DNA of 64,000 nucleotides, taken from positions 1 through 64,000 of the forward strand of contig NZ_BPFJ01000002.1 in the NCBI RefSeq assembly GCF_019972115.1, in the 5' to 3' direction. Below, in pieces: positions 1 to 64,000 of the stretch (its first letter is position 1; each line of letters begins with the position of its first letter). The DNA is from Sulfurovum sp. TSL6 (GTDB lineage Bacteria > Campylobacterota > Campylobacteria > Campylobacterales > Sulfurovaceae). The notes beneath the pieces were generated by a model. It was not told where the DNA came from. It made no database searches and saw only the letters and a list, made by a program, of their open reading frames with translations. The translations under genes were made by a program, and so were the position numbers.

Positions 1-269
1 CTTGGATGGTGAATGGTAGGGAAAAAGTCAATACTGAAACCTCCCTCTGTGGATACAGGAAGAGCTCTAGAAAACTGAAGAGCAATATCATTACCGGTTA
101 GCACACGGATCTGCTCTCCTGCTCCATCATAGCTAAGACTACCTACACCACCTTTCGTCCATGTATCCTCGGTAATGTACTCGGATGTCGTATCTGTGCT
201 GAAGTCGTCGCTATAAGAGGCATGTAATATAGAGGAAATAAAAAGAAAAATGAAGAAAAAATATTTCAT
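1..269 (-). CDS. Secreted protein of unknown function, 5' part only
   Basis: The first 89 codons of a gene that runs off the left edge of the window. The start is ATG at 269, eight bases after a GGAG ribosome-binding site. Residues 1-18 form a signal peptide (MKY followed by Phe/Ile/Leu and ending HA-S), so the product is exported. What follows (YSDDFSTDTT..., then alternating short strands rich in Gly, Ser, Thr) resembles the start of a beta-sandwich of the concanavalin/LamG kind, but too little is visible for a family call. It has its own promoter and a c-di-GMP riboswitch in its leader, so it is probably a c-di-GMP-controlled surface or matrix protein. It lies directly downstream of the rml operon on the same strand. 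Confidence 0.7.
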   Translation of the reverse strand, partial: MKYFFFIFLFISSILHASYSDDFSTDTTSEYITEDTWTKGGVGSLSYDGAGEQIRVLTGNDIALQFSRALPVSTEGGFSIDFFPTIHHP

Positions 270-305
270 TGTACTACTCCAAACATTTTATTAAAAAAAT
301 TATTT

Positions 306-395
306 CTGAGTAGCTTGGCAATCTATATGAGACCCATGGCTTTCTGTCCTGCCTTTTCAGACAGTTTAGCTTTTTGCAGAGTGCTTAGTCCCGAA
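306..395 (-). promoter_or_regulatory. c-di-GMP-I (GEMM-I) riboswitch
   Basis: Read on the minus strand, the leader holds AAAC, then a six-base-pair stem CTGTCT/AGGCAG closed by a GAAA tetraloop, then GGACAGAAAGCC, then ATGGGTCT, a short second helix, and a closing AAGCTA segment. The family has AAAC, a GNRA-capped P1b stem, GGACGCAAAGCC as tetraloop receptor and ligand pocket, and a CGGGTCT-like P2/P3 entry, in this order. The outer helix is short (AGCT/AGCT), as expected in A/T-rich DNA. It lies between a -10 box at 403-408 and the start codon at 269. The switch polarity (on or off) cannot be read; no clear terminator stem is seen after it. Confidence 0.8.
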
Positions 396-402
396 GTATA
401 TT

Positions 403-408
403 ATTATA
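403..408 (-). promoter_or_regulatory. Sigma70-type -10 box for the riboswitch transcript
   Basis: TATAAT on the minus strand in an A/T-rich stretch; the start of transcription would fall near 396, at the first base of the riboswitch domain. No clear -35 box, which is usual for Campylobacterota. Confidence 0.55.
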
Positions 409-475
409 AAGCTTAATTAAGAATAAATATAAATTTTTATAAAACTTTATATTCTATAAATATAATCTAAAAAAT

Positions 476-1549
476 TTAACTCATATCCATGATAGAATTA
501 TATTTATCTAGATACCATTTAATGGTTTTCTCTATCCCACTTTCAAAATTCTCTTCAGCCTTCCATCCTAATTCATCTTCTATTTTTGTGGCATCAATAG
601 CATAACGTCTGTCATGACCTGCACGGTCTTCTACAAAGGTAATTTGATCAATATAACTATCTCCTGAATCTTTTGGACTTAGTTTATCCAGTATTTCACA
701 GATCTTATTAGCAATATAATTATTATCCCGTTCATTACGTCCACCTATATTATAAACTTCACCTATTCTACCTTTATGATATGCAAGATCAATCCCAGTA
801 CAATGATCATCTACATATAACCAGTCTCGAATATTTTTGCCATCACCGTAAATAGGGATTTTTTCATTTCTTAATGCTTTTCTAATAATCGTAGGGATTA
901 GTTTTTCATCATGCTGCCTTGGCCCATAGTTATTAGAACAATTTGTTATAATAGTGTTCAATCCATAGGTATGATAGTAACTACGTATGATCATATCACT
1001 CCCTGCTTTGCTTGCCGCGTAAGGAGAGTTTGGTGCATAAGGTGTCTTTTCAGTGAATAATCCTTTGTCACCAAGTGTTCCATAGACTTCATCTGTAGAA
1101 ATATGATGAAAACGACATAATTCATAACCATTTTTATATTCAAAAGGTTTGTTCATCCATTTTTTGTAAGCAACGTCAACCAATGTAAATGTACCATTTA
1201 TATTAGTTTCAATAAATACACCTGGATTTTTAATAGAGTTATCAACATGACTCTCTGCAGCAAAATGAATGACACCTCTTATATCGTGTGTTTCAAAGAT
1301 ACTTTCTACAAGTTCACGGTCACAAATATCCCCATTCACAAAAGTATAACGATCATGATCTTCTATCTCATTTAAGTTTCCAAGATTTCCTGCATAAGTT
1401 AAAAGATCAAGATTGACAATATGATATTCTGAGTATTTTTCTAAAAAGTAAAGTATGAAATTTGAACCTATAAAACCAGCACATCCGGTAAGTAAAATTG
1501 ATTTTCTGTTTTGAGTATTACGCCCCATCATCTCTTCTCTTTTCATCAT
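476..1549 (-). CDS. rfbB: dTDP-glucose 4,6-dehydratase RmlB
   Basis: Converts dTDP-glucose to dTDP-4-keto-6-deoxyglucose, the second step towards dTDP-rhamnose and related 6-deoxyhexoses, in the cytoplasm. It is an extended SDR: NAD motif GCAGFIG at residues 22-28, catalytic T152-D153-E154 in STDEVYG, and Y177/K181 in YAASK. Length (357) is normal for the family. The first ATG lacks a Shine-Dalgarno sequence; AAGAGAAGAG just upstream suggests that Met7 or Met8 is the real start. It is the last gene of the wecB'-wecC-rmlA-oxidoreductase-rmlC-rmlB operon, 11 bases after rmlC. Confidence 0.96.
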   Translation of the reverse strand: MMKREEMMGRNTQNRKSILLTGCAGFIGSNFILYFLEKYSEYHIVNLDLLTYAGNLGNLNEIEDHDRYTFVNGDICDRELVESIFETHDIRGVIHFAAESHVDNSIKNPGVFIETNINGTFTLVDVAYKKWMNKPFEYKNGYELCRFHHISTDEVYGTLGDKGLFTEKTPYAPNSPYAASKAGSDMIIRSYYHTYGLNTIITNCSNNYGPRQHDEKLIPTIIRKALRNEKIPIYGDGKNIRDWLYVDDHCTGIDLAYHKGRIGEVYNIGGRNERDNNYIANKICEILDKLSPKDSGDSYIDQITFVEDRAGHDRRYAIDATKIEDELGWKAEENFESGIEKTIKWYLDKYNSIMDMS

Positions 1550-1560
1550 AATAAATATTT

Positions 1561-2133
1561 TTATTCATATAAATTGTCTTTATAATCAAATAAATCAGCG
1601 TCTGTTAACGAAGGGTGCATCTTATCTTTTTCCGAAAGCAATAACTTTTCTAGATCAATACCCCATGAAATATCAATAGCCGGGTCATTATAAACAATAC
1701 CCTTGTCATACTCTGGAGCATAGTAATTATCCACTTTATAAGTAAAAATTGCAGTTTCAGAAGTAACAACAAACCCATGGGCAAATCCTCTTGGTACAAA
1801 CAATTGACGTTTGTTTTCACCTGAAAGTTCAACAGCAATATGTTTGCCAAATGTCGGTGAACCCTTACGAATATCTACAGCAACATCAATGACACTGCCT
1901 ATTATTACGCGTACAAGTTTACTTTGTGAAAAGGGAGGAAGCTGATAATGTAGTCCCCGAAGTACACCAAACGAAGATTTTGATTCATTATCCTGAATAA
2001 AGTTTACTTTGTAGCCTATAGCCTCTTCAAATTGATCCTGTCGAAATGTCTCGGTAAAATAACCACGATCATCACCAAATACTTTTGGCTCTAATATGAC
2101 CACACCTTCTACTTCTGTTTTGATTATTTTCAT
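1561..2133 (-). CDS. rfbC: dTDP-4-dehydrorhamnose 3,5-epimerase RmlC
   Basis: Epimerises C3 and C5 of dTDP-4-keto-6-deoxyglucose, the third step of dTDP-L-rhamnose synthesis. The 190-residue cupin fold protein shows LRGLHYQ at 58-64 with the catalytic His62, and FVPRGFAHGF at 112-121, both hallmarks of the family. Length is normal. It sits between the SAF-domain oxidoreductase and rmlB in the same operon. The usual partner rmlD (4-keto reductase) is not found in the window. Confidence 0.95.
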   Translation of the reverse strand: MKIIKTEVEGVVILEPKVFGDDRGYFTETFRQDQFEEAIGYKVNFIQDNESKSSFGVLRGLHYQLPPFSQSKLVRVIIGSVIDVAVDIRKGSPTFGKHIAVELSGENKRQLFVPRGFAHGFVVTSETAIFTYKVDNYYAPEYDKGIVYNDPAIDISWGIDLEKLLLSEKDKMHPSLTDADLFDYKDNLYE

Positions 2134-2150
2134 AGCCTATACCTTCTATT

Positions 2151-3293
2151 TTAACCTTCAAAAACTTTCTTCTCTATACTTTTCCATACTTGCACTGCCA
2201 AAGATTCCGGTAGTTCTACATCCTCAAAAGTTAGCTCCGATCCTTCAGAGACTGGCCGTTTAATAACAGCATCTTTCATTAATCCTATCGGTACATGTCC
2301 TTTATGCTCTTTGATCTTGACAGCTATACCACGAACATCAAAACTTCCAATTCCTTTTTTAATCGTTTCCCCTGGTTTAAGATTTCTTTTTGCGATAGTC
2401 GTAACGCTAATAGTCGGATCTGTACTATTATCAAGTAGTACTCCACCTCCTCTCAATACACGGTCAACAGTTTTCATCATCTCTAAATGACATAAATGAA
2501 AAGTACGCTCTAAAATATAATAGGGACCATCCCCCATTTTGTAATAATGCAAAGCATCTTTCTGATTTTCATTATGCTCAACTGCTAGAAATACACCAGC
2601 AGGTAATTTTGGTGATAATAAATAGTCACTAATAGGATATCCTAGTTCTTTAGCCTTTTCGGCCAAGATATTTCCACCATGATTCATATTATCATCAGAG
2701 AGTCCCATAAGTCCATCTTGCACTATACTGGCATGCAACCCGTTAGCGACCAATGCTTGTTCAATATTCACTTTTGTTCCATCGGTAAATGAAGTTACCA
2801 TATCCAGACTTATACCAGATCGCTTTCCCCAATACTGCATCTCTTCTAGTGTTGGATCATGATTTAAAAAACCTTTAATATTTCCATAGACAAGTGGCTT
2901 AAAACCCATGGCAATTGCTTCTTCATGCAGCATGGCCAAAACACCAGGCTGATCACCTTCAGCTTCTGTCAGCAATCCTTTATCAATGAAATAGGAACCA
3001 ACTGTTACATGAAATTCGGAATTCATGGTAACAACCGGGATTGATGCCTCTAAAATTCTACTTATGGTTTCACACGCATATATAGCATCTCCAGTACATT
3101 CAACAATTAAATCAGAATTTGCTATGAGTTCATCAAGATCATTGGTCATATGATCATTATGAGGAAAATCACTTCTTTTTTCGATACCTGTACGCGTTAG
3201 TATTTTTTCAAGTATATAGTTCGGATGATCATAAAGTAGGTTTATAAACCCTTTTGCAATAAATCCTGACCCAATAACGCTGATTCTACTCAT
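2151..3293 (-). CDS. NAD(P)-dependent oxidoreductase with C-terminal SAF domain
   Basis: A 380-residue protein with an N-terminal Rossmann domain of the homoserine dehydrogenase/aspartate dehydrogenase kind (SVIGSGFIAKG at 5-15; LIVECTG near 62-68) and a C-terminal SAF domain (HVPIGLMKDAV to EDVELPESLA, about 334-368). SAF domains are also found in sialate synthases and antifreeze-like proteins. The substrate is not known. It stands between rmlC and rmlA, exactly where rmlD would be expected, so it may reduce or rearrange the dTDP-4-keto-6-deoxyhexose made by RmlB/RmlC (inference from position only). It is not an SDR and shares no RmlD motif. Members of this family also occur in other polysaccharide and carbohydrate clusters. 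Confidence 0.8.
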   Translation of the reverse strand: MSRISVIGSGFIAKGFINLLYDHPNYILEKILTRTGIEKRSDFPHNDHMTNDLDELIANSDLIVECTGDAIYACETISRILEASIPVVTMNSEFHVTVGSYFIDKGLLTEAEGDQPGVLAMLHEEAIAMGFKPLVYGNIKGFLNHDPTLEEMQYWGKRSGISLDMVTSFTDGTKVNIEQALVANGLHASIVQDGLMGLSDDNMNHGGNILAEKAKELGYPISDYLLSPKLPAGVFLAVEHNENQKDALHYYKMGDGPYYILERTFHLCHLEMMKTVDRVLRGGGVLLDNSTDPTISVTTIAKRNLKPGETIKKGIGSFDVRGIAVKIKEHKGHVPIGLMKDAVIKRPVSEGSELTFEDVELPESLAVQVWKSIEKKVFEG

Positions 3294-3302
3294 ATTGTTT
3301 CC

Positions 3303-4172
3303 TTATTTTCCTTTTGCCATTTCTAGCATATATTGACCATATTCTGTTTTTTTAAGTGGCTGGGCCAATGCAATGAGTTCTTCACTGCTGATCCACCCTT
3401 TATAATAGGCAACTTCTTCAATACAAGCAACTTTATAGCCCTGTCGTTGTTCTATATTCTGAATATACAAGCTTGCTTGAGCAAGACTTTCATGCGTGCC
3501 TGTATCAAGCCAAGCATAACCCCTTCCTAACAGTTCTACCCGTAAATTATTTCGTTTCAGATACTCCTGATTTATGGATGTGATCTCAATCTCTCCCCGT
3601 TCTGATGGCTGGACATTTTTTGCTATCTCCACAACATCGTTATCATAAAAATAAAGGCCGGTCACTGCATAATTACTCTTCGGATTAATCGGCTTTTCTT
3701 CAATCGATATCACTTTATCATTCTCATCAAATTCGACTATACCAAAACGTTCCGGGTCTTTAACATAATAACCAAATATTGTAGCACCATCCGTTTGTTT
3801 TGCCGCTTCTTCCAACCTTGGTGTCAACCCGGGACCATAAAAAATATTGTCACCAAGAATCAAGCAAACACTGTCATCACCAATAAAAGTCTCACCAAGT
3901 ATAAAGGCATCAGCCAACCCCAGAGGAGACTCCTGAACAATATACTCAAACTTCATACCTAGATGTGATCCATCACCTAAAAGCTCCATAAATCGACCAA
4001 GATCCTGGGAAGTTGAAATAATCAATACTTCATGTATTCCTGCAAGCATCAAAACAGATAGTGGATAGTAGATCATTGGTTTATCATATACGGGAAGCAG
4101 TTGTTTTGATATCACTTTTGTAATCGGATAAAGCCTTGTACCGCTTCCCCCTGCTAATATAATCCCTTTCAT
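3303..4172 (-). CDS. rfbA: Glucose-1-phosphate thymidylyltransferase RmlA
   Basis: Makes dTDP-glucose from glucose 1-phosphate and dTTP, the entry step of the rml pathway. The nucleotide-binding signature GGSGTRL is at residues 8-14 and [12 protein letters not shown] follows at 22-33, with the conserved lysine. Length (289) is that of the short RmlA form. The start ATG overlaps the stop of wecC by four bases, so translation is probably coupled. Confidence 0.97.
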
Positions 4173-5392
4173 TTTATGTCCTTTTTTTGATTATATTTCG
4201 TAACACCACAAAAATCAAATACTTCTTTTCCAAAGATACGTATACCCTTGAATTCATCATGTGCTACTAAAAATACGATGATATCTGCATCATTAATAGC
4301 CTCTTCATCTTGAACAAGCTCAAATTCATCTGAAGTTTTTAGATTCGGTTCTACAGGGAGAACTTCAAGTCCTTCAGCAATTAAACGTCTTGTGATATAA
4401 AGTGCAGGAGACTCTCTAAGGTCATCAATATTTGGTTTAAACGCCAGTCCCATACATGCAACCTTGGCTTTTTTACCATTATCTTTCTCAATTATCAGTG
4501 CTACATTTTTTATCTTTTCTATAGCCCATTCTGTTTTGTAAGTATTAACCTCTCTGGCTGTCCTGATAATCTTTGCATCTTCTCCACCTGCATGCACAAT
4601 GAACCAGGGATCAACCGCAATACAATGTCCCCCTACTCCTGCACCTGGTTGTAAAATGTTTACACGTGGATGACGGTTTGCAAGGGAAATCAGTTCCCAA
4701 ACATTAATACCAAATTTATCTGATAAAATAGAGAGTTCATTGGCAAATGCTATGTTCACATCTCGATAACTGTTCTCAGTCAGTTTAGCCATTTCAGCTG
4801 TTTTTGCATCTGTCTTCAGTATTTGCCCGCTCACAAAGGTTTTATAAAAGGCTGCTGTCTCATCAGTTGCTTCTTCATTAAGACCTCCTACTATACGGTC
4901 ATTCTCTACCAATTCACGCATAATTTGTCCAGGTAAAACACGCTCGGGACAATGGGCTATATGCACCTTACTTATGTCTACTCCCTGTTCTTGCAATACT
5001 TCTGCCACTTTATCTGTAGTGCCTACAGGAGAAGTAGACTCTAAGATAATAATATTTCCATCTTTAACATAGGGAGCAATAGACTCAGTTGCAGTAAGAA
5101 CATAATCTATATTTGGTACATAACCGTCATGAAATGGTGTAGGAACTGCAATGATGAATACATCTGATTCTTGTGGTTTTATATCTGCGATCAGGTTACC
5201 TGAATTTACAGCCGAACGGACAAAGGTATCTAGATCCGGCTCTACAATATGGATCTTACCTTGATTAATGGTATCCACGGTACTTTGTACTACATCAACA
5301 CCATGTACTTGATATTTACGGTTGGCCAAGAGTGCTGCTGTCGGAAGACCTATATATCCTAATCCCATGACACATACTGTTTTAGTTTGCAT
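4169..5392 (-). CDS. wecC: UDP-N-acetyl-D-mannosamine dehydrogenase, first copy
   Basis: Oxidises UDP-ManNAc twice to UDP-ManNAcA using NAD+. The UDP-glucose/GDP-mannose dehydrogenase layout is complete: NAD motif GLGYIG at 10-15, central helical domain, and [13 protein letters not shown] with the catalytic Cys257. Length 407. A second copy lies at 59380-60576; by eye the two are about four-fifths identical, this copy having a longer, charged C-terminus. It overlaps the wecB-like gene before it by 11 bases and rmlA after it by 4. Confidence 0.95.
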
Positions 5393-6167
5393 ATTTTTCC
5401 TTTATCAGATTTAAAATTTTTTGGCATGCTTTTCCATCTCCATATGGATTATCGATTTGGCTCATACTCTCATAAATTGATCTATCTTTCAGTAATTTAT
5501 TTCCTTCGTTTACTATCGTTATGGGGTTTGTTCCCACCAGTTTTACTGTACCAGCTTCAAGCGCTTCCGGTCTTTCAGTTGTATTACGCATTACCAATAT
5601 ATGATTCTCAATCTTGTCTAATACCCAAAACAATGCATCAATGACCGTATTTCCTGTTACATAAATATCATCTTTATCTATATTCCCTTTTAAGAGATTA
5701 TCTTTACTAGTTTCTGTAGGTGCAAAATGAAATTTGGTAATCTGTGATGTGAGTTTACGGTTTGCTTCTTCTGGCCAAGTACTGTAGATATTACCGGTAC
5801 GAAGACCTGCTTCCACATGAGCAACTGGTATCTTTTGATAAAATGCGCTCATGGCTGAAGCAATAGTTGTTGTAGTATCGCCATGTACAAAAAGTACATC
5901 AGGTTGATACTCCATAAGCACTTCTTTCATTCCAAGTAGAATATGACTTGTTATATCATATAGATATTGTCCCGCTTTCATAATATTAAGATCAAAATCG
6001 GGAACAATGTCAAAAATATCTAATACTTGATCGAGCATTTCTCTATGTTGTGCAGTCACACAAACTTTTGTGTCTATATCTTGTGATTGTTTTTTAAATG
6101 CCAGTACAAGGGGTGCCATTTTAATGGCTTCAGGTCTTGTACTAAATACGAGTAATACTTTTTTCAT
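5382..6167 (-). pseudogene. wecB: UDP-GlcNAc 2-epimerase (WecB) copy with an internal in-frame deletion
   Basis: Aligned with the intact copy at 60577-61713, residues 1-187 correspond to 1-187, and residue 191 onward corresponds to 311 onward, so exactly 120 codons are missing without a frameshift. The lost part holds VTGHRREN (active-site His), VHLNP and DSGGVQEE (UDP binding) of the intact protein. The remaining 261 residues therefore lack most of the C-terminal Rossmann domain, and epimerase activity is very unlikely. The reading frame, start and overlap with wecC are intact, so it may persist because it carries the translation start of the operon. A sequencing or assembly error is possible but would have to remove exactly 360 bases. 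Confidence 0.8.
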
Positions 6168-6315
6168 GATATTCCCTCATGTTAAAAATAATTTGAAAGG
6201 TTAACCATATAATGAAAAGATAATGTATTCTCCAGTAGAGATGATATGTTTTAAGAAAAAAACATTTATCACATATTTGTCATTATATGACTCCTATTAT
6301 TTTTAAAACTATTTA

Positions 6316-6321
6316 AGTATA
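6316..6321 (-). promoter_or_regulatory. Possible -10 box of the wec-rml operon
   Basis: TATACT on the minus strand, giving a leader of about 140 bases before the start at 6167. The leader is A/T-rich with no stem or JUMPstart/ops motif that I can see. Confidence 0.3.
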
Positions 6322-6352
6322 TCAGAATTTAATATTAAAAGTAAATTTTTTC

Positions 6353-6688
6353 TTAAAAAGTGATTACTTTCCACTCTTCTTTCAATGCATCAGTCAGTAG
6401 TTCTCCGGTATGGATCATATCTATCCCTAATGAAGCCAGCTTCTCGGTCACGCCATATTCATCACTGCATACCACACAGCATGAGAGTTCGACACCTGTT
6501 GCTTTGATCTGAGATACCATCTCTTGCAATGCTTCATTTTCTGCCAAAAGTTTTGCAGAAGGTCCCCATACCATTAAATGGGCTTGATCCCAGTAGCCTC
6601 TTGGCAGAATGACACTTGAGTAGAGCAGTACCATCTTTTTGGCCACTTCTATCTCGGAAGTACTCCATACGATGAGTAATTTATCCAT
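6353..6688 (-). CDS. DsrE-family protein
   Basis: A 111-residue protein of the DsrE/YchN fold: starts MDKLLIVWSTSEIEVAKKM, and carries the conserved cysteine region LSCCVVCSDEYG (Cys70, Cys71, Cys74), then a short helix and GELLTDAL near the C-terminus. DsrE/F-like proteins relay sulfur or act as small redox proteins; the Cys residues make a sulfur role possible here, but no partner gene (dsrF, dsrH, tusA) is adjacent. It lies downstream of purH on the same strand, separated by a strong terminator, so it is probably transcribed alone. Confidence 0.75.
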   Translation of the reverse strand: MDKLLIVWSTSEIEVAKKMVLLYSSVILPRGYWDQAHLMVWGPSAKLLAENEALQEMVSQIKATGVELSCCVVCSDEYGVTEKLASLGIDMIHTGELLTDALKEEWKVITF

Positions 6689-6753
6689 GGTTATTCCTAG
6701 TGATGTAATGATGTATTATAGTGTTTTTGAGAAGATTAAAAAAGGGAAAAAAT

Positions 6754-6788
6754 AAATAAAAAAGGCAGTACGAAAAGAACATACTGCC
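6754..6788 (-). terminator. Intrinsic terminator after purH
   Basis: On the minus strand a perfect seven-base-pair stem GGCAGTA/TACTGCC with an 11-base loop is followed directly by TTTTTT. It starts eight bases after the purH stop codon. Confidence 0.9.
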
Positions 6789-6795
6789 ATAGAAA

Positions 6796-8328
6796 TTAAT
6801 GTAAAAAGTGTCTTACCGTAGTAAAGTAAAGAGAGATACCATGTTCATTAGCCGCTTCAATGACTTCATCATCTCTGATACTTCCGCCAGGTTCAATGAT
6901 CGCTTTTACACCCGCTGCTGCCGCTGCATCAATACTGTCACGGAACGGGAAGAAGGCTTCAGATGCCATCGCTGCACCGCTCACATCCAGATCCATCTCT
7001 TTGGCTTTTTTAAGGGCACACTGTGCAGCATCTACACGGCTTGTCATACCCATACCTACAGCAACCATCGCCGAATCTTTTACATAGACTACACAATTAG
7101 ACTTTGTAAGACCAGCCACTTTCCATGCAATCTCCAAGTCTTTCATCTCTTGTGCTGTAGCTGTCAGTTCTGATTTTTTCTCTGCATTGTGTACTTCACC
7201 ATCACAGATACAGTCTGCATTCTGATAGACAAATCCGCCATCTACATGTTTGAAATCATGGCTGTCATTTGACATCACAAGTTTTGTTCCACCCTGGGCA
7301 AACAGTTTAAGACGTTTTTTCTTCTCAAACACTTCTAAAGCATCTGCATCAAAATCTGCGGCCATGACCACTTCAAGGAAAATCTCATTCATCTTCTCTG
7401 CAAGTTCTTTAGTCACTACACCATTGACTGCAACCACACCACCGAATGCAGATACCGGGTCACACTTAAGTGCTTCTGTATAGGATTCTAAAAGTGTACC
7501 TTTAATCGCAAAACCACAAGGATTTCCATGTTTTACTATACATACAGCATTTTCATCACCAAAACTCGATGCGATCTTCAGTGCACCGTTCACATCATTG
7601 ATGTTGTTGAAACTTGCTTCACCTTTGACCTGTTTGAAATTGTTCGTGAAGTGGTTGTCAAACTCATAGAGTGCACCTTTTTGGTGTGGGTTCTCACCAT
7701 AACGTGTTTGGAATGATTTTTTACCAGTAATGAACTGATACTCACCAAAACCATCGTTAAAACGACCGTTCATGTAGTTTGCTATCATTGAATCATACGC
7801 AGCAGTATGTTCAAAAGCTTTGATCATCATATCTCTTCTGAACTCAACTGTGTTTGTATCATTTTTCAGGTTATCAAGTACCGTGTCATAATCTGCAACA
7901 TCAGTCACAATGATCACACTGTCAAAGTTCTTTGCGGCACTTCTCACCATCGCTGGCCCACCGATGTCAATGTTCTCAATGATCTCTTCAAAATCATCCG
8001 TCTTTTCAATCGTTGCTTTAAACGGATAAAGATTCACACATACAAGATCAATCCCTTCTACACCGAGCTCTTTTGCCTGGTCTAAGTGAGACTGTTTATC
8101 CCTTCTATGTAAAATACCACCGTGGATATACGGGTTAAGCGTCTTCACTCTTCCCTCGAAACACTCAGGAAATTTTGTCACTTCATTGGCTTCAATCACT
8201 GCGATACCTGCATCTTGAAGTTTTTTATATGTACCACCCGTTGAAATGATCTCATAACCTAATGCTACCAACTCTTTGGCAAAGTTCTCTACACCGCTTT
8301 TGTCACTTACTGATATTAGTGCTCTCAT
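6796..8328 (-). CDS. purH: Bifunctional AICAR transformylase/IMP cyclohydrolase PurH
   Basis: Catalyses the last two steps of de novo IMP synthesis. The N-terminal MGS-like cyclohydrolase domain covers about 1-145 ([22 protein letters not shown]), the transformylase domain about 190-510, with RYGENPHQ at 209-216 and the KHGNPCG motif at 266-272. Length (510) is normal. The gene follows purL (8603-10825) on the same strand, but a stem-loop and a dispersed repeat lie between them, so it may have its own promoter. Confidence 0.97.
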
Positions 8329-8360
8329 TCTTCTCTCTTTCTCAATAATTAATAATAAAT

Positions 8361-8490
8361 GTTACGGCGAACGCCCCGCTTGTACCCCACTTACGCTTTA
8401 GCGACGGAGGGTATCGGCATTTAGTGCCAGAAAAGCGAAGCGTTTCGAGAGCCGTAACGCTTTTTTGCCTACTTTTTATAAAAAAAGTAG
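8361..8490 (+). repeat. Structured dispersed repeat, copy A
   Basis: The element opens with GTTACGGC (8361-8368) and closes with its exact complement GCCGTAAC (8451-8458). Inside are GAACGCC, TACCCCACTTACGC, TTTAGCGACGGAGGGTA (a hairpin with CGC/GCG and TACCC/GGGTA arms), GGCATTTAGTGCC (a small hairpin) and TTTCGAGA. It is followed by an A/T-rich palindrome at 8469-8490 (arms CTACTTTTT/AAAAAGTAG). Copies B (33725) and C (35778, reverse) share the same order, and the terminal stem varies by compensating changes. It fills the purL-purH spacer. A reading frame crosses the element but is not conserved in length. Confidence 0.85.
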
Positions 8491-8562
8491 AAATAAAACT
8501 CTCATCCCCAAAATAAAAGTGGAAATGCATACATCAATTCAAATAATAAACTCAAGTATACA

Positions 8563-8584
8563 TTCCCACTCAGGAGAGTGGGAA
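8563..8584 (-). terminator. Stem-loop after purL
   Basis: Perfect nine-base-pair inverted repeat TTCCCACTC/GAGTGGGAA with a four-base loop, 19 bases after the purL stop. There is no T-tract on the minus strand, so it may be a weak terminator or an RNA-stabilising stem. Confidence 0.6.
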
Positions 8585-8602
8585 CAAGAGGAAATTATAC
8601 TA

Positions 8603-10825
8603 TTACAGGTCCTGCTCAATGGTACGAGCAAACGTATTAAAGTAAATATCTTTTACTTTCTCCAAAGAAAGTTCCACATCATTTATCTTCACGCTCTCTC
8701 CACCAACTGTACCGATATTTGTCACTTTAATACCTAGATCCATAGCCATACGAACGACAGCTTCTACATTCTCGTCCGAGACTTCTAAAAGTGCCCTGCT
8801 TTGTGACTCATCAAAGATATTTCTACTCTCATCCAAAGCGATCTCAGCGCTTACCCCTTTGTTAGAGACTGCTGCCATTTTAGAAAGTGCGATGGCTAAT
8901 CCACCCACATTCACATCTTTTGCAGACTTTAAAAGTCCCTGTTTGTTCGCTTCGATGACAAGTTCCCAAAGTGCGAGTTCTGTTTTATAGTCAAATGTCG
9001 GTAAAGACCCAGCTGTTTCACCATGCAATGCTTTAATATAGAGTGATCCACCGAATTCACCTCTGGTTTCACCTATAAGAAGGATTTGACTTCCATCTTT
9101 CTGGAATGCTGAAGGGAGTACTTTGTTCTGATCATCGTTGAGCCCTACCATCGCGATTGCAGGTGTAGGGAATACAGAAACACCATTGGTTTCATTATAA
9201 AGCGATACATTACCACTAACCACCGGCGTATTCAGCTCTAAACATGCTTCTTTGATACCTTCACATCCCTGTGCAAACTGCCACATCACTTCAGGATTTT
9301 CCGGGTTACCGTAGTTCAGACAGTCCGTGATAGAAAGTGGTCTAGCCCCAGACATTGCGACATTACGTCCAGACTCCACTACTGCAAGTGCTGCACCTTT
9401 TTTTGGATCGATATAACAGTAACGCGGATTACAGTCAGAACTCATCGCCAAAGCTTTTCCATTTTCTTTGATACGGATAGAAGAGGCATCCAGACTTCCT
9501 GGCCCTTTCGTTGTGTTGGTCTGGACCATAGAATCATACTGATTATATACCCAGGCTTTATCTGAAATTTCGATATTTGAAAGCAGTGTTTCATAGGCTT
9601 TCTGATCATCCACTGCTGGATAACTCTCTACAGATTTCGCATTCACTTCATCTAAGTACGCAGGTCTTGCTATAGGTCTATCGAGTACCGGTGCTTCTTC
9701 ACTCACGGGAGCGATAGGCATATCTGCACACTTTTCACCATGCCACATCAATTCCATACGCGCTGTATCTGTCACTTCACCGATCACAGCAACATCCAAT
9801 TCCCATTTTTCAAAGATATCGATGATGGCTTGTTCACTTCCCTTTTTCGCACAAATGAGCATACGCTCTTGAGACTCAGAGAGCATGAAGTCATAAGGCA
9901 TCATTCCCTCTTCTCTCGCAGGTACTTTGTCTAAGTGCATGATAAGACCTGCACCTGTTTTACCCGCCATTTCGAATGCTGAAGAAGTAAGCCCTGCTGC
10001 ACCCATATCCTGGATACCTACCACATGGTCTGTCTTGAAGAGTTCTAAACATGCTTCAAGAAGAAGTTTCTCAGTAAATGGATCCCCAACCTGCACTGTT
10101 GGACGGAGTGACTTAGACTCTTCGGTAAAAGAGTCAGAACTCATGACTGCACCACCAAGACCGTCACGACCTGTTTTAGAACCTACATACATCACAGAGT
10201 TACCTATACCTGATGCAACACCTAAAAAGATCTCATCTGATTTTACCAGTCCAAGAGAAAAGGCATTCACAAGAATGTTGCCATTATAACTCTCATCGAA
10301 ACTCACTTCACCCCCGATCGTAGGAACACCCATACAGTTACCGTAAGATCCGATACCGTCTACTACTCCACGTACAAGGTGTCTTTGGTATTTTGCAATG
10401 TCACTGTCACCATTCACTGTACCAAAGCGCAAAGCATTAAGGTTTGCTACCGGTCTTGCTCCCATGGTAAAAATATCCCTGAGTATACCTCCTACACCTG
10501 TCGCTGCACCCTGAAAAGGTTCTATATATGACGGGTGGTTATGACTTTCCATTTTAAAGACAGCCGCCATACCTTCACCTATATCGATGACACCTGCATT
10601 TTCACCTGGTCCCTGGATGACCCATGGTGCCTCTGTAGGGAAACCTCTAAGGTATTTTGTACTTGACTTGTAAGAACAGTGCTCTGACCACATTGCAGAA
10701 AAAATACCTATTTCTACGATATTTGGGTGACGACCGTCTAAGATACGTAAAATATCCTGGTACTCTTCTTTACTGAGTTTGTGATTTTTTAAAACTTCAT
10801 CTAAATCTTCAATAGGTTGTGACAT
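8603..10825 (-). CDS. purL: Phosphoribosylformylglycinamidine synthase, large subunit PurL
   Basis: ATP-dependent conversion of FGAR to FGAM in purine synthesis, working with PurQ (glutaminase) and PurS, neither of which lies in the window. The 740-residue small-type PurL shows ESHNHPS near residue 92, followed by [12 protein letters not shown] and the MGARPVA loop, and later [14 protein letters not shown]. It has two AIRS-type repeats, as expected. The start follows an AAGGAC ribosome-binding site. The upstream spacer contains a TAAAAT -10 candidate and a palindrome at 10917-10932. Confidence 0.97.
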
Positions 10826-10916
10826 ATATCTGTCCTTTTAGGAGGTAAAATAAGAGCCATATTTTACTCAAAAAGTACTAAATAAGTGATAAAAAGGTAG
10901 AATATTCCACTACGAA

Positions 10917-10932
10917 AAGTGACCAGTCACTT
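10917..10932. promoter_or_regulatory. Palindrome AAGTGACCAGTCACTT, possible operator
   Basis: Seven-base-pair arms around a two-base centre. The TGAC-N2-GTCA form is typical of operators of dimeric repressors such as the TetR family (inference). It lies between the divergent purL and dut genes, about 90 bases from the purL start and 135 bases from the dut start. No regulator gene is adjacent. Confidence 0.35.
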
Positions 10933-11014
10933 AAGCTTTCTGCTAAAGACAAGGATTAACATATAGTGTATTTGAAGCACTACATACTGAATCGTAAAAC
11001 TTAGCGTTAGTGTA

Positions 11015-11039
11015 ATAAAATGAACTTTGTTCATTTTAT
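11015..11039 (+). promoter_or_regulatory. Perfect inverted repeat in the dut leader
   Basis: Eleven-base-pair perfect arms ATAAAATGAAC/GTTCATTTTAT around TTT, ending 27 bases before the dut start. It could be an operator or a leader RNA hairpin. The rest of the 241-base purL-dut spacer is A/T-rich without other structure apart from the palindrome at 10917. Confidence 0.45.
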
Positions 11040-11066
11040 GTTTCAATTTAATAAAAAAGGCTATAA

Positions 11067-11747
11067 ATGGATAAGATTTTACAAATGCTGCTGCTTCAAC
11101 AACAACTCAATGATGCAACCAATGGTGAAGGTTGGGAAAAGGGTATTACTAAAAACGGGAAACTCATTGACTGGAAACGTGCTACCTACTTGGAGTGTGC
11201 CGAACTTATAGAGTCTTACCCTTGGAAACACTGGAAAAATATAGATGCTGAGCCTGATTATGCAAATATTAGGATAGAAGCTGTAGATATTTGGCATTTT
11301 ATCATGTCACAGGGACTGGAAGACTATAAGATGAAAAATCTCGGATGTATTGATACATTGTCAAGAAGTATTTCAAAGTTACCTAATTTTCAAAACTTTT
11401 TAGCCGATATCATACCTACAACAAAAGATCATTATGCACAAATAGAAGTAGTCGAGAACTTGATGAGAACAATTTTTTGCGAAGATTCAACAGAAAAACT
11501 TATGGAAGCATTTATCGATGTGGCGGTACAATCCGGACTCAACCTAGATGCGTTGTATAAACTTTATGTGGGGAAAAATATCTTAAACCAGTTCAGACAG
11601 GACCACGGTTATAAAGAGGGTACCTACATCAAAATATGGAATAGTGAGGAAGATAATGTTGTCATGCAACGCGTACTTGAAGAAAATGAAGATGTGACGC
11701 CAGACGGTCTCTACAAAGCTTTGGAAGAAGCTTATCCAAAAGGATAA
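11067..11747 (+). CDS. dut: Dimeric dUTPase (all-alpha NTP pyrophosphatase)
   Basis: Hydrolyses dUTP to dUMP and PPi, keeping uracil out of DNA and feeding thymidylate synthesis. The all-alpha MazG-like fold is shown by the metal-binding residues E43 and E46 (ECAELIESYPWKHWK) and by E71/D74 (EAVDIWHF), the layout of the Campylobacter jejuni and trypanosome dimeric dUTPases, not of the trimeric form. Length 226. It is transcribed alone, divergent from purL and convergent with the lipoprotein gene downstream (13 bases between stops). Confidence 0.9.
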   Translation: MDKILQMLLLQQQLNDATNGEGWEKGITKNGKLIDWKRATYLECAELIESYPWKHWKNIDAEPDYANIRIEAVDIWHFIMSQGLEDYKMKNLGCIDTLSRSISKLPNFQNFLADIIPTTKDHYAQIEVVENLMRTIFCEDSTEKLMEAFIDVAVQSGLNLDALYKLYVGKNILNQFRQDHGYKEGTYIKIWNSEEDNVVMQRVLEENEDVTPDGLYKALEEAYPKG

Positions 11748-11760
11748 GCAACGATAGGGT

Positions 11761-12378
11761 TTACTCTACACTCCTGGTCAAATCTTGCTCCACGATTTGA
11801 TTTCCATGTACACTCACTTTTGTGGCTATACGTATATTTTTCATACTTCCATAACCACACTCTTCTCCACATTTCACCGTGCCTATAAGATAATAACTTC
11901 CCGAAGGCACACCATAAAATGCAAATTCTCCATTTTTGTCTGAAGCGGTGAATTTTAAATAATTAAAGAGTCTAGGATCTGCTGCCTGCATCTTGTACCC
12001 GCCTAAATAACTCTCTTCATACCACTGCTCAGAATAACTTGTGATCGGATTTAAGTAGAGACGTGTACTTGCACCCAATATACGTCTATCATAGTAATCC
12101 TTCACATAAATGGTACCCTTAACTGTTCCTTTACCTGTTCTAGCCAAACGATAATACTCTGATTCAGGGAATTCAATACGTGCCATTTTATTCTCTTCAC
12201 CATCCTCCATGATCATCATTTCAGATATGGTAAGATTATCATCAGATATATTGACATCATCTACACTACTTGAATGCGCCCAAAAATTTTTATTTAAATG
12301 TATATCTCTCTGTACACATCCGGTAAATAAAGACATTGCCATGAGTGACATTATGATCATAGTGCCTATTTTAAACAT
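11761..12378 (-). CDS. Lipoprotein with a carboxypeptidase-regulatory-like domain
   Basis: A signal peptide with lipobox LFTGC (Cys21) marks a 205-residue lipoprotein. Residues about 85-200 (GTVKGTIYVKDYYDRRILGASTRL..., then NGEFAFYGVPSGSYYLIG) match the pattern of a carboxypeptidase-regulatory-like beta-sandwich: GxV-G-I....A.V.L......T.....G.F.F..VP.G.Y.L. Such domains occur in surface and outer-membrane proteins. The two-Cys loop KCGEECGYG is unusual. It is the last gene after mnmE and the Sel1 protein on the minus strand; function unknown. Confidence 0.7.
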   Translation of the reverse strand: MFKIGTMIIMSLMAMSLFTGCVQRDIHLNKNFWAHSSSVDDVNISDDNLTISEMMIMEDGEENKMARIEFPESEYYRLARTGKGTVKGTIYVKDYYDRRILGASTRLYLNPITSYSEQWYEESYLGGYKMQAADPRLFNYLKFTASDKNGEFAFYGVPSGSYYLIGTVKCGEECGYGSMKNIRIATKVSVHGNQIVEQDLTRSVE

Positions 12379-12434
12379 TTTACACCTTCATTTGTAATTT
12401 TGACATTATACACAATTAACTTTACTATCGTCTA

Positions 12435-12755
12435 TTAACAACGCTTCTTTTCATGTATCTTTTCTAAAAAACTTCTTGCATCATCATCACCGGAAAAGGC
12501 AGCCTTTTGATACCAGAATGCTGCTTTCTGACAACTTTTTTTGACAGCATGCCCCTTGCGATATCTATGCGCTAAAGAGTATTGTGCCTCAACTTCACCC
12601 TTTTTGGCAAATCGATACAGCTGCTTTACTTTTCTTTTTTCACCTTTATAATACTTGATCGTACTAAAGATAAACCAAATCGTAAAAACAGACAAAGCCA
12701 AAAGTATATAAAGCTCTACGTTTTCCAGATCATTCAAATATTCAACACTCTGCAT
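12435..12755 (-). CDS. Small membrane-anchored Sel1-repeat protein
   Basis: 106 residues: one membrane segment at about 15-34 (LYILLALSVFTIWFIFSTI), a basic stretch, then Sel1-type repeats (AKKGEVEAQYSLAHRYRKGHAVKKSCQKAAFWYQKAAFSGDDDARSFLEKI). Sel1 repeats are protein-binding alpha/alpha units. The start follows the mnmE stop by one base, so the two are co-transcribed. Its role is not known. Confidence 0.7.
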   Translation of the reverse strand: MQSVEYLNDLENVELYILLALSVFTIWFIFSTIKYYKGEKRKVKQLYRFAKKGEVEAQYSLAHRYRKGHAVKKSCQKAAFWYQKAAFSGDDDARSFLEKIHEKKRC

Positions 12756-12756
12756 C

Positions 12757-14097
12757 TTATTTTCCTAAACAGAATTCACCGAACATTTTGTCTAGTATCT
12801 CTTCAGAGTCATAAGGTTTAGATATAGATGAGATAGACTTGACCGCTTCTTGCAAATGATAGGAAAAAAACTCTAACTCACCATGCATTAAAGGTTCTTT
12901 TGCTTCTTCTATAGAGGATTTTGCTTTATTGACGGCTTCGATCTGTCTAGAAGAGATCAGCATAAGCTCTTCTCCTTCTCCGATGCTATCAAAAAGGCGT
13001 TCAAGTCTTTCTGTAAGTTTCACAAAAGCTTTTTTGGCACTGACTTCCAATACGTCATATGCCTGAAGTTTCGTGATATCAAATACCCTATCAAGATCTG
13101 ATTTGTTTAGGGCCACAACAATATGTTTATCTTCTACTGCTTCAAGAATAGAAAGTATTTTTGCATCTTCCTCATCAAACGGACGTGAACTGTCAAAAAG
13201 TGCAACAATGACATCAGCATCCTTCACTGATGAAAGTGAACGTTCTATTCCTATCTTTTCTATCGTATCCTCTGATTCACGTATCCCTGCGGTATCTACC
13301 AATCGTATAATATGGGAACCTATGCGTACCTGCTCCTCGATCGTATCTCTGGTTGTCCCTGCAATATCACTGACGATGGCCCTGTCATACGAAAGCAAGG
13401 CATTCAGTAGAGAACTTTTACCTACATTTGGTTTCCCTACGATCGCTACCTTAAAACCTTCTATCAAGCCTCTTCGCCTGTGACTCGCTTCAACAATTTG
13501 TTCTATCTGATCTGTGAGCGCATCCAACTGTGTACGTATACTGCTCATAATATCATCAGGGATATCTTCTTCTGCATAATCGATCATGACTTCAGAGTAT
13601 GCCAAAGATCTTAAAAGTGCATCCCTGCTCTCATCCACAAAGGTTTTGAGTTCGCCTTTCATCTGTTTAGCCAATATCTTTGCTGCATCTACACTTTTGG
13701 CTTCTATCAGTTTTGAAATGGCCTCTGCTTCTGTAAGATCGATCTTGCCATTAAGAAATGCACGCTTAGAGAACTCACCCGGTTCAGCAAGTCTTACGCC
13801 ATAAGATGTGATGGTATCAAGTATCTCCTGCGCGACGATCATCCCGCCGTGGCACTGAAACTCTACGATCTCCTCACCTGTAAAGCTGTGTGGTGCAGCA
13901 AAGTATATCATGATCGCATGGTCTATGAGTTCATTGTTAAAATTATAAAGAGATGTGAGATGTGCGTGTCTTGGGGTAATGTTTTCTAAATGAGATATCT
14001 TATGTGCGATCTCCAATGCAGCATCTCCACTCACTCTGATGATAGAGATAGAAGAGACACCATGTGCAGTAGCAATGGCAGCAATTGAATTATGCAT
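12757..14097 (-). CDS. mnmE: tRNA modification GTPase MnmE
   Basis: With MnmG forms cmnm5U34 in certain tRNAs. N-terminal formyl-THF-binding domain (1-118), helical domain, and inserted G domain with GKPNVGKSS at 221-229 and DTAGIRES after it, and the C-terminal FCLGK (CxGK) that carries the catalytic cysteine. Length 446. It follows jag by 83 bases in the rpmH-rnpA-yidC-jag-mnmE order that is conserved in many bacteria. Confidence 0.97.
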   Translation of the reverse strand: MHNSIAAIATAHGVSSISIIRVSGDAALEIAHKISHLENITPRHAHLTSLYNFNNELIDHAIMIYFAAPHSFTGEEIVEFQCHGGMIVAQEILDTITSYGVRLAEPGEFSKRAFLNGKIDLTEAEAISKLIEAKSVDAAKILAKQMKGELKTFVDESRDALLRSLAYSEVMIDYAEEDIPDDIMSSIRTQLDALTDQIEQIVEASHRRRGLIEGFKVAIVGKPNVGKSSLLNALLSYDRAIVSDIAGTTRDTIEEQVRIGSHIIRLVDTAGIRESEDTIEKIGIERSLSSVKDADVIVALFDSSRPFDEEDAKILSILEAVEDKHIVVALNKSDLDRVFDITKLQAYDVLEVSAKKAFVKLTERLERLFDSIGEGEELMLISSRQIEAVNKAKSSIEEAKEPLMHGELEFFSYHLQEAVKSISSISKPYDSEEILDKMFGEFCLGK

Positions 14098-14180
14098 AAT
14101 TCATCCAAACGCGGCTAGCCGTGTGAGCTCTTCGCTGAGAAGTAGTATATAGTACTTTGTTCCATATACGCTCTATAATA

Positions 14181-15044
14181 TTATCCATGGGTCTTATTGT
14201 TGTTAAATTCGTTTATGACAACAAATTTTTTACCGTCTCTACTTGTCTTGACTGCCACATATTTATCGGGGAATCTTTCACGCAGCTGTTCCAGTGCTAT
14301 TTGTACCAAAATACCATCAAGGAAACGTGTTTTACCTTTTCCATGTTTCTCAACATTTTCAATCACCGGTTTAATATAATTCCGTATCATCTCTTGTTGC
14401 GTCGTTAAAAATTCTGCGATCTCAAGCTTAATGAACAGTTCATATTTCGTATGTAACCAATTAAAAAGCATATAAGAGAGCGCATTATAACGATACCCTT
14501 CTTTACCTATGAGAAGTGCCGCATCATCACCATCGATGAAGATCAATGCAGTATTATCTCTGACATCTACTTCAACCACATCTATATCAAAACAAGAGTG
14601 AGAAAGCAGCTCTTTAAGTTGATCTTCTATCATCAGTGCCAACTCGTCATAGACAACTGTTTCATCTTCAAAGACTTCTACTTCATCCTCATGATGATCG
14701 ACTTCAAAGAAGCTATCTACAATAGCATCTTTTTCAATCTCAGGTTCAGCATGCGCATTTAGGGAAGTTTGTTCTTCTTTGACTGTGGCTATGATTTCAG
14801 AAGCAACACTCTCTTCTGCAGTTGGCACATCAAGTGCTTCTTTTTTTACTTCATGTTTTACATGCTTTGAAACAGTTTTTTTACATGTTGCTACGATGAT
14901 CGCATTTTTTTTCAAAAGGCCGAAGAGTCCTTTAGAAGGATGCTGTATCACTTCAGTCTGAAGTTCAGAAACAGAGCAGCCCAACATTTGAGAAGCTTTT
15001 TGATAGGCTTCTTCCAGTGTTGGTGCTTCAACCTTTTTCATCAC
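14181..15044 (-). CDS. jag: Jag/KhpB-like RNA-binding protein
   Basis: 287 residues. The N-terminal Jag-N motif (MKKVEAPTLEEAYQKASQMLGCSVSELQTEVIQHPSKGLFGLLKKNAIIV split over 2-50) is clear; a long acidic linker (about 60-135) follows; then a KH-like domain with IGKEGYRYNALSYML near 179-193, and a C-terminal R3H-like segment (EQLRERFPDKYVAVKTS...). The protein probably binds RNA and may link translation with YidC-dependent insertion. Its start abuts the yidC stop. Confidence 0.88.
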   Translation of the reverse strand: MMKKVEAPTLEEAYQKASQMLGCSVSELQTEVIQHPSKGLFGLLKKNAIIVATCKKTVSKHVKHEVKKEALDVPTAEESVASEIIATVKEEQTSLNAHAEPEIEKDAIVDSFFEVDHHEDEVEVFEDETVVYDELALMIEDQLKELLSHSCFDIDVVEVDVRDNTALIFIDGDDAALLIGKEGYRYNALSYMLFNWLHTKYELFIKLEIAEFLTTQQEMIRNYIKPVIENVEKHGKGKTRFLDGILVQIALEQLRERFPDKYVAVKTSRDGKKFVVINEFNNNKTHG

Positions 15045-16643
15045 CTAGTCCTTTGTTTTCTTGTGCGCTGCCACTGCCAACGCCTTTTGTTTTTTATACA
15101 TATGGTTGATAAAGTATTGTTGAGCGATCGTAAACAAGTTGTTCACTAACCAGTACAATACAAGACCAGATGGGAAATAGACAAAGAACACCGTCATGAT
15201 CACAGGGAACCACTTAAAGATCTTCTCCTGTAACGGATCAGTAAAGTTACTTGGCGTGATCTTTTGCTGGAACCACATAGAAGCACCCATTAAGACAGGA
15301 AGTACAAAATAAGGGTCCATCACGGCAAGGTTGTCTATCCAAAGTATCCATCCGGCACCTTGCAACTCATCTGCATTTAAAAGCACACGGTAAAGCGCAA
15401 AGAAAACAGGAATTTGTAAAATAAGCGGTAAACATCCACCCATAGGGTTTGCACCGTGTTTCTTATACATTTCCATCATCTGTGCATTCATTTTTGCAGG
15501 ATCACCTTTATATTTCTCTTTGATATCTTTCATTTTAGGTGCCAAGTCTTTCAGTTTGTTCATTGACATCATACCTTTGTATGAAAGTGGGAATAAGACA
15601 AATTTTACAAGTAATGTAAAGAGGATGATCGCCCATCCCCAGTTACCCACATAATCATTGATCCAAAGCAATACTTTGAAGAATGGTTTTGCGAGGAATG
15701 AGAACCATCCAAATTCGATGGCGTCTGTAAGCTCTGGGTGGATCGCACTAAGTATTTTCTCTTCTTTAGGTCCGATGTACGCATGTACCGCTAATGTCTC
15801 AGCTCCCTCAACAAAGATAAGAGGATCACCATTGGCCTCTTTTAAGATAGAAACATTCATCCCTTTATCGAAGTCAAAGAACATTGAAGCGACATATCGG
15901 TCAAAAGCTGATGCTATTTTTGCATTTTGGAACTTTTCATACCCTTCAGCATCACCGTCTTCTATCGTATTGATGATATTATCCGCTCCCTTTACCAATG
16001 CTCCTCTTACGAGCATATACATAGACTGGTCAGCTACAGGTCTGTGTCCTGGTGTAATGAAGTATGGTGTTGGTACAGAAGTTGTCACGGTTACATCATA
16101 CTGTCCTGTAGGCTTGAAAGTAATCTCTTTTGTCACTGTCACAGAAGAGAGTGTTTGTGTTAAAGTCACCGTTTGAGGACCTTCGCTCACATCTATCGTT
16201 TTACTTCCACTGTTTACATAAGGTGTTTTAAATGCTTCATCATTCAATTTTGCATCTGAAAATCTTACTTCCAATGGCTTCACTTCATTCACGCCTAAAA
16301 TTTTCAGATTCTTACCATCTTCATCATGATACTTCGCTTCTAAAAGTTCAACTTGAGAGATACGTGCGTATTCATCCACAGTCATAATAAAGTTATCAGA
16401 TTTCACAGAGATCAACCCTGTTGATGCCATTTGTACCGGTGCACTTGCTGCTGTTGATCCTGAAGCAGTTGGAGTAGGTACATTTGCTTTATCTACTGTA
16501 GGAGTTTGATGTGCTGTATTTGTTGTTTGTTCAGTGGTTTGTGTAGATTTTTCAGGTGGGAAAAAATAGCTATATCCTATAAATACGAAGAATGAAAGTG
16601 CCAGTGCCAGAAGAAGTCGTTTATTTAAATCTTGTTGTTCCAA
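15045..16643 (-). CDS. yidC: Membrane protein insertase YidC
   Basis: Inserts and folds inner-membrane proteins, alone or with SecYEG. An N-terminal membrane anchor (about 8-25) is followed by a Thr/Pro/Ala-rich linker, the periplasmic beta domain typical of Gram-negative YidC, and the conserved core (WGWAIILFTLLVKFVLFPLSY, split; KMNAQMMEMYKKHGANPMGG; PVFFALYRVL) with the last membrane segments and a Lys-rich tail. Length 532. Only 52 bases separate it from rnpA, so the small yidD often found here is missing from this position. Confidence 0.97.
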   Translation of the reverse strand: MEQQDLNKRLLLALALSFFVFIGYSYFFPPEKSTQTTEQTTNTAHQTPTVDKANVPTPTASGSTAASAPVQMASTGLISVKSDNFIMTVDEYARISQVELLEAKYHDEDGKNLKILGVNEVKPLEVRFSDAKLNDEAFKTPYVNSGSKTIDVSEGPQTVTLTQTLSSVTVTKEITFKPTGQYDVTVTTSVPTPYFITPGHRPVADQSMYMLVRGALVKGADNIINTIEDGDAEGYEKFQNAKIASAFDRYVASMFFDFDKGMNVSILKEANGDPLIFVEGAETLAVHAYIGPKEEKILSAIHPELTDAIEFGWFSFLAKPFFKVLLWINDYVGNWGWAIILFTLLVKFVLFPLSYKGMMSMNKLKDLAPKMKDIKEKYKGDPAKMNAQMMEMYKKHGANPMGGCLPLILQIPVFFALYRVLLNADELQGAGWILWIDNLAVMDPYFVLPVLMGASMWFQQKITPSNFTDPLQEKIFKWFPVIMTVFFVYFPSGLVLYWLVNNLFTIAQQYFINHMYKKQKALAVAAHKKTKD

Positions 16644-16695
16644 AATTATGCCTTTTATAATATATCAGTGATAGTATAGTGTTAAATGTGTTAAA

Positions 16696-17022
16696 TTATG
16701 TTGCAGTACACTTCTTTAGTGCATGTAGATAAGCCTTACGTGTCACAGAATAGTTTTCTTCGATAAGCGCAGGTTTTGCAACCAATACGTAACTACCTTG
16801 GGATAAGAGGTCTATATTTTCGATGAAATGTGCTCTTAACAAACGTTTTGCTCTGTTTCGATGAACTGCATTTCCAATTTTCTTAGAGGCTACAAAACCT
16901 ACTTTATACTCATTACTCTTTTTATAGAAAAGTACAAAATAGGGTGTATGCCATGTTTGTGTGGCGTGTTTATACACGCTGTTAAACTCTTTACTGGTCT
17001 TAATCCTAGTAAAATGTTTTAT
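16696..17022 (-). CDS. rnpA: Ribonuclease P protein component, probably starting at ATA
   Basis: Protein subunit of RNase P, which processes tRNA 5' ends. The RNR motif is present in GNAVHRNRAKRLLRAHF. The first standard start in frame (GTG at 16977) would give 93 residues and cut off the conserved KTSKEFNSVYK segment. The frame is open back to the rpmH stop at 17050, and upstream lies IKHFTRIKTSKEFNSVYK, which matches the start of Campylobacter RnpA as I recall it if translation begins at the ATA codon at 17022 (108 residues, the usual length). ATC at 17031 and ATT at 17004 are alternatives. No ATG, TTG or other GTG exists in this stretch. Confidence 0.8.
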   Translation of the reverse strand: MKHFTRIKTSKEFNSVYKHATQTWHTPYFVLFYKKSNEYKVGFVASKKIGNAVHRNRAKRLLRAHFIENIDLLSQGSYVLVAKPALIEENYSVTRKAYLHALKKCTAT

Positions 17023-17049
17023 AGAACTGATGGTTTTATACCAGAAGTA

Positions 17050-17184
17050 TTATACAGATAGTCTTTTTCTACCCTTAGCTCTTCTTGCAGAAATTACTTT
17101 TCTACCATTTTTAGTTTTCATTCTTGTTCTGAATCCGTGCGTTCTTTTTCTTGGTGTACTATGAGGTTGGTATGTTCTTTTCAT
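17050..17184 (-). CDS. rpmH: 50S ribosomal protein L34
   Basis: 44 residues, [18 protein letters not shown] at the start and [11 protein letters not shown] at the end: the L34 pattern over its whole length. It heads the operon rnpA-yidC-jag-mnmE. The rnpA frame follows in the same phase directly after its TAA stop. Confidence 0.97.
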
Positions 17185-17236
17185 TCCGAATCATCCTTAA
17201 TATATTTTTACCTGCATTACTGCGGTATATTTGGAC

Positions 17237-17257
17237 GGGATTTTACTGTAAAATCCC
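17237..17257 (-). terminator. Hairpin between the GGDEF-like gene and rpmH
   Basis: Perfect nine-base-pair arms GGGATTTTA/TAAAATCCC with a three-base loop, 15 bases after the stop of the gene at 17272. No T-tract on the minus strand. It could end that transcript or sit in the rpmH leader. Confidence 0.5.
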
Positions 17258-17271
17258 TTAAAACCTACTAA

Positions 17272-17751
17272 TTAATTTAAACTTCTAAAAACAATTTCAT
17301 TAGACTTATTTGATACTTTACTTTTTACAAACGTTTCGAGTAGTTTGAGTATCACTTGTTTAGGTGTGTAATGTGTCGCTCTTACTTCTACTTCCGTACA
17401 ATAGATGTCTGTACCCTTATCTAGCTCGATATTTCTCAGCAGTCTTTCTGCAAACCGATATCCTCCATCCACCTTGGTATCTTGACAAAGCATCACATAG
17501 AGCGATTCTTCTTTATCAATTTCAAATAAAATATCTGTTTCACGCTTCTCTTTATCCAGTAAAGTATTGAGATCTACATCATTCGCTGTCAAAAGCATGA
17601 GCACAAAAGCTTGTTGATTCTCATTTTCCATAAGATAATACATAATATCGATCGTAGTTTCTAAATTATCTAACATTTTAACAGCAAGTTGGATCTCCTT
17701 ACCGTTAAATTTTAAGCTTTCACTACGATTGTCATTTTCCCTTGCACCCAT
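17272..17751 (-). CDS. Small protein resembling a degenerate GGDEF domain
   Basis: 159 residues. The second half (TDILFEIDKEESLYVMLCQDT...GYRFAERLLRNI) follows the pattern of a diguanylate cyclase domain around its signature (D-lfR-GGDEF--llp-t--ga--vaErlr), but the GGDEF residues themselves are replaced by DKEES, so no cyclase activity is expected. The N-terminal half is helical and acidic. The similarity is by pattern only; a family search is needed to be sure. It lies just upstream of rpmH on the same strand, divergent from nspC. Confidence 0.5.
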   Translation of the reverse strand: MGARENDNRSESLKFNGKEIQLAVKMLDNLETTIDIMYYLMENENQQAFVLMLLTANDVDLNTLLDKEKRETDILFEIDKEESLYVMLCQDTKVDGGYRFAERLLRNIELDKGTDIYCTEVEVRATHYTPKQVILKLLETFVKSKVSNKSNEIVFRSLN

Positions 17752-17824
17752 AATAATACATCTCCTTCTTAATAGTTACTAAAATATTTGCTCCATTATA
17801 ACAAAATATTTTGGATTCTATTGT

Positions 17825-17830
17825 TATAAT
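17825..17830 (+). promoter_or_regulatory. -10 box directly before nspC
   Basis: TATAAT ends six bases before the ATG at 17836; transcription would begin at or next to the start codon, giving a leaderless mRNA. No Shine-Dalgarno sequence precedes this ATG, and an in-frame stop at 17827 excludes a longer protein. Confidence 0.55.
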
Positions 17831-17835
17831 TTCTC

Positions 17836-18972
17836 ATGAAAAATACACACAATACTTTACCTTCACCTTGTTGGCTGCTAGAAGAAGAAAAACTGCTCAA
17901 AAATCTTACACTGATCTCAGAAATCAAAAAACAGAGTGGCGCTAAAGTATTACTCGCACTCAAAGGGTATGCACTGTGGAAAAGTTTTCCACTGATCAAG
18001 CCTTATCTTGATGGATGCTGTGCCAGTGGTCTACATGAAGCAAAGCTGGCAGATGAAACATTTTCTAAAGAAGTCCATACCTACTCTCCTGCATTTAAAG
18101 AAGAAGAGATCGATGAAATAGCAAATATATCACATCATCTGGTATTTAATTCCCCTGCCCAATTCCGTCGATTTGCTTCGCACGCTAAAAAGATCAATCC
18201 GAAACTCTCATTGGGACTGCGTGTAAATCCTGAATATTCAGAGTCACCCAAAGAGATCTACAATCCTTGCGGACTCTACTCCAGGCTGGGTACCACAGTG
18301 CAAAATATGGATGATTCTATTTTAAATGAGTGTGAGGGTTTGCATTTTCATGCACTTTGCGAACAAGGCAGTGATGCCCTTGAAAATGTACTACAGAATT
18401 TTGAAGAGAAATTCGGCGCATACATACCGAAGATGAAGTGGATAAACTTTGGCGGGGGGCATCATATCACACGTGAAGGATATGATACACAGAAGCTTAT
18501 AGAACTCATTAAAGACTTTAAAAAGAAGTATGATGTAGACGTCTATCTTGAACCTGGAGAAGCCATAGGATGGGAGACAGGTACACTGGTCACTACCGTA
18601 CTTGACATTGTACACAATGGTATGGATATAGCGATCCTAGACTCTTCAGCCGAAGCACACATGCCTGATACGATCATCATGCCCTACCGTGCAGAAGTAC
18701 GCGGTGCGGGGGAAGCTGGAGAAAAAGCATATACGTATCGTCTGGCAGGCAACACTTGTTTAGCAGGTGACATCATGGGTGATTACAGTTTTAATGCACC
18801 GCTGAGCATTGGTGACAAGGTCATATTTGAAGACCAGATGCACTATACCATGGTTAAAGCCACTACCTTTAATGGAGTGAAGCTTCCCTCTATTGCCATT
18901 CAAAGAGTAGATGGCACGGTAGAAGTGGTACGTAACTTCGGATATGAGGACTTTAAACAGAGACTTTCATAG
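17836..18972 (+). CDS. nspC: Carboxynorspermidine decarboxylase
   Basis: PLP-dependent decarboxylation of carboxynorspermidine/carboxyspermidine, last step of the alternative polyamine route used by Campylobacterota and Vibrio. Fold type III (alanine racemase-like) barrel: PLP lysine K43 in LLALKGYALW, substrate-loop residues in GGGHHITREGYD, and EPGEAIGW at about 239-246. Length 378 is normal. The partner carboxynorspermidine dehydrogenase is not in the window. It is a single-gene unit on the plus strand. Confidence 0.95.
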   Translation: MKNTHNTLPSPCWLLEEEKLLKNLTLISEIKKQSGAKVLLALKGYALWKSFPLIKPYLDGCCASGLHEAKLADETFSKEVHTYSPAFKEEEIDEIANISHHLVFNSPAQFRRFASHAKKINPKLSLGLRVNPEYSESPKEIYNPCGLYSRLGTTVQNMDDSILNECEGLHFHALCEQGSDALENVLQNFEEKFGAYIPKMKWINFGGGHHITREGYDTQKLIELIKDFKKKYDVDVYLEPGEAIGWETGTLVTTVLDIVHNGMDIAILDSSAEAHMPDTIIMPYRAEVRGAGEAGEKAYTYRLAGNTCLAGDIMGDYSFNAPLSIGDKVIFEDQMHYTMVKATTFNGVKLPSIAIQRVDGTVEVVRNFGYEDFKQRLS

Positions 18973-19040
18973 ACATGGAGCCTTGTATTCTATATAAGGA
19001 TTGTATGACATATCATGTTGTTATAAAGTAAACAAGATAA

Positions 19041-22000
19041 TTAAAAATCCTTTTTATAGAGGATGTCATAGGATTGTGACTCTTCACTCACACCTATAAC
19101 ACTCTCAGTGCGTTTTCCATGTTCATATTTAAGTTTTACACTTGAGACCTCATCATTCACATAGATGATAGTGATCTCATCTGTCAACTTTTTGCCTACC
19201 TCTACACTACCCTCACCCAGTACAAGATAGTCTAACTGTACCCCCAGATTTGAAAGAGCTGACTTTGCCATAGCGCCTCCCATCATTTTCATCATATCTT
19301 CACCACTGTTCGTTCCAGCGCCAGATTCTGAATCAAATAATATGATCGACAATATCTGTTCTTTAGTCAAAGAAGGTTTAGAAGTGAACGTGATATTAGG
19401 TGTGTCAGCCGAACCTGTGACCTTAATGGTGATAAGATGGTGCAGTGACTTATAGTCTACACTGACTTCAAGAAGCGGTTTATTTGGATTGCCTGTAAAA
19501 TGCACATAACTCTTATCCAAAATAAACTTCTTACCCTCGAAGGTATAACTCCCTCCCTTAAATATTTCTACTGAACCCAAAAGCATTAATTCTGACTTTT
19601 CAGCCTTATATACACTCAGGTCCACTGCTGCTTTTATATCTACATTGCCTTTTTTATAGATAAGCGGTTTTTGTGTCTTTATCTGTACCAAGGCACTGAG
19701 ATTATCCATCAATGGACTTGCTTCTTTCTCTTTCATATCTTGAACGATAATGATATCACTGTCAGAAGCATAGGTTTTTTGACCTAGGTCATAATGTATC
19801 TTACCGCCTAAAAGAGTGATCACTCCATTAACCGATGTTTTATTCCCATCGAGTACAGTTTTAATATCGACATCACTATCTAGATCAACGATCTCATGTG
19901 CTATATGCAACTTTTGCGCTTTTGCATCTATGGTTCCATTTCTCTCTTTTAGATCATATGCACCCAGCACCTTTAATGCATCATTCAGCCAAAGAGGATC
20001 GACAGTGACATTTTGATCACTCACTAATATTGTTGAGGGTTTGGTAGAAAAAAGTTTTTGCCCCGCATAGGTAAATTTGTAACGGTCCAATACAACTTTT
20101 TTATCTTGCAGATTGACTGCCAGATCTATATCGTTCACATAATGTTCTGTTTTACGGTCTGCTTGATAGATGATCTGTGGCGACTTCAGTGTCATATCCA
20201 CATTTTTCATCTCCGAAAGTGCAACAGATAGTTCTGCACTGCCTTTCACGACAGGGATATCTCCAAGCGTATAAACACTCTCAACACTATTGATCAAAGT
20301 CTTCATGGAATTGATCTTCGTATCTACAGTGATCTTATCTTCTACACTACCAGATACATCAGCCTTTAATCCTCCTAGTACTACCTTTCCATCTATCTGA
20401 GTACTGTTCAAGTCATACTGTGCATTGACGCTTATAGTACCGGCTGTCAGTAGAACATCGATACTATTGTCCAGAAGTATGACCTCACTCTTCATAGGAT
20501 TTAGACTATCCCATTTCATCTCTTCATTGTAAACGTATAAAAGTGACTCTTTGGGTATATGCATGATCGCCTTTAACTGTAATGTTTCCTTATACGTAGC
20601 ATTTGCATCTATATGCACCAGATCAGAGTCAATTTTCGCATAGGCTGACATTGTGGTATTCTCTTCAAAACGCAATGGTGCATCTATGACCATATTGGCT
20701 TTTGTTTGGTTCAGTTCGGCAGGTAGTTCAACAAATTCATTAAGCAGCAATGGCTGCTTATTCTCTAAATGTAATTGAGCCTTTTTGAAATCAGAGGATG
20801 TAAATGTTCCCTTGAGATTATCAGACTCGATATTCGTTTTAATACTTTGCGTATCACCTTTATATTTGATCTGTAAATTGTTCAGGGGTTTTACAAATTT
20901 TGCATCTATACCTATGAACTGATCGGCATGTATCTCTCCACTGTAACGTATATGCTTATCCATCGTAAAAAGATTGGTCAGCAAAACATCTTTTGCATAA
21001 GGTGTTGTCAGCAGTAGAACGCTCTGAGCCTTTAGACTGCTTTTTTCGATATCATACTTCACATTGACATGTAGATCGTCGATATCAAAATTAAAATCAT
21101 TTTCATCAGCCTTAAGTATCTGTTCCATCTTTATCTTCAGATCTGAGCTTACCAGTGATCTAGATATATTTAAATCTAAAACAATATCCCCTACAGCTTC
21201 TCTTCTTATTGGAAGTTCATAGAGTTTAAAGAGTGCTTTTTTAGGTTTAAAATCGACTTTTCCAATGAGCTTATTGTTCTTCACCCTTGTTTTATAACGT
21301 ATATCACTGAGATTGGTGCTGATATGCATATCCAGGTTAGCCTTTTGCAGTAGAAGTTTCTCTACATCAAAAACAGCATCCCTTCCGCTTAAATTTAACG
21401 ATTTTAACACTACAGGATCATATAAAAAAGGAAGTATACTGATCTCTAATTTGTCTAAATGTACCCATTGAGGGATAAGTGGATTCACTGGTTTATCTTT
21501 ACTCGCATTCTCATCTATCCCAATGACTACATCACTTTCATTACTCTCATGACTGTCCGGGAGAAAAAGTGCTTGCAGTGCAAGTGCATCCACCTCTTTT
21601 ATGGTCAGTTCTTTGACATGAACATGCCCATCTTTCAAGCTTGCATCCACATCTATATCCGTTACATTTGTGTCTGCATGCAGATCCAATGCACGTACAT
21701 CCAGACTATCACTTGTATACGCTAAGTCATTTATATTCAACCTAACATCTGAAACAGTGATACCCTGTTCAACAAAGGGTTCAAGACTCAGTGATGCATG
21801 ATGTACACTTACACCCATACCCAAAGGCTCAGATGTACTGGTTTCATTGCTCTCATTATTTTCTGCAGAAGAGAAAGAAGCGATAAGTGTTTTGATCGTA
21901 TCTACATTGGCTTTTTCTATCTGAAGTGTATTGACAATGATTGTTTTCTTAAAGAGTCCGGCAGGATTCCATTTCAAAGTAATATGTTTAGCAAGAGAAT

Positions 22001-22229
22001 CATCATGATAAGCCAAATCTTCTATCATGACTCCCGTAAGTACATTCCCATGGATACGACTGTAAGAAATATTATAATCCGGGGCATAGATATTAGCCAC
22101 TTTTCTGACAACCAATGCAGAATTGACTATAAAATACAGAACAAGCCCCAAGACTATAGCGGTTATCAATAGATACACAACAACCTTTCTCATCCAAAGC
22201 AATGGTCTGTAAAATAATAAGCCTTTCAA
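19041..22229 (-). CDS. tamB: TamB-like translocation/assembly module protein
   Basis: 1062 residues: an N-terminal inner-membrane anchor (about 15-35), a very long periplasmic region of repeating beta-strands as in AsmA/TamB bridge proteins, and the C-terminal TamB signature (FDSESGAGTNSGEDMMKMMGGAMAKSALSNL... ending in YDILYKKDF). With TamA it helps outer-membrane protein assembly or moves phospholipid to the outer membrane. Its ATG overlaps the tamA stop by four bases. Confidence 0.92.
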   Translation of the reverse strand: MKGLLFYRPLLWMRKVVVYLLITAIVLGLVLYFIVNSALVVRKVANIYAPDYNISYSRIHGNVLTGVMIEDLAYHDDSLAKHITLKWNPAGLFKKTIIVNTLQIEKANVDTIKTLIASFSSAENNESNETSTSEPLGMGVSVHHASLSLEPFVEQGITVSDVRLNINDLAYTSDSLDVRALDLHADTNVTDIDVDASLKDGHVHVKELTIKEVDALALQALFLPDSHESNESDVVIGIDENASKDKPVNPLIPQWVHLDKLEISILPFLYDPVVLKSLNLSGRDAVFDVEKLLLQKANLDMHISTNLSDIRYKTRVKNNKLIGKVDFKPKKALFKLYELPIRREAVGDIVLDLNISRSLVSSDLKIKMEQILKADENDFNFDIDDLHVNVKYDIEKSSLKAQSVLLLTTPYAKDVLLTNLFTMDKHIRYSGEIHADQFIGIDAKFVKPLNNLQIKYKGDTQSIKTNIESDNLKGTFTSSDFKKAQLHLENKQPLLLNEFVELPAELNQTKANMVIDAPLRFEENTTMSAYAKIDSDLVHIDANATYKETLQLKAIMHIPKESLLYVYNEEMKWDSLNPMKSEVILLDNSIDVLLTAGTISVNAQYDLNSTQIDGKVVLGGLKADVSGSVEDKITVDTKINSMKTLINSVESVYTLGDIPVVKGSAELSVALSEMKNVDMTLKSPQIIYQADRKTEHYVNDIDLAVNLQDKKVVLDRYKFTYAGQKLFSTKPSTILVSDQNVTVDPLWLNDALKVLGAYDLKERNGTIDAKAQKLHIAHEIVDLDSDVDIKTVLDGNKTSVNGVITLLGGKIHYDLGQKTYASDSDIIIVQDMKEKEASPLMDNLSALVQIKTQKPLIYKKGNVDIKAAVDLSVYKAEKSELMLLGSVEIFKGGSYTFEGKKFILDKSYVHFTGNPNKPLLEVSVDYKSLHHLITIKVTGSADTPNITFTSKPSLTKEQILSIILFDSESGAGTNSGEDMMKMMGGAMAKSALSNLGVQLDYLVLGEGSVEVGKKLTDEITIIYVNDEVSSVKLKYEHGKRTESVIGVSEESQSYDILYKKDF

Positions 22230-23986
22230 AACGATTGTCCTATCTGAAATGAAATACCATACTGTGAGAAATCATTGGCATTGAAACCAACATCCAGTTT
22301 AAAGGGGCCTATAGGTGTCATATACCTAGCCCCTAGTCCCACGGCAGTAATGATTTCTCCTTTAAAATTATAACTTTCATCTGTAAGCATCGTATTATCC
22401 GTAAAGAGTGCGCCATAGACATCACCCCAAACAGGATAATCCGCTTCCAAAGAGAGATTGGCCATGGTTGAAGCTCCATTAATGGTATCTTCTGTAGGAG
22501 AAATGATCACACCTAGTTCTCTAAAACCGTATGCACGGTTAGAGTACGCACCTCCTCCAAAAAAATACTTCGATTCAGGCAAACCATTCTGTGTTGAAAC
22601 ATCAACAATACCTACCTTTCCTACAGCTGCAAGCGTAAGGTCAGAAAATGTATGGATGATCCTGCCTTCAAACAATGTTTTCAAATAGACACTGGCTTCT
22701 TCATCATAGGAGAGGCCAAATTCACCGTAAGCAGAAAGGTAATACCCATATTTTGGATTGAGTTTAGAATCTCTGGCATCGTAAACAAAATCCACATAAG
22801 GATATAAAAGAGGGAAATTACCCTCCGTGACCGCTTGTGACAACTCAGCGCCTGGATCAAGGTTCTCTAATTTAGTGATAATAATATCTTCCAAAGCAAC
22901 ACCTGCTCTTAACGTTACCCTTCCCTCTTCATGCTCCAGATATGCTCTGGTCAATGTTTTTTCCTCTTTGAATCCATCAAACTCCAAATTGGAGTACCCT
23001 AACCTTCCACCCAGATCCGTGTTATAACCCAAGATATCCATAAATGCCGGTTTAAAATAACCCACCATGATCGATTGCTCTCTTTGAGACCAAGAAGCTT
23101 TTAATTTTAAGCTCTGAGCATTACCCATAAAATTATTTTTAGTGATCTCTCCAAGTACACGCACTCCTACATATGTATCATAGCCTGCACCAGCTTCCAA
23201 ATGGTAGGGTTTTCCCATCTCTGTAAAGGTGATATCTACAGGAACCACATTGTAAAACTTTTTATCTACGTTGATAAGCACACTGTCAAAGGCATTGAGT
23301 CCATACAGTTTATTGGATGTATCTTGTATAAGGTCTGTACTATATCTTACACCCTCTTTGGCTTTTACACGTGAATTGATAACATTCTCGTCTATGGTTT
23401 CCAATCCTGATGTGGTTAATTTTCCAAAAGTACATACTCCACCCTTGTGTAAATTGTAACGCAGGTCAACGCTATGCAGATCCAGATCCACATAGGCTTT
23501 AGTGTCCAAGTCATAACTGCAATACCCCTCTTTGAGTAACTGTGCGATCATTTTGCTTTTTATCGATATAAATGTTTCAGCCCTGAAGATATCACCCTTT
23601 TTCATAGTGATCAGTGAAGAGATAGGGTAATCACTGGAGATATTGATATCTCTCACTCTAACAGGTTCATTCTCACTAATGGTCACAAAAATGGTCGTAT
23701 TGGTCTCTTGAATGGTAAAGTTGGCATCATAAAAGCCTTCAGAGTCATAAAAGCTTTTTAATGAAAGTTTTAATGAAGGTATGAGTTTATCTTTGATGCG
23801 AGGGGTGTCGTCTTTCCAAAATTGAAAAAAACTTGGTGTTGTCACACCTAAAGCATCTTGTAGATCAGATTCCTCGAAATGTTTTTGTCCAGTAAAATGT
23901 ATTTCATGGGTGGGTAATTTGATCTCGTCAGCAAAAAGAACAGTCAACATGCACATGATAAGACAAAATGTAAACTTATGCTGCAT
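22226..23986 (-). CDS. tamA: TamA-like outer-membrane protein (BamA/Omp85 superfamily)
   Basis: 586 residues with a signal peptide (ends LFA-DEI, about 18-20), POTRA repeats over roughly 25-265, and a C-terminal Omp85 barrel (GKPYHLEAGAGYDTYVG... to a final Phe in QIGQSF, the usual C-terminal signature). The barrel contains the YFFGGGAYSNRAYGFRELG segment (near 467-485) typical of TamA. It is translationally coupled to tamB. Confidence 0.92.
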   Translation of the reverse strand: MQHKFTFCLIMCMLTVLFADEIKLPTHEIHFTGQKHFEESDLQDALGVTTPSFFQFWKDDTPRIKDKLIPSLKLSLKSFYDSEGFYDANFTIQETNTTIFVTISENEPVRVRDINISSDYPISSLITMKKGDIFRAETFISIKSKMIAQLLKEGYCSYDLDTKAYVDLDLHSVDLRYNLHKGGVCTFGKLTTSGLETIDENVINSRVKAKEGVRYSTDLIQDTSNKLYGLNAFDSVLINVDKKFYNVVPVDITFTEMGKPYHLEAGAGYDTYVGVRVLGEITKNNFMGNAQSLKLKASWSQREQSIMVGYFKPAFMDILGYNTDLGGRLGYSNLEFDGFKEEKTLTRAYLEHEEGRVTLRAGVALEDIIITKLENLDPGAELSQAVTEGNFPLLYPYVDFVYDARDSKLNPKYGYYLSAYGEFGLSYDEEASVYLKTLFEGRIIHTFSDLTLAAVGKVGIVDVSTQNGLPESKYFFGGGAYSNRAYGFRELGVIISPTEDTINGASTMANLSLEADYPVWGDVYGALFTDNTMLTDESYNFKGEIITAVGLGARYMTPIGPFKLDVGFNANDFSQYGISFQIGQSF

Positions 23987-24022
23987 ATTTTATTCTCCTA
24001 AAATACTATATCGAACTTCTCT

Positions 24023-24910
24023 TTAATCCAGTAAGTCTTTCACACTCTCCAAAGGATCTTTACCCTCTTCAATCATTGCATAGACCTCTGCTGCGATAGG
24101 AAGATAGATCTCTTTGTCTTTTGAGATTTTATAGATGGCTTTAGCGGTTGGTACACCCTCAGCTACTTCTCCTAGCTCTTCGAGGATCTCATCCATACTC
24201 TTACCTTTGGCAAGGCCAAGTCCCACACGGTAGTTACGTGAGAGTGTGGAACTTGCTGTAAGGAAAAGGTCGCCTGCCCCGCCCAGGGAGAGAAATGTTT
24301 CCAGTCTCGCACCAAAAGCTTCTCCAAAACGTGTCATTTCTACTAAACCTCTGGAAATCAGTGCGGCCCGTGCATTATTTCCCAGCCCCAGACCATCACA
24401 AACACCACCGGCAATAGCAATGACATTTTTATATGCACCAGAGATCTCTGCACCTATAACATCATCATCTACATACCCTTTGATGAAGCTTGGTAAAGCA
24501 TCTGCATAGGTTTGTGCCAGTTTTTTATTGGTAGAGCTTATCTTCAGCGCAGTAGGGAGTGACTGTTGTACTTCTGCTGCAAAAGAGGGACCGGAGATAA
24601 AAGCCAGTCTATCTGCAGAGACAAACTCGCCATAGACTTCATTCAAAAATGCACCCGTACTTGTCTCTATCCCTTTGGCAGCAACAAGTATCTTTTGTCC
24701 ATGATCCACAAAATTCTCTTCCATCCATCCACGAACATACTGTGCAGGGATAGCGATCACCAGATACTCACACTTTAAAGCTTCACTCATAGACACAAAG
24801 TTTTCAATCTCTTTAGTATGACGAGAAGAGATCACTACATCATTATCTTGACTATACGCATGATACAATGCCTGTCCCCACTTACCTGCACCAATAATAG
24901 CTAATTTCAT
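24023..24910 (-). CDS. gpsA: Glycerol-3-phosphate dehydrogenase [NAD(P)+]
   Basis: Reduces dihydroxyacetone phosphate to sn-glycerol 3-phosphate for phospholipid synthesis. NAD(P) motif GAGKWGQ at 7-13, AKGIE and SGPSFA motifs, and catalytic Lys in GAYKNVIAIAGG. Length 295 is slightly short, as in Campylobacterota. Its start overlaps the stop of the potassium channel gene by four bases. Confidence 0.96.
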   Translation of the reverse strand: MKLAIIGAGKWGQALYHAYSQDNDVVISSRHTKEIENFVSMSEALKCEYLVIAIPAQYVRGWMEENFVDHGQKILVAAKGIETSTGAFLNEVYGEFVSADRLAFISGPSFAAEVQQSLPTALKISSTNKKLAQTYADALPSFIKGYVDDDVIGAEISGAYKNVIAIAGGVCDGLGLGNNARAALISRGLVEMTRFGEAFGARLETFLSLGGAGDLFLTASSTLSRNYRVGLGLAKGKSMDEILEELGEVAEGVPTAKAIYKISKDKEIYLPIAAEVYAMIEEGKDPLESVKDLLD

Positions 24911-26547
24911 CTCTCTACCCTTTTTACCTTATTTTCAATCATTTCTACAAACTGTGAAGCACTTTCATCATACATATCAAATATTTTGCTCACACCTGCC
25001 AAAAGGAATTTTCTATTGTCTTCTTTCGTATCAGAGAGTGCCACGATTTCATCTTTAAATCCATTGGCACGCAGGGTAATGCTGTAGTAGACATTTAAAG
25101 CTTCATCATTCATCGCACACACTGCAATCCCATCATTGATATCCGGAGTTTCACTATTGTTTTTATCAATAAGGATGACATTGGTAAAACCATCATCTTT
25201 GGCTGCTTCATAACTCTCATTTCCGATCTCATAGATCGTCACTTCTATCCCTTCTTCTTTGAGCATTTTACAGATATGGCTACTCTTATGGGTATACCCA
25301 AAAAAGGAAATATTTTTCTTCTCTTCTTCACTGTGTTTTTTCAAATAATGGAAAGCTCTTGTATCGATCACATCATAAGGCTCGACCAGACCATCTACTT
25401 TTGTCGCTTCATACTGTGGACGTAACTCAACTTGATTCATACGTGCATACACGATAGACTGTGACTCTACACTTTTTGCATTGAGTATAAAGTAGATATT
25501 ATTGATATCTGAACTGCTTAACGTAAGCATCGCTACGATATTTCCTCTTTCATACAGTGTTTTAACCATCTTTGCAGATGAACCATCTGCATGTATCACT
25601 TGATAACCATCTTGTTGTGCTTTAGTCGCTTTCTTTTCATCATTCTCTATGATAACGGGTTCATACATTTTATGTATTTTTAGTTTTTTCGCGATCGTTG
25701 TTCCCAAATGTCCATATCCATCTATGATAACTACATTTTGTATTTTGTGTACATGGTTGATACTGTCCTGGTTACGCAGTTCATCAAATCTCTCAGAAAA
25801 GGCAGAGACCATCACAGATGTTACAAATGAGATCATGGCGATACCAAAAATGATACCAAACATAGATACCACTTTGCCTAATTCAGTCACAGGAGCAATA
25901 TCACCGTAACCTACTGTAGAGATGGTCACCAATGCCCAATAAATAGCATCTAAATAAGAATCTAATGACGTATTAATACCAAATTCAAGCAGATAAAATA
26001 TAGAACCAAAGGTAAAAGTGACACCCAAAAGCATATAGCCTAAAAAAACAAATTCAAAACGTTTTTTAAGTAATGCATTAAAAAGGCTCGATGCCCCATG
26101 CATATAGTGATACAGTTTTAACAGCCGCAAAATTCTAAATTTCGGGAAAATAGCTATAAGATCGATAAGTGCGGGCAGGGACATCATATAGCGTAATTTA
26201 GATTTGAAAACTGCCCAGTATCGTTCAGAACTACTGGAGTCAGAAGCTGAAGAGACGAGATATTTATGGATATCATGGCTGATCCACAATCTAAGCAGAT
26301 ACTCCGCTGCAAAGATACTGGTCACAAAATAGAGATCGAATTCCACAAGCCACTCAGGGATTTTATCTGTTTTACTCAAAATAAGTATAGAAATAGAAAG
26401 CACAATGAGCATGATCATAAATGCATCAAAGTACTTTTTATAGGGGTAGGTTACATCTTCAAGCAGTGAACGGAAAAATGATTTTATCTTTTGATAGCGT
26501 ACAGAACCGTCTATCTTGTGCGAGAGTTTCACTATGAAATCATGCAT
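24907..26547 (-). CDS. Voltage-gated-type potassium channel with RCK (TrkA-N) domains
   Basis: 546 residues. About six membrane segments between 35 and 250, an S4-like basic stretch (RILRLLKLYHYM, only two to four positive residues), and the selectivity filter TVGYGD at 211-216. A cytoplasmic RCK domain follows (IIDGYGHLGTTIAKKL near 273-288), then a second, weaker Rossmann-like unit (FFGYTHKSSHICKML near 413-427). This is the architecture of Kch/MthK-like channels with tandem RCK. Gating ligand unknown. Co-transcribed with gatB before and gpsA after it. Confidence 0.9.
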   Translation of the reverse strand: MHDFIVKLSHKIDGSVRYQKIKSFFRSLLEDVTYPYKKYFDAFMIMLIVLSISILILSKTDKIPEWLVEFDLYFVTSIFAAEYLLRLWISHDIHKYLVSSASDSSSSERYWAVFKSKLRYMMSLPALIDLIAIFPKFRILRLLKLYHYMHGASSLFNALLKKRFEFVFLGYMLLGVTFTFGSIFYLLEFGINTSLDSYLDAIYWALVTISTVGYGDIAPVTELGKVVSMFGIIFGIAMISFVTSVMVSAFSERFDELRNQDSINHVHKIQNVVIIDGYGHLGTTIAKKLKIHKMYEPVIIENDEKKATKAQQDGYQVIHADGSSAKMVKTLYERGNIVAMLTLSSSDINNIYFILNAKSVESQSIVYARMNQVELRPQYEATKVDGLVEPYDVIDTRAFHYLKKHSEEEKKNISFFGYTHKSSHICKMLKEEGIEVTIYEIGNESYEAAKDDGFTNVILIDKNNSETPDINDGIAVCAMNDEALNVYYSITLRANGFKDEIVALSDTKEDNRKFLLAGVSKIFDMYDESASQFVEMIENKVKRVER

Positions 26548-26602
26548 ATGTTTCTACCTCCCAAAATGTTCATCCATGGTTCACCCCATGTATGTACGGT
26601 GT

Positions 26603-28033
26603 TTACCCTAGTCTCTGCTTCAGCAACTCATTGACCTTAGCAGGATTCGCAGACCCTTTACTTGCTTTCATCGTTTGCCCGACAAAGAAACCAAAGAGTT
26701 TCTCTTTACCACCTTTATACTGTTCAACCTTGTCTTGATTGTCCGCCAATATCTCATCGATGATAGCCAAAATAGCGCCATCATCACTCACCTGGGCAAG
26801 TCCAAGTTCTTCGATCAATGCATCGATGTCACGGCTCTCATTTTCCATCATATGATCAAGGATCTCTTTGGCACCTTTTCCAGAGATAGTATTATCCGTA
26901 ATTTTAGAAACCAATGTACCCAGCGCTTTGGCATCTACAGGTGAATCTTCTATAGTGAGACCTGTTTTATTTAAACGCCCAAGAAGTTCAGAGGTCAACC
27001 AGGTTACAGCCGTCTTAGGCACTGCCCCATTTTCCAGCATCTCTTCAAAGTAGTAAGCCATCTCCTTATCCGAAGTGATCACATGGGCATCATAGGATTT
27101 GAGTCCAAGCTCTTCTATATAACGTTTTGCTTTCGCATCCGGAAGCTCCGGCATGATCTTTGCTTCGGCTATCATCTCATCCGTCACGATAAGCGGACGA
27201 AGATCCGGGTCCGGGAAATAACGGTAATCTGCAGCTTCCTCTTTTCCTCTCATAGACTTTGTAACACCCTCTTCCACGTTCCAAAGACGTGTTTCCTGAT
27301 GTATCTCCTGCTCATACACACCATCTTCATACGCTTCGATCTGCCTTTGGACTTCATACCCAATGGCAGCAGCCACGAATTTAAATGAGTTAATGTTCTT
27401 GATCTCAACCCTTGTACCAAATGCTTCTTGTCCTTTAGGACGAATGGAAACGTTTACATCACATCTAAACGATCCCTCTTGCATATTTGCATCAGAGATA
27501 TCAAGATAACGTACAGTAGAGTGAAGTTTTTTCAAATAGGCTACCGCTTCATCAGAGCTTCTCATATCTGGTTCAGATACGATCTCAAGCAGAGGTGTTC
27601 CTGCACGGTTCAAGTCTACTTTAGAGTGGTCACCCTCATGCATATTTTTTCCAGCATCTGCTTCAAGGTGGGCCTGTGTCATGCCGATACGTTTTTGTGT
27701 ACCATCTGCAAGGTCTATAAAGAGTTCGCCTTTCTGCACGATCGCTTTGGTTAATTGTGTGATCTGATACGCCGATGGACTGTCCGGATAAAAATAAGAT
27801 TTTCTATCGAATGTAGAATCATGGTTTACATTTGCATTGATCGCATATCCAAGTTTCATCGCTTTGATCGCAGCTTCTTTATTGACCACCGGTAAAGCCC
27901 CCGGAAGCGCTAAACAGGTAGGACAGGTATTCGTATTTTGATGTTCTGCAAAAGAGGTAGGACAAGAGCAAAAGAGTTTTGTTTTAGTGTTAAGTTGAAC
28001 ATGAACTTCAAGACCGATGACGGTTTCAAACAT
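26603..28033 (-). CDS. gatB: Asp-tRNA(Asn)/Glu-tRNA(Gln) amidotransferase subunit B
   Basis: Part of GatCAB, which amidates Glu-tRNA(Gln) and Asp-tRNA(Asn). Family start [15 protein letters not shown] at 2-16, zinc ligands [13 protein letters not shown] (about 23-43), [13 protein letters not shown], and C-terminal YqeY-like tail domain with the closing [16 protein letters not shown]. Length 476 is normal. Confidence 0.97.
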
Positions 28034-28114
28034 AGTAAGTATCCTTATACATATAACGCGTATTTAATAAGATAGATTATAGCGTTTTGGTTATTTAAGA
28101 GAGTTTATTCTCTG

Positions 28115-28867
28115 CTATTGCTTGATGATACGTACATCTCCAAAGAAGATCAGATCTTTCAAGACTGCTTTTTCTACCAGCCCCTCTTTGCCTATCCTTA
28201 CATCAAGTTCACCTTGTTTACTATGATAAAGTTTTCGATGCATCACCACCGTACTGTACCAATCTTCCTCTTGACCTTCCCCTACAAAATGTATGATCTC
28301 TTTTAAAGCTTTCTTGGAAGGTATGGTAATGTCAACACGCCCATTTTTACGGTCTTCACCTACAGCTTTAAAGTGATACTTTTTAGGTCTATATTTTTCT
28401 TTAATGTGTAATGGAAGATTTAAAAAAAGGGTCAACAAGTCATCTTTAGCATAATAATCAAGTGTCTCTTTGTCATTGATGATCTGCTTATCGTACTTCC
28501 ACTTTTTATACTGTCGTGTAACTCTCTTTGTTCTATGGTTTACACTGTATATCGTAGTAGTCGTATAGGGACCAAAAGATTTTATCATCTGATACATATC
28601 TGTCACCAGAAAACCTTTTACAACGTGCCCTTTTGAGATATGTCTCTCTTTAAGGTTATCTGTCACTGCTTTTGCTATGCCTTCCGCAGATACATTTGCA
28701 TCTATCACATAATATTTGTCACCCGATGTCAGCACGGCATGCACCTTCCCTACTTGACCAAATATACCAAACTCAACACTGAAATCTCCTACTAACACTT
28801 TCGCATGTAGAAGCGGTGAAAAAAAGATAAGCATGCAAGAGATAAGTATACAACTGATACGTAACAT
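28115..28867 (-). CDS. Exported DUF3108-type protein
   Basis: 250 residues with a signal peptide (cut near LLHA-KV, about 22). The body is mainly beta: YVIDANVSAEGIAKAVTDN, then YSVNHRTKRVTRQYKKWKYDKQ and LTLFLNLPLHI, then GRVDITIPSKKALKEI, the pattern of DUF3108 proteins, which have a LolA/LppX-like half-barrel appearance. Function unknown; probably periplasmic. The start lies two bases after the thiE-like stop. Confidence 0.7.
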   Translation of the reverse strand: MLRISCILISCMLIFFSPLLHAKVLVGDFSVEFGIFGQVGKVHAVLTSGDKYYVIDANVSAEGIAKAVTDNLKERHISKGHVVKGFLVTDMYQMIKSFGPYTTTTIYSVNHRTKRVTRQYKKWKYDKQIINDKETLDYYAKDDLLTLFLNLPLHIKEKYRPKKYHFKAVGEDRKNGRVDITIPSKKALKEIIHFVGEGQEEDWYSTVVMHRKLYHSKQGELDVRIGKEGLVEKAVLKDLIFFGDVRIIKQ

Positions 28868-28869
28868 TC

Positions 28870-29406
28870 TTACTCTCCAAAATAACGGATTGAAGCAAAA
28901 CCGCTTGCTCCGGATCTTTCACACGCTATGATCTGTTCCTCTGTCAAAATTCCTCCTAATGCCAACACCGGCATATGCACTTGAGACGTAACAGATCTCA
29001 ACGCTTCCAAACCGACAGGTGCGCCTTTATTTGGGGTTTCAAAGATCGGGCTGAAAGTTGCCATGTCTGCACCTAATATTTCAGCTTTTTTGAGCTCATC
29101 TATCGTATGCGTACTGACAACAACGAAGAGGTTCATCGCTTTTGCATCAGCGATTTCACCCAGTTGCAGACTGCTTAAATGTACTCCGTCAGCTCCTGAA
29201 GCTTTTGCCATTGAAGGGTCACCATGAATGATGACTTGTTCAAAATCAAATACTTTCGCTGCTTGTACGAAATCAGCTCCATGCTTAGAAACATTGGATT
29301 TGTCTCTATAGACGATCATAGAAGCTTTTTGGGAAAATCTTTTGAGGTCACGTTCTAAATGGTTGAAATCTAAGGTAGAAGGGTCAGTGATAGCATAACT
29401 GATCAT
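28870..29406 (-). CDS. Thiamine phosphate synthase-like protein (ThiE/TenI family)
   Basis: 178 residues forming a short TIM barrel: YRDKSN at about 33-38 (family: RxK in the phosphate/pyrimidine site), GADGVHLSS at 71-79, STHTIDELKKA, GADMATFSPIFETPNKG and LALGGILTEEQI. The last three are ThiE/TenI hallmarks. It is shorter than standard ThiE (about 210) at the N-terminus, so either a TenI-like isomerase role or a reduced ThiE is possible. No other thiamine gene is adjacent. Confidence 0.8.
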   Translation of the reverse strand: MISYAITDPSTLDFNHLERDLKRFSQKASMIVYRDKSNVSKHGADFVQAAKVFDFEQVIIHGDPSMAKASGADGVHLSSLQLGEIADAKAMNLFVVVSTHTIDELKKAEILGADMATFSPIFETPNKGAPVGLEALRSVTSQVHMPVLALGGILTEEQIIACERSGASGFASIRYFGE

Positions 29407-29684
29407 TGCAGGTCGTTTTTCTCTTTTTGCTCAAGAAGTTTTTCAAGCAGTACTGTCTGTTTTTGCAGTTCTATATAGCGTTCTTTGCCTGTGATGATAT
29501 GTTCCAGTAAAAGTACGGATATCATACCCGGCAGTGCGCCCATAAAGGCAGATAGAAATGCAAAGAGTAAACTCTCCGGATAAAAAGCGAGAAATGATGT
29601 GATGGCACCTAGCAGGACAGCCGCCCATGCTACGCCCAAGAGAAAGTTGACTACAAAACTTAATGGTCCGTTTTGCAGTCTCAT
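29403..29684 (-). CDS. Small inner-membrane protein with C-terminal coiled coil
   Basis: 93 residues: two membrane segments (about 8-32 and 36-62, with Gly/Ala-rich FMGALPGMISVLLLEHI) and a charged helical tail (LQKQTVLLEKLLEQKEKND) fit for a coiled coil. It lies between atpB and the thiE-like gene, with a four-base overlap to the latter. The position next to an ATP synthase gene might suggest an AtpI-like assembly factor, but the sequence does not show it. Function unknown. Confidence 0.6.
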   Translation of the reverse strand: MRLQNGPLSFVVNFLLGVAWAAVLLGAITSFLAFYPESLLFAFLSAFMGALPGMISVLLLEHIITGKERYIELQKQTVLLEKLLEQKEKNDLQ

Positions 29685-29705
29685 TTTTGGTATCCTATGA
29701 TGATC

Positions 29706-30383
29706 TTAGTGATCATCTTCCACAGCTACGGCACCCGCAAGGTACACATAGATAAGGATCATAAATACAAACGTTTGAAGTAATGCAGAGAACGTCAGTA
29801 AAAGGTATGCAGGAAGCGGTGCAATGAAAGGTACTAGCATAAGAAGTACCCATAAGAAAAGGTCATCCCCTTTAATGTTACCGAAAAGTCTGAATGAAAG
29901 TGAAATGATTCTTGAAATGTGAGAAACAATTTCGATCGGGAACATTAACGGTGCCAATATTTTAACAGGTCCTGCAAAGTGAGCAAAGTATTTGATCACA
30001 CCATTCTCTCTGATACCTTCGTAGTTGTAGTAGAAAAATACTAAAAGTGCCAAAGGTAAGGTAATGTTGATGTTTGAAGTCGGCGCTTCAAATCCTGGGA
30101 TAATACCGATCACGTTAGACACAAATATAAAGAGTCCAACCGCTGCAACAAGTGGAAGGTACTTTCTCGCAAGTTCTTCACCGATCACATCTTTACCCAT
30201 AGCGATCACACCACCAAGGTACGCCTCTAAAACATTTTGTGTACCTGTTGGTACCGCTCTAAGACTCTTTGTTGCCATTTTTGCTATTGCGATTATAATA
30301 ATTGCCACTAAAACCAAGTGTGCAACAAACATCGATTGTCCGTGACCGAAAATAGCGCCTAGGTAAGTAAATACACCTTCCAT
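29706..30383 (-). CDS. atpB: F0F1 ATP synthase subunit a
   Basis: Proton half-channels of the F0 sector. 225 residues, five to six membrane helices, with the conserved region [22 protein letters not shown] holding the essential Arg (SFRLFGN near 162-168) and the last helix with [15 protein letters not shown]. In Campylobacterota atpB is usually separate from the other atp genes, as here. It heads the operon that runs down to tamB. Confidence 0.97.
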
Positions 30384-30450
30384 TAAAACATCCTCTTGTA
30401 AGTTTATATTGCGGGATTATACCTTTTTTCACCTTAGGAAACCTCTAAAT

Positions 30451-31215
30451 CTACGCCAATTTCTCCTGTCCCAGACGATAAAGTGCAAAATCATATTTGA
30501 TGGGATCTTTTTGATCAAAGGTACGCAAAGTATCTGTCAATTCTATACTGGCTCTCATATCGTACGTTTTACGCTTGAGTAAGCCTAAACGTCTTGAAAC
30601 CTGAAACGTATGGGTGTCAAGAGGCATAAGCAGATCTTTTTTATCTATCTTAGACCATAAACCCATATCCAAAGCATCTTTGCGTACCATCCAGCGCAGG
30701 TACATCATATAGCGCTTGTAGGTCCCTGCTGAAAGTACTTTTTTGGGTATGGAACCTATTAAAAAGTTATAACCACGTGTGTTTCTAGGATACACCGATT
30801 GTAACGTCTCTATAAAATGCCATAAACCATCTAAAATATTTTCTTCTTTTTTGTAGGCGGTATAAAAAATATTTTCAATGCTCTCTTCAGATCTTAGACG
30901 TTTCAATGCGATGAAGAGGGCAGCGACATCTTCACTTTTTTGAAAACGATAATAGTGGGAAGAGAGTGCTTTTCTTATCTCCTCTTCACTGCAGTCCAAT
31001 AAAGAAAAATCCAAACTTTGCAAAAATCGGACGATAAGCCCTACATTACCATAGCCAAACAATGCACAAATCAGTGCTATAGATTCATCTTGGTATTGTG
31101 ATGCAACAAGAAGGGGGTCAGGCTTGTCAAAAGAGAGTTCAGCACTGTTGTTTCTAGCTTCAACTTCATTGTCTAAAAGAGTTTTGATCTCAGATAATCT
31201 CAATAAGCATTCCAA
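30451..31215 (-). CDS. TIGR02757 family protein
   Basis: 254 residues of the conserved TIGR02757 (DUF2400) family, seen in Campylobacterota and Bacteroidota: DPLLVASQYQDESIALICALFGYGNV, PRNTRGYNFLIGS, YKRYMMYLRWMVRKD.MDMGLWS (here DALDMGLW) and the closing PLDTHTFQVSRRLGLLKRKT, FDQKDPIKYDFALYRLGQ. These resemble helix-hairpin-helix DNA glycosylase elements, but no activity is established. The frame begins with TTG at 31215; TTG at 31203 is another possible start, and neither has a strong ribosome-binding site. A dispersed repeat fills the gap to lptB. Confidence 0.85.
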   Translation of the reverse strand: MECLLRLSEIKTLLDNEVEARNNSAELSFDKPDPLLVASQYQDESIALICALFGYGNVGLIVRFLQSLDFSLLDCSEEEIRKALSSHYYRFQKSEDVAALFIALKRLRSEESIENIFYTAYKKEENILDGLWHFIETLQSVYPRNTRGYNFLIGSIPKKVLSAGTYKRYMMYLRWMVRKDALDMGLWSKIDKKDLLMPLDTHTFQVSRRLGLLKRKTYDMRASIELTDTLRTFDQKDPIKYDFALYRLGQEKLA

Positions 31216-31218
31216 TCA

Positions 31219-31244
31219 TTCGTAACAGTTAGTACGTAGCACTT
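31219..31244. repeat. Short dispersed repeat, second family, single unit
   Basis: The stretch TTCGTAACAGTTAGTACG and TAGCACTT shares words with the long inverted repeat at 37935-38044 (GTGCTAAGTACTACG..., CGTAACACATAGCACTTAG). It occupies nearly all of the lptB-TIGR02757 spacer. Confidence 0.5.
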
Positions 31245-31248
31245 CATC

Positions 31249-31974
31249 CTAAAACGTAAAGTGTTCACCAAGATAATGCTTACGTACATTCTCATCATTG
31301 GCGACTTCATCACTGGTACCTGTCGCTAACATTTCACCGCTTCGCATCACATAGGCTCGATCACAAATACCCAGTGTTTCACGCACATTATGGTCTGTAA
31401 TGAGAATACCCATATCAAGATCCACCAGTTGTTTGATAATGTTTTGTATATCCAAAACGGCTATAGGGTCAACACCGGCAAAAGGTTCATCCAGAAGTAA
31501 GAATTTTGGTTCACCTACCAATGCTCTTGCAATCTCAACCCTTCTTCTCTCTCCCCCACTGAGGCGGATCCCAAGACGGGCACGGATAGGTTCGATGTTG
31601 AAGATCTCAAGCAGTTTTTCAATGCGTGGCTGAACCTTCTCTTTATCCAGGCCTAATGCTTCAACTGCAATGAGCAAATTTTCTTCTACAGTCAAGTCTT
31701 TAAAAATGCTGGACTCTTGAGGCAAATACCCTATACCCATTTGTGCACGGGCACTTAAAGGCAGTCTTGTGACATCTTCACCATCCAAAAAAACCTGGCC
31801 TTCTGTAGCATCAGTTAATCCACATACCATGTAGAATGAAGTGGTCTTTCCCGCACCATTGGGACCAAGAAGCCCTACGATCTCTTTACTCTTCACATTT
31901 AGAGAGATATCATGCACTAACTTTGTTTTTTTAATAGTTTTGGCAAGGCCTTTGGCTTCAAGTGTATGCGTCAT
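31249..31974 (-). CDS. lptB: LPS export ABC transporter ATPase LptB
   Basis: ATPase that powers LPS extraction by LptFGC. Walker A GPNGAGKTT near 38-46, signature LSGGERRRVEIAR near 138-150, Walker B FLLLDEPFAGVDP, and the LptB-typical QESSIFKDLTVEENL. Length 241. The start overlaps the tsaE stop by four bases. Confidence 0.95.
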   Translation of the reverse strand: MTHTLEAKGLAKTIKKTKLVHDISLNVKSKEIVGLLGPNGAGKTTSFYMVCGLTDATEGQVFLDGEDVTRLPLSARAQMGIGYLPQESSIFKDLTVEENLLIAVEALGLDKEKVQPRIEKLLEIFNIEPIRARLGIRLSGGERRRVEIARALVGEPKFLLLDEPFAGVDPIAVLDIQNIIKQLVDLDMGILITDHNVRETLGICDRAYVMRSGEMLATGTSDEVANDENVRKHYLGEHFTF

Positions 31975-32396
31975 ACGTCTATCCTATAAATTCTACTGTT
32001 TTTTTGGGACTCTATCTCTATGGTTGCAACATTATAACCTACACCTTCTAAAAAGGCTTTAAGTTCATCCGAGCCCCACTCTACCATGTGCCACCCCGGC
32101 TTTTCAAACTCTTCAAAAAGCCCCATCTGCATAAATTCTTCGTGATCTAAACGATAGAGGTCATAATGATACAGACTACTGCCATCTTTTGCACCATAAC
32201 ACTGTTGTAAAGAAAAGGTCGGAGAAGTCACTTCACCTTCGATCCCTTTTGCTTTTGCTATGGCTTGTGTAAGTGTCGTCTTTCCTGCAGCCAGATCACC
32301 TCTTAAAAATACGATCGTATCAGAAGGAAGTGTTGCATCCAAGTAACTGACAACTTTATCCAGTTCCTCTAATGATGCTTCTATTTCTTTAGTCAT
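31971..32396 (-). CDS. tsaE: tRNA threonylcarbamoyladenosine ATPase TsaE
   Basis: Needed with TsaB/TsaD for t6A37 formation in tRNA. 141 residues: P-loop RGDLAAGKTTLTQAIAKAKG (about 29-48), VTSPTFSLQQ, YHYDLYRLDHEEF, VEWGSDEL. These are the family motifs, and the P-loop has Ala in place of the usual Gly before AGKT. It lies between trpD and lptB in one operon. Confidence 0.93.
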   Translation of the reverse strand: MTKEIEASLEELDKVVSYLDATLPSDTIVFLRGDLAAGKTTLTQAIAKAKGIEGEVTSPTFSLQQCYGAKDGSSLYHYDLYRLDHEEFMQMGLFEEFEKPGWHMVEWGSDELKAFLEGVGYNVATIEIESQKNSRIYRIDV

Positions 32397-32440
32397 GTTT
32401 TCTCCATTCCGTAGAGGAGGACCCCTGTGTACTCCCGGAT

Positions 32441-33424
32441 CTATCCTGCCAATTGTTGACTTATCTTAGCCATCAGCTTTAAATGTTCATTGGCTTTGCC
32501 ACTATCAAGTCCGCTTTTAGCCATCTCTATCGCTTCTTCTATGTCACGTACATTGCCGTCTACAAAAAGTGCGAAGGCTGCATTTAGCAGCACAATATCT
32601 CTTTTTGCACCCTTTTCTTTACCTGAAAATATATCGCGTGTGATCTGTGCATTAAAATTTGCATCTCCACCCAAGATGGCCTCTTTAGGTGCGAGTTTAA
32701 ATCCAAATGTCTCCGGATTGATCTCACCTTCTAATATACGGTTTGACTCCACATAGGCAAAAGAAGAGTTGCACGCAAGTGAGATCTCATCCATACCATC
32801 ATGACTGCTGACAACACAGGCACGTTTCGCACCCAATTCAACCAGTGCATCAGCGATACGTTTAACGAAGGAAGGGTCAAATACCCCTAAAAGGTATTTC
32901 TCTGCTCCGGCAGGATTTGTCAATGGTCCAAGAATGTTAAAGATAGTCCTATGCTCTATAGACTTACGTATGGGCATGATGTGTTTCATCGCAGGATGAT
33001 GATCGGTTGCAGGGAAAAAACAAAAACCTGTCTCTTCAAGCATTTTTATTTTATTCTCTATGCTAAGATCCAGGTTAATGCCCAGTGCTTCAAGAACATC
33101 TGTTGAGCCAGAGTTGGAAGTCACACTTCTGTTTCCATGTTTAGCCACAACACGACCCAAAGAAGCCAGAAGAAGCGACACAGTGGTAGAGATGTTAAAG
33201 CTTCCGCTTTTATCTCCACCTGTTCCGACCACGTCGATGGCTTTTTCTTTCAGTGCATCAGATAAAGAGAGTTTAATGGAGTGTTCGCGCATGACTGAAG
33301 CAGCTGCAGCGATATCACTGCCGCTTTCACCTTTTTCATACAGTGCTACAAGAAAAGCCCTTGCCTCCTCTGTACCCATTTGATTGTTAAACAGTCTTTC
33401 AAATTCTTCTTTAGTACCCATCAC
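32441..33424 (-). CDS. trpD: Anthranilate phosphoribosyltransferase
   Basis: Transfers phosphoribose from PRPP to anthranilate in tryptophan synthesis. PRPP site VGTGGDKSGSFNISTT near 65-80, KHGNRSVTS near 94-102, and GPLTNPAG near 165-172. Length 327 is normal. No other trp gene is nearby, so it is unlinked from the rest of the pathway here. Confidence 0.96.
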   Translation of the reverse strand: MMGTKEEFERLFNNQMGTEEARAFLVALYEKGESGSDIAAAASVMREHSIKLSLSDALKEKAIDVVGTGGDKSGSFNISTTVSLLLASLGRVVAKHGNRSVTSNSGSTDVLEALGINLDLSIENKIKMLEETGFCFFPATDHHPAMKHIMPIRKSIEHRTIFNILGPLTNPAGAEKYLLGVFDPSFVKRIADALVELGAKRACVVSSHDGMDEISLACNSSFAYVESNRILEGEINPETFGFKLAPKEAILGGDANFNAQITRDIFSGKEKGAKRDIVLLNAAFALFVDGNVRDIEEAIEMAKSGLDSGKANEHLKLMAKISQQLAG

Positions 33425-33434
33425 TCTCTCCTAT

Positions 33435-33686
33435 TTAATTTGACAGCTCTTTGACATATTCATCTTTTTGACTTTTAGGTATGGTTTTGGTTGTTGGTAT
33501 TTGCAGCACTTCATAAGACTTCGGACCTTTAAGATACTCTATGGTTACTGTATCTCCTACAGCTACATTTTTAGATGCTTTAGCCTTCAAGCCATTGACC
33601 AAAACAACACCAGATTTAAGCATATCCGTAGCAATAGTACGACGCTTCACCACATTCACAGCCGACAACCATTTATCCACACGCAT
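33435..33686 (-). CDS. Small S4-domain RNA-binding protein (Hsp15-like)
   Basis: 83 residues that are almost entirely one S4 domain: MRVDKWLSAVNVVKRRTIA at the start, then SGVVLVNGLKAKASKNVAVGDTVTI, then a short tail. Family members such as Hsp15 bind 23S rRNA in stalled 50S subunits. The start at 33686 follows AAGGGG by ten bases. A longer open frame to 33809 exists but runs through the dispersed repeat and lacks similarity to the family. Confidence 0.88.
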   Translation of the reverse strand: MRVDKWLSAVNVVKRRTIATDMLKSGVVLVNGLKAKASKNVAVGDTVTIEYLKGPKSYEVLQIPTTKTIPKSQKDEYVKELSN

Positions 33687-33724
33687 ACCAAAACCCCTTA
33701 TTAAATCACACATCAGTGTGCTTT

Positions 33725-33823
33725 GTCGTGGCGAACGCCCTTGAAAGCAAAGCGATTCGAGAGCCACGACGACTTTTGTTTTTACCCCAAGGGCATTTCC
33801 GATGGGCACTTTTCTAGAAAAGT
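33725..33823 (+). repeat. Structured dispersed repeat, copy B (short form)
   Basis: GTCGTGGC (33725-33732) pairs perfectly with GCCACGAC (33763-33770); inside are GAACGCC and AAGCGATTCGAGA as in copies A and C, but the middle hairpins are absent (core 46 bases against 98 and 93). A module TACCCCAAGGGCATTTCC with GGGC follows, then the palindrome ACTTTTCTAGAAAAGT (33808-33823). It lies between dapD and the S4 protein gene. Confidence 0.85.
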
Positions 33824-33892
33824 AAAGAGAGAAACAAACTCACAATTCAAATAAAAGGAAATGTATCAAAACAAAATCCTAATATTTATAAT

Positions 33893-35086
33893 TTAGTGCA
33901 ACTCAACGTTCAACTTCACTTCTCTCGTACTTCTTCGAGCAATGATCTCACCCGTAGTCGAATCCTGTCTAAAGTGAATCCCGTCAAGCCCTTGAAGCTC
34001 TGCACCTTTAAACATAGTTTTCGTTTCAAGTGTTGCTTCAGGGTTGGCTGCAGAGATCTTAGCCAACTCTTCTGGAGCGATCTTTATCTTCGTACCAGCC
34101 AAGATAGTGATACCCGCATCCACGATACATGCGTCACCCAAAGGAAGACCCGTTACAGAGTTTGCACCAAGTAGTGTGTTCTCCCCGATGCTGATAGGAT
34201 TTCCATCTGTACCTGAAAGGACACCAAGGATACTAGCCCCACCACCTACATCTGAACCTGCACCTACGATAGCAGATGAAGAGATACGACCTTCAACCAT
34301 CACAGGACCAAGTGTTCCAGCATTAAAGTTGATATATGATGCACCTGGCATGACTGTTGTACCAGCTGCAAGCTGTGCACCCATACGTACTTTAGACGCT
34401 TCCAAGATACGTGTATTATCTGCTGGTATCACATGTTGTAAGAATCTCGGGAATTTATCTACAGCATCCACAGCAGGATACGTACCGCCCAGTTTCATTT
34501 CGATCTCATTTTCTCTAAGGTAATCAAGTTCATAAGGTGTATTTCCTACCCATGCCACATTTGACAAAATACCAAATGCACCATTGAGGTTGATCTTTCT
34601 AAGTTCTGCTTTACTCTGAGAAAGTGCATAAAGTTTAAGATATACTGCTTCTACAGATCCAGGATTCGCATCTTCGAACAAAAATACGATTCTAAAGTTT
34701 TTACCAATATCTTCCATATGTGCAAGTGTTTTGATCACTTGTACATTTTTATGTGCATCACCTGTAGCTTCTGCAACATACGGAGCAAATGCTGCCATAG
34801 CATTTTCTACAAAGTTATCGTTGATCGTTGCAACAAATTCAGTCCCTGAAAAATCTACATCACATTTTGCTTCCTGCAATGCTTTTATAAATACTGCAGC
34901 ACTTCCGAAGTTCTCTTTCCAGTTGATGAGTCCAAAGTTCGCCTGAAGTATTTTCTCAGCATTTTTCTGACCTCTATCCACTCTTGCGATACCAAATGCG
35001 ATAGGCTCTTTGTATCCTGCTTGTGAAGTAACATCTGTTACCAATTGTTTAAATGCGTCTGTACTTGTCACTGTTTCAATAGCCAT
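33893..35086 (-). CDS. dapD: 2,3,4,5-tetrahydropyridine-2,6-dicarboxylate N-succinyltransferase DapD
   Basis: Succinylates tetrahydrodipicolinate in lysine/meso-DAP synthesis. 397 residues, the long form found in Campylobacterota: N-terminal alpha/beta part, then a left-handed beta-helix with hexapeptide turns (ASYINFNAGTLGPVMVEGRISSSAIVG..., GGASILG, ISIGENTLLGANSVTGLPLGDACIVDAG). Ends in KLNVELH. Own transcription unit after the Cys-rich gene at 35125. Confidence 0.95.
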   Translation of the reverse strand: MAIETVTSTDAFKQLVTDVTSQAGYKEPIAFGIARVDRGQKNAEKILQANFGLINWKENFGSAAVFIKALQEAKCDVDFSGTEFVATINDNFVENAMAAFAPYVAEATGDAHKNVQVIKTLAHMEDIGKNFRIVFLFEDANPGSVEAVYLKLYALSQSKAELRKINLNGAFGILSNVAWVGNTPYELDYLRENEIEMKLGGTYPAVDAVDKFPRFLQHVIPADNTRILEASKVRMGAQLAAGTTVMPGASYINFNAGTLGPVMVEGRISSSAIVGAGSDVGGGASILGVLSGTDGNPISIGENTLLGANSVTGLPLGDACIVDAGITILAGTKIKIAPEELAKISAANPEATLETKTMFKGAELQGLDGIHFRQDSTTGEIIARRSTREVKLNVELH

Positions 35087-35124
35087 TGAAATCTCCTATC
35101 ATCGAATAAAATAATTTAAAGCGA

Positions 35125-35556
35125 TTATACTTGATTTTGTTTAACCTTTCTCATGATGGAGAACCAGTCTCTTGAAAAATGTTTCTTGATATAGTCTACA
35201 TGGTGTGGTACTGTACAGCCACTGCAATCTTGATGTATCGCATCATCAGAAACAAACTGCGCACCATCTTTAGACGCTATACTGCAAGTACTGTAGAGCA
35301 CTTGATTCCCCTCTTTGGAAAGCCCCTTATCATCAAAACGAAAGTTGGGACAGGCACAAAGGTAACAATTCAGATCTTCCATCTCATGACACTTTTTATT
35401 CTCTTTATAAAGGAAACAAAAATCGGGCTCTTTTTCTACCATATTTTCAAACCTGAAGTATGCGATGACTTCATCATCGCTCAAGGCTTCCAATTTCTTC
35501 ATGATCTTCTTGTGTTTTTGTCCATGTGCTTCAAACCAGTCACTGTAATTCATCAA
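35125..35556 (-). CDS. Cysteine-rich small-domain protein (PF04071-like)
   Basis: 143 residues. A helical N-terminal part, then eight cysteines with the pattern FCFLYKENKKCHEMEDLNCYLCACPNF ... YSTCS ... QDCSGCTVPHH. The order C-x(8)-CH-x(6)-C-x2-C-x-CP ... DCSxCxxPH follows the cysteine-rich small domain, thought to bind a metal (family knowledge). In archaea and clostridia such domains are found near corrinoid genes; here a BtuB-like receptor is close but divergently transcribed. Function unknown. Confidence 0.65.
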   Translation of the reverse strand: MMNYSDWFEAHGQKHKKIMKKLEALSDDEVIAYFRFENMVEKEPDFCFLYKENKKCHEMEDLNCYLCACPNFRFDDKGLSKEGNQVLYSTCSIASKDGAQFVSDDAIHQDCSGCTVPHHVDYIKKHFSRDWFSIMRKVKQNQV

Positions 35557-35620
35557 TTATCCATTTTTTTAGTTTTACACAACTTCCACACACACCAAAC
35601 TGTGGAGTTGTTTCCCCTTT

Positions 35621-35778
35621 CTACCCCAAGGGCACTTCCTCACTTCGTTCAGGGCGTTTTTTTAGAAAAAACGAAACAAAAAATCGTCACAGTTCTCGAA
35701 TCGCTAGATTTTCTGGCACTAAATGACGATACCCCTGTCGCTAAAGCGTAAGTGGGGTGCAAGGTCGTTCACCATGAC
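35621..35778 (-). repeat. Structured dispersed repeat, copy C
   Basis: On the minus strand GTCATGGT (35778-35771) pairs with ACTGTGAC (35693-35686) using two G-U wobbles that would be mismatches on the other strand. Inside are GAACGAC, CACCCCACTTACGC/TTTAGCGACAGGGGTA, TCATTTAGTGCC and GCGATTCGAGA as in copy A. Beyond the core lie an A/T-rich palindrome (35655-35673) and, on the plus strand, TACCCCAAGGGCACTTCC with GGGC, the module seen in copy B but in the opposite orientation relative to the core. It accounts for half of the 309-base gene-free stretch 35557-35865; I see nothing else there except GTACTTTGTAC (35786-35796). Confidence 0.85.
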
Positions 35779-35853
35779 AGGTGGCGTACTTTGTACGATT
35801 ATGAGATGACGATACTCAGAAGTTGAATAAGTATAACATAAAGAATTTTTCTG

Positions 35854-35859
35854 TACAAT
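35854..35859 (+). promoter_or_regulatory. -10 box before the 56-codon frame and TonB receptor gene
   Basis: TACAAT, six bases before the ATG at 35866; the same arrangement as at nspC and at 38064. It is the only good -10 candidate between copy C and the receptor gene. Confidence 0.4.
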
Positions 35860-35865
35860 CCGCTC

Positions 35866-36036
35866 ATGAAACATCTTAGAGGCCACAGTAAAAACTACTT
35901 TTCATTTGCCGTCATCGCTATGTACTCCACACTTTCAAAGTTGTGTTGGATCGACAGCAATTTTCAGTACCATAAAAAAGCCTTTATCTACCACGAATAT
36001 AAAACTTCCCCTCCCTGTTTATCCATTTTTTACTAA
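35866..36036 (+). CDS. Possible 56-residue protein or leader of the TonB receptor gene
   Basis: An open frame of 56 codons (starts MKHLRGHSKNYFSFAVIAMY, ends CLSIFY). It has no ribosome-binding site but would be leaderless from the -10 box at 35854. The sequence has no signal peptide and no family I recognise; two Cys and many Tyr/Phe/His are present. It ends 40 bases before the receptor gene. The stretch may instead be a long untranslated leader (about 210 bases) of that gene; I see no known riboswitch in it. Confidence 0.3.
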   Translation: MKHLRGHSKNYFSFAVIAMYSTLSKLCWIDSNFQYHKKAFIYHEYKTSPPCLSIFY

Positions 36037-36076
36037 TTAAAACAATATTACATACAAAATAAACAAGGAACAACCT

Positions 36077-37909
36077 ATGACATTCAAGTCACTCAGCCTT
36101 ATCACGGCTACACTACTACTGACAACACACACGCACGCAGACGAAACACTCGAACCTATCACGATAGTCTCAGCCACTAAAACAACACAATCCATTCAAA
36201 ACACCACTTCAAATGTCACAGTGATTACAGCCGAAGAGATAGAAGAAAATGGATATCAAACTGTTGCACAAGCCATCAACACTGTAGCTGGAATCTCGGT
36301 TACTAACTCTGGTGGCCTTGGACAGCAGAGTTCATTTTTCGTAAGAGGTGCGGACTCAGGTAAAGTCCTCGTACTCTTAGACGGCATGCGTCTCAACGAC
36401 CCAAGTACTACAAATGGTACAGCCCTTCTTGATAGTCTTACAACAAGTAACATAGACCAAATCGAGATCATCAAAGGTGGTGCAAGCAGTATCTGGGGCT
36501 CCAATGCTTCTGCAGGTGTCATCAACATCATTACCAAAGAAGCCAAAGATGGTATCCATGGTTCACTCGCATTAAACTACGGTTCATACAACACTAGAGG
36601 TACTGATGCCGATCTTTCGTACAGTGATAAAAAGATCACAGCACAAGTTCTTGCTTCCTATCTCAAAACGGATGGTTTTTCTGCATTGGCTCCAAGATCA
36701 GCAGAAGAAGATGGCTATGAAAATAAAAACTATAATATAAAATTCGGATATGCTTTTGATGCAAATAACAAACTAAACCTTAGCTATAACCGCATTAAAA
36801 CAGATACTGAGTATGATGACAGCTTCTCTGTCTCTCAAGCAGATGATGATTACAGTAACAGTACATCAGATCAAACTAACTATGCCTTGAACTATCACTT
36901 CAACCTGGACAACTATAGTGCTATTTTCAATGCAAGTAAAGGTGAATACAATAGGGTCTATTACACCTATTACTACATGGACAACCAAAATGTCTATAAA
37001 GCAAATCTCAAAGAGTACTCCCTCATCAATGCATACCAATACGAAAAAGGGAAAATGATTTTAGGATTGGAGTATAAAGATATAGATGGATTCAGCCAAC
37101 TCAACACTTATGCAGAAAATAAAGCAAGTTATATTAACAAAGCAATATTTGTTTCTAACATATACGACATCAATGAAAACACTCTTTTGGAAACAAATCT
37201 AAGATACGATAACTATGATGAATTTGATGACAAGACTACTTATAAAATTGGATTCAAACATAATCATGACTTTTATGAAGGCTTCACAACTTCTGCAAAC
37301 TACTATACTTCGTATGATTCTCCAAGTTCATACCAACTTGCAAATCAATCACCTACCGTTGATATTTTGAAACCTGCTTATACAAAAGGATATGATATTT
37401 CTGCTAGTTATAAAGATCTTATCTCTATTAGCTATTTTAATATTGAAGTAGAAGATGGAATTGTGTATATAGATGGTACATGGCCAGCAGAGTATAAGAA
37501 CACCAATGGCATAGAAAAGTTCTCTGGACTTGAAATAACAAGTTCATATGTATTTGATCCATACAATATTACATTCTCTGCAAACTATACCCATCTCTTT
37601 GATTATGATGCAGAAGATGGAACAGACCATATCAGACGTGCAAAAGATACATTGAATGCTTCTTTAGAGTACTACACTATAAACGATACACATTTTGGTA
37701 TCAATGCACAGTATATAGGTGACAGAGAAGAGTTTGGACAAAGTACTGGTAACTACACCGTATGGAACGCAAACTTCAGTACAGAAATTATCAATGATGT
37801 TGACCTAAGTCTAAATGCAAGAAACATCTTTGATAAAGACTACCAGTCAAGCTACGGTTACGCTACAGAAGGAAGATCACTCTATGCAAAGATCAAGTAT
37901 AGCTTTTAG
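36077..37909 (+). CDS. TonB-dependent outer-membrane receptor, BtuB-like
   Basis: 610 residues. Signal peptide (cut near HTHA-DE, about 22), TonB box ITIVSATK near 28-35, plug domain (TVAQAINTVAGISVTNSGG; FVRGADSGKVLVLLDGMRLND; IEIIKGGASSIWGSNASAGVINIITK), and a 22-strand barrel ending in KIKYSF with terminal Phe. The plug pattern is closest to BtuB-like cobalamin receptors and colicin I-like receptors; the ligand cannot be told from sequence. No tonB/exbBD or ABC transporter gene lies beside it. Many Tyr/Asn/Asp in the barrel fit a marine organism. Confidence 0.9.
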   Translation: MTFKSLSLITATLLLTTHTHADETLEPITIVSATKTTQSIQNTTSNVTVITAEEIEENGYQTVAQAINTVAGISVTNSGGLGQQSSFFVRGADSGKVLVLLDGMRLNDPSTTNGTALLDSLTTSNIDQIEIIKGGASSIWGSNASAGVINIITKEAKDGIHGSLALNYGSYNTRGTDADLSYSDKKITAQVLASYLKTDGFSALAPRSAEEDGYENKNYNIKFGYAFDANNKLNLSYNRIKTDTEYDDSFSVSQADDDYSNSTSDQTNYALNYHFNLDNYSAIFNASKGEYNRVYYTYYYMDNQNVYKANLKEYSLINAYQYEKGKMILGLEYKDIDGFSQLNTYAENKASYINKAIFVSNIYDINENTLLETNLRYDNYDEFDDKTTYKIGFKHNHDFYEGFTTSANYYTSYDSPSSYQLANQSPTVDILKPAYTKGYDISASYKDLISISYFNIEVEDGIVYIDGTWPAEYKNTNGIEKFSGLEITSSYVFDPYNITFSANYTHLFDYDAEDGTDHIRRAKDTLNASLEYYTINDTHFGINAQYIGDREEFGQSTGNYTVWNANFSTEIINDVDLSLNARNIFDKDYQSSYGYATEGRSLYAKIKYSF

Positions 37910-37934
37910 ATGAATTCCCTATCGGGATTCATCT
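37908..37934 (+). terminator. Stem-loop after the TonB receptor gene
   Basis: AGATGAAT-T-CCC and GGGATTCATCT pair with one bulged T around a TATC loop, starting within the stop codon. No T-tract follows. A similar ATGAATCC/GGATTCAT stem is found at 43600-43622. Confidence 0.55.
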
Positions 37935-38044
37935 GTGCTAAGTACTACGTATTACGTGTTACGAAAGAGCAAAGGCTTACAAGTCAAAAGACTATATAAA
38001 AATCAATGCCCTACTTATTTTTCGTAACACATAGCACTTAGCAC
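37935..38044. repeat. Long interrupted inverted repeat, second repeat family
   Basis: Left arm 37935-37966 (GTGCTAAGT, ACTACGTATTACG, TGTTACGAAA) and right arm 38020-38044 (TTTCGTAACAC, ATAGC, ACTTAGCAC). The ends GTGCTAAGT/ACTTAGCAC and the inner GTGTTACGAAA/TTTCGTAACAC are exact complements; the left arm has seven extra bases. The two arms are 53 bases apart. A single unit is found at 31219-31244. Confidence 0.7.
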
Positions 38045-38063
38045 GTAACACTAACAAATAGGA

Positions 38064-38069
38064 TATAAT
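38064..38069 (+). promoter_or_regulatory. -10 box directly before the gene at 38075
   Basis: TATAAT, six bases before the ATG. AGGA lies upstream of it but 11 bases from the ATG, so either a leaderless message or a widely spaced ribosome-binding site is possible. Confidence 0.45.
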
Positions 38070-38074
38070 CACTC

Positions 38075-38638
38075 ATGTTAAAAATTATCCCATCCTGGTT
38101 CATCAGATACAAGTTCTTCAATTCCCTCTTTTTGGGATTGAGTGTGGGTGCCATATTTACACTTTATGCACCGCTTGAACCCTCTATCTATTCTCTGGGC
38201 GGTGTATTGTTGGCCATGGGTATGCTGATCGTCGCACGGTTTTATCATACCATACTCAATGCAGATTGGTTTTTTAGGATCTCACTCTTTGTAGAGGTTG
38301 TTTTACTCTTAACCATGCTCTACTTCCTCTATGCATCTTACAACTATCAGACTGCCCTGCTGCTTTACATCGGGTATCAGGTTACTTTTGTCTTCGGAAA
38401 CTACCTTATAAGAGCTGAAACACTTTTACTTAAAACAGATATCCTCTTAACCAAACTCGATACGGTCAAACAGATAGGCTACCTTTTAGGCATGGGGCTC
38501 GCATATCTTTTTTACAAGATCCTTACGCAGTACGGCATAGAAGATAACCAAACACAGGTCTATGACCTGCATTTTTTACTGATAGCTGTTGAGTTGGTGG
38601 TGATTGTTTTGATTATAAAAAGTTTTAAAAGAGTCTAA
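38075..38638 (+). CDS. Inner-membrane protein of unknown function
   Basis: 187 residues with five to six hydrophobic segments (about 14-32, 38-56, 66-88, 94-112, 130-148, 162-182) and few charged residues apart from the loop RAETLLLKTDILLTKLDTVKQ. No motif of a known transporter. It is a single-gene unit, convergent with the wecA-like gene. Confidence 0.6.
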   Translation: MLKIIPSWFIRYKFFNSLFLGLSVGAIFTLYAPLEPSIYSLGGVLLAMGMLIVARFYHTILNADWFFRISLFVEVVLLLTMLYFLYASYNYQTALLLYIGYQVTFVFGNYLIRAETLLLKTDILLTKLDTVKQIGYLLGMGLAYLFYKILTQYGIEDNQTQVYDLHFLLIAVELVVIVLIIKSFKRV

Positions 38639-38660
38639 AGAAGCTTCGTAGACAAAGCGG

Positions 38661-39671
38661 TTAACAATTTCGCTTTTGTCTTTTGATCATAGCTGCAAGA
38701 AACATGTACAAAAGTACCACATTCAGTACAAAAAGAATCAGTAGATACCCTTCATCCATATGTCTCTCCAGTTGTAATCCCGTCAAAGAGTAGATCGCTT
38801 GAAATACCCCTAAAAAGAGTACTGTGTTACGTGTATCTTCTGCAAAGAAATGTCGTAATATATGATGGATGTGACATCTGTCCGCACAGAAGATGGATTT
38901 CCCTTTTATCTTGCGACGTACCATGACCACCACGGTATCCAAGATAGGAATAGCCGCTATAAACAATATGCTGACCGTAGGTAAGTATGCCAGTGACTTG
39001 ATCGCCAACATAGAGATCACAAATCCTAATGTCAAAGAACCGCTGTCTCCCATAAATATAGAAGCCGGGTGCGAATTAAATACAAGAAACCCTAAAAGCG
39101 CTGAGATAAATGCTCCAGCAATCATCATCATGAAAAAATCATCATGCATATACCCTACAGCAAAAAAACTACCGAGTATTACTATACTCACTGTAGCAGC
39201 AAGTCCATCAAGGCCATCTATCAAATTGAGTGCATTGGTGAACCCGACCACTGCAAACAGTGTAAAAGGAATCGCAAACCATCCTAATGAAAGCTCAAAC
39301 CCAAAAAATACACCAAGATGATCGATCACAATATTGTCAAAATAAAGCAGCACCGTACTCAGCATAATAACAATGAATTTAGTGTTTGGAGCTGTATCAC
39401 GATGATCATCCAGCAATCCCACGATAAAAACAAGCAAAATAGCAGTACAGGTCCATGCATAAGAGAGTATCACATCAAAATAAAAAATAGGAAGCACAAA
39501 TGCTATCGCAAGATAAAATCCTATCCCGGCACCTCTTGGGGTATGATTCCTATGTGTACTGCGTTCATTAGGGACATCTATCAAACCCATTTCTGCTGCA
39601 TAATGTTTCACAAAGCCAACCAACACCACAGAGAGGATAAAAATGCATACAAATACCAAATACATATGCAT
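38661..39671 (-). CDS. WecA/MraY-family polyprenyl-phosphate sugar-1-phosphate transferase
   Basis: Starts lipid-linked glycan synthesis by moving HexNAc-1-P from a UDP-sugar to undecaprenyl phosphate. 336 residues, about ten membrane helices. Motifs: NERSTHRNHTPRGAG near 36-50, LLDDHRD, NLIDGLDGLAA (Mg site), FNSHPASIFMGDSGSLTLG, and the HIHH cluster in DRCHIHHILRHFF, as in the WecA/TagO branch and not MraY. Last gene of the polysaccharide locus, two bases after the PHP phosphatase gene. Confidence 0.92.
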   Translation of the reverse strand: MHMYLVFVCIFILSVVLVGFVKHYAAEMGLIDVPNERSTHRNHTPRGAGIGFYLAIAFVLPIFYFDVILSYAWTCTAILLVFIVGLLDDHRDTAPNTKFIVIMLSTVLLYFDNIVIDHLGVFFGFELSLGWFAIPFTLFAVVGFTNALNLIDGLDGLAATVSIVILGSFFAVGYMHDDFFMMMIAGAFISALLGFLVFNSHPASIFMGDSGSLTLGFVISMLAIKSLAYLPTVSILFIAAIPILDTVVVMVRRKIKGKSIFCADRCHIHHILRHFFAEDTRNTVLFLGVFQAIYSLTGLQLERHMDEGYLLILFVLNVVLLYMFLAAMIKRQKRNC

Positions 39672-39673
39672 GA

Positions 39674-40414
39674 CTAAGACCTAAGCGTATGGTTCAAAAT
39701 AGTATTATTTTCCCATACCTTTGTGTAGTTTTCTCTTTGAAAGACATCATCCAAGAATTTCGTCTGTTTGAGATGATGTACATCAGAGCCTAAAAAATCG
39801 ATCATGCCATTGTCAGAGAGTATCTCTGCTTTTTTCTTGGCATCTTTACCGTAATGCCCACCCAAGGAATTCAGATCTAGCTGAAACAAGACACCCAGCT
39901 CTTTCCATCTGCCATACTCTTTGAGCGGATCACTCACATAACGATAACGTTCAGGATGCGCCATAAGCGGTATATATCCTGCAGCCGAAATTTCAAAGAT
40001 CATCTCTTCTATCTGCAGAGGTTTCGAAACATAGGAAGTTTCAAAAAGAAGGTATTTCCCATCGATACTCATCACTTCATCACTACGAATATGGTCATAA
40101 AACCCTTCATCCAGATAGTACTCTGCAGCAGCTTCTATCTCCAGCTTTATCCCTTCAGCCTTTGCCGCTTTTCTCAAAGAGACCAATCCCTCTTTGATGA
40201 TCTGAGGTGTATTGCGGTAGACATCTATCATGATATGCGGTGTCGTGATCACTTTCTCATAACCTAGAGATTCCATCCCCTTCAAAAGCGAAAGGCTCTC
40301 CTCCATACTCTGGGAACCATCATCGATCCCCGGGATGAAGTGTGAGTGAAGATCCACCTTTAGGACGGGACCTCTTTTCTTCTCTTTTTGTTTTTTAAAA
40401 AAAGGAAAGATCAT
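39674..40414 (-). CDS. PHP-type tyrosine phosphatase, CpsB/CapC/YwqE family
   Basis: Metal-dependent phosphatase that dephosphorylates the bacterial tyrosine kinase of polysaccharide export. 246 residues: DLHSHFIPGIDDGSQSMEESL at 21-41 (split; His and Asp ligands), EAAAEYYLDE, LFETSYVS, PLMAHPERYRY and DFLGSDVHHLKQ, all metal-site motifs of the family. Its start overlaps the wzc stop by four bases, pairing kinase and phosphatase. Confidence 0.93.
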   Translation of the reverse strand: MIFPFFKKQKEKKRGPVLKVDLHSHFIPGIDDGSQSMEESLSLLKGMESLGYEKVITTPHIMIDVYRNTPQIIKEGLVSLRKAAKAEGIKLEIEAAAEYYLDEGFYDHIRSDEVMSIDGKYLLFETSYVSKPLQIEEMIFEISAAGYIPLMAHPERYRYVSDPLKEYGRWKELGVLFQLDLNSLGGHYGKDAKKKAEILSDNGMIDFLGSDVHHLKQTKFLDDVFQRENYTKVWENNTILNHTLRS

Positions 40415-42717
40415 TTGCTGTCTTCCTCATAATAACCGTAACCATACCCATAACCGTAACCGTATCCATTTCTCGCCGTTTTCACATCATTGAGCAAGAT
40501 GCCCAACCCGTTGATCTCTTCTTTTGAGAGTTTTTCTACACTCTTTAAAAAACCTTTTTTCGAGTAATCGGCTCTCAGTACATACATACTTGTATCTGCA
40601 AAATGCATCAATGTTCGTGCATCTGTGACCAAACCTATCGGAGGGGTATCAAGGATGATCACATCATACACTTCTCTTAGTTTTTCAAGTACCTTTTCCA
40701 TCAAAGGACTCTGTATCAGTTCACTCGGGTTTGGCGGTACAGGTCCAGAAGTGATAATGTCCAGATTCTCATACTCTGTATTCTGGATCACCTCTCCTAA
40801 AGCCGTATGACCTGAGAGCAGGGTACTCATACCTTTGGTATTTTGAAGTCCAAATTTTTGATGTAGTGTCGGTTTTCGCATATCAAGGTTAAGTATGACC
40901 GTTTTTTTGTCTGCCATACTCATGATCCCGCCCAGGTTGATACAGGTTGTCGTTTTCCCTTCTCCTCCGATAGTTGAAGTGATCGCAATGACATGGGCAT
41001 TTTTATCTCTTGCCATAAACTGGAGGTTGGTACGTATATTCCTAAAAGATTCAGCTAAAGCAGATTTCGGAGATAAAAATACCCGTACCTTCTCATTATC
41101 CTCTTTAATATGCGGGATAAGCCCAAGTATAGGTACTTCTGTCACCTTAGTGACATCCTCCTCCTCTTTGATACGGTCATCAAAGAACTCTCTTAAAAAA
41201 GCAACAGCGATCCCTAGTATCAATCCCATGATCAACCCTACCAGTACGATCAGTTTTCGCTTAGGTTTAATAGGGGACTCAGGGTAAAGTGCCTTATCTA
41301 TGATCCGGTTCTTACTGACTGTAGAAGCTTTGATGATCGCTGTTTCTGAGCGCTTCTCCAAAAGATAAGAGTAGATCTTCTCATTGACCACAAATTTACG
41401 CTGCAACTGCCCATACATTCTCTCATCCGCAGGCAGTGTATTTAAAAGTTTCTGCTGCTCTGATATAGAGTGTTCAAGCAATGCTTTTCGCTCTTTTATG
41501 CTTTTTCTCAGGTTTTTGATCGTTGAGATCAGCACTGTTTTAAGCTGTGCTATCGTCTTGTTCACTTTGATCACAGAAGATGCCATCTCCGTATATTCTG
41601 CACGCAGGATCTTCTTTTCGATGATGGCAGCCTGAAGTTCTTTGATGATACCTGAGAGTGACGACCCTTCCTTATCGAGCCCTGCAATTGCTATACTTTC
41701 CAGGTTCTCACCTGACTGAACCTGTTTATAAAGCGTATCCAACAACCCCTGTTCTATAGTTATCTCTGCCAATTTCGTTTCATACTCGCTCATCTGCCTT
41801 ATGATATTTTCAGCTTTGGCACTTAAACTGACCGTATTGGACGTTTTTTTAAACTCTTCGAGTTTAATAGCAGAGCTTTTGAGGTTTTCAGTGATGAATT
41901 TCAACTGTTCATCGACAAAAGTAAGTGCACGTGTTGCTTCTTCTGTCTTTTTCTCTATGTTCTGCTGGATATAGGCTTCTGCTAATGCATTGGCGAACTC
42001 TTGAGCACGCAAAGCTACATTATCTGCATAAGAGATCTCGAGCATAGAAGAGTACTTTGATTTCTGACTTACACTGACACCAGATCGAACAAAGCTTCCT
42101 ATCGTTTCAGGATCTATGATCACAAAGCGGTACGCTTCATCATCTGGCTCTTTGGTCTTTACAACATTAAGATGAAAATGCTCGGTGACGATCTCTTCAC
42201 TATAAGGAAGCACTTCATCATAACTCCAAATATTCTCATTTTCATCTTCTACTTCTTCCACTACCAAACGATAATGTTTATCATCTACTGGAATTAAATC
42301 AAATGAAATACCATAGCCTTTGAGCATACCCACTTGAAAAGGACTCGCTTTATAGAGTTCGATCTCTCTAAATCTTCTAGTCGTATAGTACCGATGCGCA
42401 AAATCTACATATTTCAGTGCTTTTTCAGTCAAGAATCTTGACTGAATGATATCCATCTCTGTATCAGCATTCATAGTACCAGAATTCATAGCCATTGCAA
42501 GTACATCCTGAGTTCCGCCATAACTACGTTGATCCAAACCTACCTCGACAGTGGCAGAGGCTTGATACACATTAGGTTTAAAATAAGCATAATAACTACT
42601 GACAAACGCAAATAAAACAACAAAAAGAAGTATCATAGCCCGATATCGATATACGGTCCTAAATATCTCTTTAATGTCTATTTCATCTTCATCTATGTGC
42701 ATGTTGTCTGTATTCAT
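40411..42717 (-). CDS. wzc: Wzc-type polysaccharide co-polymerase and tyrosine autokinase
   Basis: 768 residues. Wzz domain with two membrane segments (about 32-50 and 500-520), coiled-coil periplasmic part, and a cytoplasmic BY-kinase domain: Walker A ITSTIGGEGKTTT, Walker A' NLDMRKPTLHQKFG, Walker B VIILDTPPIG. The C-terminus is a tyrosine cluster of alternating Gly-Tyr (NGYGYGYG... YYEEDSK), the autophosphorylation tail, encoded by a near-repeat of GGN-TAY codons at about 40430-40472. Controls chain length and export with Wzy/Wza-type partners; no Wza is in the window. Confidence 0.95.
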   Translation of the reverse strand: MNTDNMHIDEDEIDIKEIFRTVYRYRAMILLFVVLFAFVSSYYAYFKPNVYQASATVEVGLDQRSYGGTQDVLAMAMNSGTMNADTEMDIIQSRFLTEKALKYVDFAHRYYTTRRFREIELYKASPFQVGMLKGYGISFDLIPVDDKHYRLVVEEVEDENENIWSYDEVLPYSEEIVTEHFHLNVVKTKEPDDEAYRFVIIDPETIGSFVRSGVSVSQKSKYSSMLEISYADNVALRAQEFANALAEAYIQQNIEKKTEEATRALTFVDEQLKFITENLKSSAIKLEEFKKTSNTVSLSAKAENIIRQMSEYETKLAEITIEQGLLDTLYKQVQSGENLESIAIAGLDKEGSSLSGIIKELQAAIIEKKILRAEYTEMASSVIKVNKTIAQLKTVLISTIKNLRKSIKERKALLEHSISEQQKLLNTLPADERMYGQLQRKFVVNEKIYSYLLEKRSETAIIKASTVSKNRIIDKALYPESPIKPKRKLIVLVGLIMGLILGIAVAFLREFFDDRIKEEEDVTKVTEVPILGLIPHIKEDNEKVRVFLSPKSALAESFRNIRTNLQFMARDKNAHVIAITSTIGGEGKTTTCINLGGIMSMADKKTVILNLDMRKPTLHQKFGLQNTKGMSTLLSGHTALGEVIQNTEYENLDIITSGPVPPNPSELIQSPLMEKVLEKLREVYDVIILDTPPIGLVTDARTLMHFADTSMYVLRADYSKKGFLKSVEKLSKEEINGLGILLNDVKTARNGYGYGYGYGYGYYEEDSK

Positions 42718-42789
42718 TGTTTTCCTTGAAGTCTTAAAGTATCATATATAAAATGATTGGTGTTCTATATCTGAACGATATAAGTGAGA

Positions 42790-42825
42790 TTCTCTTCGAG
42801 TCGTATTTCTGACCCGAGGAGAGAA
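42790..42825 (-). terminator. Stem-loop between the barrel protein gene and wzc
   Basis: Minus-strand RNA pairs TTCTCT-CC-TCGGGTC with GACTCGA-AGAGAA, 13 pairs with one U-G wobble that would be an A-C mismatch on the other strand, plus a two-base bulge. It starts three bases after the stop at 42828. No T-tract. Confidence 0.6.
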
Positions 42826-42827
42826 GA

Positions 42828-43439
42828 TTAAAAGTTATATGTTATACCTACAGTAAATGCATCTACATCTGCCTGCACAGTAGCATCACCCTCATAACTA
42901 CCATCCATATCATTTGCAGGGAAAGTGTAGTCAGCAAAGAGAGAGATGTTTTCCATCATTTCATAACTCGCACCAAGTCCCCATTGGAAACCAGTTTCAT
43001 CATAATCTACAAGATAACCTTTTACACCATCTAAAGTAACCCCACCATATCCAAGAAGTGCATAGACAGAAAAGTCTTCACTTACAGGGTATTGTGGTTT
43101 TGCAAATAGGGCCCATCCCTCCATTTCAGTCTGGTGATCATGCCAGAAAGATTTAGTATATCTACCCTCTACAGCAAAATACTCATTGAAGTCATATCCT
43201 GCAAGAAAAGAGAGATTTCCCAGTCTATCTTGTCTGTCGGTACCACCCCAATCCACAGAAATCTCCGCATCACGTGTACTTACAGCAGCGATACCAAGAC
43301 CCACATAGAAGTTCTTTTCTTCTTTTACTACTTCAACTACTGGTTCTATTGCAGGTTCAACATCTTTCATGTCTCCCCCAGCAAATCCCAAACTGCTCAT
43401 CGCCGCTACTGCACATACCGAAAGTACTATCTTCTTCAT
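42828..43439 (-). CDS. Small outer-membrane beta-barrel protein
   Basis: 203 residues from the ATG at 43439, which follows AAGGGAAAAG; an upstream ATG at 43466 would lie at the transcription start and is unlikely. Signal peptide (cut near GFA-GG, about 20), acidic Pro/Glu/Val linker, then an eight-strand barrel of the OmpA/OmpW-like porin type (FYVGLGIAAVS; LSFLAGYDFNEYFAVEGRYTKS; FSVYALLGYGGV; FADYTFP; closing DAFTVGITYNF with terminal Phe). Probably a minor surface porin; upstream of wzc but separated by a stem-loop. Confidence 0.85.
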   Translation of the reverse strand: MKKIVLSVCAVAAMSSLGFAGGDMKDVEPAIEPVVEVVKEEKNFYVGLGIAAVSTRDAEISVDWGGTDRQDRLGNLSFLAGYDFNEYFAVEGRYTKSFWHDHQTEMEGWALFAKPQYPVSEDFSVYALLGYGGVTLDGVKGYLVDYDETGFQWGLGASYEMMENISLFADYTFPANDMDGSYEGDATVQADVDAFTVGITYNF

Positions 43440-43466
43440 TCTTTTCCCTTGTTTTTTAATGCACAA

Positions 43467-43472
43467 ATTATA
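43467..43472 (-). promoter_or_regulatory. -10 box for the barrel protein gene
   Basis: TATAAT on the minus strand; leader of about 20 bases with a good ribosome-binding site. Confidence 0.6.
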
Positions 43473-43563
43473 CTATTTTATGCTTTACTTTCATTAAGTA
43501 GTTTACTCTATATCTATAAGGTCATAATAAACTAAATTAAAATATAAAACTATAGTATAAAAA

Positions 43564-43585
43564 TGTCATATTTATGTCATATTTT
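43564..43585. repeat. Tandem 11-base repeat upstream of the barrel protein gene
   Basis: TGTCATATTTA followed directly by TGTCATATTTT, about 95 to 115 bases upstream of the -10 box at 43467. Eleven bases is about one helical turn, so it could bind a regulator. Confidence 0.4.
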
Positions 43586-43599
43586 GCAAGTTTAATGAA

Positions 43600-43622
43600 A
43601 TGAATCCGGCACGAGGATTCAT
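43600..43622. terminator. Perfect stem-loop in the 43440-43808 spacer
   Basis: ATGAATCC/GGATTCAT, eight pairs, with a seven-base loop. It resembles the stem at 37908. No gene ends next to it on either strand, so its use is unclear. The rest of this 369-base spacer is A/T-rich and holds the two promoters and the 11-base tandem repeat. Confidence 0.4.
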
Positions 43623-43764
43623 ATATTCCTATAATTAGGTATCTATATATATTTTTTATAATAAGTACCCCTTTAAATACCCCTAAAATGTTCTACCTTC
43701 CAAATAAAATTCAATAAAGGAAAACAGAACGGTATTCTAAGTTATCAATTATATGCAATCCTGC

Positions 43765-43770
43765 TATAAT
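43765..43770 (+). promoter_or_regulatory. -10 box for the nucleotidyltransferase gene
   Basis: TATAAT; leader of about 32 bases with AGGAAG ten bases before the ATG at 43809. Confidence 0.6.
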
Positions 43771-43808
43771 AAAATAATTTACTTTAACTCGATAGGAAGC
43801 CCCCACAT

Positions 43809-45017
43809 ATGTCTAAAGACTATAACTTACAAGCCAATCTTTCTGAGGAACTACGTTTTCTAGTCAATTGCTGTAAGAATAATCTGAGTGATGATGATAC
43901 AAAAGAAATTCTCTCTTACATTAACACTCCAAGCTTAGATATGAATCCTCTAATTAGATTGGCTAATCAACACGGTGTTCTTCCTCTGGTCTATAAAACA
44001 TTAAAAAAACTTCATATCGATGATCAAGAACATTTTCTCAAAGAATTAAAATCTACCTATACACAAATTGCACAAAGAAACATGCTCATGTCTGCTAAAC
44101 TCATTCGCATTATGAAACTCCTTGAAAAAAACAACATAGATGCCTTAGCATTCAAAGGTCCTATTCTTTCTCAAATGGCGTATGGAGACATAACATTGCG
44201 ACAATACAGTGATCTAGACATATATGTAGATAGAGAAGATATGGTTAAAATATCTAACATATTATCAAATGACCATTATGATTCACGTGTTAAAATAAAA
44301 TATTTTTCCAATGAAGCATTTTTAAATGTTAATAGTGATGTTCAATTCTATCATAAAAAGGGAAGTATCCTTATTGAAATACATTGGACAGTGTTCCGCA
44401 GTGCTTTTTCGAATACTATGAAAAAAATAGATCTATGGAGTTCCCCAGAAAAAGTGCATATTCAAAACTATGAATTGAAAACTTTTAGAACAGAAACATT
44501 ACTCTTATATCTATGTATGCATGGTTCAAAACATATTTGGGAACGGATAGAATGGATAGTTGATGTTGATAAATTGATTAGGACTTCAAGTAGTATTGAT
44601 TGGAAAGAAGTTTATAAACTAGCGCAAACTGTAAACGGTAAAACAATGCTTGAATTAGGATTATATCTATCTTCAAATCTTTTTCATACACCGATTCCTG
44701 ACGAAATAAGAGAGAAACTTAATCAAAGTAAAATAATTTCACACTTATCATCCGATGTATTAATAATGCTTAATAAGCAAGAGTATTTTTCAGATACTGA
44801 ATTGCAAAAAAATTATCGACATTTTCGATTCCATCTCTCCATTAGAAACACGACAGTAGATAAAGTCAGTTTTATTATAAAAACACTACTGCCATTAAAA
44901 TCCGCTGATATTGAAATCATAAATCTACCCAAGGCCCTATATTTTTTATACTATTTAATACGACCATTTAGACTAGGCATTAAATATATACAAAAAATAC
45001 TAAATAGGTCCCAATAG
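43809..45017 (+). CDS. Uncharacterised nucleotidyltransferase-family protein
   Basis: 402 residues of the PF14907-like nucleotidyltransferase group that is often found in capsule and exopolysaccharide loci. The core FKGPILSQMAYGD...RQYSDLDIYVDREDM (about 116-142) holds the DxD metal motif; a second acidic residue may be in ILIEIHW (near 190). The remainder is helical (HGSKHIWERIEWIVDVDKLI). Substrate unknown. It is the only plus-strand gene in the polysaccharide region, convergent with the WecG fusion (six bases between stops). Confidence 0.8.
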   Translation: MSKDYNLQANLSEELRFLVNCCKNNLSDDDTKEILSYINTPSLDMNPLIRLANQHGVLPLVYKTLKKLHIDDQEHFLKELKSTYTQIAQRNMLMSAKLIRIMKLLEKNNIDALAFKGPILSQMAYGDITLRQYSDLDIYVDREDMVKISNILSNDHYDSRVKIKYFSNEAFLNVNSDVQFYHKKGSILIEIHWTVFRSAFSNTMKKIDLWSSPEKVHIQNYELKTFRTETLLLYLCMHGSKHIWERIEWIVDVDKLIRTSSSIDWKEVYKLAQTVNGKTMLELGLYLSSNLFHTPIPDEIREKLNQSKIISHLSSDVLIMLNKQEYFSDTELQKNYRHFRFHLSIRNTTVDKVSFIIKTLLPLKSADIEIINLPKALYFLYYLIRPFRLGIKYIQKILNRSQ

Positions 45018-45023
45018 AAAAAC

Positions 45024-46448
45024 CTATAATCCAACAGTCGCTGTAAATTCTTTAATATCCGTATTATCATAAAAATCAATGTTCGGATACTGTTCAACCA
45101 ATCTTTCTATACTAGTATCTATATCCTTGTGATTTATCACTTTCGATGCAATTGAATATAAAATAGGATTCCGTTGAATTTTAATACCGTTTTGTATGTT
45201 TCCTACGGTTAATGGCGGCATGAGCTTTCCTGGATTAATAATTTCGATTTTATTTTCCAGAAGAAGAATTTTGATACTTACATCAATAGTGTAGTCCCTG
45301 TGAAGAATTGCATTTAACAATAATCCTTCCAAAATAGGCTTAAGTAGTGCCAGTTCTTTCTCATCATAGTTATAATATTCTTTTACTGTATCGAACAGAG
45401 AAATCAATGTATTTTCATACATATCATCAATCGTTCCACCGATTTCTTGTACTTTTTCATCGCTGCCTGTGGACGATACAAGCTTTACACCAAAAGAAGG
45501 ATAAAAATCCTGAGGATATTTCGAAAAGAACAAAATACCTGCCATAGTTAACCATTTTCCATCATATAGATCAAGATTTTCTAAATACCTATGAAAAGAT
45601 TCAGTACTATCTCCATATTTATTATTTTTTATATTTACAATACTACGGAATTTATGTTCATCAAAATCATGAATCGAGCTTTCTAGTTTAATATTACTAC
45701 CTAAAAATGCATATTCTGTACGAGCAAACATATTAGTCAATTCCTGTTTACTGATCTTAATATGTTTGATCCTTAACATTAAAAATAAAAACTGTAATAA
45801 AGCTAACTGTCTTTTGATCCTTGTAGGCTCTTTGAGTAGGCGATACAACCATTCTAATTTACTATCTATAAAAAGTTTCGGTGCTCTTTTTTTCAATCCA
45901 CAATATACATCAAAACTACCACCTAACCCCATATATAATGCCGGATGAGCTTTAATCAATTCATCCATCAAAATCTCTTGACGAGGGCTTCCCTGTGCAA
46001 TAAACACAATATCCGGTTTTTTCTCTACAAGCTCTTCTTTCAGGATCTCTTTTCCTGCATCATCCAAATAACCGTTTCGATATCCAACAATATTCAGATG
46101 AGGAAAATCAAGTTTCAATTTGTGTATTGTCTGTTCAATAACTTCCTGTGTTGCACCTAGAAAATAAAATTTTTTATCCTGAAAATGATTGACAATATCC
46201 AGCCAGAGCTCTGCTCCTGCAATTTTTGCAGAATTTATTCTTTTTTGCCGAACAAACATAACTGCACCAACACCATCCGTATAACCTGTGTTTTCATTTA
46301 TGATTTTTCTTAATTTTTCATTTTTATTCATGATTTTCTCTGCATTAATAGCAATCAATATAGTCTTTTTATCTTCTATATATTCCAAAAGCTCTTGCTT
46401 ATCTTCAAACGCATGAATCTTTAAACCATTTATTACTCTACTCTTCAC
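45024..46448 (-). CDS. WecG/TagA/CpsF glycosyltransferase fused to an ATPase-like C-terminal module
   Basis: 474 residues starting at GTG with GGGAG upstream. Residues 1-230 are a complete GT26 enzyme: AINAEKI (33-39), YTDGVGAV with catalytic-type D58, AGAELW, QGSPRQE, GLGGSFDVYCG and RAPKLF...LEWLYRLLKEPTR; such enzymes transfer ManNAc(A)-type sugars to polyprenyl-PP-GlcNAc, which suits the wecBC genes here. Residues 250-474 match the C-terminal part of AlbA/Schlafen-type ATP-binding proteins: SSIHDFDEHKF, LYDGKWLTMAGILFFSK, EGLLLNAILHRDY (374-386), NPGKLMPPLT, RNPIL. The glycine loop GTGIER is DTSIER (444-449), so ATP hydrolysis is doubtful. The usual N-terminal DNA-binding AlbA part is absent, replaced by the enzyme. 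Confidence 0.85.
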   Translation of the reverse strand: MKSRVINGLKIHAFEDKQELLEYIEDKKTILIAINAEKIMNKNEKLRKIINENTGYTDGVGAVMFVRQKRINSAKIAGAELWLDIVNHFQDKKFYFLGATQEVIEQTIHKLKLDFPHLNIVGYRNGYLDDAGKEILKEELVEKKPDIVFIAQGSPRQEILMDELIKAHPALYMGLGGSFDVYCGLKKRAPKLFIDSKLEWLYRLLKEPTRIKRQLALLQFLFLMLRIKHIKISKQELTNMFARTEYAFLGSNIKLESSIHDFDEHKFRSIVNIKNNKYGDSTESFHRYLENLDLYDGKWLTMAGILFFSKYPQDFYPSFGVKLVSSTGSDEKVQEIGGTIDDMYENTLISLFDTVKEYYNYDEKELALLKPILEGLLLNAILHRDYTIDVSIKILLLENKIEIINPGKLMPPLTVGNIQNGIKIQRNPILYSIASKVINHKDIDTSIERLVEQYPNIDFYDNTDIKEFTATVGL

Positions 46449-46628
46449 TATTACTCCCTAATTAAGATAATATTTATACTTATTATTTTCTATTTCTTTC
46501 AGATAAACTCTAAAAAGATTTGTCGACAAGAAAAACATAATTCTCAACATTTTTAAGTCTTGTTTCCAAAATCGCTATTTATCATCCAATCTCAAAAATC
46601 TTTACAATGTTGTCATTCACTCCATTAT

Positions 46629-47708
46629 CTAACCATTCTTTATTACATTCAAAATATATTGATATAGTCGCTTAGCGATAACTTTACTGGAAAATTTTTC
46701 ATTTACAAACGCATAATTATATTTTCTTATTTCAATCATTCTAGCTTTATCCAATAATAAATGTTCTAACTTTTTCTCAAGATCATTTACATTTTTAGGC
46801 TCAACAAAATAACCCATTTTTCCATCTTGAAAAAACTCCTTTAATCCTCCAAAATTGGTTGTAATTATTGGCATCCCAAACATCATCGCTTCTAAAATAG
46901 TTGTAGGTAGTCCTTCTCCATAAAATGTAGGTAAGCAATATATATCATTATTAGCAAAAAAATCGTTTTTCTCTTTTCCTTTGATATATCCAGTAACTAT
47001 AATATTTTTATTATCTTTTACTTCATTTTTAAGCTTATTTAAGTCTTTACCGTCTCCAACAATGGTAAGCTGAATGTTACTATATCTTTTTGTAAGATTT
47101 TTAAATGCTTCAACAGTTTCAAAAATTCCTTTTTCTCTTAAAATACGTGCTAAAAAAAGGATTTTAACTTTTTTACTTGTTTTAAAAGCAGTAATCTTAT
47201 CATTAATGGAAAAATTTGTAATGATTGAGGAATCAACATTAGTTGTTTCAACTATGACTTCACCTTTATACCCCCACTGATAAATCTTGTTTTTAAAGTC
47301 TTCAGAAAGAACAAAAATCTTTTCAGCTTTACCAAATGTCTTCAGAAAAAAATCAACATACTTTCTATTCACTTGCCGTTCAAAATCTAAATTCCATCCA
47401 TGAAAAAAGACAACAAAAGAAATTTTCTTATTTTGCAACTGTTTAGCAAATAACGCATCTCTAAAAAAACTACGTGAAGCGAGTGAAGGATTTAAAAAAA
47501 TCAAATTTATTTTATTATCTATTTCTTTTTTAAATTTCCATTGATCATGAAGTATAGCAAATATATTTTTCCCATGACCACCGACTTCTAGTGTATTTAT
47601 ATTTAAATTATTATAATTACAAAGTATAGGAAGTAAAGTGTTCCAATAGGAACTAACCCCTCCAATACTTGACAATTTCGGTGTAACAATTAATATTTTA
47701 TTTTTCAT
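46629..47708 (-). CDS. Glycosyltransferase family 4 enzyme
   Basis: 359 residues, GT-B fold. N-terminal glycine-rich loop ILIVTPKLSSIGGVSSYW (4-21), FFHGWN, KVKILFLARILREKGIFETVEAF near 175-197, and the donor site LPTFYGEGLPTTILEAMMFGMPIITTNFGGLKEF with the EX7E motif. Retaining transfer to the growing lipid-linked oligosaccharide at the inner face of the membrane; sugar unknown. A close paralogue lies at 49621-50712. The 180-base spacer to the WecG gene holds nothing I recognise. Confidence 0.9.
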   Translation of the reverse strand: MKNKILIVTPKLSSIGGVSSYWNTLLPILCNYNNLNINTLEVGGHGKNIFAILHDQWKFKKEIDNKINLIFLNPSLASRSFFRDALFAKQLQNKKISFVVFFHGWNLDFERQVNRKYVDFFLKTFGKAEKIFVLSEDFKNKIYQWGYKGEVIVETTNVDSSIITNFSINDKITAFKTSKKVKILFLARILREKGIFETVEAFKNLTKRYSNIQLTIVGDGKDLNKLKNEVKDNKNIIVTGYIKGKEKNDFFANNDIYCLPTFYGEGLPTTILEAMMFGMPIITTNFGGLKEFFQDGKMGYFVEPKNVNDLEKKLEHLLLDKARMIEIRKYNYAFVNEKFSSKVIAKRLYQYILNVIKNG

Positions 47709-47738
47709 ATTTTTCTTAGTAATAATAAAACCATAAAT

Positions 47739-47858
47739 TTAATTAATACCAACTATCGTCCAAGTCGGATAGGCTTTTTTAGTAAGATAGTCTAAAAAAA
47801 GTACATGGTGAAGAAATACATTAGGTTCAACATTCAGTAATTTTGTTTTTTTAATCAT
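47739..47858 (-). pseudogene. 39-codon remnant, possibly the C-terminus of an IS66-type transposase
   Basis: A short frame whose ATG overlaps the stop of the acyltransferase gene (ATGA). KLLNVEPNVFLHHVL resembles the IS66 transposase C-terminal element (family pattern: LNGxxPyaYLxxVL), but the LPWN end is lost. With no inverted repeats or other transposase parts nearby this is only a likely remnant; a chance frame is possible. Confidence 0.3.
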
Positions 47859-48274
47859 AAAATTAATTTCCCATATGTTGTAGTTCTTATGTCTTCTTTA
47901 ATAACTTTAGCTGGATTCCCAACAACGATACATCCATTAGGTACGTCTTTAGTTACAACTGCACCAGCACCTACTATAACATTGTCTCCTATCTTTACTC
48001 CAGGCATTACAATGGCATTTGCACCTATAAAACATTGTTTGCCTATATATGTGTCCGTGTGTAAACTTCTTGCATAATCATGAGAAAAAACCAAAGCTCC
48101 TGAAGCAACGTAACTCTCATCATCTATATGAATGCCTTTAGGATACGTTTTATCTAGCTTTGCTCCAAGTGAAATCCTAGCACTTGAAGATATACTCATC
48201 TTATAAAGTTTGGTTAACAAAAAATAATATGGCTGCAACAGTATCCATCGTATTAAATTTCGAATTTCAACCAT
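47855..48274 (-). CDS. Left-handed beta-helix acyltransferase (WcaF/CysE-like)
   Basis: 139 residues of hexapeptide repeats: [36 protein letters not shown], then [45 protein letters not shown] (both longer than shown motif positions, about 30-66 and 82-126). His in FSHD is the likely catalytic base. Probably O-acetylates a sugar of the polysaccharide. Its start overlaps the six-hairpin gene by eight bases. Confidence 0.85.
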
Positions 48275-49433
48275 TGATATTCTCTTTCTTTCCTAAAAAA
48301 TAAAAACTAAAACCGTACATCATCCAAGCTTGTCCCCATCGCATATATGGAATTTTAGAAGGAACACCACCGTTGATCTGATAATAAAAATATCCTTCTT
48401 TTTTATTTTGCATATTATCGATGGTCCATTGTAGCGTTTTCTCAATTAAGGCTTTGTTTTCATCAAATACATTGAGTCTATACATAGCCGTAACAAACTC
48501 TGCAGGACAATGAATATCTATCGGATTTACCTTATTATCATAATATTTAGGTGTACCATCTTCTAAGAAAAAATTGGCGATATAATACTCTAATCCTTTT
48601 TCAATATTTTTTTTATAACTATTATCTCCAGAATATTTCTGGTACTCAGATATGGATTCTAACTTATATCCTGTATGAAAACTGTCAACCCATGTCTGTA
48701 TCTTATTTGCCCCAAAACGCCATGAGCCATTCTCACTCTGTACTGCACAGCAAGCATTTACTGACTGTTTTGCTAGATCAAGAAGTCGTTGCTCTTTAGT
48801 GTATGAGTAAACACGAGCTAAAAGACGGCTACCAAGTAGGGATGCATTGTAAACTTGCATTTTATCTAAAGGTGAATATGAAAATATAAAGCCATCAGAG
48901 TTTTCTGTTCTATTCAAATCATTAATAACAAAGTTACAACTACTAACTGCTTCATCTAGGTATGCTTGCTCTTTGGTAATATCATAGGCATCCATTAAGG
49001 CATAAGACACAAAAGATGTAGCTACAACAGTTGGAGTTTTGTCTGGCATAAACTCTAGACGAGATTGCCAGTCAAAGTTATAGCCCCAACATGATCCAGA
49101 ATATCCAAGTGTCTTCGTATCTATAATTTTTTTTGCGAGAAAATGAATAACATCTAAGTATTCTTTTTTTGCTTCAACTTTGTACAAATTACAATATGCA
49201 GTTAAAAAAAGCCCTAAGCCTTTAGGGTTATACCCTTTTTCAACCATAGCAAGTCTTCGCAAATTTATAGGGTTACGCTTGAATACCTGTATCCAAGCTA
49301 AACGAAGAAATCGTACTTTATCCATTCTAAAAAACTTAAAGACTTTACTATTAAGACCATCATATGGGTCCCATCCCTTAAAGTTTTCAGCTTCACAATA
49401 TTGCATTAGTTTATTAAATTCAGCGACAAACAT
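48267..49433 (-). CDS. Six-hairpin (alpha-toroid) protein of a polysaccharide locus
   Basis: 388 residues, mainly helical, with repeated aromatic/Gly turns typical of (alpha/alpha)6 barrels: [13 protein letters not shown] (19-31), [66 protein letters not shown] and [15 protein letters not shown]. No signal peptide, so it acts inside the cell. Similar proteins in exopolysaccharide clusters are often misnamed; an epimerase, lyase or hydrolase role is possible but not shown. It lies between an acyltransferase and its degraded relative. Confidence 0.65.
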
Positions 49434-49457
49434 TTATTATCCTTTATAAAATTCTAA

Positions 49458-49628
49458 TTATTTATATTTTATTTTTACTTGAATACCATCAACCATACAG
49501 TTATCAGGAATTGATTCAAATACTACAGAGTTTTCTAATATTACACAATCTTTTTCTATAGTAATAAGAGGTATTCTGAATTTTATAATATATACGAGAC
49601 TGTCTATAAGTAATAAAATTTTAGACAT
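49458..49628 (-). pseudogene. Remnant of a hexapeptide-repeat acyltransferase
   Basis: 56 codons. ITIEKDCVILENSVVFESIP and DNCMVDGIQVKIK follow the C-terminal pattern of serine/colanic-acid acetyltransferases (IGxxcvIgagSVVtkdIPdncvvaGnPAkvi), with Gly residues at the turns lost and the N-terminal two-thirds absent. The frame starts with ATGTCTAA overlapping the stop of the GT4 gene upstream. Probably a decayed gene that was once like the acyltransferase at 47855. Confidence 0.5.
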
Positions 49629-50712
49629 ATTCATCTCCATAAATCAAGTTATTATATACGTCAATTAAAAATTGAGCAGTTACTAAAGGAGAATAAGTGT
49701 TTTTTACCAAAGGTATACTCTCCTGAGCTAATTTATATAATCTTGCATGATTATCTATTAAATATTCAACTCCTTGTTCTATTTGTGCTACAGACTTAGG
49801 TTCTATAACAATACCCCCATATTTTGATAATAAATCTGGTATTGCCCCTACAGATGTTCCTATAACAACTAAACCTAATGACATTGCTTCTAAAATGCTA
49901 TTTGGCATACCTTCTGAGTAAGAAGGTAGAATAAAAACATCATGTGTTAAATAACAGTTTAGTTTGTCATCGCCTACCTTGCTTTTCTCTAGTGTAATCA
50001 TTTCTTTTAATATTATGTCGTTAGCAATAATTTGATTTAAATCATTCCATATACTACCATCTCCTACGATTGTCAATGTCACCTTAGTATGAAATTTCTT
50101 TAGAGCTTGAATAAGTTCATTGAGCCCTTTAGCTTTTTCAACTCTTCCTAAAAATAGAATTTTTAATTTGTCACTAGGTGGAACCCTGGTATTAGATATT
50201 TTCAAGTCTGCATATTGCGTAGGTATTACAGTCGATGCACTTAAGATTTTTTTAGGAGAAACTTTTTTTGAAATTAAAAATTGTTCTACTGTCTTATTCA
50301 ACACTAAAAATTGATCTGCTGAGAGTAAAACATTTGTAAAAAATTTAATTTTTGAATCTGAAAAAAATGACTGATTGTCTTTATTCCATCCTCTAAAAAA
50401 GACAACTGTCTTAAGTCTAAATAATTTTCCTAAAAAAACAAATAAAGAGTCTCTCAGAATTGATTTGAGTGCTAAACTAGGATTAACATGTATCAACTTA
50501 GGTCTATATCTAATGATTATATATAGAACTTTGAACTGATCTAAAATTGGTGTTAATAACTTCAGGTATTGCCTTGCTTCAGAACCAATTTGTATATACT
50601 TAACCTCTACATTGTCATTATGAAGTAAGTCAGGAAGTATATTTTTATAATAGTTTGCAACGCCTCCCAAGAAGTCTAATTGTGGTCCAATCAATAAAAT
50701 TCTATCTTTCAT
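49621..50712 (-). CDS. Glycosyltransferase family 4 enzyme, paralogue of the 46629 gene
   Basis: 363 residues. ILLIGPQLDFLGGVANYY (4-21), HVNPSLALKSILRDSLF and VVFFRGWNKDNQ run parallel with the other GT4 gene (FLNPSLASRSFFRDALF, VVFFHGWN). Acceptor/donor motifs KLKILFLGRVEKAKGLNELIQAL and LPSYSEGMPNSILEAMSLGLVVIGTSVGA are intact. Adds a sugar to the lipid-linked unit; donor unknown. Confidence 0.9.
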   Translation of the reverse strand: MKDRILLIGPQLDFLGGVANYYKNILPDLLHNDNVEVKYIQIGSEARQYLKLLTPILDQFKVLYIIIRYRPKLIHVNPSLALKSILRDSLFVFLGKLFRLKTVVFFRGWNKDNQSFFSDSKIKFFTNVLLSADQFLVLNKTVEQFLISKKVSPKKILSASTVIPTQYADLKISNTRVPPSDKLKILFLGRVEKAKGLNELIQALKKFHTKVTLTIVGDGSIWNDLNQIIANDIILKEMITLEKSKVGDDKLNCYLTHDVFILPSYSEGMPNSILEAMSLGLVVIGTSVGAIPDLLSKYGGIVIEPKSVAQIEQGVEYLIDNHARLYKLAQESIPLVKNTYSPLVTAQFLIDVYNNLIYGDEYV

Positions 50713-50757
50713 TATAGTTACTCCATTTTATATTTAAACTAACAATATTATTTATAC

Positions 50758-51765
50758 TCATTGATTAACTTTATTCGTTAGAAATGAACGTATGAACTTA
50801 CTTACATATACTTCAAATATTTTCCAGTTTAATGATGCTAGTAAAAAAATTATTATAATTGTAATAGTAATAACACTCCAAAAATTGAATCCTAATACGT
50901 AAAGCATATCCATTATCTTATAACCTACAATTTGGTGCAACAAATATAGACTATATGATATTGTGCCGATATAGGTAAAGACAGATAAGCGCAAAAACTT
51001 TATATTACTACTAAATATTAATAGAAATAAAAATATGAAAAGAATAAAGGCAATTAAATGAGTTAAATCACTAACCAAAGATCCAACAAGAACAGACAGT
51101 AATAAAATTATATAACTTTTTACTTTCTGATTATCGTTATATATTTGAAATAGCATCATTCCTGCTATAAACAAGTGTGCGTAATCTAATATCAATAAAG
51201 ACCTTATTACTAGTAGTATAAAATTGATTGAATGATTTTCAAACTCTATGTTCAATAAAAGATATACCCCAACTTGCAATGACATCCAGAAAAAAACTGT
51301 CTTATGAATTTTCGTAATCATCCCGATAGTAACTATAAAGACCATAAGTATATAGTAAGTAAGTTCGACTCTTAACGTCCAGTAAACACCATCTATATTT
51401 GTAAAACGTAACCAATATTGCAACATTGTTAAATTTGCAAGAAATCTATCAAAATCAAAAAAATTATCTGAAAAGTATAAAACCAACGATGTAATAATTA
51501 CAGCAGACCAGTAGCCTGGATAAAGTCTTGTAAACCTTGAAATGATAAAAGTTTTTAATGTCGATTTTTTATTTAAACTCATAAAAATTACAAACCCACT
51601 TATCATAAAGAACAAGCTAACTCCCAATCCACCTAAACTAAAAGAAAATAGAGGAGCCTGATTGTGTGTATATTTTGTAAGATAATGAAATAACATTACA
51701 GATACTGCAGCCAACCCTCGTAATGCATCTAACTCAATCAATCTATTGTTATTGTCTTTTATCAT
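50758..51765 (-). CDS. Acyltransferase 3 (OafA-type) membrane protein
   Basis: 335 residues, about ten membrane helices. ELDALRGLAAVSVMLFHY (12-29, with the conserved His28) and FFMISGFVIF are family motifs, followed by RFTRLYPGYW. Such proteins O-acetylate sugars on the periplasmic side using cytoplasmic acetyl-CoA. Overlaps the polymerase/ligase gene by four bases. Confidence 0.9.
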   Translation of the reverse strand: MIKDNNNRLIELDALRGLAAVSVMLFHYLTKYTHNQAPLFSFSLGGLGVSLFFMISGFVIFMSLNKKSTLKTFIISRFTRLYPGYWSAVIITSLVLYFSDNFFDFDRFLANLTMLQYWLRFTNIDGVYWTLRVELTYYILMVFIVTIGMITKIHKTVFFWMSLQVGVYLLLNIEFENHSINFILLVIRSLLILDYAHLFIAGMMLFQIYNDNQKVKSYIILLLSVLVGSLVSDLTHLIAFILFIFLFLLIFSSNIKFLRLSVFTYIGTISYSLYLLHQIVGYKIMDMLYVLGFNFWSVITITIIIIFLLASLNWKIFEVYVSKFIRSFLTNKVNQ

Positions 51766-52940
51766 TTCAACTTCTTGTCATTTAGTAAAATTTGTTTATA
51801 TAGTTTTAAGTCAGCTGAAACGATTCCTAATGCGGCTAATAGTTTCCATGATGAATCATTAAAAAATACATGTGAGTAAATAGCAACAAATAAATATATG
51901 ATCAATATACTTATTACTGCATGCTTGTAGATGGTAAATTTGTTTTTGGCTAATGAAAATAATTTTACCATAATATACATATACATGAAAAGCCCTATGA
52001 ATCCATATTCGAATAATACTAATAAACCATCTGAATGTGGCAATAGCCCATATGTCGCTCCGTGACGAGTACCTAGCACTGTTCCTGAATAAGCAATTGC
52101 TGAAATTGGACCACTACCAAAAATAATTTCGATACTACTTCTATTAAAAATCTTTTCTAAAAATAATGCAAAAAGCATATCACGTCCAGAGCCGCTGGTG
52201 TCTTCAGCTCTCATTAACAGATCATTTATGATATTTGCATTTACAATTAATATACCAGTGATAAGTATTAACATTATGATAAATAACAATTTTAAGCTAA
52301 GACTCTTTGACTTTATTATTTGTGGTAAGAATATAAGTAAAAAAATTACAGCAAAAATTATTATTGCACCTCGTTTTAAAGCAATGATAATAAATAGACC
52401 TAAAATTAAAAAATAAATTATTTTTTTCTTAGGGGTTGATTGAAATGCTATAAGTATCAATGGTATTAAAAATAATAGTGAATACCCATGATTACTTTGT
52501 ATAACATAAGAATCTTTCAAAACCTGTTCTGTTAATAAGGTAAACATCCCACCAAAAATCAGAATGATTACAATTTTTTGCAATAGATCATCATCTAGTA
52601 TATTTTTTAAGCGTAAAACATAGAAAAAATAACCTGCAGATATGGCAAAAAACCATTTAACTTCAAAATACACTGCTAACTGTATGTCTACTGAAGAAGG
52701 TATCATCATTATAGTATAAAACACTATTGGTAAATAATATTTCAGCATATATTTTTCATTTATTACTAGACTAATATTGCTAATTATATATAGAACTATT
52801 AAACTGAATAAAAACATTTTAAAACTTGAACTATAAATCAAATAATTTTGACTTATACTCACTAATATATCTGTAAAACACAATATAAGCATACTGATAA
52901 TCAAAAAGAATTTTATACTTTTATTCTTACTTAGTATCAT
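51762..52940 (-). CDS. O-antigen polymerase/ligase-like membrane protein
   Basis: 392 residues with about 11-12 hydrophobic segments and a periplasmic loop containing SGSGRDMLFALFLEKI, GSGPISAIAY and LPHSDGLLVLFEYGFIGL; the HSDxLxxLxExG pattern is typical of the Wzy_C/O-antigen ligase superfamily. It either polymerises repeat units (Wzy) or attaches glycan to lipid A core (WaaL); sequence alone does not decide. Confidence 0.85.
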   Translation of the reverse strand: MILSKNKSIKFFLIISMLILCFTDILVSISQNYLIYSSSFKMFLFSLIVLYIISNISLVINEKYMLKYYLPIVFYTIMMIPSSVDIQLAVYFEVKWFFAISAGYFFYVLRLKNILDDDLLQKIVIILIFGGMFTLLTEQVLKDSYVIQSNHGYSLLFLIPLILIAFQSTPKKKIIYFLILGLFIIIALKRGAIIIFAVIFLLIFLPQIIKSKSLSLKLLFIIMLILITGILIVNANIINDLLMRAEDTSGSGRDMLFALFLEKIFNRSSIEIIFGSGPISAIAYSGTVLGTRHGATYGLLPHSDGLLVLFEYGFIGLFMYMYIMVKLFSLAKNKFTIYKHAVISILIIYLFVAIYSHVFFNDSSWKLLAALGIVSADLKLYKQILLNDKKLK

Positions 52941-52941
52941 A

Positions 52942-54102
52942 TTATTTATTTTTAGGGGTTAATTTTCGCAATATTGTAACTATTGCCTCGTGATGTGATT
53001 CTGTTTCAACTAAATTTCTAATCATAACTAATTTATGGCCTCTAAAAAATACATCTGTAAAATGAAATAACCTATTCAAAACCCTAATTAATCTATTATG
53101 TCCTAATAGTCGACTTAAAAATGTATATTTGTGTGTATCACAATATTCATTCCATAACCTTTGGACATTCTCCACATCTTTTATGTCATTCGACCTATCT
53201 TGAAATCCTGATAATATTTGTTTTGTCGTTAATTCATCAGGTTTTGAAAATATAGCCTTTTCCTTAAATTGAATTCCTGGTACAAATTCAAACTTTATAG
53301 ATTTATGCTGTTTATTAAAAATAATTTTTATTAATAATGACTCATGCCACCAATCTTCTTTTTTGTCTTTAGGGTCGAAAATGAAATTCCCCTGACCATA
53401 AACAATCAAACTGTTGCCAATTGTTTCATATGCCCCTGGCCTATGCTGATGCTGACATATCACAACATCAGCACCATTCGTAGCTAAAAATCTACAAATC
53501 TTTTGAATATTTGGTGTTGGGTATGGATATCTTTCTGCTCCACCATGTATAGTAACAACTAAAAAATCAATCCCTTCCTTTTCCTTTTTATAAGACTCCA
53601 TATAGTCTATTATTGACAACCCATTTGCACCAGGAGTATTTTGAAACGCGATACTGAACTCATGTTCTGCCATCCCGAGAAAACCAATTTTAGTACCATT
53701 AATATTTTTAATCAACAAACTTCTTGCCTGCTCTTGATCATACCCAGCACCATAAAAATCTATATTGTGTTTTTTTAAAGTTTCAAACGTAGAAGTCAGG
53801 CCATGAACTCCAAAGTCCATAATATGATTATTTGCAAGGTTTACAATATTAACACCAATCCGTTTAATACCATTTATACATTCTGGATTTATAGCGATAT
53901 TTGGACCACATTTTGTAATCGGAATACCTTTTTCAGTTATAGGTGCCTCTAAATTTGCAAGAACCATATCAGAAGAAGTAAAGTATTCTTGAATTCTATT
54001 GTCAATTAAATCATCATTTAAATTACATGCAATTTCCTCAGCCCTATTCACTAAAACCATATCACCACAAACTAATAATGAAGCTTCATTACTTTTAGAC
54101 AT
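52942..54102 (-). CDS. CapA-family metallophosphatase-like protein
   Basis: 386 residues: CGDM at 12-15, NLEAPI, NLANNHIMDFG, VVTIHGGAERYPYP, VVICQHQHRPGAYE and YGQGNFIFDP are the metal-site blocks of the CapA (PGA_cap) fold known from poly-gamma-glutamate synthesis. There is no signal peptide or membrane anchor, so it is probably cytoplasmic, unlike classical CapA. The C-terminal 100 residues (HNRLIRVLNRLFHF...) are basic. It overlaps wzx by eight bases. Confidence 0.85.
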   Translation of the reverse strand: MSKSNEASLLVCGDMVLVNRAEEIACNLNDDLIDNRIQEYFTSSDMVLANLEAPITEKGIPITKCGPNIAINPECINGIKRIGVNIVNLANNHIMDFGVHGLTSTFETLKKHNIDFYGAGYDQEQARSLLIKNINGTKIGFLGMAEHEFSIAFQNTPGANGLSIIDYMESYKKEKEGIDFLVVTIHGGAERYPYPTPNIQKICRFLATNGADVVICQHQHRPGAYETIGNSLIVYGQGNFIFDPKDKKEDWWHESLLIKIIFNKQHKSIKFEFVPGIQFKEKAIFSKPDELTTKQILSGFQDRSNDIKDVENVQRLWNEYCDTHKYTFLSRLLGHNRLIRVLNRLFHFTDVFFRGHKLVMIRNLVETESHHEAIVTILRKLTPKNK

Positions 54103-55333
54103 AATTATCCCCCTTTTTATGTAAAATATGAAGCAAAATTAATATACTTAGACTTATGCCTAACCCGGCAGATAGAGCTATAGCAGCACCAGCAGTACCA
54201 TATATAGGCAATAAATATATAGTGAGTACTATTGTTGAAATTCCAAATGAGGCATTTGTATATAGCAAAGTTTTATAATCTCTAGAATATTGAAAGTACT
54301 GTGTTATAAAAATCTCTATGGCTTTTAGAAAAATAAACAAGCTAAAATAATTTAATACAGGTACACCTATGATATATTCTTTTCCAAAAGTGTATAATAG
54401 CATACTCTCTGCAAAAAATAAAAAAGGAATAGCGAACAATACACCAAAACCGACCATTGATAAAAAATATAAATATATATATCTTTTATTCAGGATAGTT
54501 TTTTTATTTGTATATTCTGCCATCAATGGTTTTGAGACTCGTGCAACTTGCTTATAAAACATTAATATTGCTGATACAAATAAATAACAAGATGCAAATA
54601 TTCCTAAATCAAAAGTACTTAGTACATTATCAATAACTATTTGGTTCACAGAGTACGACATTAAAACAAACATTGTTGTCAACCACACAATGTAATTTTC
54701 TTTTAGTAAAAAAAAGATGTCTGTAATGGGATATTTCACTTCTTTCAAAATAGTAATTACATGTACTCTATAATAATGAATAAATAAATATATTAACAAT
54801 GTTATCAACATAATATTTCCTATTAATTTGATATTTAATTCAAATAAAAATGAGCAAAGCCAAATTATAGAAAAATATATAAATTTATATAGCAAGTTTT
54901 GAATACTACTTTCTTTAAGCAATCCAATAAAGTCATAATAACTATTTAATTGAAAAGCAAGTAACACAGTCGAAGTAAGTATAAGGTATTGAGCAAATGA
55001 TATATGAACTATTTGGTATTCATTAAGAGTAAAAAGAATCAATGTACAAAAAATAAAAATATAAAATCGTATAAATATTGACGCAACTAAAATATCTTTA
55101 GACCGTTCTTTAAAATGAACAAGATCTCTTAAAAGAGTCATATCCATTCCAAACCTTATATTTGCAGCTATAATACTTCCAATAGCAACTGCATAAGATA
55201 AGTTACCAAATTCAAAAGGCCCTAATATTCTACCAATAAGAGAAGTTGTAAAAAAAGCCCCAATCGTTATAGCTATATTTACAAAAACTAACATAACCAA
55301 ATTACTTTTCATTTTATGTCTGCCCACATTCAC
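54095..55333 (-). CDS. Wzx-like polysaccharide flippase
   Basis: 412 residues with about 12 membrane helices in the MATE/MVF arrangement: SLIGRILGPFEFGNLSYAVAIG near the N-terminus is typical of Wzx (family: RxLGpxxyGxxsxa). Moves the lipid-linked unit to the periplasmic face. The first start is GTG at 55333; ATG at 55312 after GTGGGC is an alternative. Confidence 0.88.
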   Translation of the reverse strand: MNVGRHKMKSNLVMLVFVNIAITIGAFFTTSLIGRILGPFEFGNLSYAVAIGSIIAANIRFGMDMTLLRDLVHFKERSKDILVASIFIRFYIFIFCTLILFTLNEYQIVHISFAQYLILTSTVLLAFQLNSYYDFIGLLKESSIQNLLYKFIYFSIIWLCSFLFELNIKLIGNIMLITLLIYLFIHYYRVHVITILKEVKYPITDIFFLLKENYIVWLTTMFVLMSYSVNQIVIDNVLSTFDLGIFASCYLFVSAILMFYKQVARVSKPLMAEYTNKKTILNKRYIYLYFLSMVGFGVLFAIPFLFFAESMLLYTFGKEYIIGVPVLNYFSLFIFLKAIEIFITQYFQYSRDYKTLLYTNASFGISTIVLTIYLLPIYGTAGAAIALSAGLGISLSILILLHILHKKGDNYV

Positions 55334-56364
55334 TAGTATTTAGTTTGTATCTTGTTTATATAATGAACAACTGCATCAACAACATTTTCTTCTAATGTCA
55401 TATCTCGCTCTTTTTTTACCCACGATGCATTTTCTTTAGTAAAGTAGATAGAAGATTCAAAAAATGTTCCTGTTCCAAATGTAACAAATTGAAATTCAAC
55501 TATATCTAAGTATCCATTATCATCTATAATATCAAAACTAGCATAAGGACAATCAAACTTCTCCATTAATGCTTCTGCATAATCAAGAATATTTGTATCT
55601 ACATCTATATCTGTATAATAAATACCACTACCGCTTGCCCTAAAATCGTTATCTTTCACTCTTCGATCTAATACATAATACCTTTTTCCATAAATAACAA
55701 CTTTATAATCACCTTTTAAATCAGGAATAAAGTCTTGACATATAAATTTATTTCGATGATGAGAAACTTTTATATGGTGTGGTCTAATTACAGATTTAAT
55801 TTTATCTTTTATCCACAATATACTTTCAAAGCTTTTTGAAATTGACTTAATAAGCTTATCTTCATTTTTGGTATCTAGCATCAACTTAACACCTGAACTT
55901 TTAGCTCCTTCTGATGACTTGACAACATATGGAGGCTTTCTACGATTTCCTTTTTTAAAATCTTCATAACATCCATAACATTCTGACTGTATTTTAGTTA
56001 ATGTAGGGTACAAAAATAGTTTTCTCAAAAGCTCTTGAAACACTTTATTACTATGAGCTCTAAACAATTCAAACCTTGGAATTAAAATTGCTCCCCTGTA
56101 TTCTAAAGCCAATAATACATCCTCAATATAATTTTTATATAATAAGTATTGATCTTCAGTTGATTGATATAATATGTACGCATTTTGAAATTCTTCATTA
56201 CTCACATCAACTTCATGAAAATTAAGAACATGCACTTCATATTCATGTTCTTGAAAATAGTTTACAAGTTTATCGATATCCATTCCATTATTGGAGTCCT
56301 GACCTCCTTCTCGAGAAGAATAAAAAAACCCTTGATAATCAATTAATATAAATATTTTTTTCAT
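55333..56364 (-). CDS. ATP-grasp domain protein of a polysaccharide locus
   Basis: 343 residues. An N-terminal Rossmann-like part (1-110), then the ATP-grasp pattern: PPYVVKSSEGAKSSGVKLM near 143-161 (phosphate-binding loop), FICQDFIPDLKGDYKVVIYG near 209-228, and FDIIDDNGYLDIVEFQF near 276-292 with metal-binding acidic residues. Such enzymes join a carboxylate to an amine or hydroxyl through an acyl phosphate. Substrate unknown; sitting beside acetyltransferase and FemAB-like genes it may make an amide-linked substituent (inference). Overlaps its neighbours on both sides. Confidence 0.8.
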   Translation of the reverse strand: MKKIFILIDYQGFFYSSREGGQDSNNGMDIDKLVNYFQEHEYEVHVLNFHEVDVSNEEFQNAYILYQSTEDQYLLYKNYIEDVLLALEYRGAILIPRFELFRAHSNKVFQELLRKLFLYPTLTKIQSECYGCYEDFKKGNRRKPPYVVKSSEGAKSSGVKLMLDTKNEDKLIKSISKSFESILWIKDKIKSVIRPHHIKVSHHRNKFICQDFIPDLKGDYKVVIYGKRYYVLDRRVKDNDFRASGSGIYYTDIDVDTNILDYAEALMEKFDCPYASFDIIDDNGYLDIVEFQFVTFGTGTFFESSIYFTKENASWVKKERDMTLEENVVDAVVHYINKIQTKY

Positions 56365-57500
56365 TTCATTTTTTCCTTAAATGATTTATTATAGAGATCA
56401 TCACTACTCATAAAAATAACATCTGGCCACTTTTTTATAATTGACCTTAAAAGTAAATCTAACTCTTTTAATCCATTTTCTCTATTTTTCAAGCTTATAG
56501 CACCAGTATAGTTTACTCTATGAGTTGATATAATAGCTGGCTGTTTTAAGAAAAATGATCTATTAATTTGTTTTAAAACTTTTTGTATGGTATCACCCTT
56601 TGATGGTTCAAAATAACAATTACGTATAAAGTATCTTAGTTCATCTTTGTTTTTTTCACCTGTAAAATGTTTTTTATAAGATAGTTTATTATCAATTTGT
56701 TCATACTGTAAGTAAGTGCCTTGTATGACTTTAATACCATTTTTATGCCAAAATTTTTCTATCTTATCAAACCAAGTATGTACTGGAGCTATTGTTGTTA
56801 AAGATTTATATCCCATAATATCTTCGAAAAACTCAGCACCCTCTTTTATGCTAAGCTCTAACTCTTTACAATCATTACTACTTGTATAATCATCTAGTAC
56901 ATATACAGGTTCATAAAAAGATATATTTTCTTTTGAAACACTTTTTGGTAAACCACACATTTGGTAGTTAAAAGCATCTATAGTCTCTGTACAACCCTCT
57001 TCAAGTTTTTCCATCCATTTCCACCATTGAATATGTTCTCTTCCATGCAATTGTGGTCTAAAAACTCCTGTTTGACTTCCTTTTTTCCAATAATTTATAA
57101 TTTGATTACTCTTATCAATATTTTGAACATCTTCATCTATCCTAATATAATGATATTCTGTAAAATTTGATTTCTTAATTTTCTCAAAATCTGGATTTGT
57201 CAATATTACATTTGCTGTAAAACAAGCCGGTCGTCCATCACTACCTTTGTAATTATTCAATATTTTAAATAGTTCTTCTAAATCTTCATTTGTTTCCAAT
57301 GTATCAAGCATATAATTTGAATTTTTAAGACTATATCCTTGATTATTAAAATATTCATATCCTGTTTTGGTACTTCTTATAGATCCCCAATCATCACTTT
57401 CAAAAATTATTATCTTTTTATTTGTATGATAGGATCTAAAACTATTATTAAGCATTGCTAAAACTTGTTTAAAATATCTACTATATTTTTTATAATTCAT
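56361..57500 (-). CDS. Polysaccharide (de)acetylase-like protein
   Basis: 379 residues. IIFESDDWGSIRS (31-43) has the Asp pair of the NodB-type active site and FRPQLHGREHIQW (147-159) the H-x3-H metal ligands (His152, His156), followed by TIAPVHTWFD and, near the end, STHRVNYTG. This matches the NodB fold group found in exopolysaccharide loci; it may remove an N-acetyl group from a sugar in the cytoplasm (no signal peptide). Overlaps the ATP-grasp gene by four bases and the GNAT gene by 11. Confidence 0.75.
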   Translation of the reverse strand: MNYKKYSRYFKQVLAMLNNSFRSYHTNKKIIIFESDDWGSIRSTKTGYEYFNNQGYSLKNSNYMLDTLETNEDLEELFKILNNYKGSDGRPACFTANVILTNPDFEKIKKSNFTEYHYIRIDEDVQNIDKSNQIINYWKKGSQTGVFRPQLHGREHIQWWKWMEKLEEGCTETIDAFNYQMCGLPKSVSKENISFYEPVYVLDDYTSSNDCKELELSIKEGAEFFEDIMGYKSLTTIAPVHTWFDKIEKFWHKNGIKVIQGTYLQYEQIDNKLSYKKHFTGEKNKDELRYFIRNCYFEPSKGDTIQKVLKQINRSFFLKQPAIISTHRVNYTGAISLKNRENGLKELDLLLRSIIKKWPDVIFMSSDDLYNKSFKEKMK

Positions 57501-58176
57501 TCAAAACTCGTTCTAAATCTTTATAATTATCAGCACTATTTGTAAAAGAAAAATGATTTGTAGTAAACTTTTTAAATAAAGTTGTTTGTCTTATTGAAAC
57601 TATCTCTTTAAATCCTAATTTATACCAATTTTTTATAGCAATTATATTTTCTTTTTGTACAAAAACAATCTTTCTTCGTTCATCATGAGAGTCATTAATC
57701 CTAACAATATTTAAATATTTACCTAATGCCTTACCTCTATAGTCAATGCTTACATATAAATTTTTAAACATTATAAATCCATTTGGAATATCCATCATTG
57801 TATTGATACCAAATTTATATTTACCCTCTAATTGTATACCTGCATATGCACATATCATATTGTTATCTATAACAATAAATACAATCTCATCACGCTTTAA
57901 CATTGCTTCTATAACATTTCTTTTTATATCCCATACTAGTTGGTTATATACTAATAAATTTTTAAATTGTTTTAAAGATGTTAACTTTATAATATTGATA
58001 TCAGGAGTAATAGCTGTCGTTTTCGTATCTGTAGATAATATTACATAGGAATCTGTACGGTAGATAGCCCTAATTAAAATAAAAAAACTTTGACGTAACA
58101 CATATAGTATCCCATATTGTTTTACTTTTGCACCTACTTTGAAATCATATAACTGTTTGATGTCTTTAAGCGTCAT
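57490..58176 (-). CDS. GNAT-family N-acyltransferase
   Basis: 228 residues. Central GNAT pattern: IVFIVIDNNMICAYAGIQL (strands), NLYVSIDYRGKALGKYLNIV near 140-159 with the acyl-CoA loop (R-G-x-A-L-G-K), and IAIKNWYKLGFKEI near 185-198. The N-terminal part is unusual. Could acylate an amine freed by the deacetylase upstream (inference). Overlaps the FemAB-like gene by four bases. Confidence 0.78.
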   Translation of the reverse strand: MTLKDIKQLYDFKVGAKVKQYGILYVLRQSFFILIRAIYRTDSYVILSTDTKTTAITPDINIIKLTSLKQFKNLLVYNQLVWDIKRNVIEAMLKRDEIVFIVIDNNMICAYAGIQLEGKYKFGINTMMDIPNGFIMFKNLYVSIDYRGKALGKYLNIVRINDSHDERRKIVFVQKENIIAIKNWYKLGFKEIVSIRQTTLFKKFTTNHFSFTNSADNYKDLERVLNEL

Positions 58177-59249
58177 TTTAATACTTCTTGTAACTTGTTT
58201 CTCATATTCTTTATTTTATCTCTATAATATAAATAATAATTCTCCACTATCTTTCCCATTAAACCTTTTCCTTTAATAAATTGACAATTATTTAAATAAA
58301 AACCACTTTCGCCAACTTGAGCACGTTTATATTCATAATCTCCAGCCATATAATTTATGCCTTTAAAACCATTATTAAGTAAATATTCTGGAATTAAATA
58401 AATTCTTAATAAATTTCCAGGAGAATATTTGTCATAAGTTGAAATGAATGATTCTTTCCATGAATACAAATAATTATTAAATGAAAAAGAAAGATGAAAT
58501 CCAATTAACTGATTATCAACAAATAGAACGAAAAGTATTACCTCAGATCTTTTAAAGTGATCTTTCAATGCAAGATTTCTATATTTATATATTTCTTCAG
58601 AAATATCTTTTCCCCATCTATTTATATATACTTGTCTCATTTGTGGAAAAATAGTCATATAGTCTTCATACGTATCAATTACTTTAAAATCAACTTGATG
58701 ATTCTTTTTTAAGTTTCTTAAATATTTTTTGGTTTTTTGCCTTCTATTTGTTGATAATGACTCTAAATAAGTTTCAAAGTCACTTTCAAAATTCAAGATA
58801 GAAACTGTAGTCATTAATTTATTTTTTATATTATTTTTAACCAAACTTGTATATAAAGTATCTTTTTCATTTACATTATCAATTTTGAAAAAAGACCAGC
58901 TTTTAAAGGTTTTTAAATGTTGATTAATTAATTTAATTATATTTTTTCTATCTTCTGTAATTGTAATATAGGAAATAAAATCCCCAAAATGTATAGGAAA
59001 AGAATGTAATCCTTTCACATAAAAAATATTCTGATAAAAAAAAGGTGCAATACCAATAATTTTATTATCAGATATTACAGTGATTATATAAGCGTCTTTA
59101 TTTTGATTTTTTACATTCCACCAAGAACTAAGCCAATAATAACTACTTTGAACAAAAGTATTACCTTCATCATAAATTTCATTCCAAGCGTTTTTCAACT
59201 CTTCATCATTAATATTGGTAAAAATTTTAATTTCATATTGATTATTCAA
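58173..59249 (-). CDS. FemAB/BioF2-like acyltransferase (Acetyltransf_6)
   Basis: 358 residues with a double-GNAT layout: N-terminal FVQSSYYWLSSWW near 32-44, linker NRRQKTKKYLRNLKKNH near 175-191, and a C-terminal GNAT with LIGFHLSFSFNNYLYSWKESF and the family pattern YSPGNLLRIYLIPEYLLNNGFKGINYMAGDYEYKR. Relatives transfer aminoacyl or acyl groups and occur in exopolysaccharide systems. It starts with TTG at 59249, supported by GAAGGG eight bases upstream. First gene of the four-gene block after wecC; the 130-base gap before it shows only A/T-rich sequence. Confidence 0.8.
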   Translation of the reverse strand: MNNQYEIKIFTNINDEELKNAWNEIYDEGNTFVQSSYYWLSSWWNVKNQNKDAYIITVISDNKIIGIAPFFYQNIFYVKGLHSFPIHFGDFISYITITEDRKNIIKLINQHLKTFKSWSFFKIDNVNEKDTLYTSLVKNNIKNKLMTTVSILNFESDFETYLESLSTNRRQKTKKYLRNLKKNHQVDFKVIDTYEDYMTIFPQMRQVYINRWGKDISEEIYKYRNLALKDHFKRSEVILFVLFVDNQLIGFHLSFSFNNYLYSWKESFISTYDKYSPGNLLRIYLIPEYLLNNGFKGINYMAGDYEYKRAQVGESGFYLNNCQFIKGKGLMGKIVENYYLYYRDKIKNMRNKLQEVLK

Positions 59250-59379
59250 TTATAATCCCTTCTTTAAATAGGTAGGTAATAGATATACCATATAGAAATA
59301 ACTATTAGTACATCAAATCTATATTCTCTTTTTGATGATTTTTGCTTACTTAATTTTATTATCTACAATCTTCTATTAT

Positions 59380-60576
59380 TTATACAGTAATCCCACAAAA
59401 ATCTATAGTTTCTTTACCAAATATCTTAAGGTCTTTAAACTCTTTATGTGCCACAAGAAAAACTATCACATCGGCTTTTTCTACCGCCTCATTGTAATTT
59501 ACTACATCAAAATCTTTATGCTCAGAGATATTTGGTTCAATTGCCAATACTTCAAGACCATCAGCTATAAGTCTTCTAGTAATATAAAGTGCTGGTGATT
59601 CTCTAAGATCATCAATATCTGGCTTAAAAGCCAACCCCATACAAGCGATTTTCGCTTTTCGTCCATTTTCATTTTCGAATGCTAAAGCAGCATTTTTGAT
59701 TTTCTCTATGGCCCATTCTGTTTTGTAAGTATTAACTTCTCTCGCTGTGCGGATTATCTTTGCATCTTCTCCACCAGCATGGACGATGAACCAAGGATCC
59801 ACGGCAATGCAATGTCCACCTACACCAGCACCCGGTTGCAGGATGTTGACTCTTGGGTGACGGTTAGCTAGCTTGATAAGCTCCCATACATCGATATCGA
59901 ATTTATCACAAAGGATGGAGAGTTCATTGGCAAAAGCGATATTCGTATCTCTAAAACTGTTTTCAGTTAGTTTTGCCATCTCTGCTGTTTTAGCATCGGT
60001 TGCCAGTACTTCGCCCTCTACAAAAGTTTGGTAGAAGGCTACTGTCACCTCAGTGGCTTCTGAAGTAGTTCCTCCTACGATACGGTCATTCTCTACCAAC
60101 TCACGCATAATATGTCCTGGAAGGACACGCTCAGGACAGTGTGCAACATGCACCTTCCTTGTGTCGATACCATGTGATGCCAGTACTTCTGCAACCTTGT
60201 CTGTTGTACCCACCGGTGATGTGGACTCTAGAATGACAATGTTACCTTCTTGTACATAAGGGGCTATAGATTTGGTTGCAGAGATAACATAGTCGATATT
60301 TGGCACGTACCCTTCATGAAACGGTGTTGGTACAGCGATGATGAAGACATCTGCTTGTGCCGGTTTAATATCAGCCTTGAGCTTACCGCTGTTAACTGCA
60401 GCTCTCACAAAGGTATCAAGCTCAGGTTCAACAATGTGGATCTCACCACGGTTAATGATATCTACAGTACTTTGTACGACATCAACACCACGTACTTCAT
60501 AACTCCTATTTGCTAACAGCGCTGCAGTTGGTAGTCCTATATATCCTAGTCCAACCACACATACTTTTTTATCCAT
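59380..60576 (-). CDS. wecC: UDP-N-acetyl-D-mannosamine dehydrogenase, second copy
   Basis: 398 residues; all motifs intact, including GLGYIG at 9-14 and the catalytic Cys256 in [13 protein letters not shown]. Its reading frame is visibly less A/T-rich than that of the genes downstream. Directly follows the intact wecB (next base), so this pair can make UDP-ManNAcA. The copy at 4169-5392 shares long identical blocks, for example [19 protein letters not shown]. Confidence 0.96.
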   Translation of the reverse strand: MDKKVCVVGLGYIGLPTAALLANRSYEVRGVDVVQSTVDIINRGEIHIVEPELDTFVRAAVNSGKLKADIKPAQADVFIIAVPTPFHEGYVPNIDYVISATKSIAPYVQEGNIVILESTSPVGTTDKVAEVLASHGIDTRKVHVAHCPERVLPGHIMRELVENDRIVGGTTSEATEVTVAFYQTFVEGEVLATDAKTAEMAKLTENSFRDTNIAFANELSILCDKFDIDVWELIKLANRHPRVNILQPGAGVGGHCIAVDPWFIVHAGGEDAKIIRTAREVNTYKTEWAIEKIKNAALAFENENGRKAKIACMGLAFKPDIDDLRESPALYITRRLIADGLEVLAIEPNISEHKDFDVVNYNEAVEKADVIVFLVAHKEFKDLKIFGKETIDFCGITV

Positions 60577-61713
60577 TTATCTTTCCTTCATAAATTCAAC
60601 TACCTGTGTACAAGCTGTACCATCTCCATAAGGATTACTTGCTTGGGACATATGGCTATACGCATCTTGATCATCGATCAGCTTCTGTGCTTCATTTCTG
60701 ATCAGTTCTATATCTGTACCTACCAGCATAACTGTACCTGCTGCCAAGGCTTCTGGGCGTTCTGTGGTCTCTCTCATGACAAGTACTGGTTTACCAAGAG
60801 ACGGTGCCTCTTCCTGTACACCACCGCTATCAGTAATGATAAAGTAAGACTTGTCCATCATATAGATAAACTGTTCATACTGCAATGGTTTTATGAGGTA
60901 GATGTTTGCTACATCTGAAAGAAGTTCCTTTACTGGTTGTTGCACATTAGGATTAAGATGCACCGGATAGACAATATCGATATCCGGATTAGAGACAGCG
61001 ATCTCTTTAAGTGCGGTACAGATATTGATAAAGCCCTGACCATGGTTTTCTCTTCTATGTCCTGTGACCAAAATGATCTTTTTTTCATCTGATAAATGAT
61101 AATCAAGCGTTTCTAAATGCTGAACGATTTCTATTTCAAGTTGCTTGTTAGATTTGATCTTCTCTAAGGCTAAGAACAGTGCATCAATGACCGTATTACC
61201 CGTTACGACAATACTTTGTGCATTAACATTTTCACGTAAAAGATTCTCTTTACTTGTTTGCGTTGGTGCAAAGTGATACGCTGTGATCTGCGAAGTAAGC
61301 TGACGATTTGCCTCTTCAGGCCAAGGAGAGTAGATGTCACCCGTTCTCAAACCTGCTTCGATGTGTGCCACAGAGATCTGTTGGTAAAATGCTGCCAAAG
61401 AAGCAGCAAATGTTGTAGATGTATCACCATGTACAAAAACCACATCAGGTTTGAACTCTGTAAGTACAGGCTTCATGCCAAGAAGAACATTTGAAGTCAC
61501 ATCATAAAGATCTTGTCCAGGCTTCATAATGTCAAGATCATACTCAGGGATGATATCAAACAACTCCAAAACCTGATCAAGCATTTCTCTATGTTGTGCC
61601 GTCACACATACTTTTGTATCAAAAGTATGTGGAAACTTTTGAAACTCTTTTACCAGTGGTGCCATTTTAATGGCTTCAGGACGGGTACCAAAAACGATGA
61701 GTATTTTTTGCAT
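60577..61713 (-). CDS. wecB: UDP-N-acetylglucosamine 2-epimerase (non-hydrolysing)
   Basis: Interconverts UDP-GlcNAc and UDP-ManNAc. 378 residues, two complete Rossmann domains: [12 protein letters not shown] (9-20), [31 protein letters not shown] (217-228), [15 protein letters not shown] (295-309), [11 protein letters not shown]. Full length, in contrast to the copy at 5382. Overlaps galU by one base. Confidence 0.97.
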
Positions 61714-62543
61714 TATGCCTCGACTCTATCATAAAAATAATTCGTAGCTTCAACAAACCCATCTATAGAACCACAGTCAAAACGTTGACCATCAAATTTA
61801 TAAGCGATCACTTTACCATTCTTCGCCTGCTCAAGAAGGGCATCAGTGATCTGGATCTCTCCATTTTTGCCTGGCTTTGTTTCTCTGAGTATATCAAAGA
61901 TATCTGGTGTAAGAATGTAACGTCCGATAATAGCCATATTGGTTGGTGCATCTTTCGGGTCTGGTTTTTCTACCATATCTGTCACTCTATAGGTATTCTC
62001 TGTATTATCGACCAGGTTTCCGGCTATCACACCATACTTATGCGTCTGATCCATAGGTACTCCTTCTATGGCAATGATAGAGCATTGGTATTTTTCGTAG
62101 ACTTCAATCATCTGCTTGAGTACACCCTCATTCCCATTGGTACAGAGATCATCTGCCAGGATCACAGCAAATGGTTCATTTCCTATAAGTGTTTCTCCTG
62201 TGAGGATAGCATGTCCAAGACCTTTCATCTCTACTTGTCTTGTGTATGAGAAAGTACATTGATCTATCAGAGAACGGATCTCATCAAGAAGATGCTCTTT
62301 GCTCGTACCCTTGATCTGCTGTTCCAGTTCATAAGAGATATCAAAATGGTCTTCTATGGCACGTTTACCACGACCTGTAATGATAGCCATTGTATTAAGA
62401 CCCGCTTCCAGTGCTTCTTCCACACCATACTGGATGAGTGGTTTAGTGAGGACTGGTAGCATCTCTTTTGGTGTGGCTTTGGTCGCGGGAAGGAAACGGG
62501 TACCGTATCCTGCAGCAGGGAATAGACATTTTCTGATTCTCAA
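61713..62543 (-). CDS. galU: UTP-glucose-1-phosphate uridylyltransferase
   Basis: Makes UDP-glucose. 276 residues: [24 protein letters not shown] (8-31, split motif), [36 protein letters not shown] and [13 protein letters not shown]. Normal length. Feeds GalE (next gene upstream in transcription, four-base overlap). Confidence 0.97.
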
Positions 62544-63562
62544 ATTTTTTTCTCCCAGTCTAACGTTGTTTGACAGATGACTTCTAGATCATCATATTTT
62601 GGTTGCCAATGCATGGCATTTTTGATCTTTGTATTGTCAGAGATGAGGATGGCAGGATCTCCTGCACGTCTTTCTTTAATCTCCACAGTAAAATCAACGC
62701 CGGAGACTTTTTTCATGGTATCAATAACTTCTTTGACTGAGAAGCCTCGACTATACCCTACATTGAACACATCGCTATCATGATCTTCAAGATACTCCAA
62801 AGCTTCTATGTGTGCCTGAGCCAGATCTACAACATGGATGTAGTCACGTATACCTGTACCATCATGGGTAGGATAATCTTCTCCAAAAATATACATCTTT
62901 TCACGCTTGCCTGTGGCAGCTTCTGCAGCTACCTTAATGAGCAGTGTGGCATTTTCAGTGGACTGACCGATATGACCATCAGGGTCAGAACCGGCAACAT
63001 TAAAATAACGTAGTGCTGCATACTTGAAATCATCATAAGCCAAGGCTGTGTCTTTGAGCACTCTTTCACTCATAAGTTTACTCATCCCATAAGGGTTGAT
63101 AGGATCTGTTGGATCACTCTCTTTAAGCCCTGTCTCCAAATTTACAACAGTAGCATCAGGCTCTCCATACGTGGCTGCTGTTGAAGAAAAGATAAATTTC
63201 TTTACTCCATTCTCTGTAGCACACTTTATGAGATTCGCAGTATTGGCAGTGTTATTAAGGTAATACTTTAAAGGGTTTTCAACACTTTCTGGTACCACAA
63301 GCGAAGCGGCAAAGTGGATAATGGCATCAAAACTATTTTCTCTCATGATACTTTCGATCTTATTGAAGTTAGAAAGGTCTTCTTTAATGAAATTCAAGTT
63401 TACACTGTTTTCTTTTGCGATAACCATTAATGTATCAATAGTCACTTGAAATCCTGTAACAAGATTATCAAGAATTGTAATTTGATGATCACCGTTTTCA
63501 AGTAACAACTTTACCACATGAGAACCTATGTAGCCCGCACCACCTGTAACAAGAATATGCAC
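62540..63562 (-). CDS. galE: UDP-glucose 4-epimerase
   Basis: 340 residues. NAD motif GGAGYIGSH at 7-15, catalytic S-Y-K set in SSTAATYGEP and NPYGMSK, and RYFNVAGSDPDG at about 188-199. Interconverts UDP-Glc and UDP-Gal for the polysaccharide. Starts at the last base of the epimerase gene before it. Confidence 0.97.
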   Translation of the reverse strand: MHILVTGGAGYIGSHVVKLLLENGDHQITILDNLVTGFQVTIDTLMVIAKENSVNLNFIKEDLSNFNKIESIMRENSFDAIIHFAASLVVPESVENPLKYYLNNTANTANLIKCATENGVKKFIFSSTAATYGEPDATVVNLETGLKESDPTDPINPYGMSKLMSERVLKDTALAYDDFKYAALRYFNVAGSDPDGHIGQSTENATLLIKVAAEAATGKREKMYIFGEDYPTHDGTGIRDYIHVVDLAQAHIEALEYLEDHDSDVFNVGYSRGFSVKEVIDTMKKVSGVDFTVEIKERRAGDPAILISDNTKIKNAMHWQPKYDDLEVICQTTLDWEKKI

Positions 63563-64000
63563 TACTTATCTTCCTTCTTACCAATATTCTCAATATACCA
63601 CTCAATAGCTTCTTCCATACCCTGGTAAATGTCATGTGTTGGAGAATAACCCACAAAGTTCTGTGCTTTTGAAATGTTTGCATTGGAATGACGAATGTCC
63701 CCTGCTCGAAAATCTCTATAGATAGCCTCTTTTTCCGAGAAAGAACTTATATGGGTACTTAACTCTTTATTGATCAGTGCATAGAGTTCATTCAGTGTGT
63801 TTCTCCCACCTACTGCTACGTTGAATGCTTCACCAAATGCTTCTACATTATTTGTAGTTCCAGCTAGAAGGTTCATCTGGATAACATTGTCTATGTAAGT
63901 AAAGTCACGGCTCGTTTCACCATCACCGTTGATGTAGACTTCTTCACCTTCAAGAAGTGATCCAACCCATTTAGGAATAACCGCTGCATAAGCACCATTA
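63562..64000 (-). CDS. UDP-N-acetylhexosamine 4-epimerase (WbpP/TviC-like), 3' part
   Basis: The C-terminal 145 codons of a gene that enters from the right edge. The visible part reads AVIPKWVGSLLEGEEVYINGDG, then SRDFTYIDNVIQMNLLA, AFNVAVGGRNTLNELYALI, and RAGDIRHSNANISKAQNFVGYSP, the typical C-terminal half of WbpP/TviC/Gne extended SDRs that interconvert UDP-GlcNAc and UDP-GalNAc (or the uronic acids). The NAD-binding half is outside the window. It is the first gene seen of the operon that runs into galE. Confidence 0.9.
   Translation of the reverse strand, partial: NGAYAAVIPKWVGSLLEGEEVYINGDGETSRDFTYIDNVIQMNLLAGTTNNVEAFGEAFNVAVGGRNTLNELYALINKELSTHISSFSEKEAIYRDFRAGDIRHSNANISKAQNFVGYSPTHDIYQGMEEAIEWYIENIGKKEDK

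Follow-up and report, generated by a model that had tools for sequence, protein, structure and literature searches.

The window analysed here, a stretch of 64,000 nt from Sulfurovum sp. TSL6 (contig NZ_BPFJ01000002.1, positions 1 to 64,000, forward strand), carries three copies of a structured repeat: copies A and B on the plus strand (8361-8490 and 33725-33823) and copy C on the minus strand (35778-35621). The parts recognised in them are hairpins X, Y and Z, a conserved 3' end, W, and two inserted small repeats, modules I and II:

8361-8458 (+): copy A, hairpin Y, with arms at 8361-8368 (GTTACGGC) and 8451-8458 (GCCGTAAC); the conserved core is split by module I
8384-8431 (+): copy A, module I, an independent two-hairpin repeat of ~47 nt within the loop of Y
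8461-8466 (+): copy A, T-run directly 3' of hairpin Y, terminator-like
8469-8490 (+): copy A, A/T hairpin Z, CTACTTTTTATAAAAAAAGTAG
33707-33720 (+): copy B, small 5' hairpin X, CACAC-ATCA-GTGTG
33725-33770 (+): copy B, hairpin Y without insert, with arms at 33725-33732 (GTCGTGGC) and 33763-33770 (GCCACGAC)
33774-33777 (+): copy B, T-run 3' of hairpin Y
33784-33807 (+): copy B, module II, ACCCCAAGGGCATTTCCGATGGGC, as an insert within hairpin Z
33808-33826 (+): copy B, remaining A/T palindrome of hairpin Z
33826-33861 (+): copy B, conserved 3' end W, GAGAAACAA....CACAATTCAAATAAAAGGAAA
35785-35797 (-): copy C, hairpin X, CGTAC-AAA-GTACG
35686-35778 (-): copy C, hairpin Y, with arms at 35778-35771 (GTCATGGT) and 35693-35686 (ACTGTGAC); the loop contains module I
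35712-35758 (-): copy C, module I, in the Y loop
35621-35656 (-): copy C, module II, in hairpin Z; relative to the element, its orientation is opposite to that of module II in copy B

A direct reading of the sequence confirms the positions given to the three copies by the initial annotation, as well as every stem pair quoted for them. Pairs 3, 4 and 8 are altered on both arms, pair 5 is C-G, T-A and T-G in copies A, B and C, respectively, and pair 6 is a G-T wobble in copy C. The copies have the core pattern GAACGMC..AGCGWTTCGAGA in common (0 expected in 100 shuffles). What had been described as a variable middle is not a variable sequence of the element itself, being module I, inserted in A and C and missing from B. 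Folded singly, copy A is strong (MFE z-score of -4.9), and copies B (-1.7) and C (-0.8) are not; single-sequence folding alone would thus have missed the family.

Elsewhere in the window, a c-di-GMP-I-GGC riboswitch aptamer (Rfam RF03167, 61.2 bits) is located at 305-379 (-) and probably precedes a gene that lies outside the window, before its first position. An imperfect inverted repeat with 32-nt arms (GTGCTAAGTACTACGTATTACGTG.. and ..CACTTAGCACGTAACAC) occupies 37935-38051, between the ORFs 36077-37909 and 38075-38638, and is probably a further repeat family. Two gene segments ~55 kb apart, 4169-6167 and 59380-61713, are 71-78% identical over 300-nt stretches, which suggests paralogous gene pairs.

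BLAST and pattern searches of the TSL6 genome supplied further copies, and a covariance model was built from eight insert-free ones (copy B and seven from outside the window). The search with this model, which the initial annotation had called for, gives 12 copies in the genome, and those recovered in the window are exactly the three already annotated. Copies that were held out of the model are found with E-values of 3e-7 (A), 2e-10 (C) and 1e-6 (C1:356318-356418). In its distribution, the family is restricted to the genus: with stricter filters, the model detects it in 28 of the 37 Sulfurovum genomes sampled, at 1-25 copies each, and in no genome among 23 that represent other families of the order. 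The exact core occurs in at least 120 stretches among a collection of 84,980 species, and all of the matches listed are titled Sulfurovum or Epsilonproteobacteria, Campylobacterota or Campylobacterales MAGs. Viral contigs gave no exact core match, and carriage of the family by viruses was rejected on this ground. No Rfam family matches any window copy at the gathering threshold, and over the copy A region, there is none even at E <= 1; the claim of a repeat family lacking an Rfam counterpart is upheld. An earlier description was not found in the open-access literature, outside which most subscription papers lie.

The alignment of about 125 copies defines a unit of ~150 bp in the order X - Y - T-run - Z - W. 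X is a small hairpin. Roughly three copies in four have it as ATTAAT-CACAC-GAA-GTGTG-CCTT, the others as ATTAATAAATAAT or GGCGATAGCC..TATTAATAA. In the consensus of hairpin Y, outer 8-bp arms (GTCGTGGC / GCCACGAC) enclose GAACGCCCTTGAAAGCGAAGCGATTCGAGA; the loop, or core, is 30 nt long. The T-run and the inner core, with its purine-rich GAAC/GAGA, are nearly invariant. Z is an A/T palindrome (e.g., GCTTCGTTTTTTCTAAAAAAATGAAG) and W the conserved 3' end, GAGAAACAACGCC[AT]CAATTNAAATAAAAGGNAATT. Conservation stops at both ends of the element, on the 5' side about 26 nt before the stem, beside the neighbouring gene. By inspection, the consensus ends (ATTAATCAC.. and ..AGGNAATT) contain no long inverted match like the terminal inverted repeats of a MITE. 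Two roles for W were rejected: as a fourth hairpin, its pairing is 3.22, compared with 2.93 in shuffled downstream sequence, and as an inverted partner of the 5' arm of Y (TTGTGGCG/CGCCACAA), it does not covary, W being near-constant while the Y arms vary.

The covariation of the arms, first noticed in three copies, extends to 209 distinct ones. Their 8-bp outer stems consist of 1582 Watson-Crick, 63 GU, 12 AC and 15 mismatched cells, i.e., 98.4% are paired, in copies that are related and with overlapping orthologous pairs, so that the counts are not independent events. Stem pairs exchange freely with pairing kept, Watson-Crick types replacing each other at six of the eight pairs; the 209 copies do not show the arms mutating without regard to pairing, which would have refuted the initial annotation. 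In the eight-copy set, six of eight pairs are altered on both sides and all outer-stem cells pair, compared with only 19-48% of the cells of the whole structure in slid controls. Corrected mutual information, calculated from 174 distinct sequences, is highest for the helix columns 6-41, 4-43, 7-40 and 5-42; 13-34 ranks next, ahead of the helix pairs 3-44, 8-39 and 2-45. The inner pair 13-34 (G-C in 126, A-T in 45) is supported by this covariation, although the signal may be that of a single subfamily split. The inner helix of the MFE fold (9-34, 10-33, 11-32, 12-30 and onwards) is unsupported, as two of its pairs break in whole subfamilies (13-29 is AC in 45 copies, 14-28 is AG in 53).

A G-U pair on one strand reads as A-C on the other, and the wobbles of copy C had been taken to define the sense strand. 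This assignment holds for the family: on that strand, hairpin Y has 63 GU against 12 AC (p = 1.7e-9, nominal because the copies are related; the copy filter treats GU, not AC, as paired, and six candidates were removed thereby). Hairpin X of the same element, which serves as internal control, has no bias (4 GU, 6 AC). The sense strand is also the one with the T-run 3' of the hairpin. The preference is found in copies antisense to both neighbours (GU:AC of 19:3) as in sense copies (22:2). A hairpin of single-stranded DNA on the same strand would produce an equal GU bias.

Four or more T follow the hairpin in 168 of the 170 copies with gene context. The family has the trait of an intrinsic terminator, a stable hairpin and a U-tract on one strand, and judged by its sequence, hairpin Y with the T-run looks like one. 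A generic terminator scan found no match over the element, since the scan admits loops of at most 8 nt and that of Y measures 30 nt. The 170 copies with clear flanks avoid divergent regions: 73 are antisense to both codirectional genes, 47 are sense, 43 lie between convergent genes and 7 between divergent ones (nominal p = 2e-7 for convergent vs. divergent and 0.02 for antisense vs. sense, both indicative, with orthologous copies counted separately and ORFs called mechanically). This context agrees with a DNA repeat that is accepted at a distance from promoters, and somewhat less readily where a one-way stop would interrupt an operon; it disagrees with a structure maintained solely for the mRNA of a neighbouring gene. 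In the 73 antisense contexts, neither neighbouring gene runs along the hairpin strand, and pairing, T-run and GU bias are unchanged; for this reason, host mRNA or the termination of host genes cannot be the sole maintaining force. The covariation reported by the initial annotation stands, and its attribution to selection on RNA is not established, because pairing and strand bias are equal in copies antisense to both neighbours and because block changes of the arms can also be produced by DNA template switching (PMC8794818).

Template switching between the arms of inverted repeats is a documented mechanism (PMC8794818), by which changes in one arm are copied to the other and a palindrome is kept perfect without any selection on RNA. 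That the compensatory changes arise mainly in this way, at the DNA level, is a serious possibility, although we stop short of calling it probable. In the eight closest orthologous pairs (flank identity of 86-90%), the arms differ at 27% of their sites, the 30-nt core at 6% and the flanks at about 11%; 15 of the arm changes are double and 5 single. Among all 88 orthologous pairs of occupied sites, with flank identities down to about 69%, 204 double and 42 single arm changes were counted. Template switching predicts changes in blocks with perfect complementarity, and between the TSL6 copy at C2:147167 and its orthologue in Sulfurovum sp. AR, five adjacent pairs differ along with a single change in the core. 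Moreover, pairing is unaffected by the transcription context, and copy A has gained a CGC beside its insert that is complementary to the GCG opposite. The mechanism predicts no excess of GU over AC, however, in contrast with the bias of Y and its absence from X, and it leaves the near-invariance of the T-run and the inner core unexplained. Some orthologous sites are occupied by a different subtype, from which it follows that replacement by other copies also occurs.

We infer mobility from presence and absence alone, and sites are polymorphic. The spacer between carA and ddl (named from their proteins) contains the element in 4 of 29 readable genomes; in several others, it is just 8-11 nt long, and others hold different palindromes. 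The flanks of these empty sites are too diverged to define a target-site duplication. Here, the element precedes ddl and has the sense orientation, which, together with spacers of 8-11 nt elsewhere, argues that it is not a complete terminator at this site or that ddl has its own promoter. Across species, the small palindromes or repeats in this spacer (L164-L193) are of at least four unrelated types, namely the Sulfurovum hairpin element, GTAGGGTGG..CCACCCTAC, GGTCGGTTTACCGACC and a tandem AGCGTTCAG, which makes the spacer a shared landing site.

Small palindromes are inserted at the loops of the element. Module I (CACCCCACTTACGCTTTAGCGACAGGGGTATCGGCATTTAGTGCCAGA, about 47 nt with its two hairpins) is a repeat in its own right, present in 16 of 61 genomes of the genus, where it stands alone or is inserted in the loop of Y or in the hairpin of a different repeat family (..GGGAGCATACGATCAAGTATG..CTCCC). 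A third small repeat, module II, is carried by B and C in the A/T-rich hairpin Z, which in other copies holds a third type of insert (L059, L171). In Sulfurovum sp. AR, locus A is nearly identical and without module I, locus B is without module II and locus C is without either. The hairpin of a second, larger repeat family (..GAGGGAGCATACGATCAAGTATGTGACCGAACAAACTCCCTC..) also hosts module I, and the insertion point varies slightly there, with two or more positions in use (L228, L229, L231-L235, L238). Nesting over three levels was observed, with module II in the loop of module I, itself within hairpin Y (L236, G074:C50 near 25613-25655). The hosts are thus Y and the hairpin of the second family for module I, and Z and module I for module II. 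Only tentatively, and with some doubt, can it be suggested that unrelated tiny palindromes share the hairpin apex as their target, being spread by a hairpin- or ssDNA-directed activity of non-Y1 type while template switching keeps the arms complementary.

Insertion at hairpin loops is also what would be seen if the repeat were a single-stranded DNA element, with a strand-specific enzyme (IS200/IS605-like or otherwise HUH-like) recognising Y and the loops serving as ssDNA targets for the modules. The one-strand bias regardless of gene orientation agrees with this, as does the arrangement of close copy pairs, which are mostly head-to-head (8 vs. 2), as in REP doublets. We nevertheless regard this explanation as unlikely. 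The search for a mobiliser, which covered the Y1_Tnp family, found none: Y1_Tnp has no match in TSL6 or in genomes G019, G026, G032, G003 and G028, the copy-richest ones (11-25 copies each), and none of 30 Y1_Tnp loci examined holds hairpin Y. Mobilisation by RAYT/Y1 is unsupported for the same reasons. An unpaired GTAG at the end of the palindrome, the trait of GTAG REPs, is absent as well; in the copies read, G-N-N-TTTT follows Y, and GTAG, where occasionally present, sits within hairpin Z. Another Sulfurovum genome, G062, has 31 Y1 transposase matches, several of which score equally; this points to IS200/IS605 elements having been active recently.

An RNA family proper, either a trans-acting small RNA or a cis-regulatory, riboswitch-like RNA, whose transcript would end in X, Y and the U-run, is improbable. 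Two hairpins followed by a U-run, a near-invariant purine-rich core, the covarying inner pair 13-34 and the strand bias would suit such a molecule. On the contrary, no conserved promoter lies upstream, conservation ending about 26 nt 5' of the stem, each genome can carry multiple copies beside unrelated genes in both orientations, and Rfam contains no match. Finally, a chance or misaligned grouping of three unrelated palindromes, conceivable from a window with just three copies, can practically be dismissed in view of 209 distinct copies, the lead of the helix pairs in mutual information and the failure of the slid controls.

ERIC and NEMIS are modular intergenic palindromes, mostly 70-200 bp long and structured when transcribed. 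BOX elements are likewise modular, intergenic, mostly 70-200 bp and structured when transcribed (PMC3049150). BOX and ERIC/NEMIS differ in sequence and module order from the Sulfurovum family, which has yielded neither terminal inverted repeats nor target duplications. SPRITE (PMC3049150) resembles it as a low-copy interspersed repeat of a narrow species group, with a hairpin and a U-tract and with no known mobiliser; it is enriched near the 3' ends of genes, as the Sulfurovum repeats may also be. Compared by description, the AT-rich unit of SPRITE contains an 18-bp duplex, whereas the Sulfurovum family has an 8-bp stem around a conserved 30-nt core, to which it adds hairpin modules, a fast and compensated turnover of the arms and nested inserts. 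REP/REPIN sequences with RAYT (PMC3733652, PMC3116915) are also palindromic and extragenic, form head-to-head doublets and undergo frequent compensatory stem changes, and REPs, too, can serve as insertion targets (PMC1525189). In comparison, the Sulfurovum family is without the GTAG tag, has a larger unit, a low copy number and the 30-nt core, and its abundance does not track Y1 transposases. CGTC-tagged REPs have been reported from Sulfurovum sp. NBC37-1 (PMC3733652); they share with our family the genus, an 8-bp stem and the lack of a dedicated transposase, and the reverse strand of many of our copies starts with CGTC. In those REPs, however, an unpaired tag accompanies a stem that begins with AT, and a loop of 4-5 nt and a CCA-like tail complete the unit (PMC3733652), whereas here, GTC is paired within the stem and the loop has 30 nt, which places the family outside that class. 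A new family of interspersed, modular, terminator-like palindromic repeats is well supported, and pneumococcal SPRITE/BOX are closest to it in kind. The novelty claimed at the outset applies to the family and not to the structure, the general kind of which is already known.

The explanation that we favour, and consider probable, is that of Sulfurovum-specific, non-autonomous, modular palindromic repeats of ~150 bp that fill intergenic spaces. Hairpin Y and the U-run would act as a one-way intrinsic terminator or form a transcript 3' end on the sense strand, and the arms would stay complementary since the hairpin, not its sequence, matters. Template switching from arm to arm may help to keep them so, and the repeats would spread through a mobilising activity other than a resident Y1 (REP) transposase or through recombination between copies.

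If hairpin Y is a terminator, the family is a movable one-way stop signal. The small repeats nested in its loops point to a mobilising activity, for which the Y1_Tnp search gave no candidate. No evidence of a functional RNA is normally rated higher than base-pair covariation, and with hundreds of copies, many of them at orthologous sites, the family is a natural test of this rule. Its arms change in blocks and remain complementary with or without transcription from a flanking gene, yet have a clear wobble bias on one strand. The family can help to tell selection on RNA from DNA template switching.
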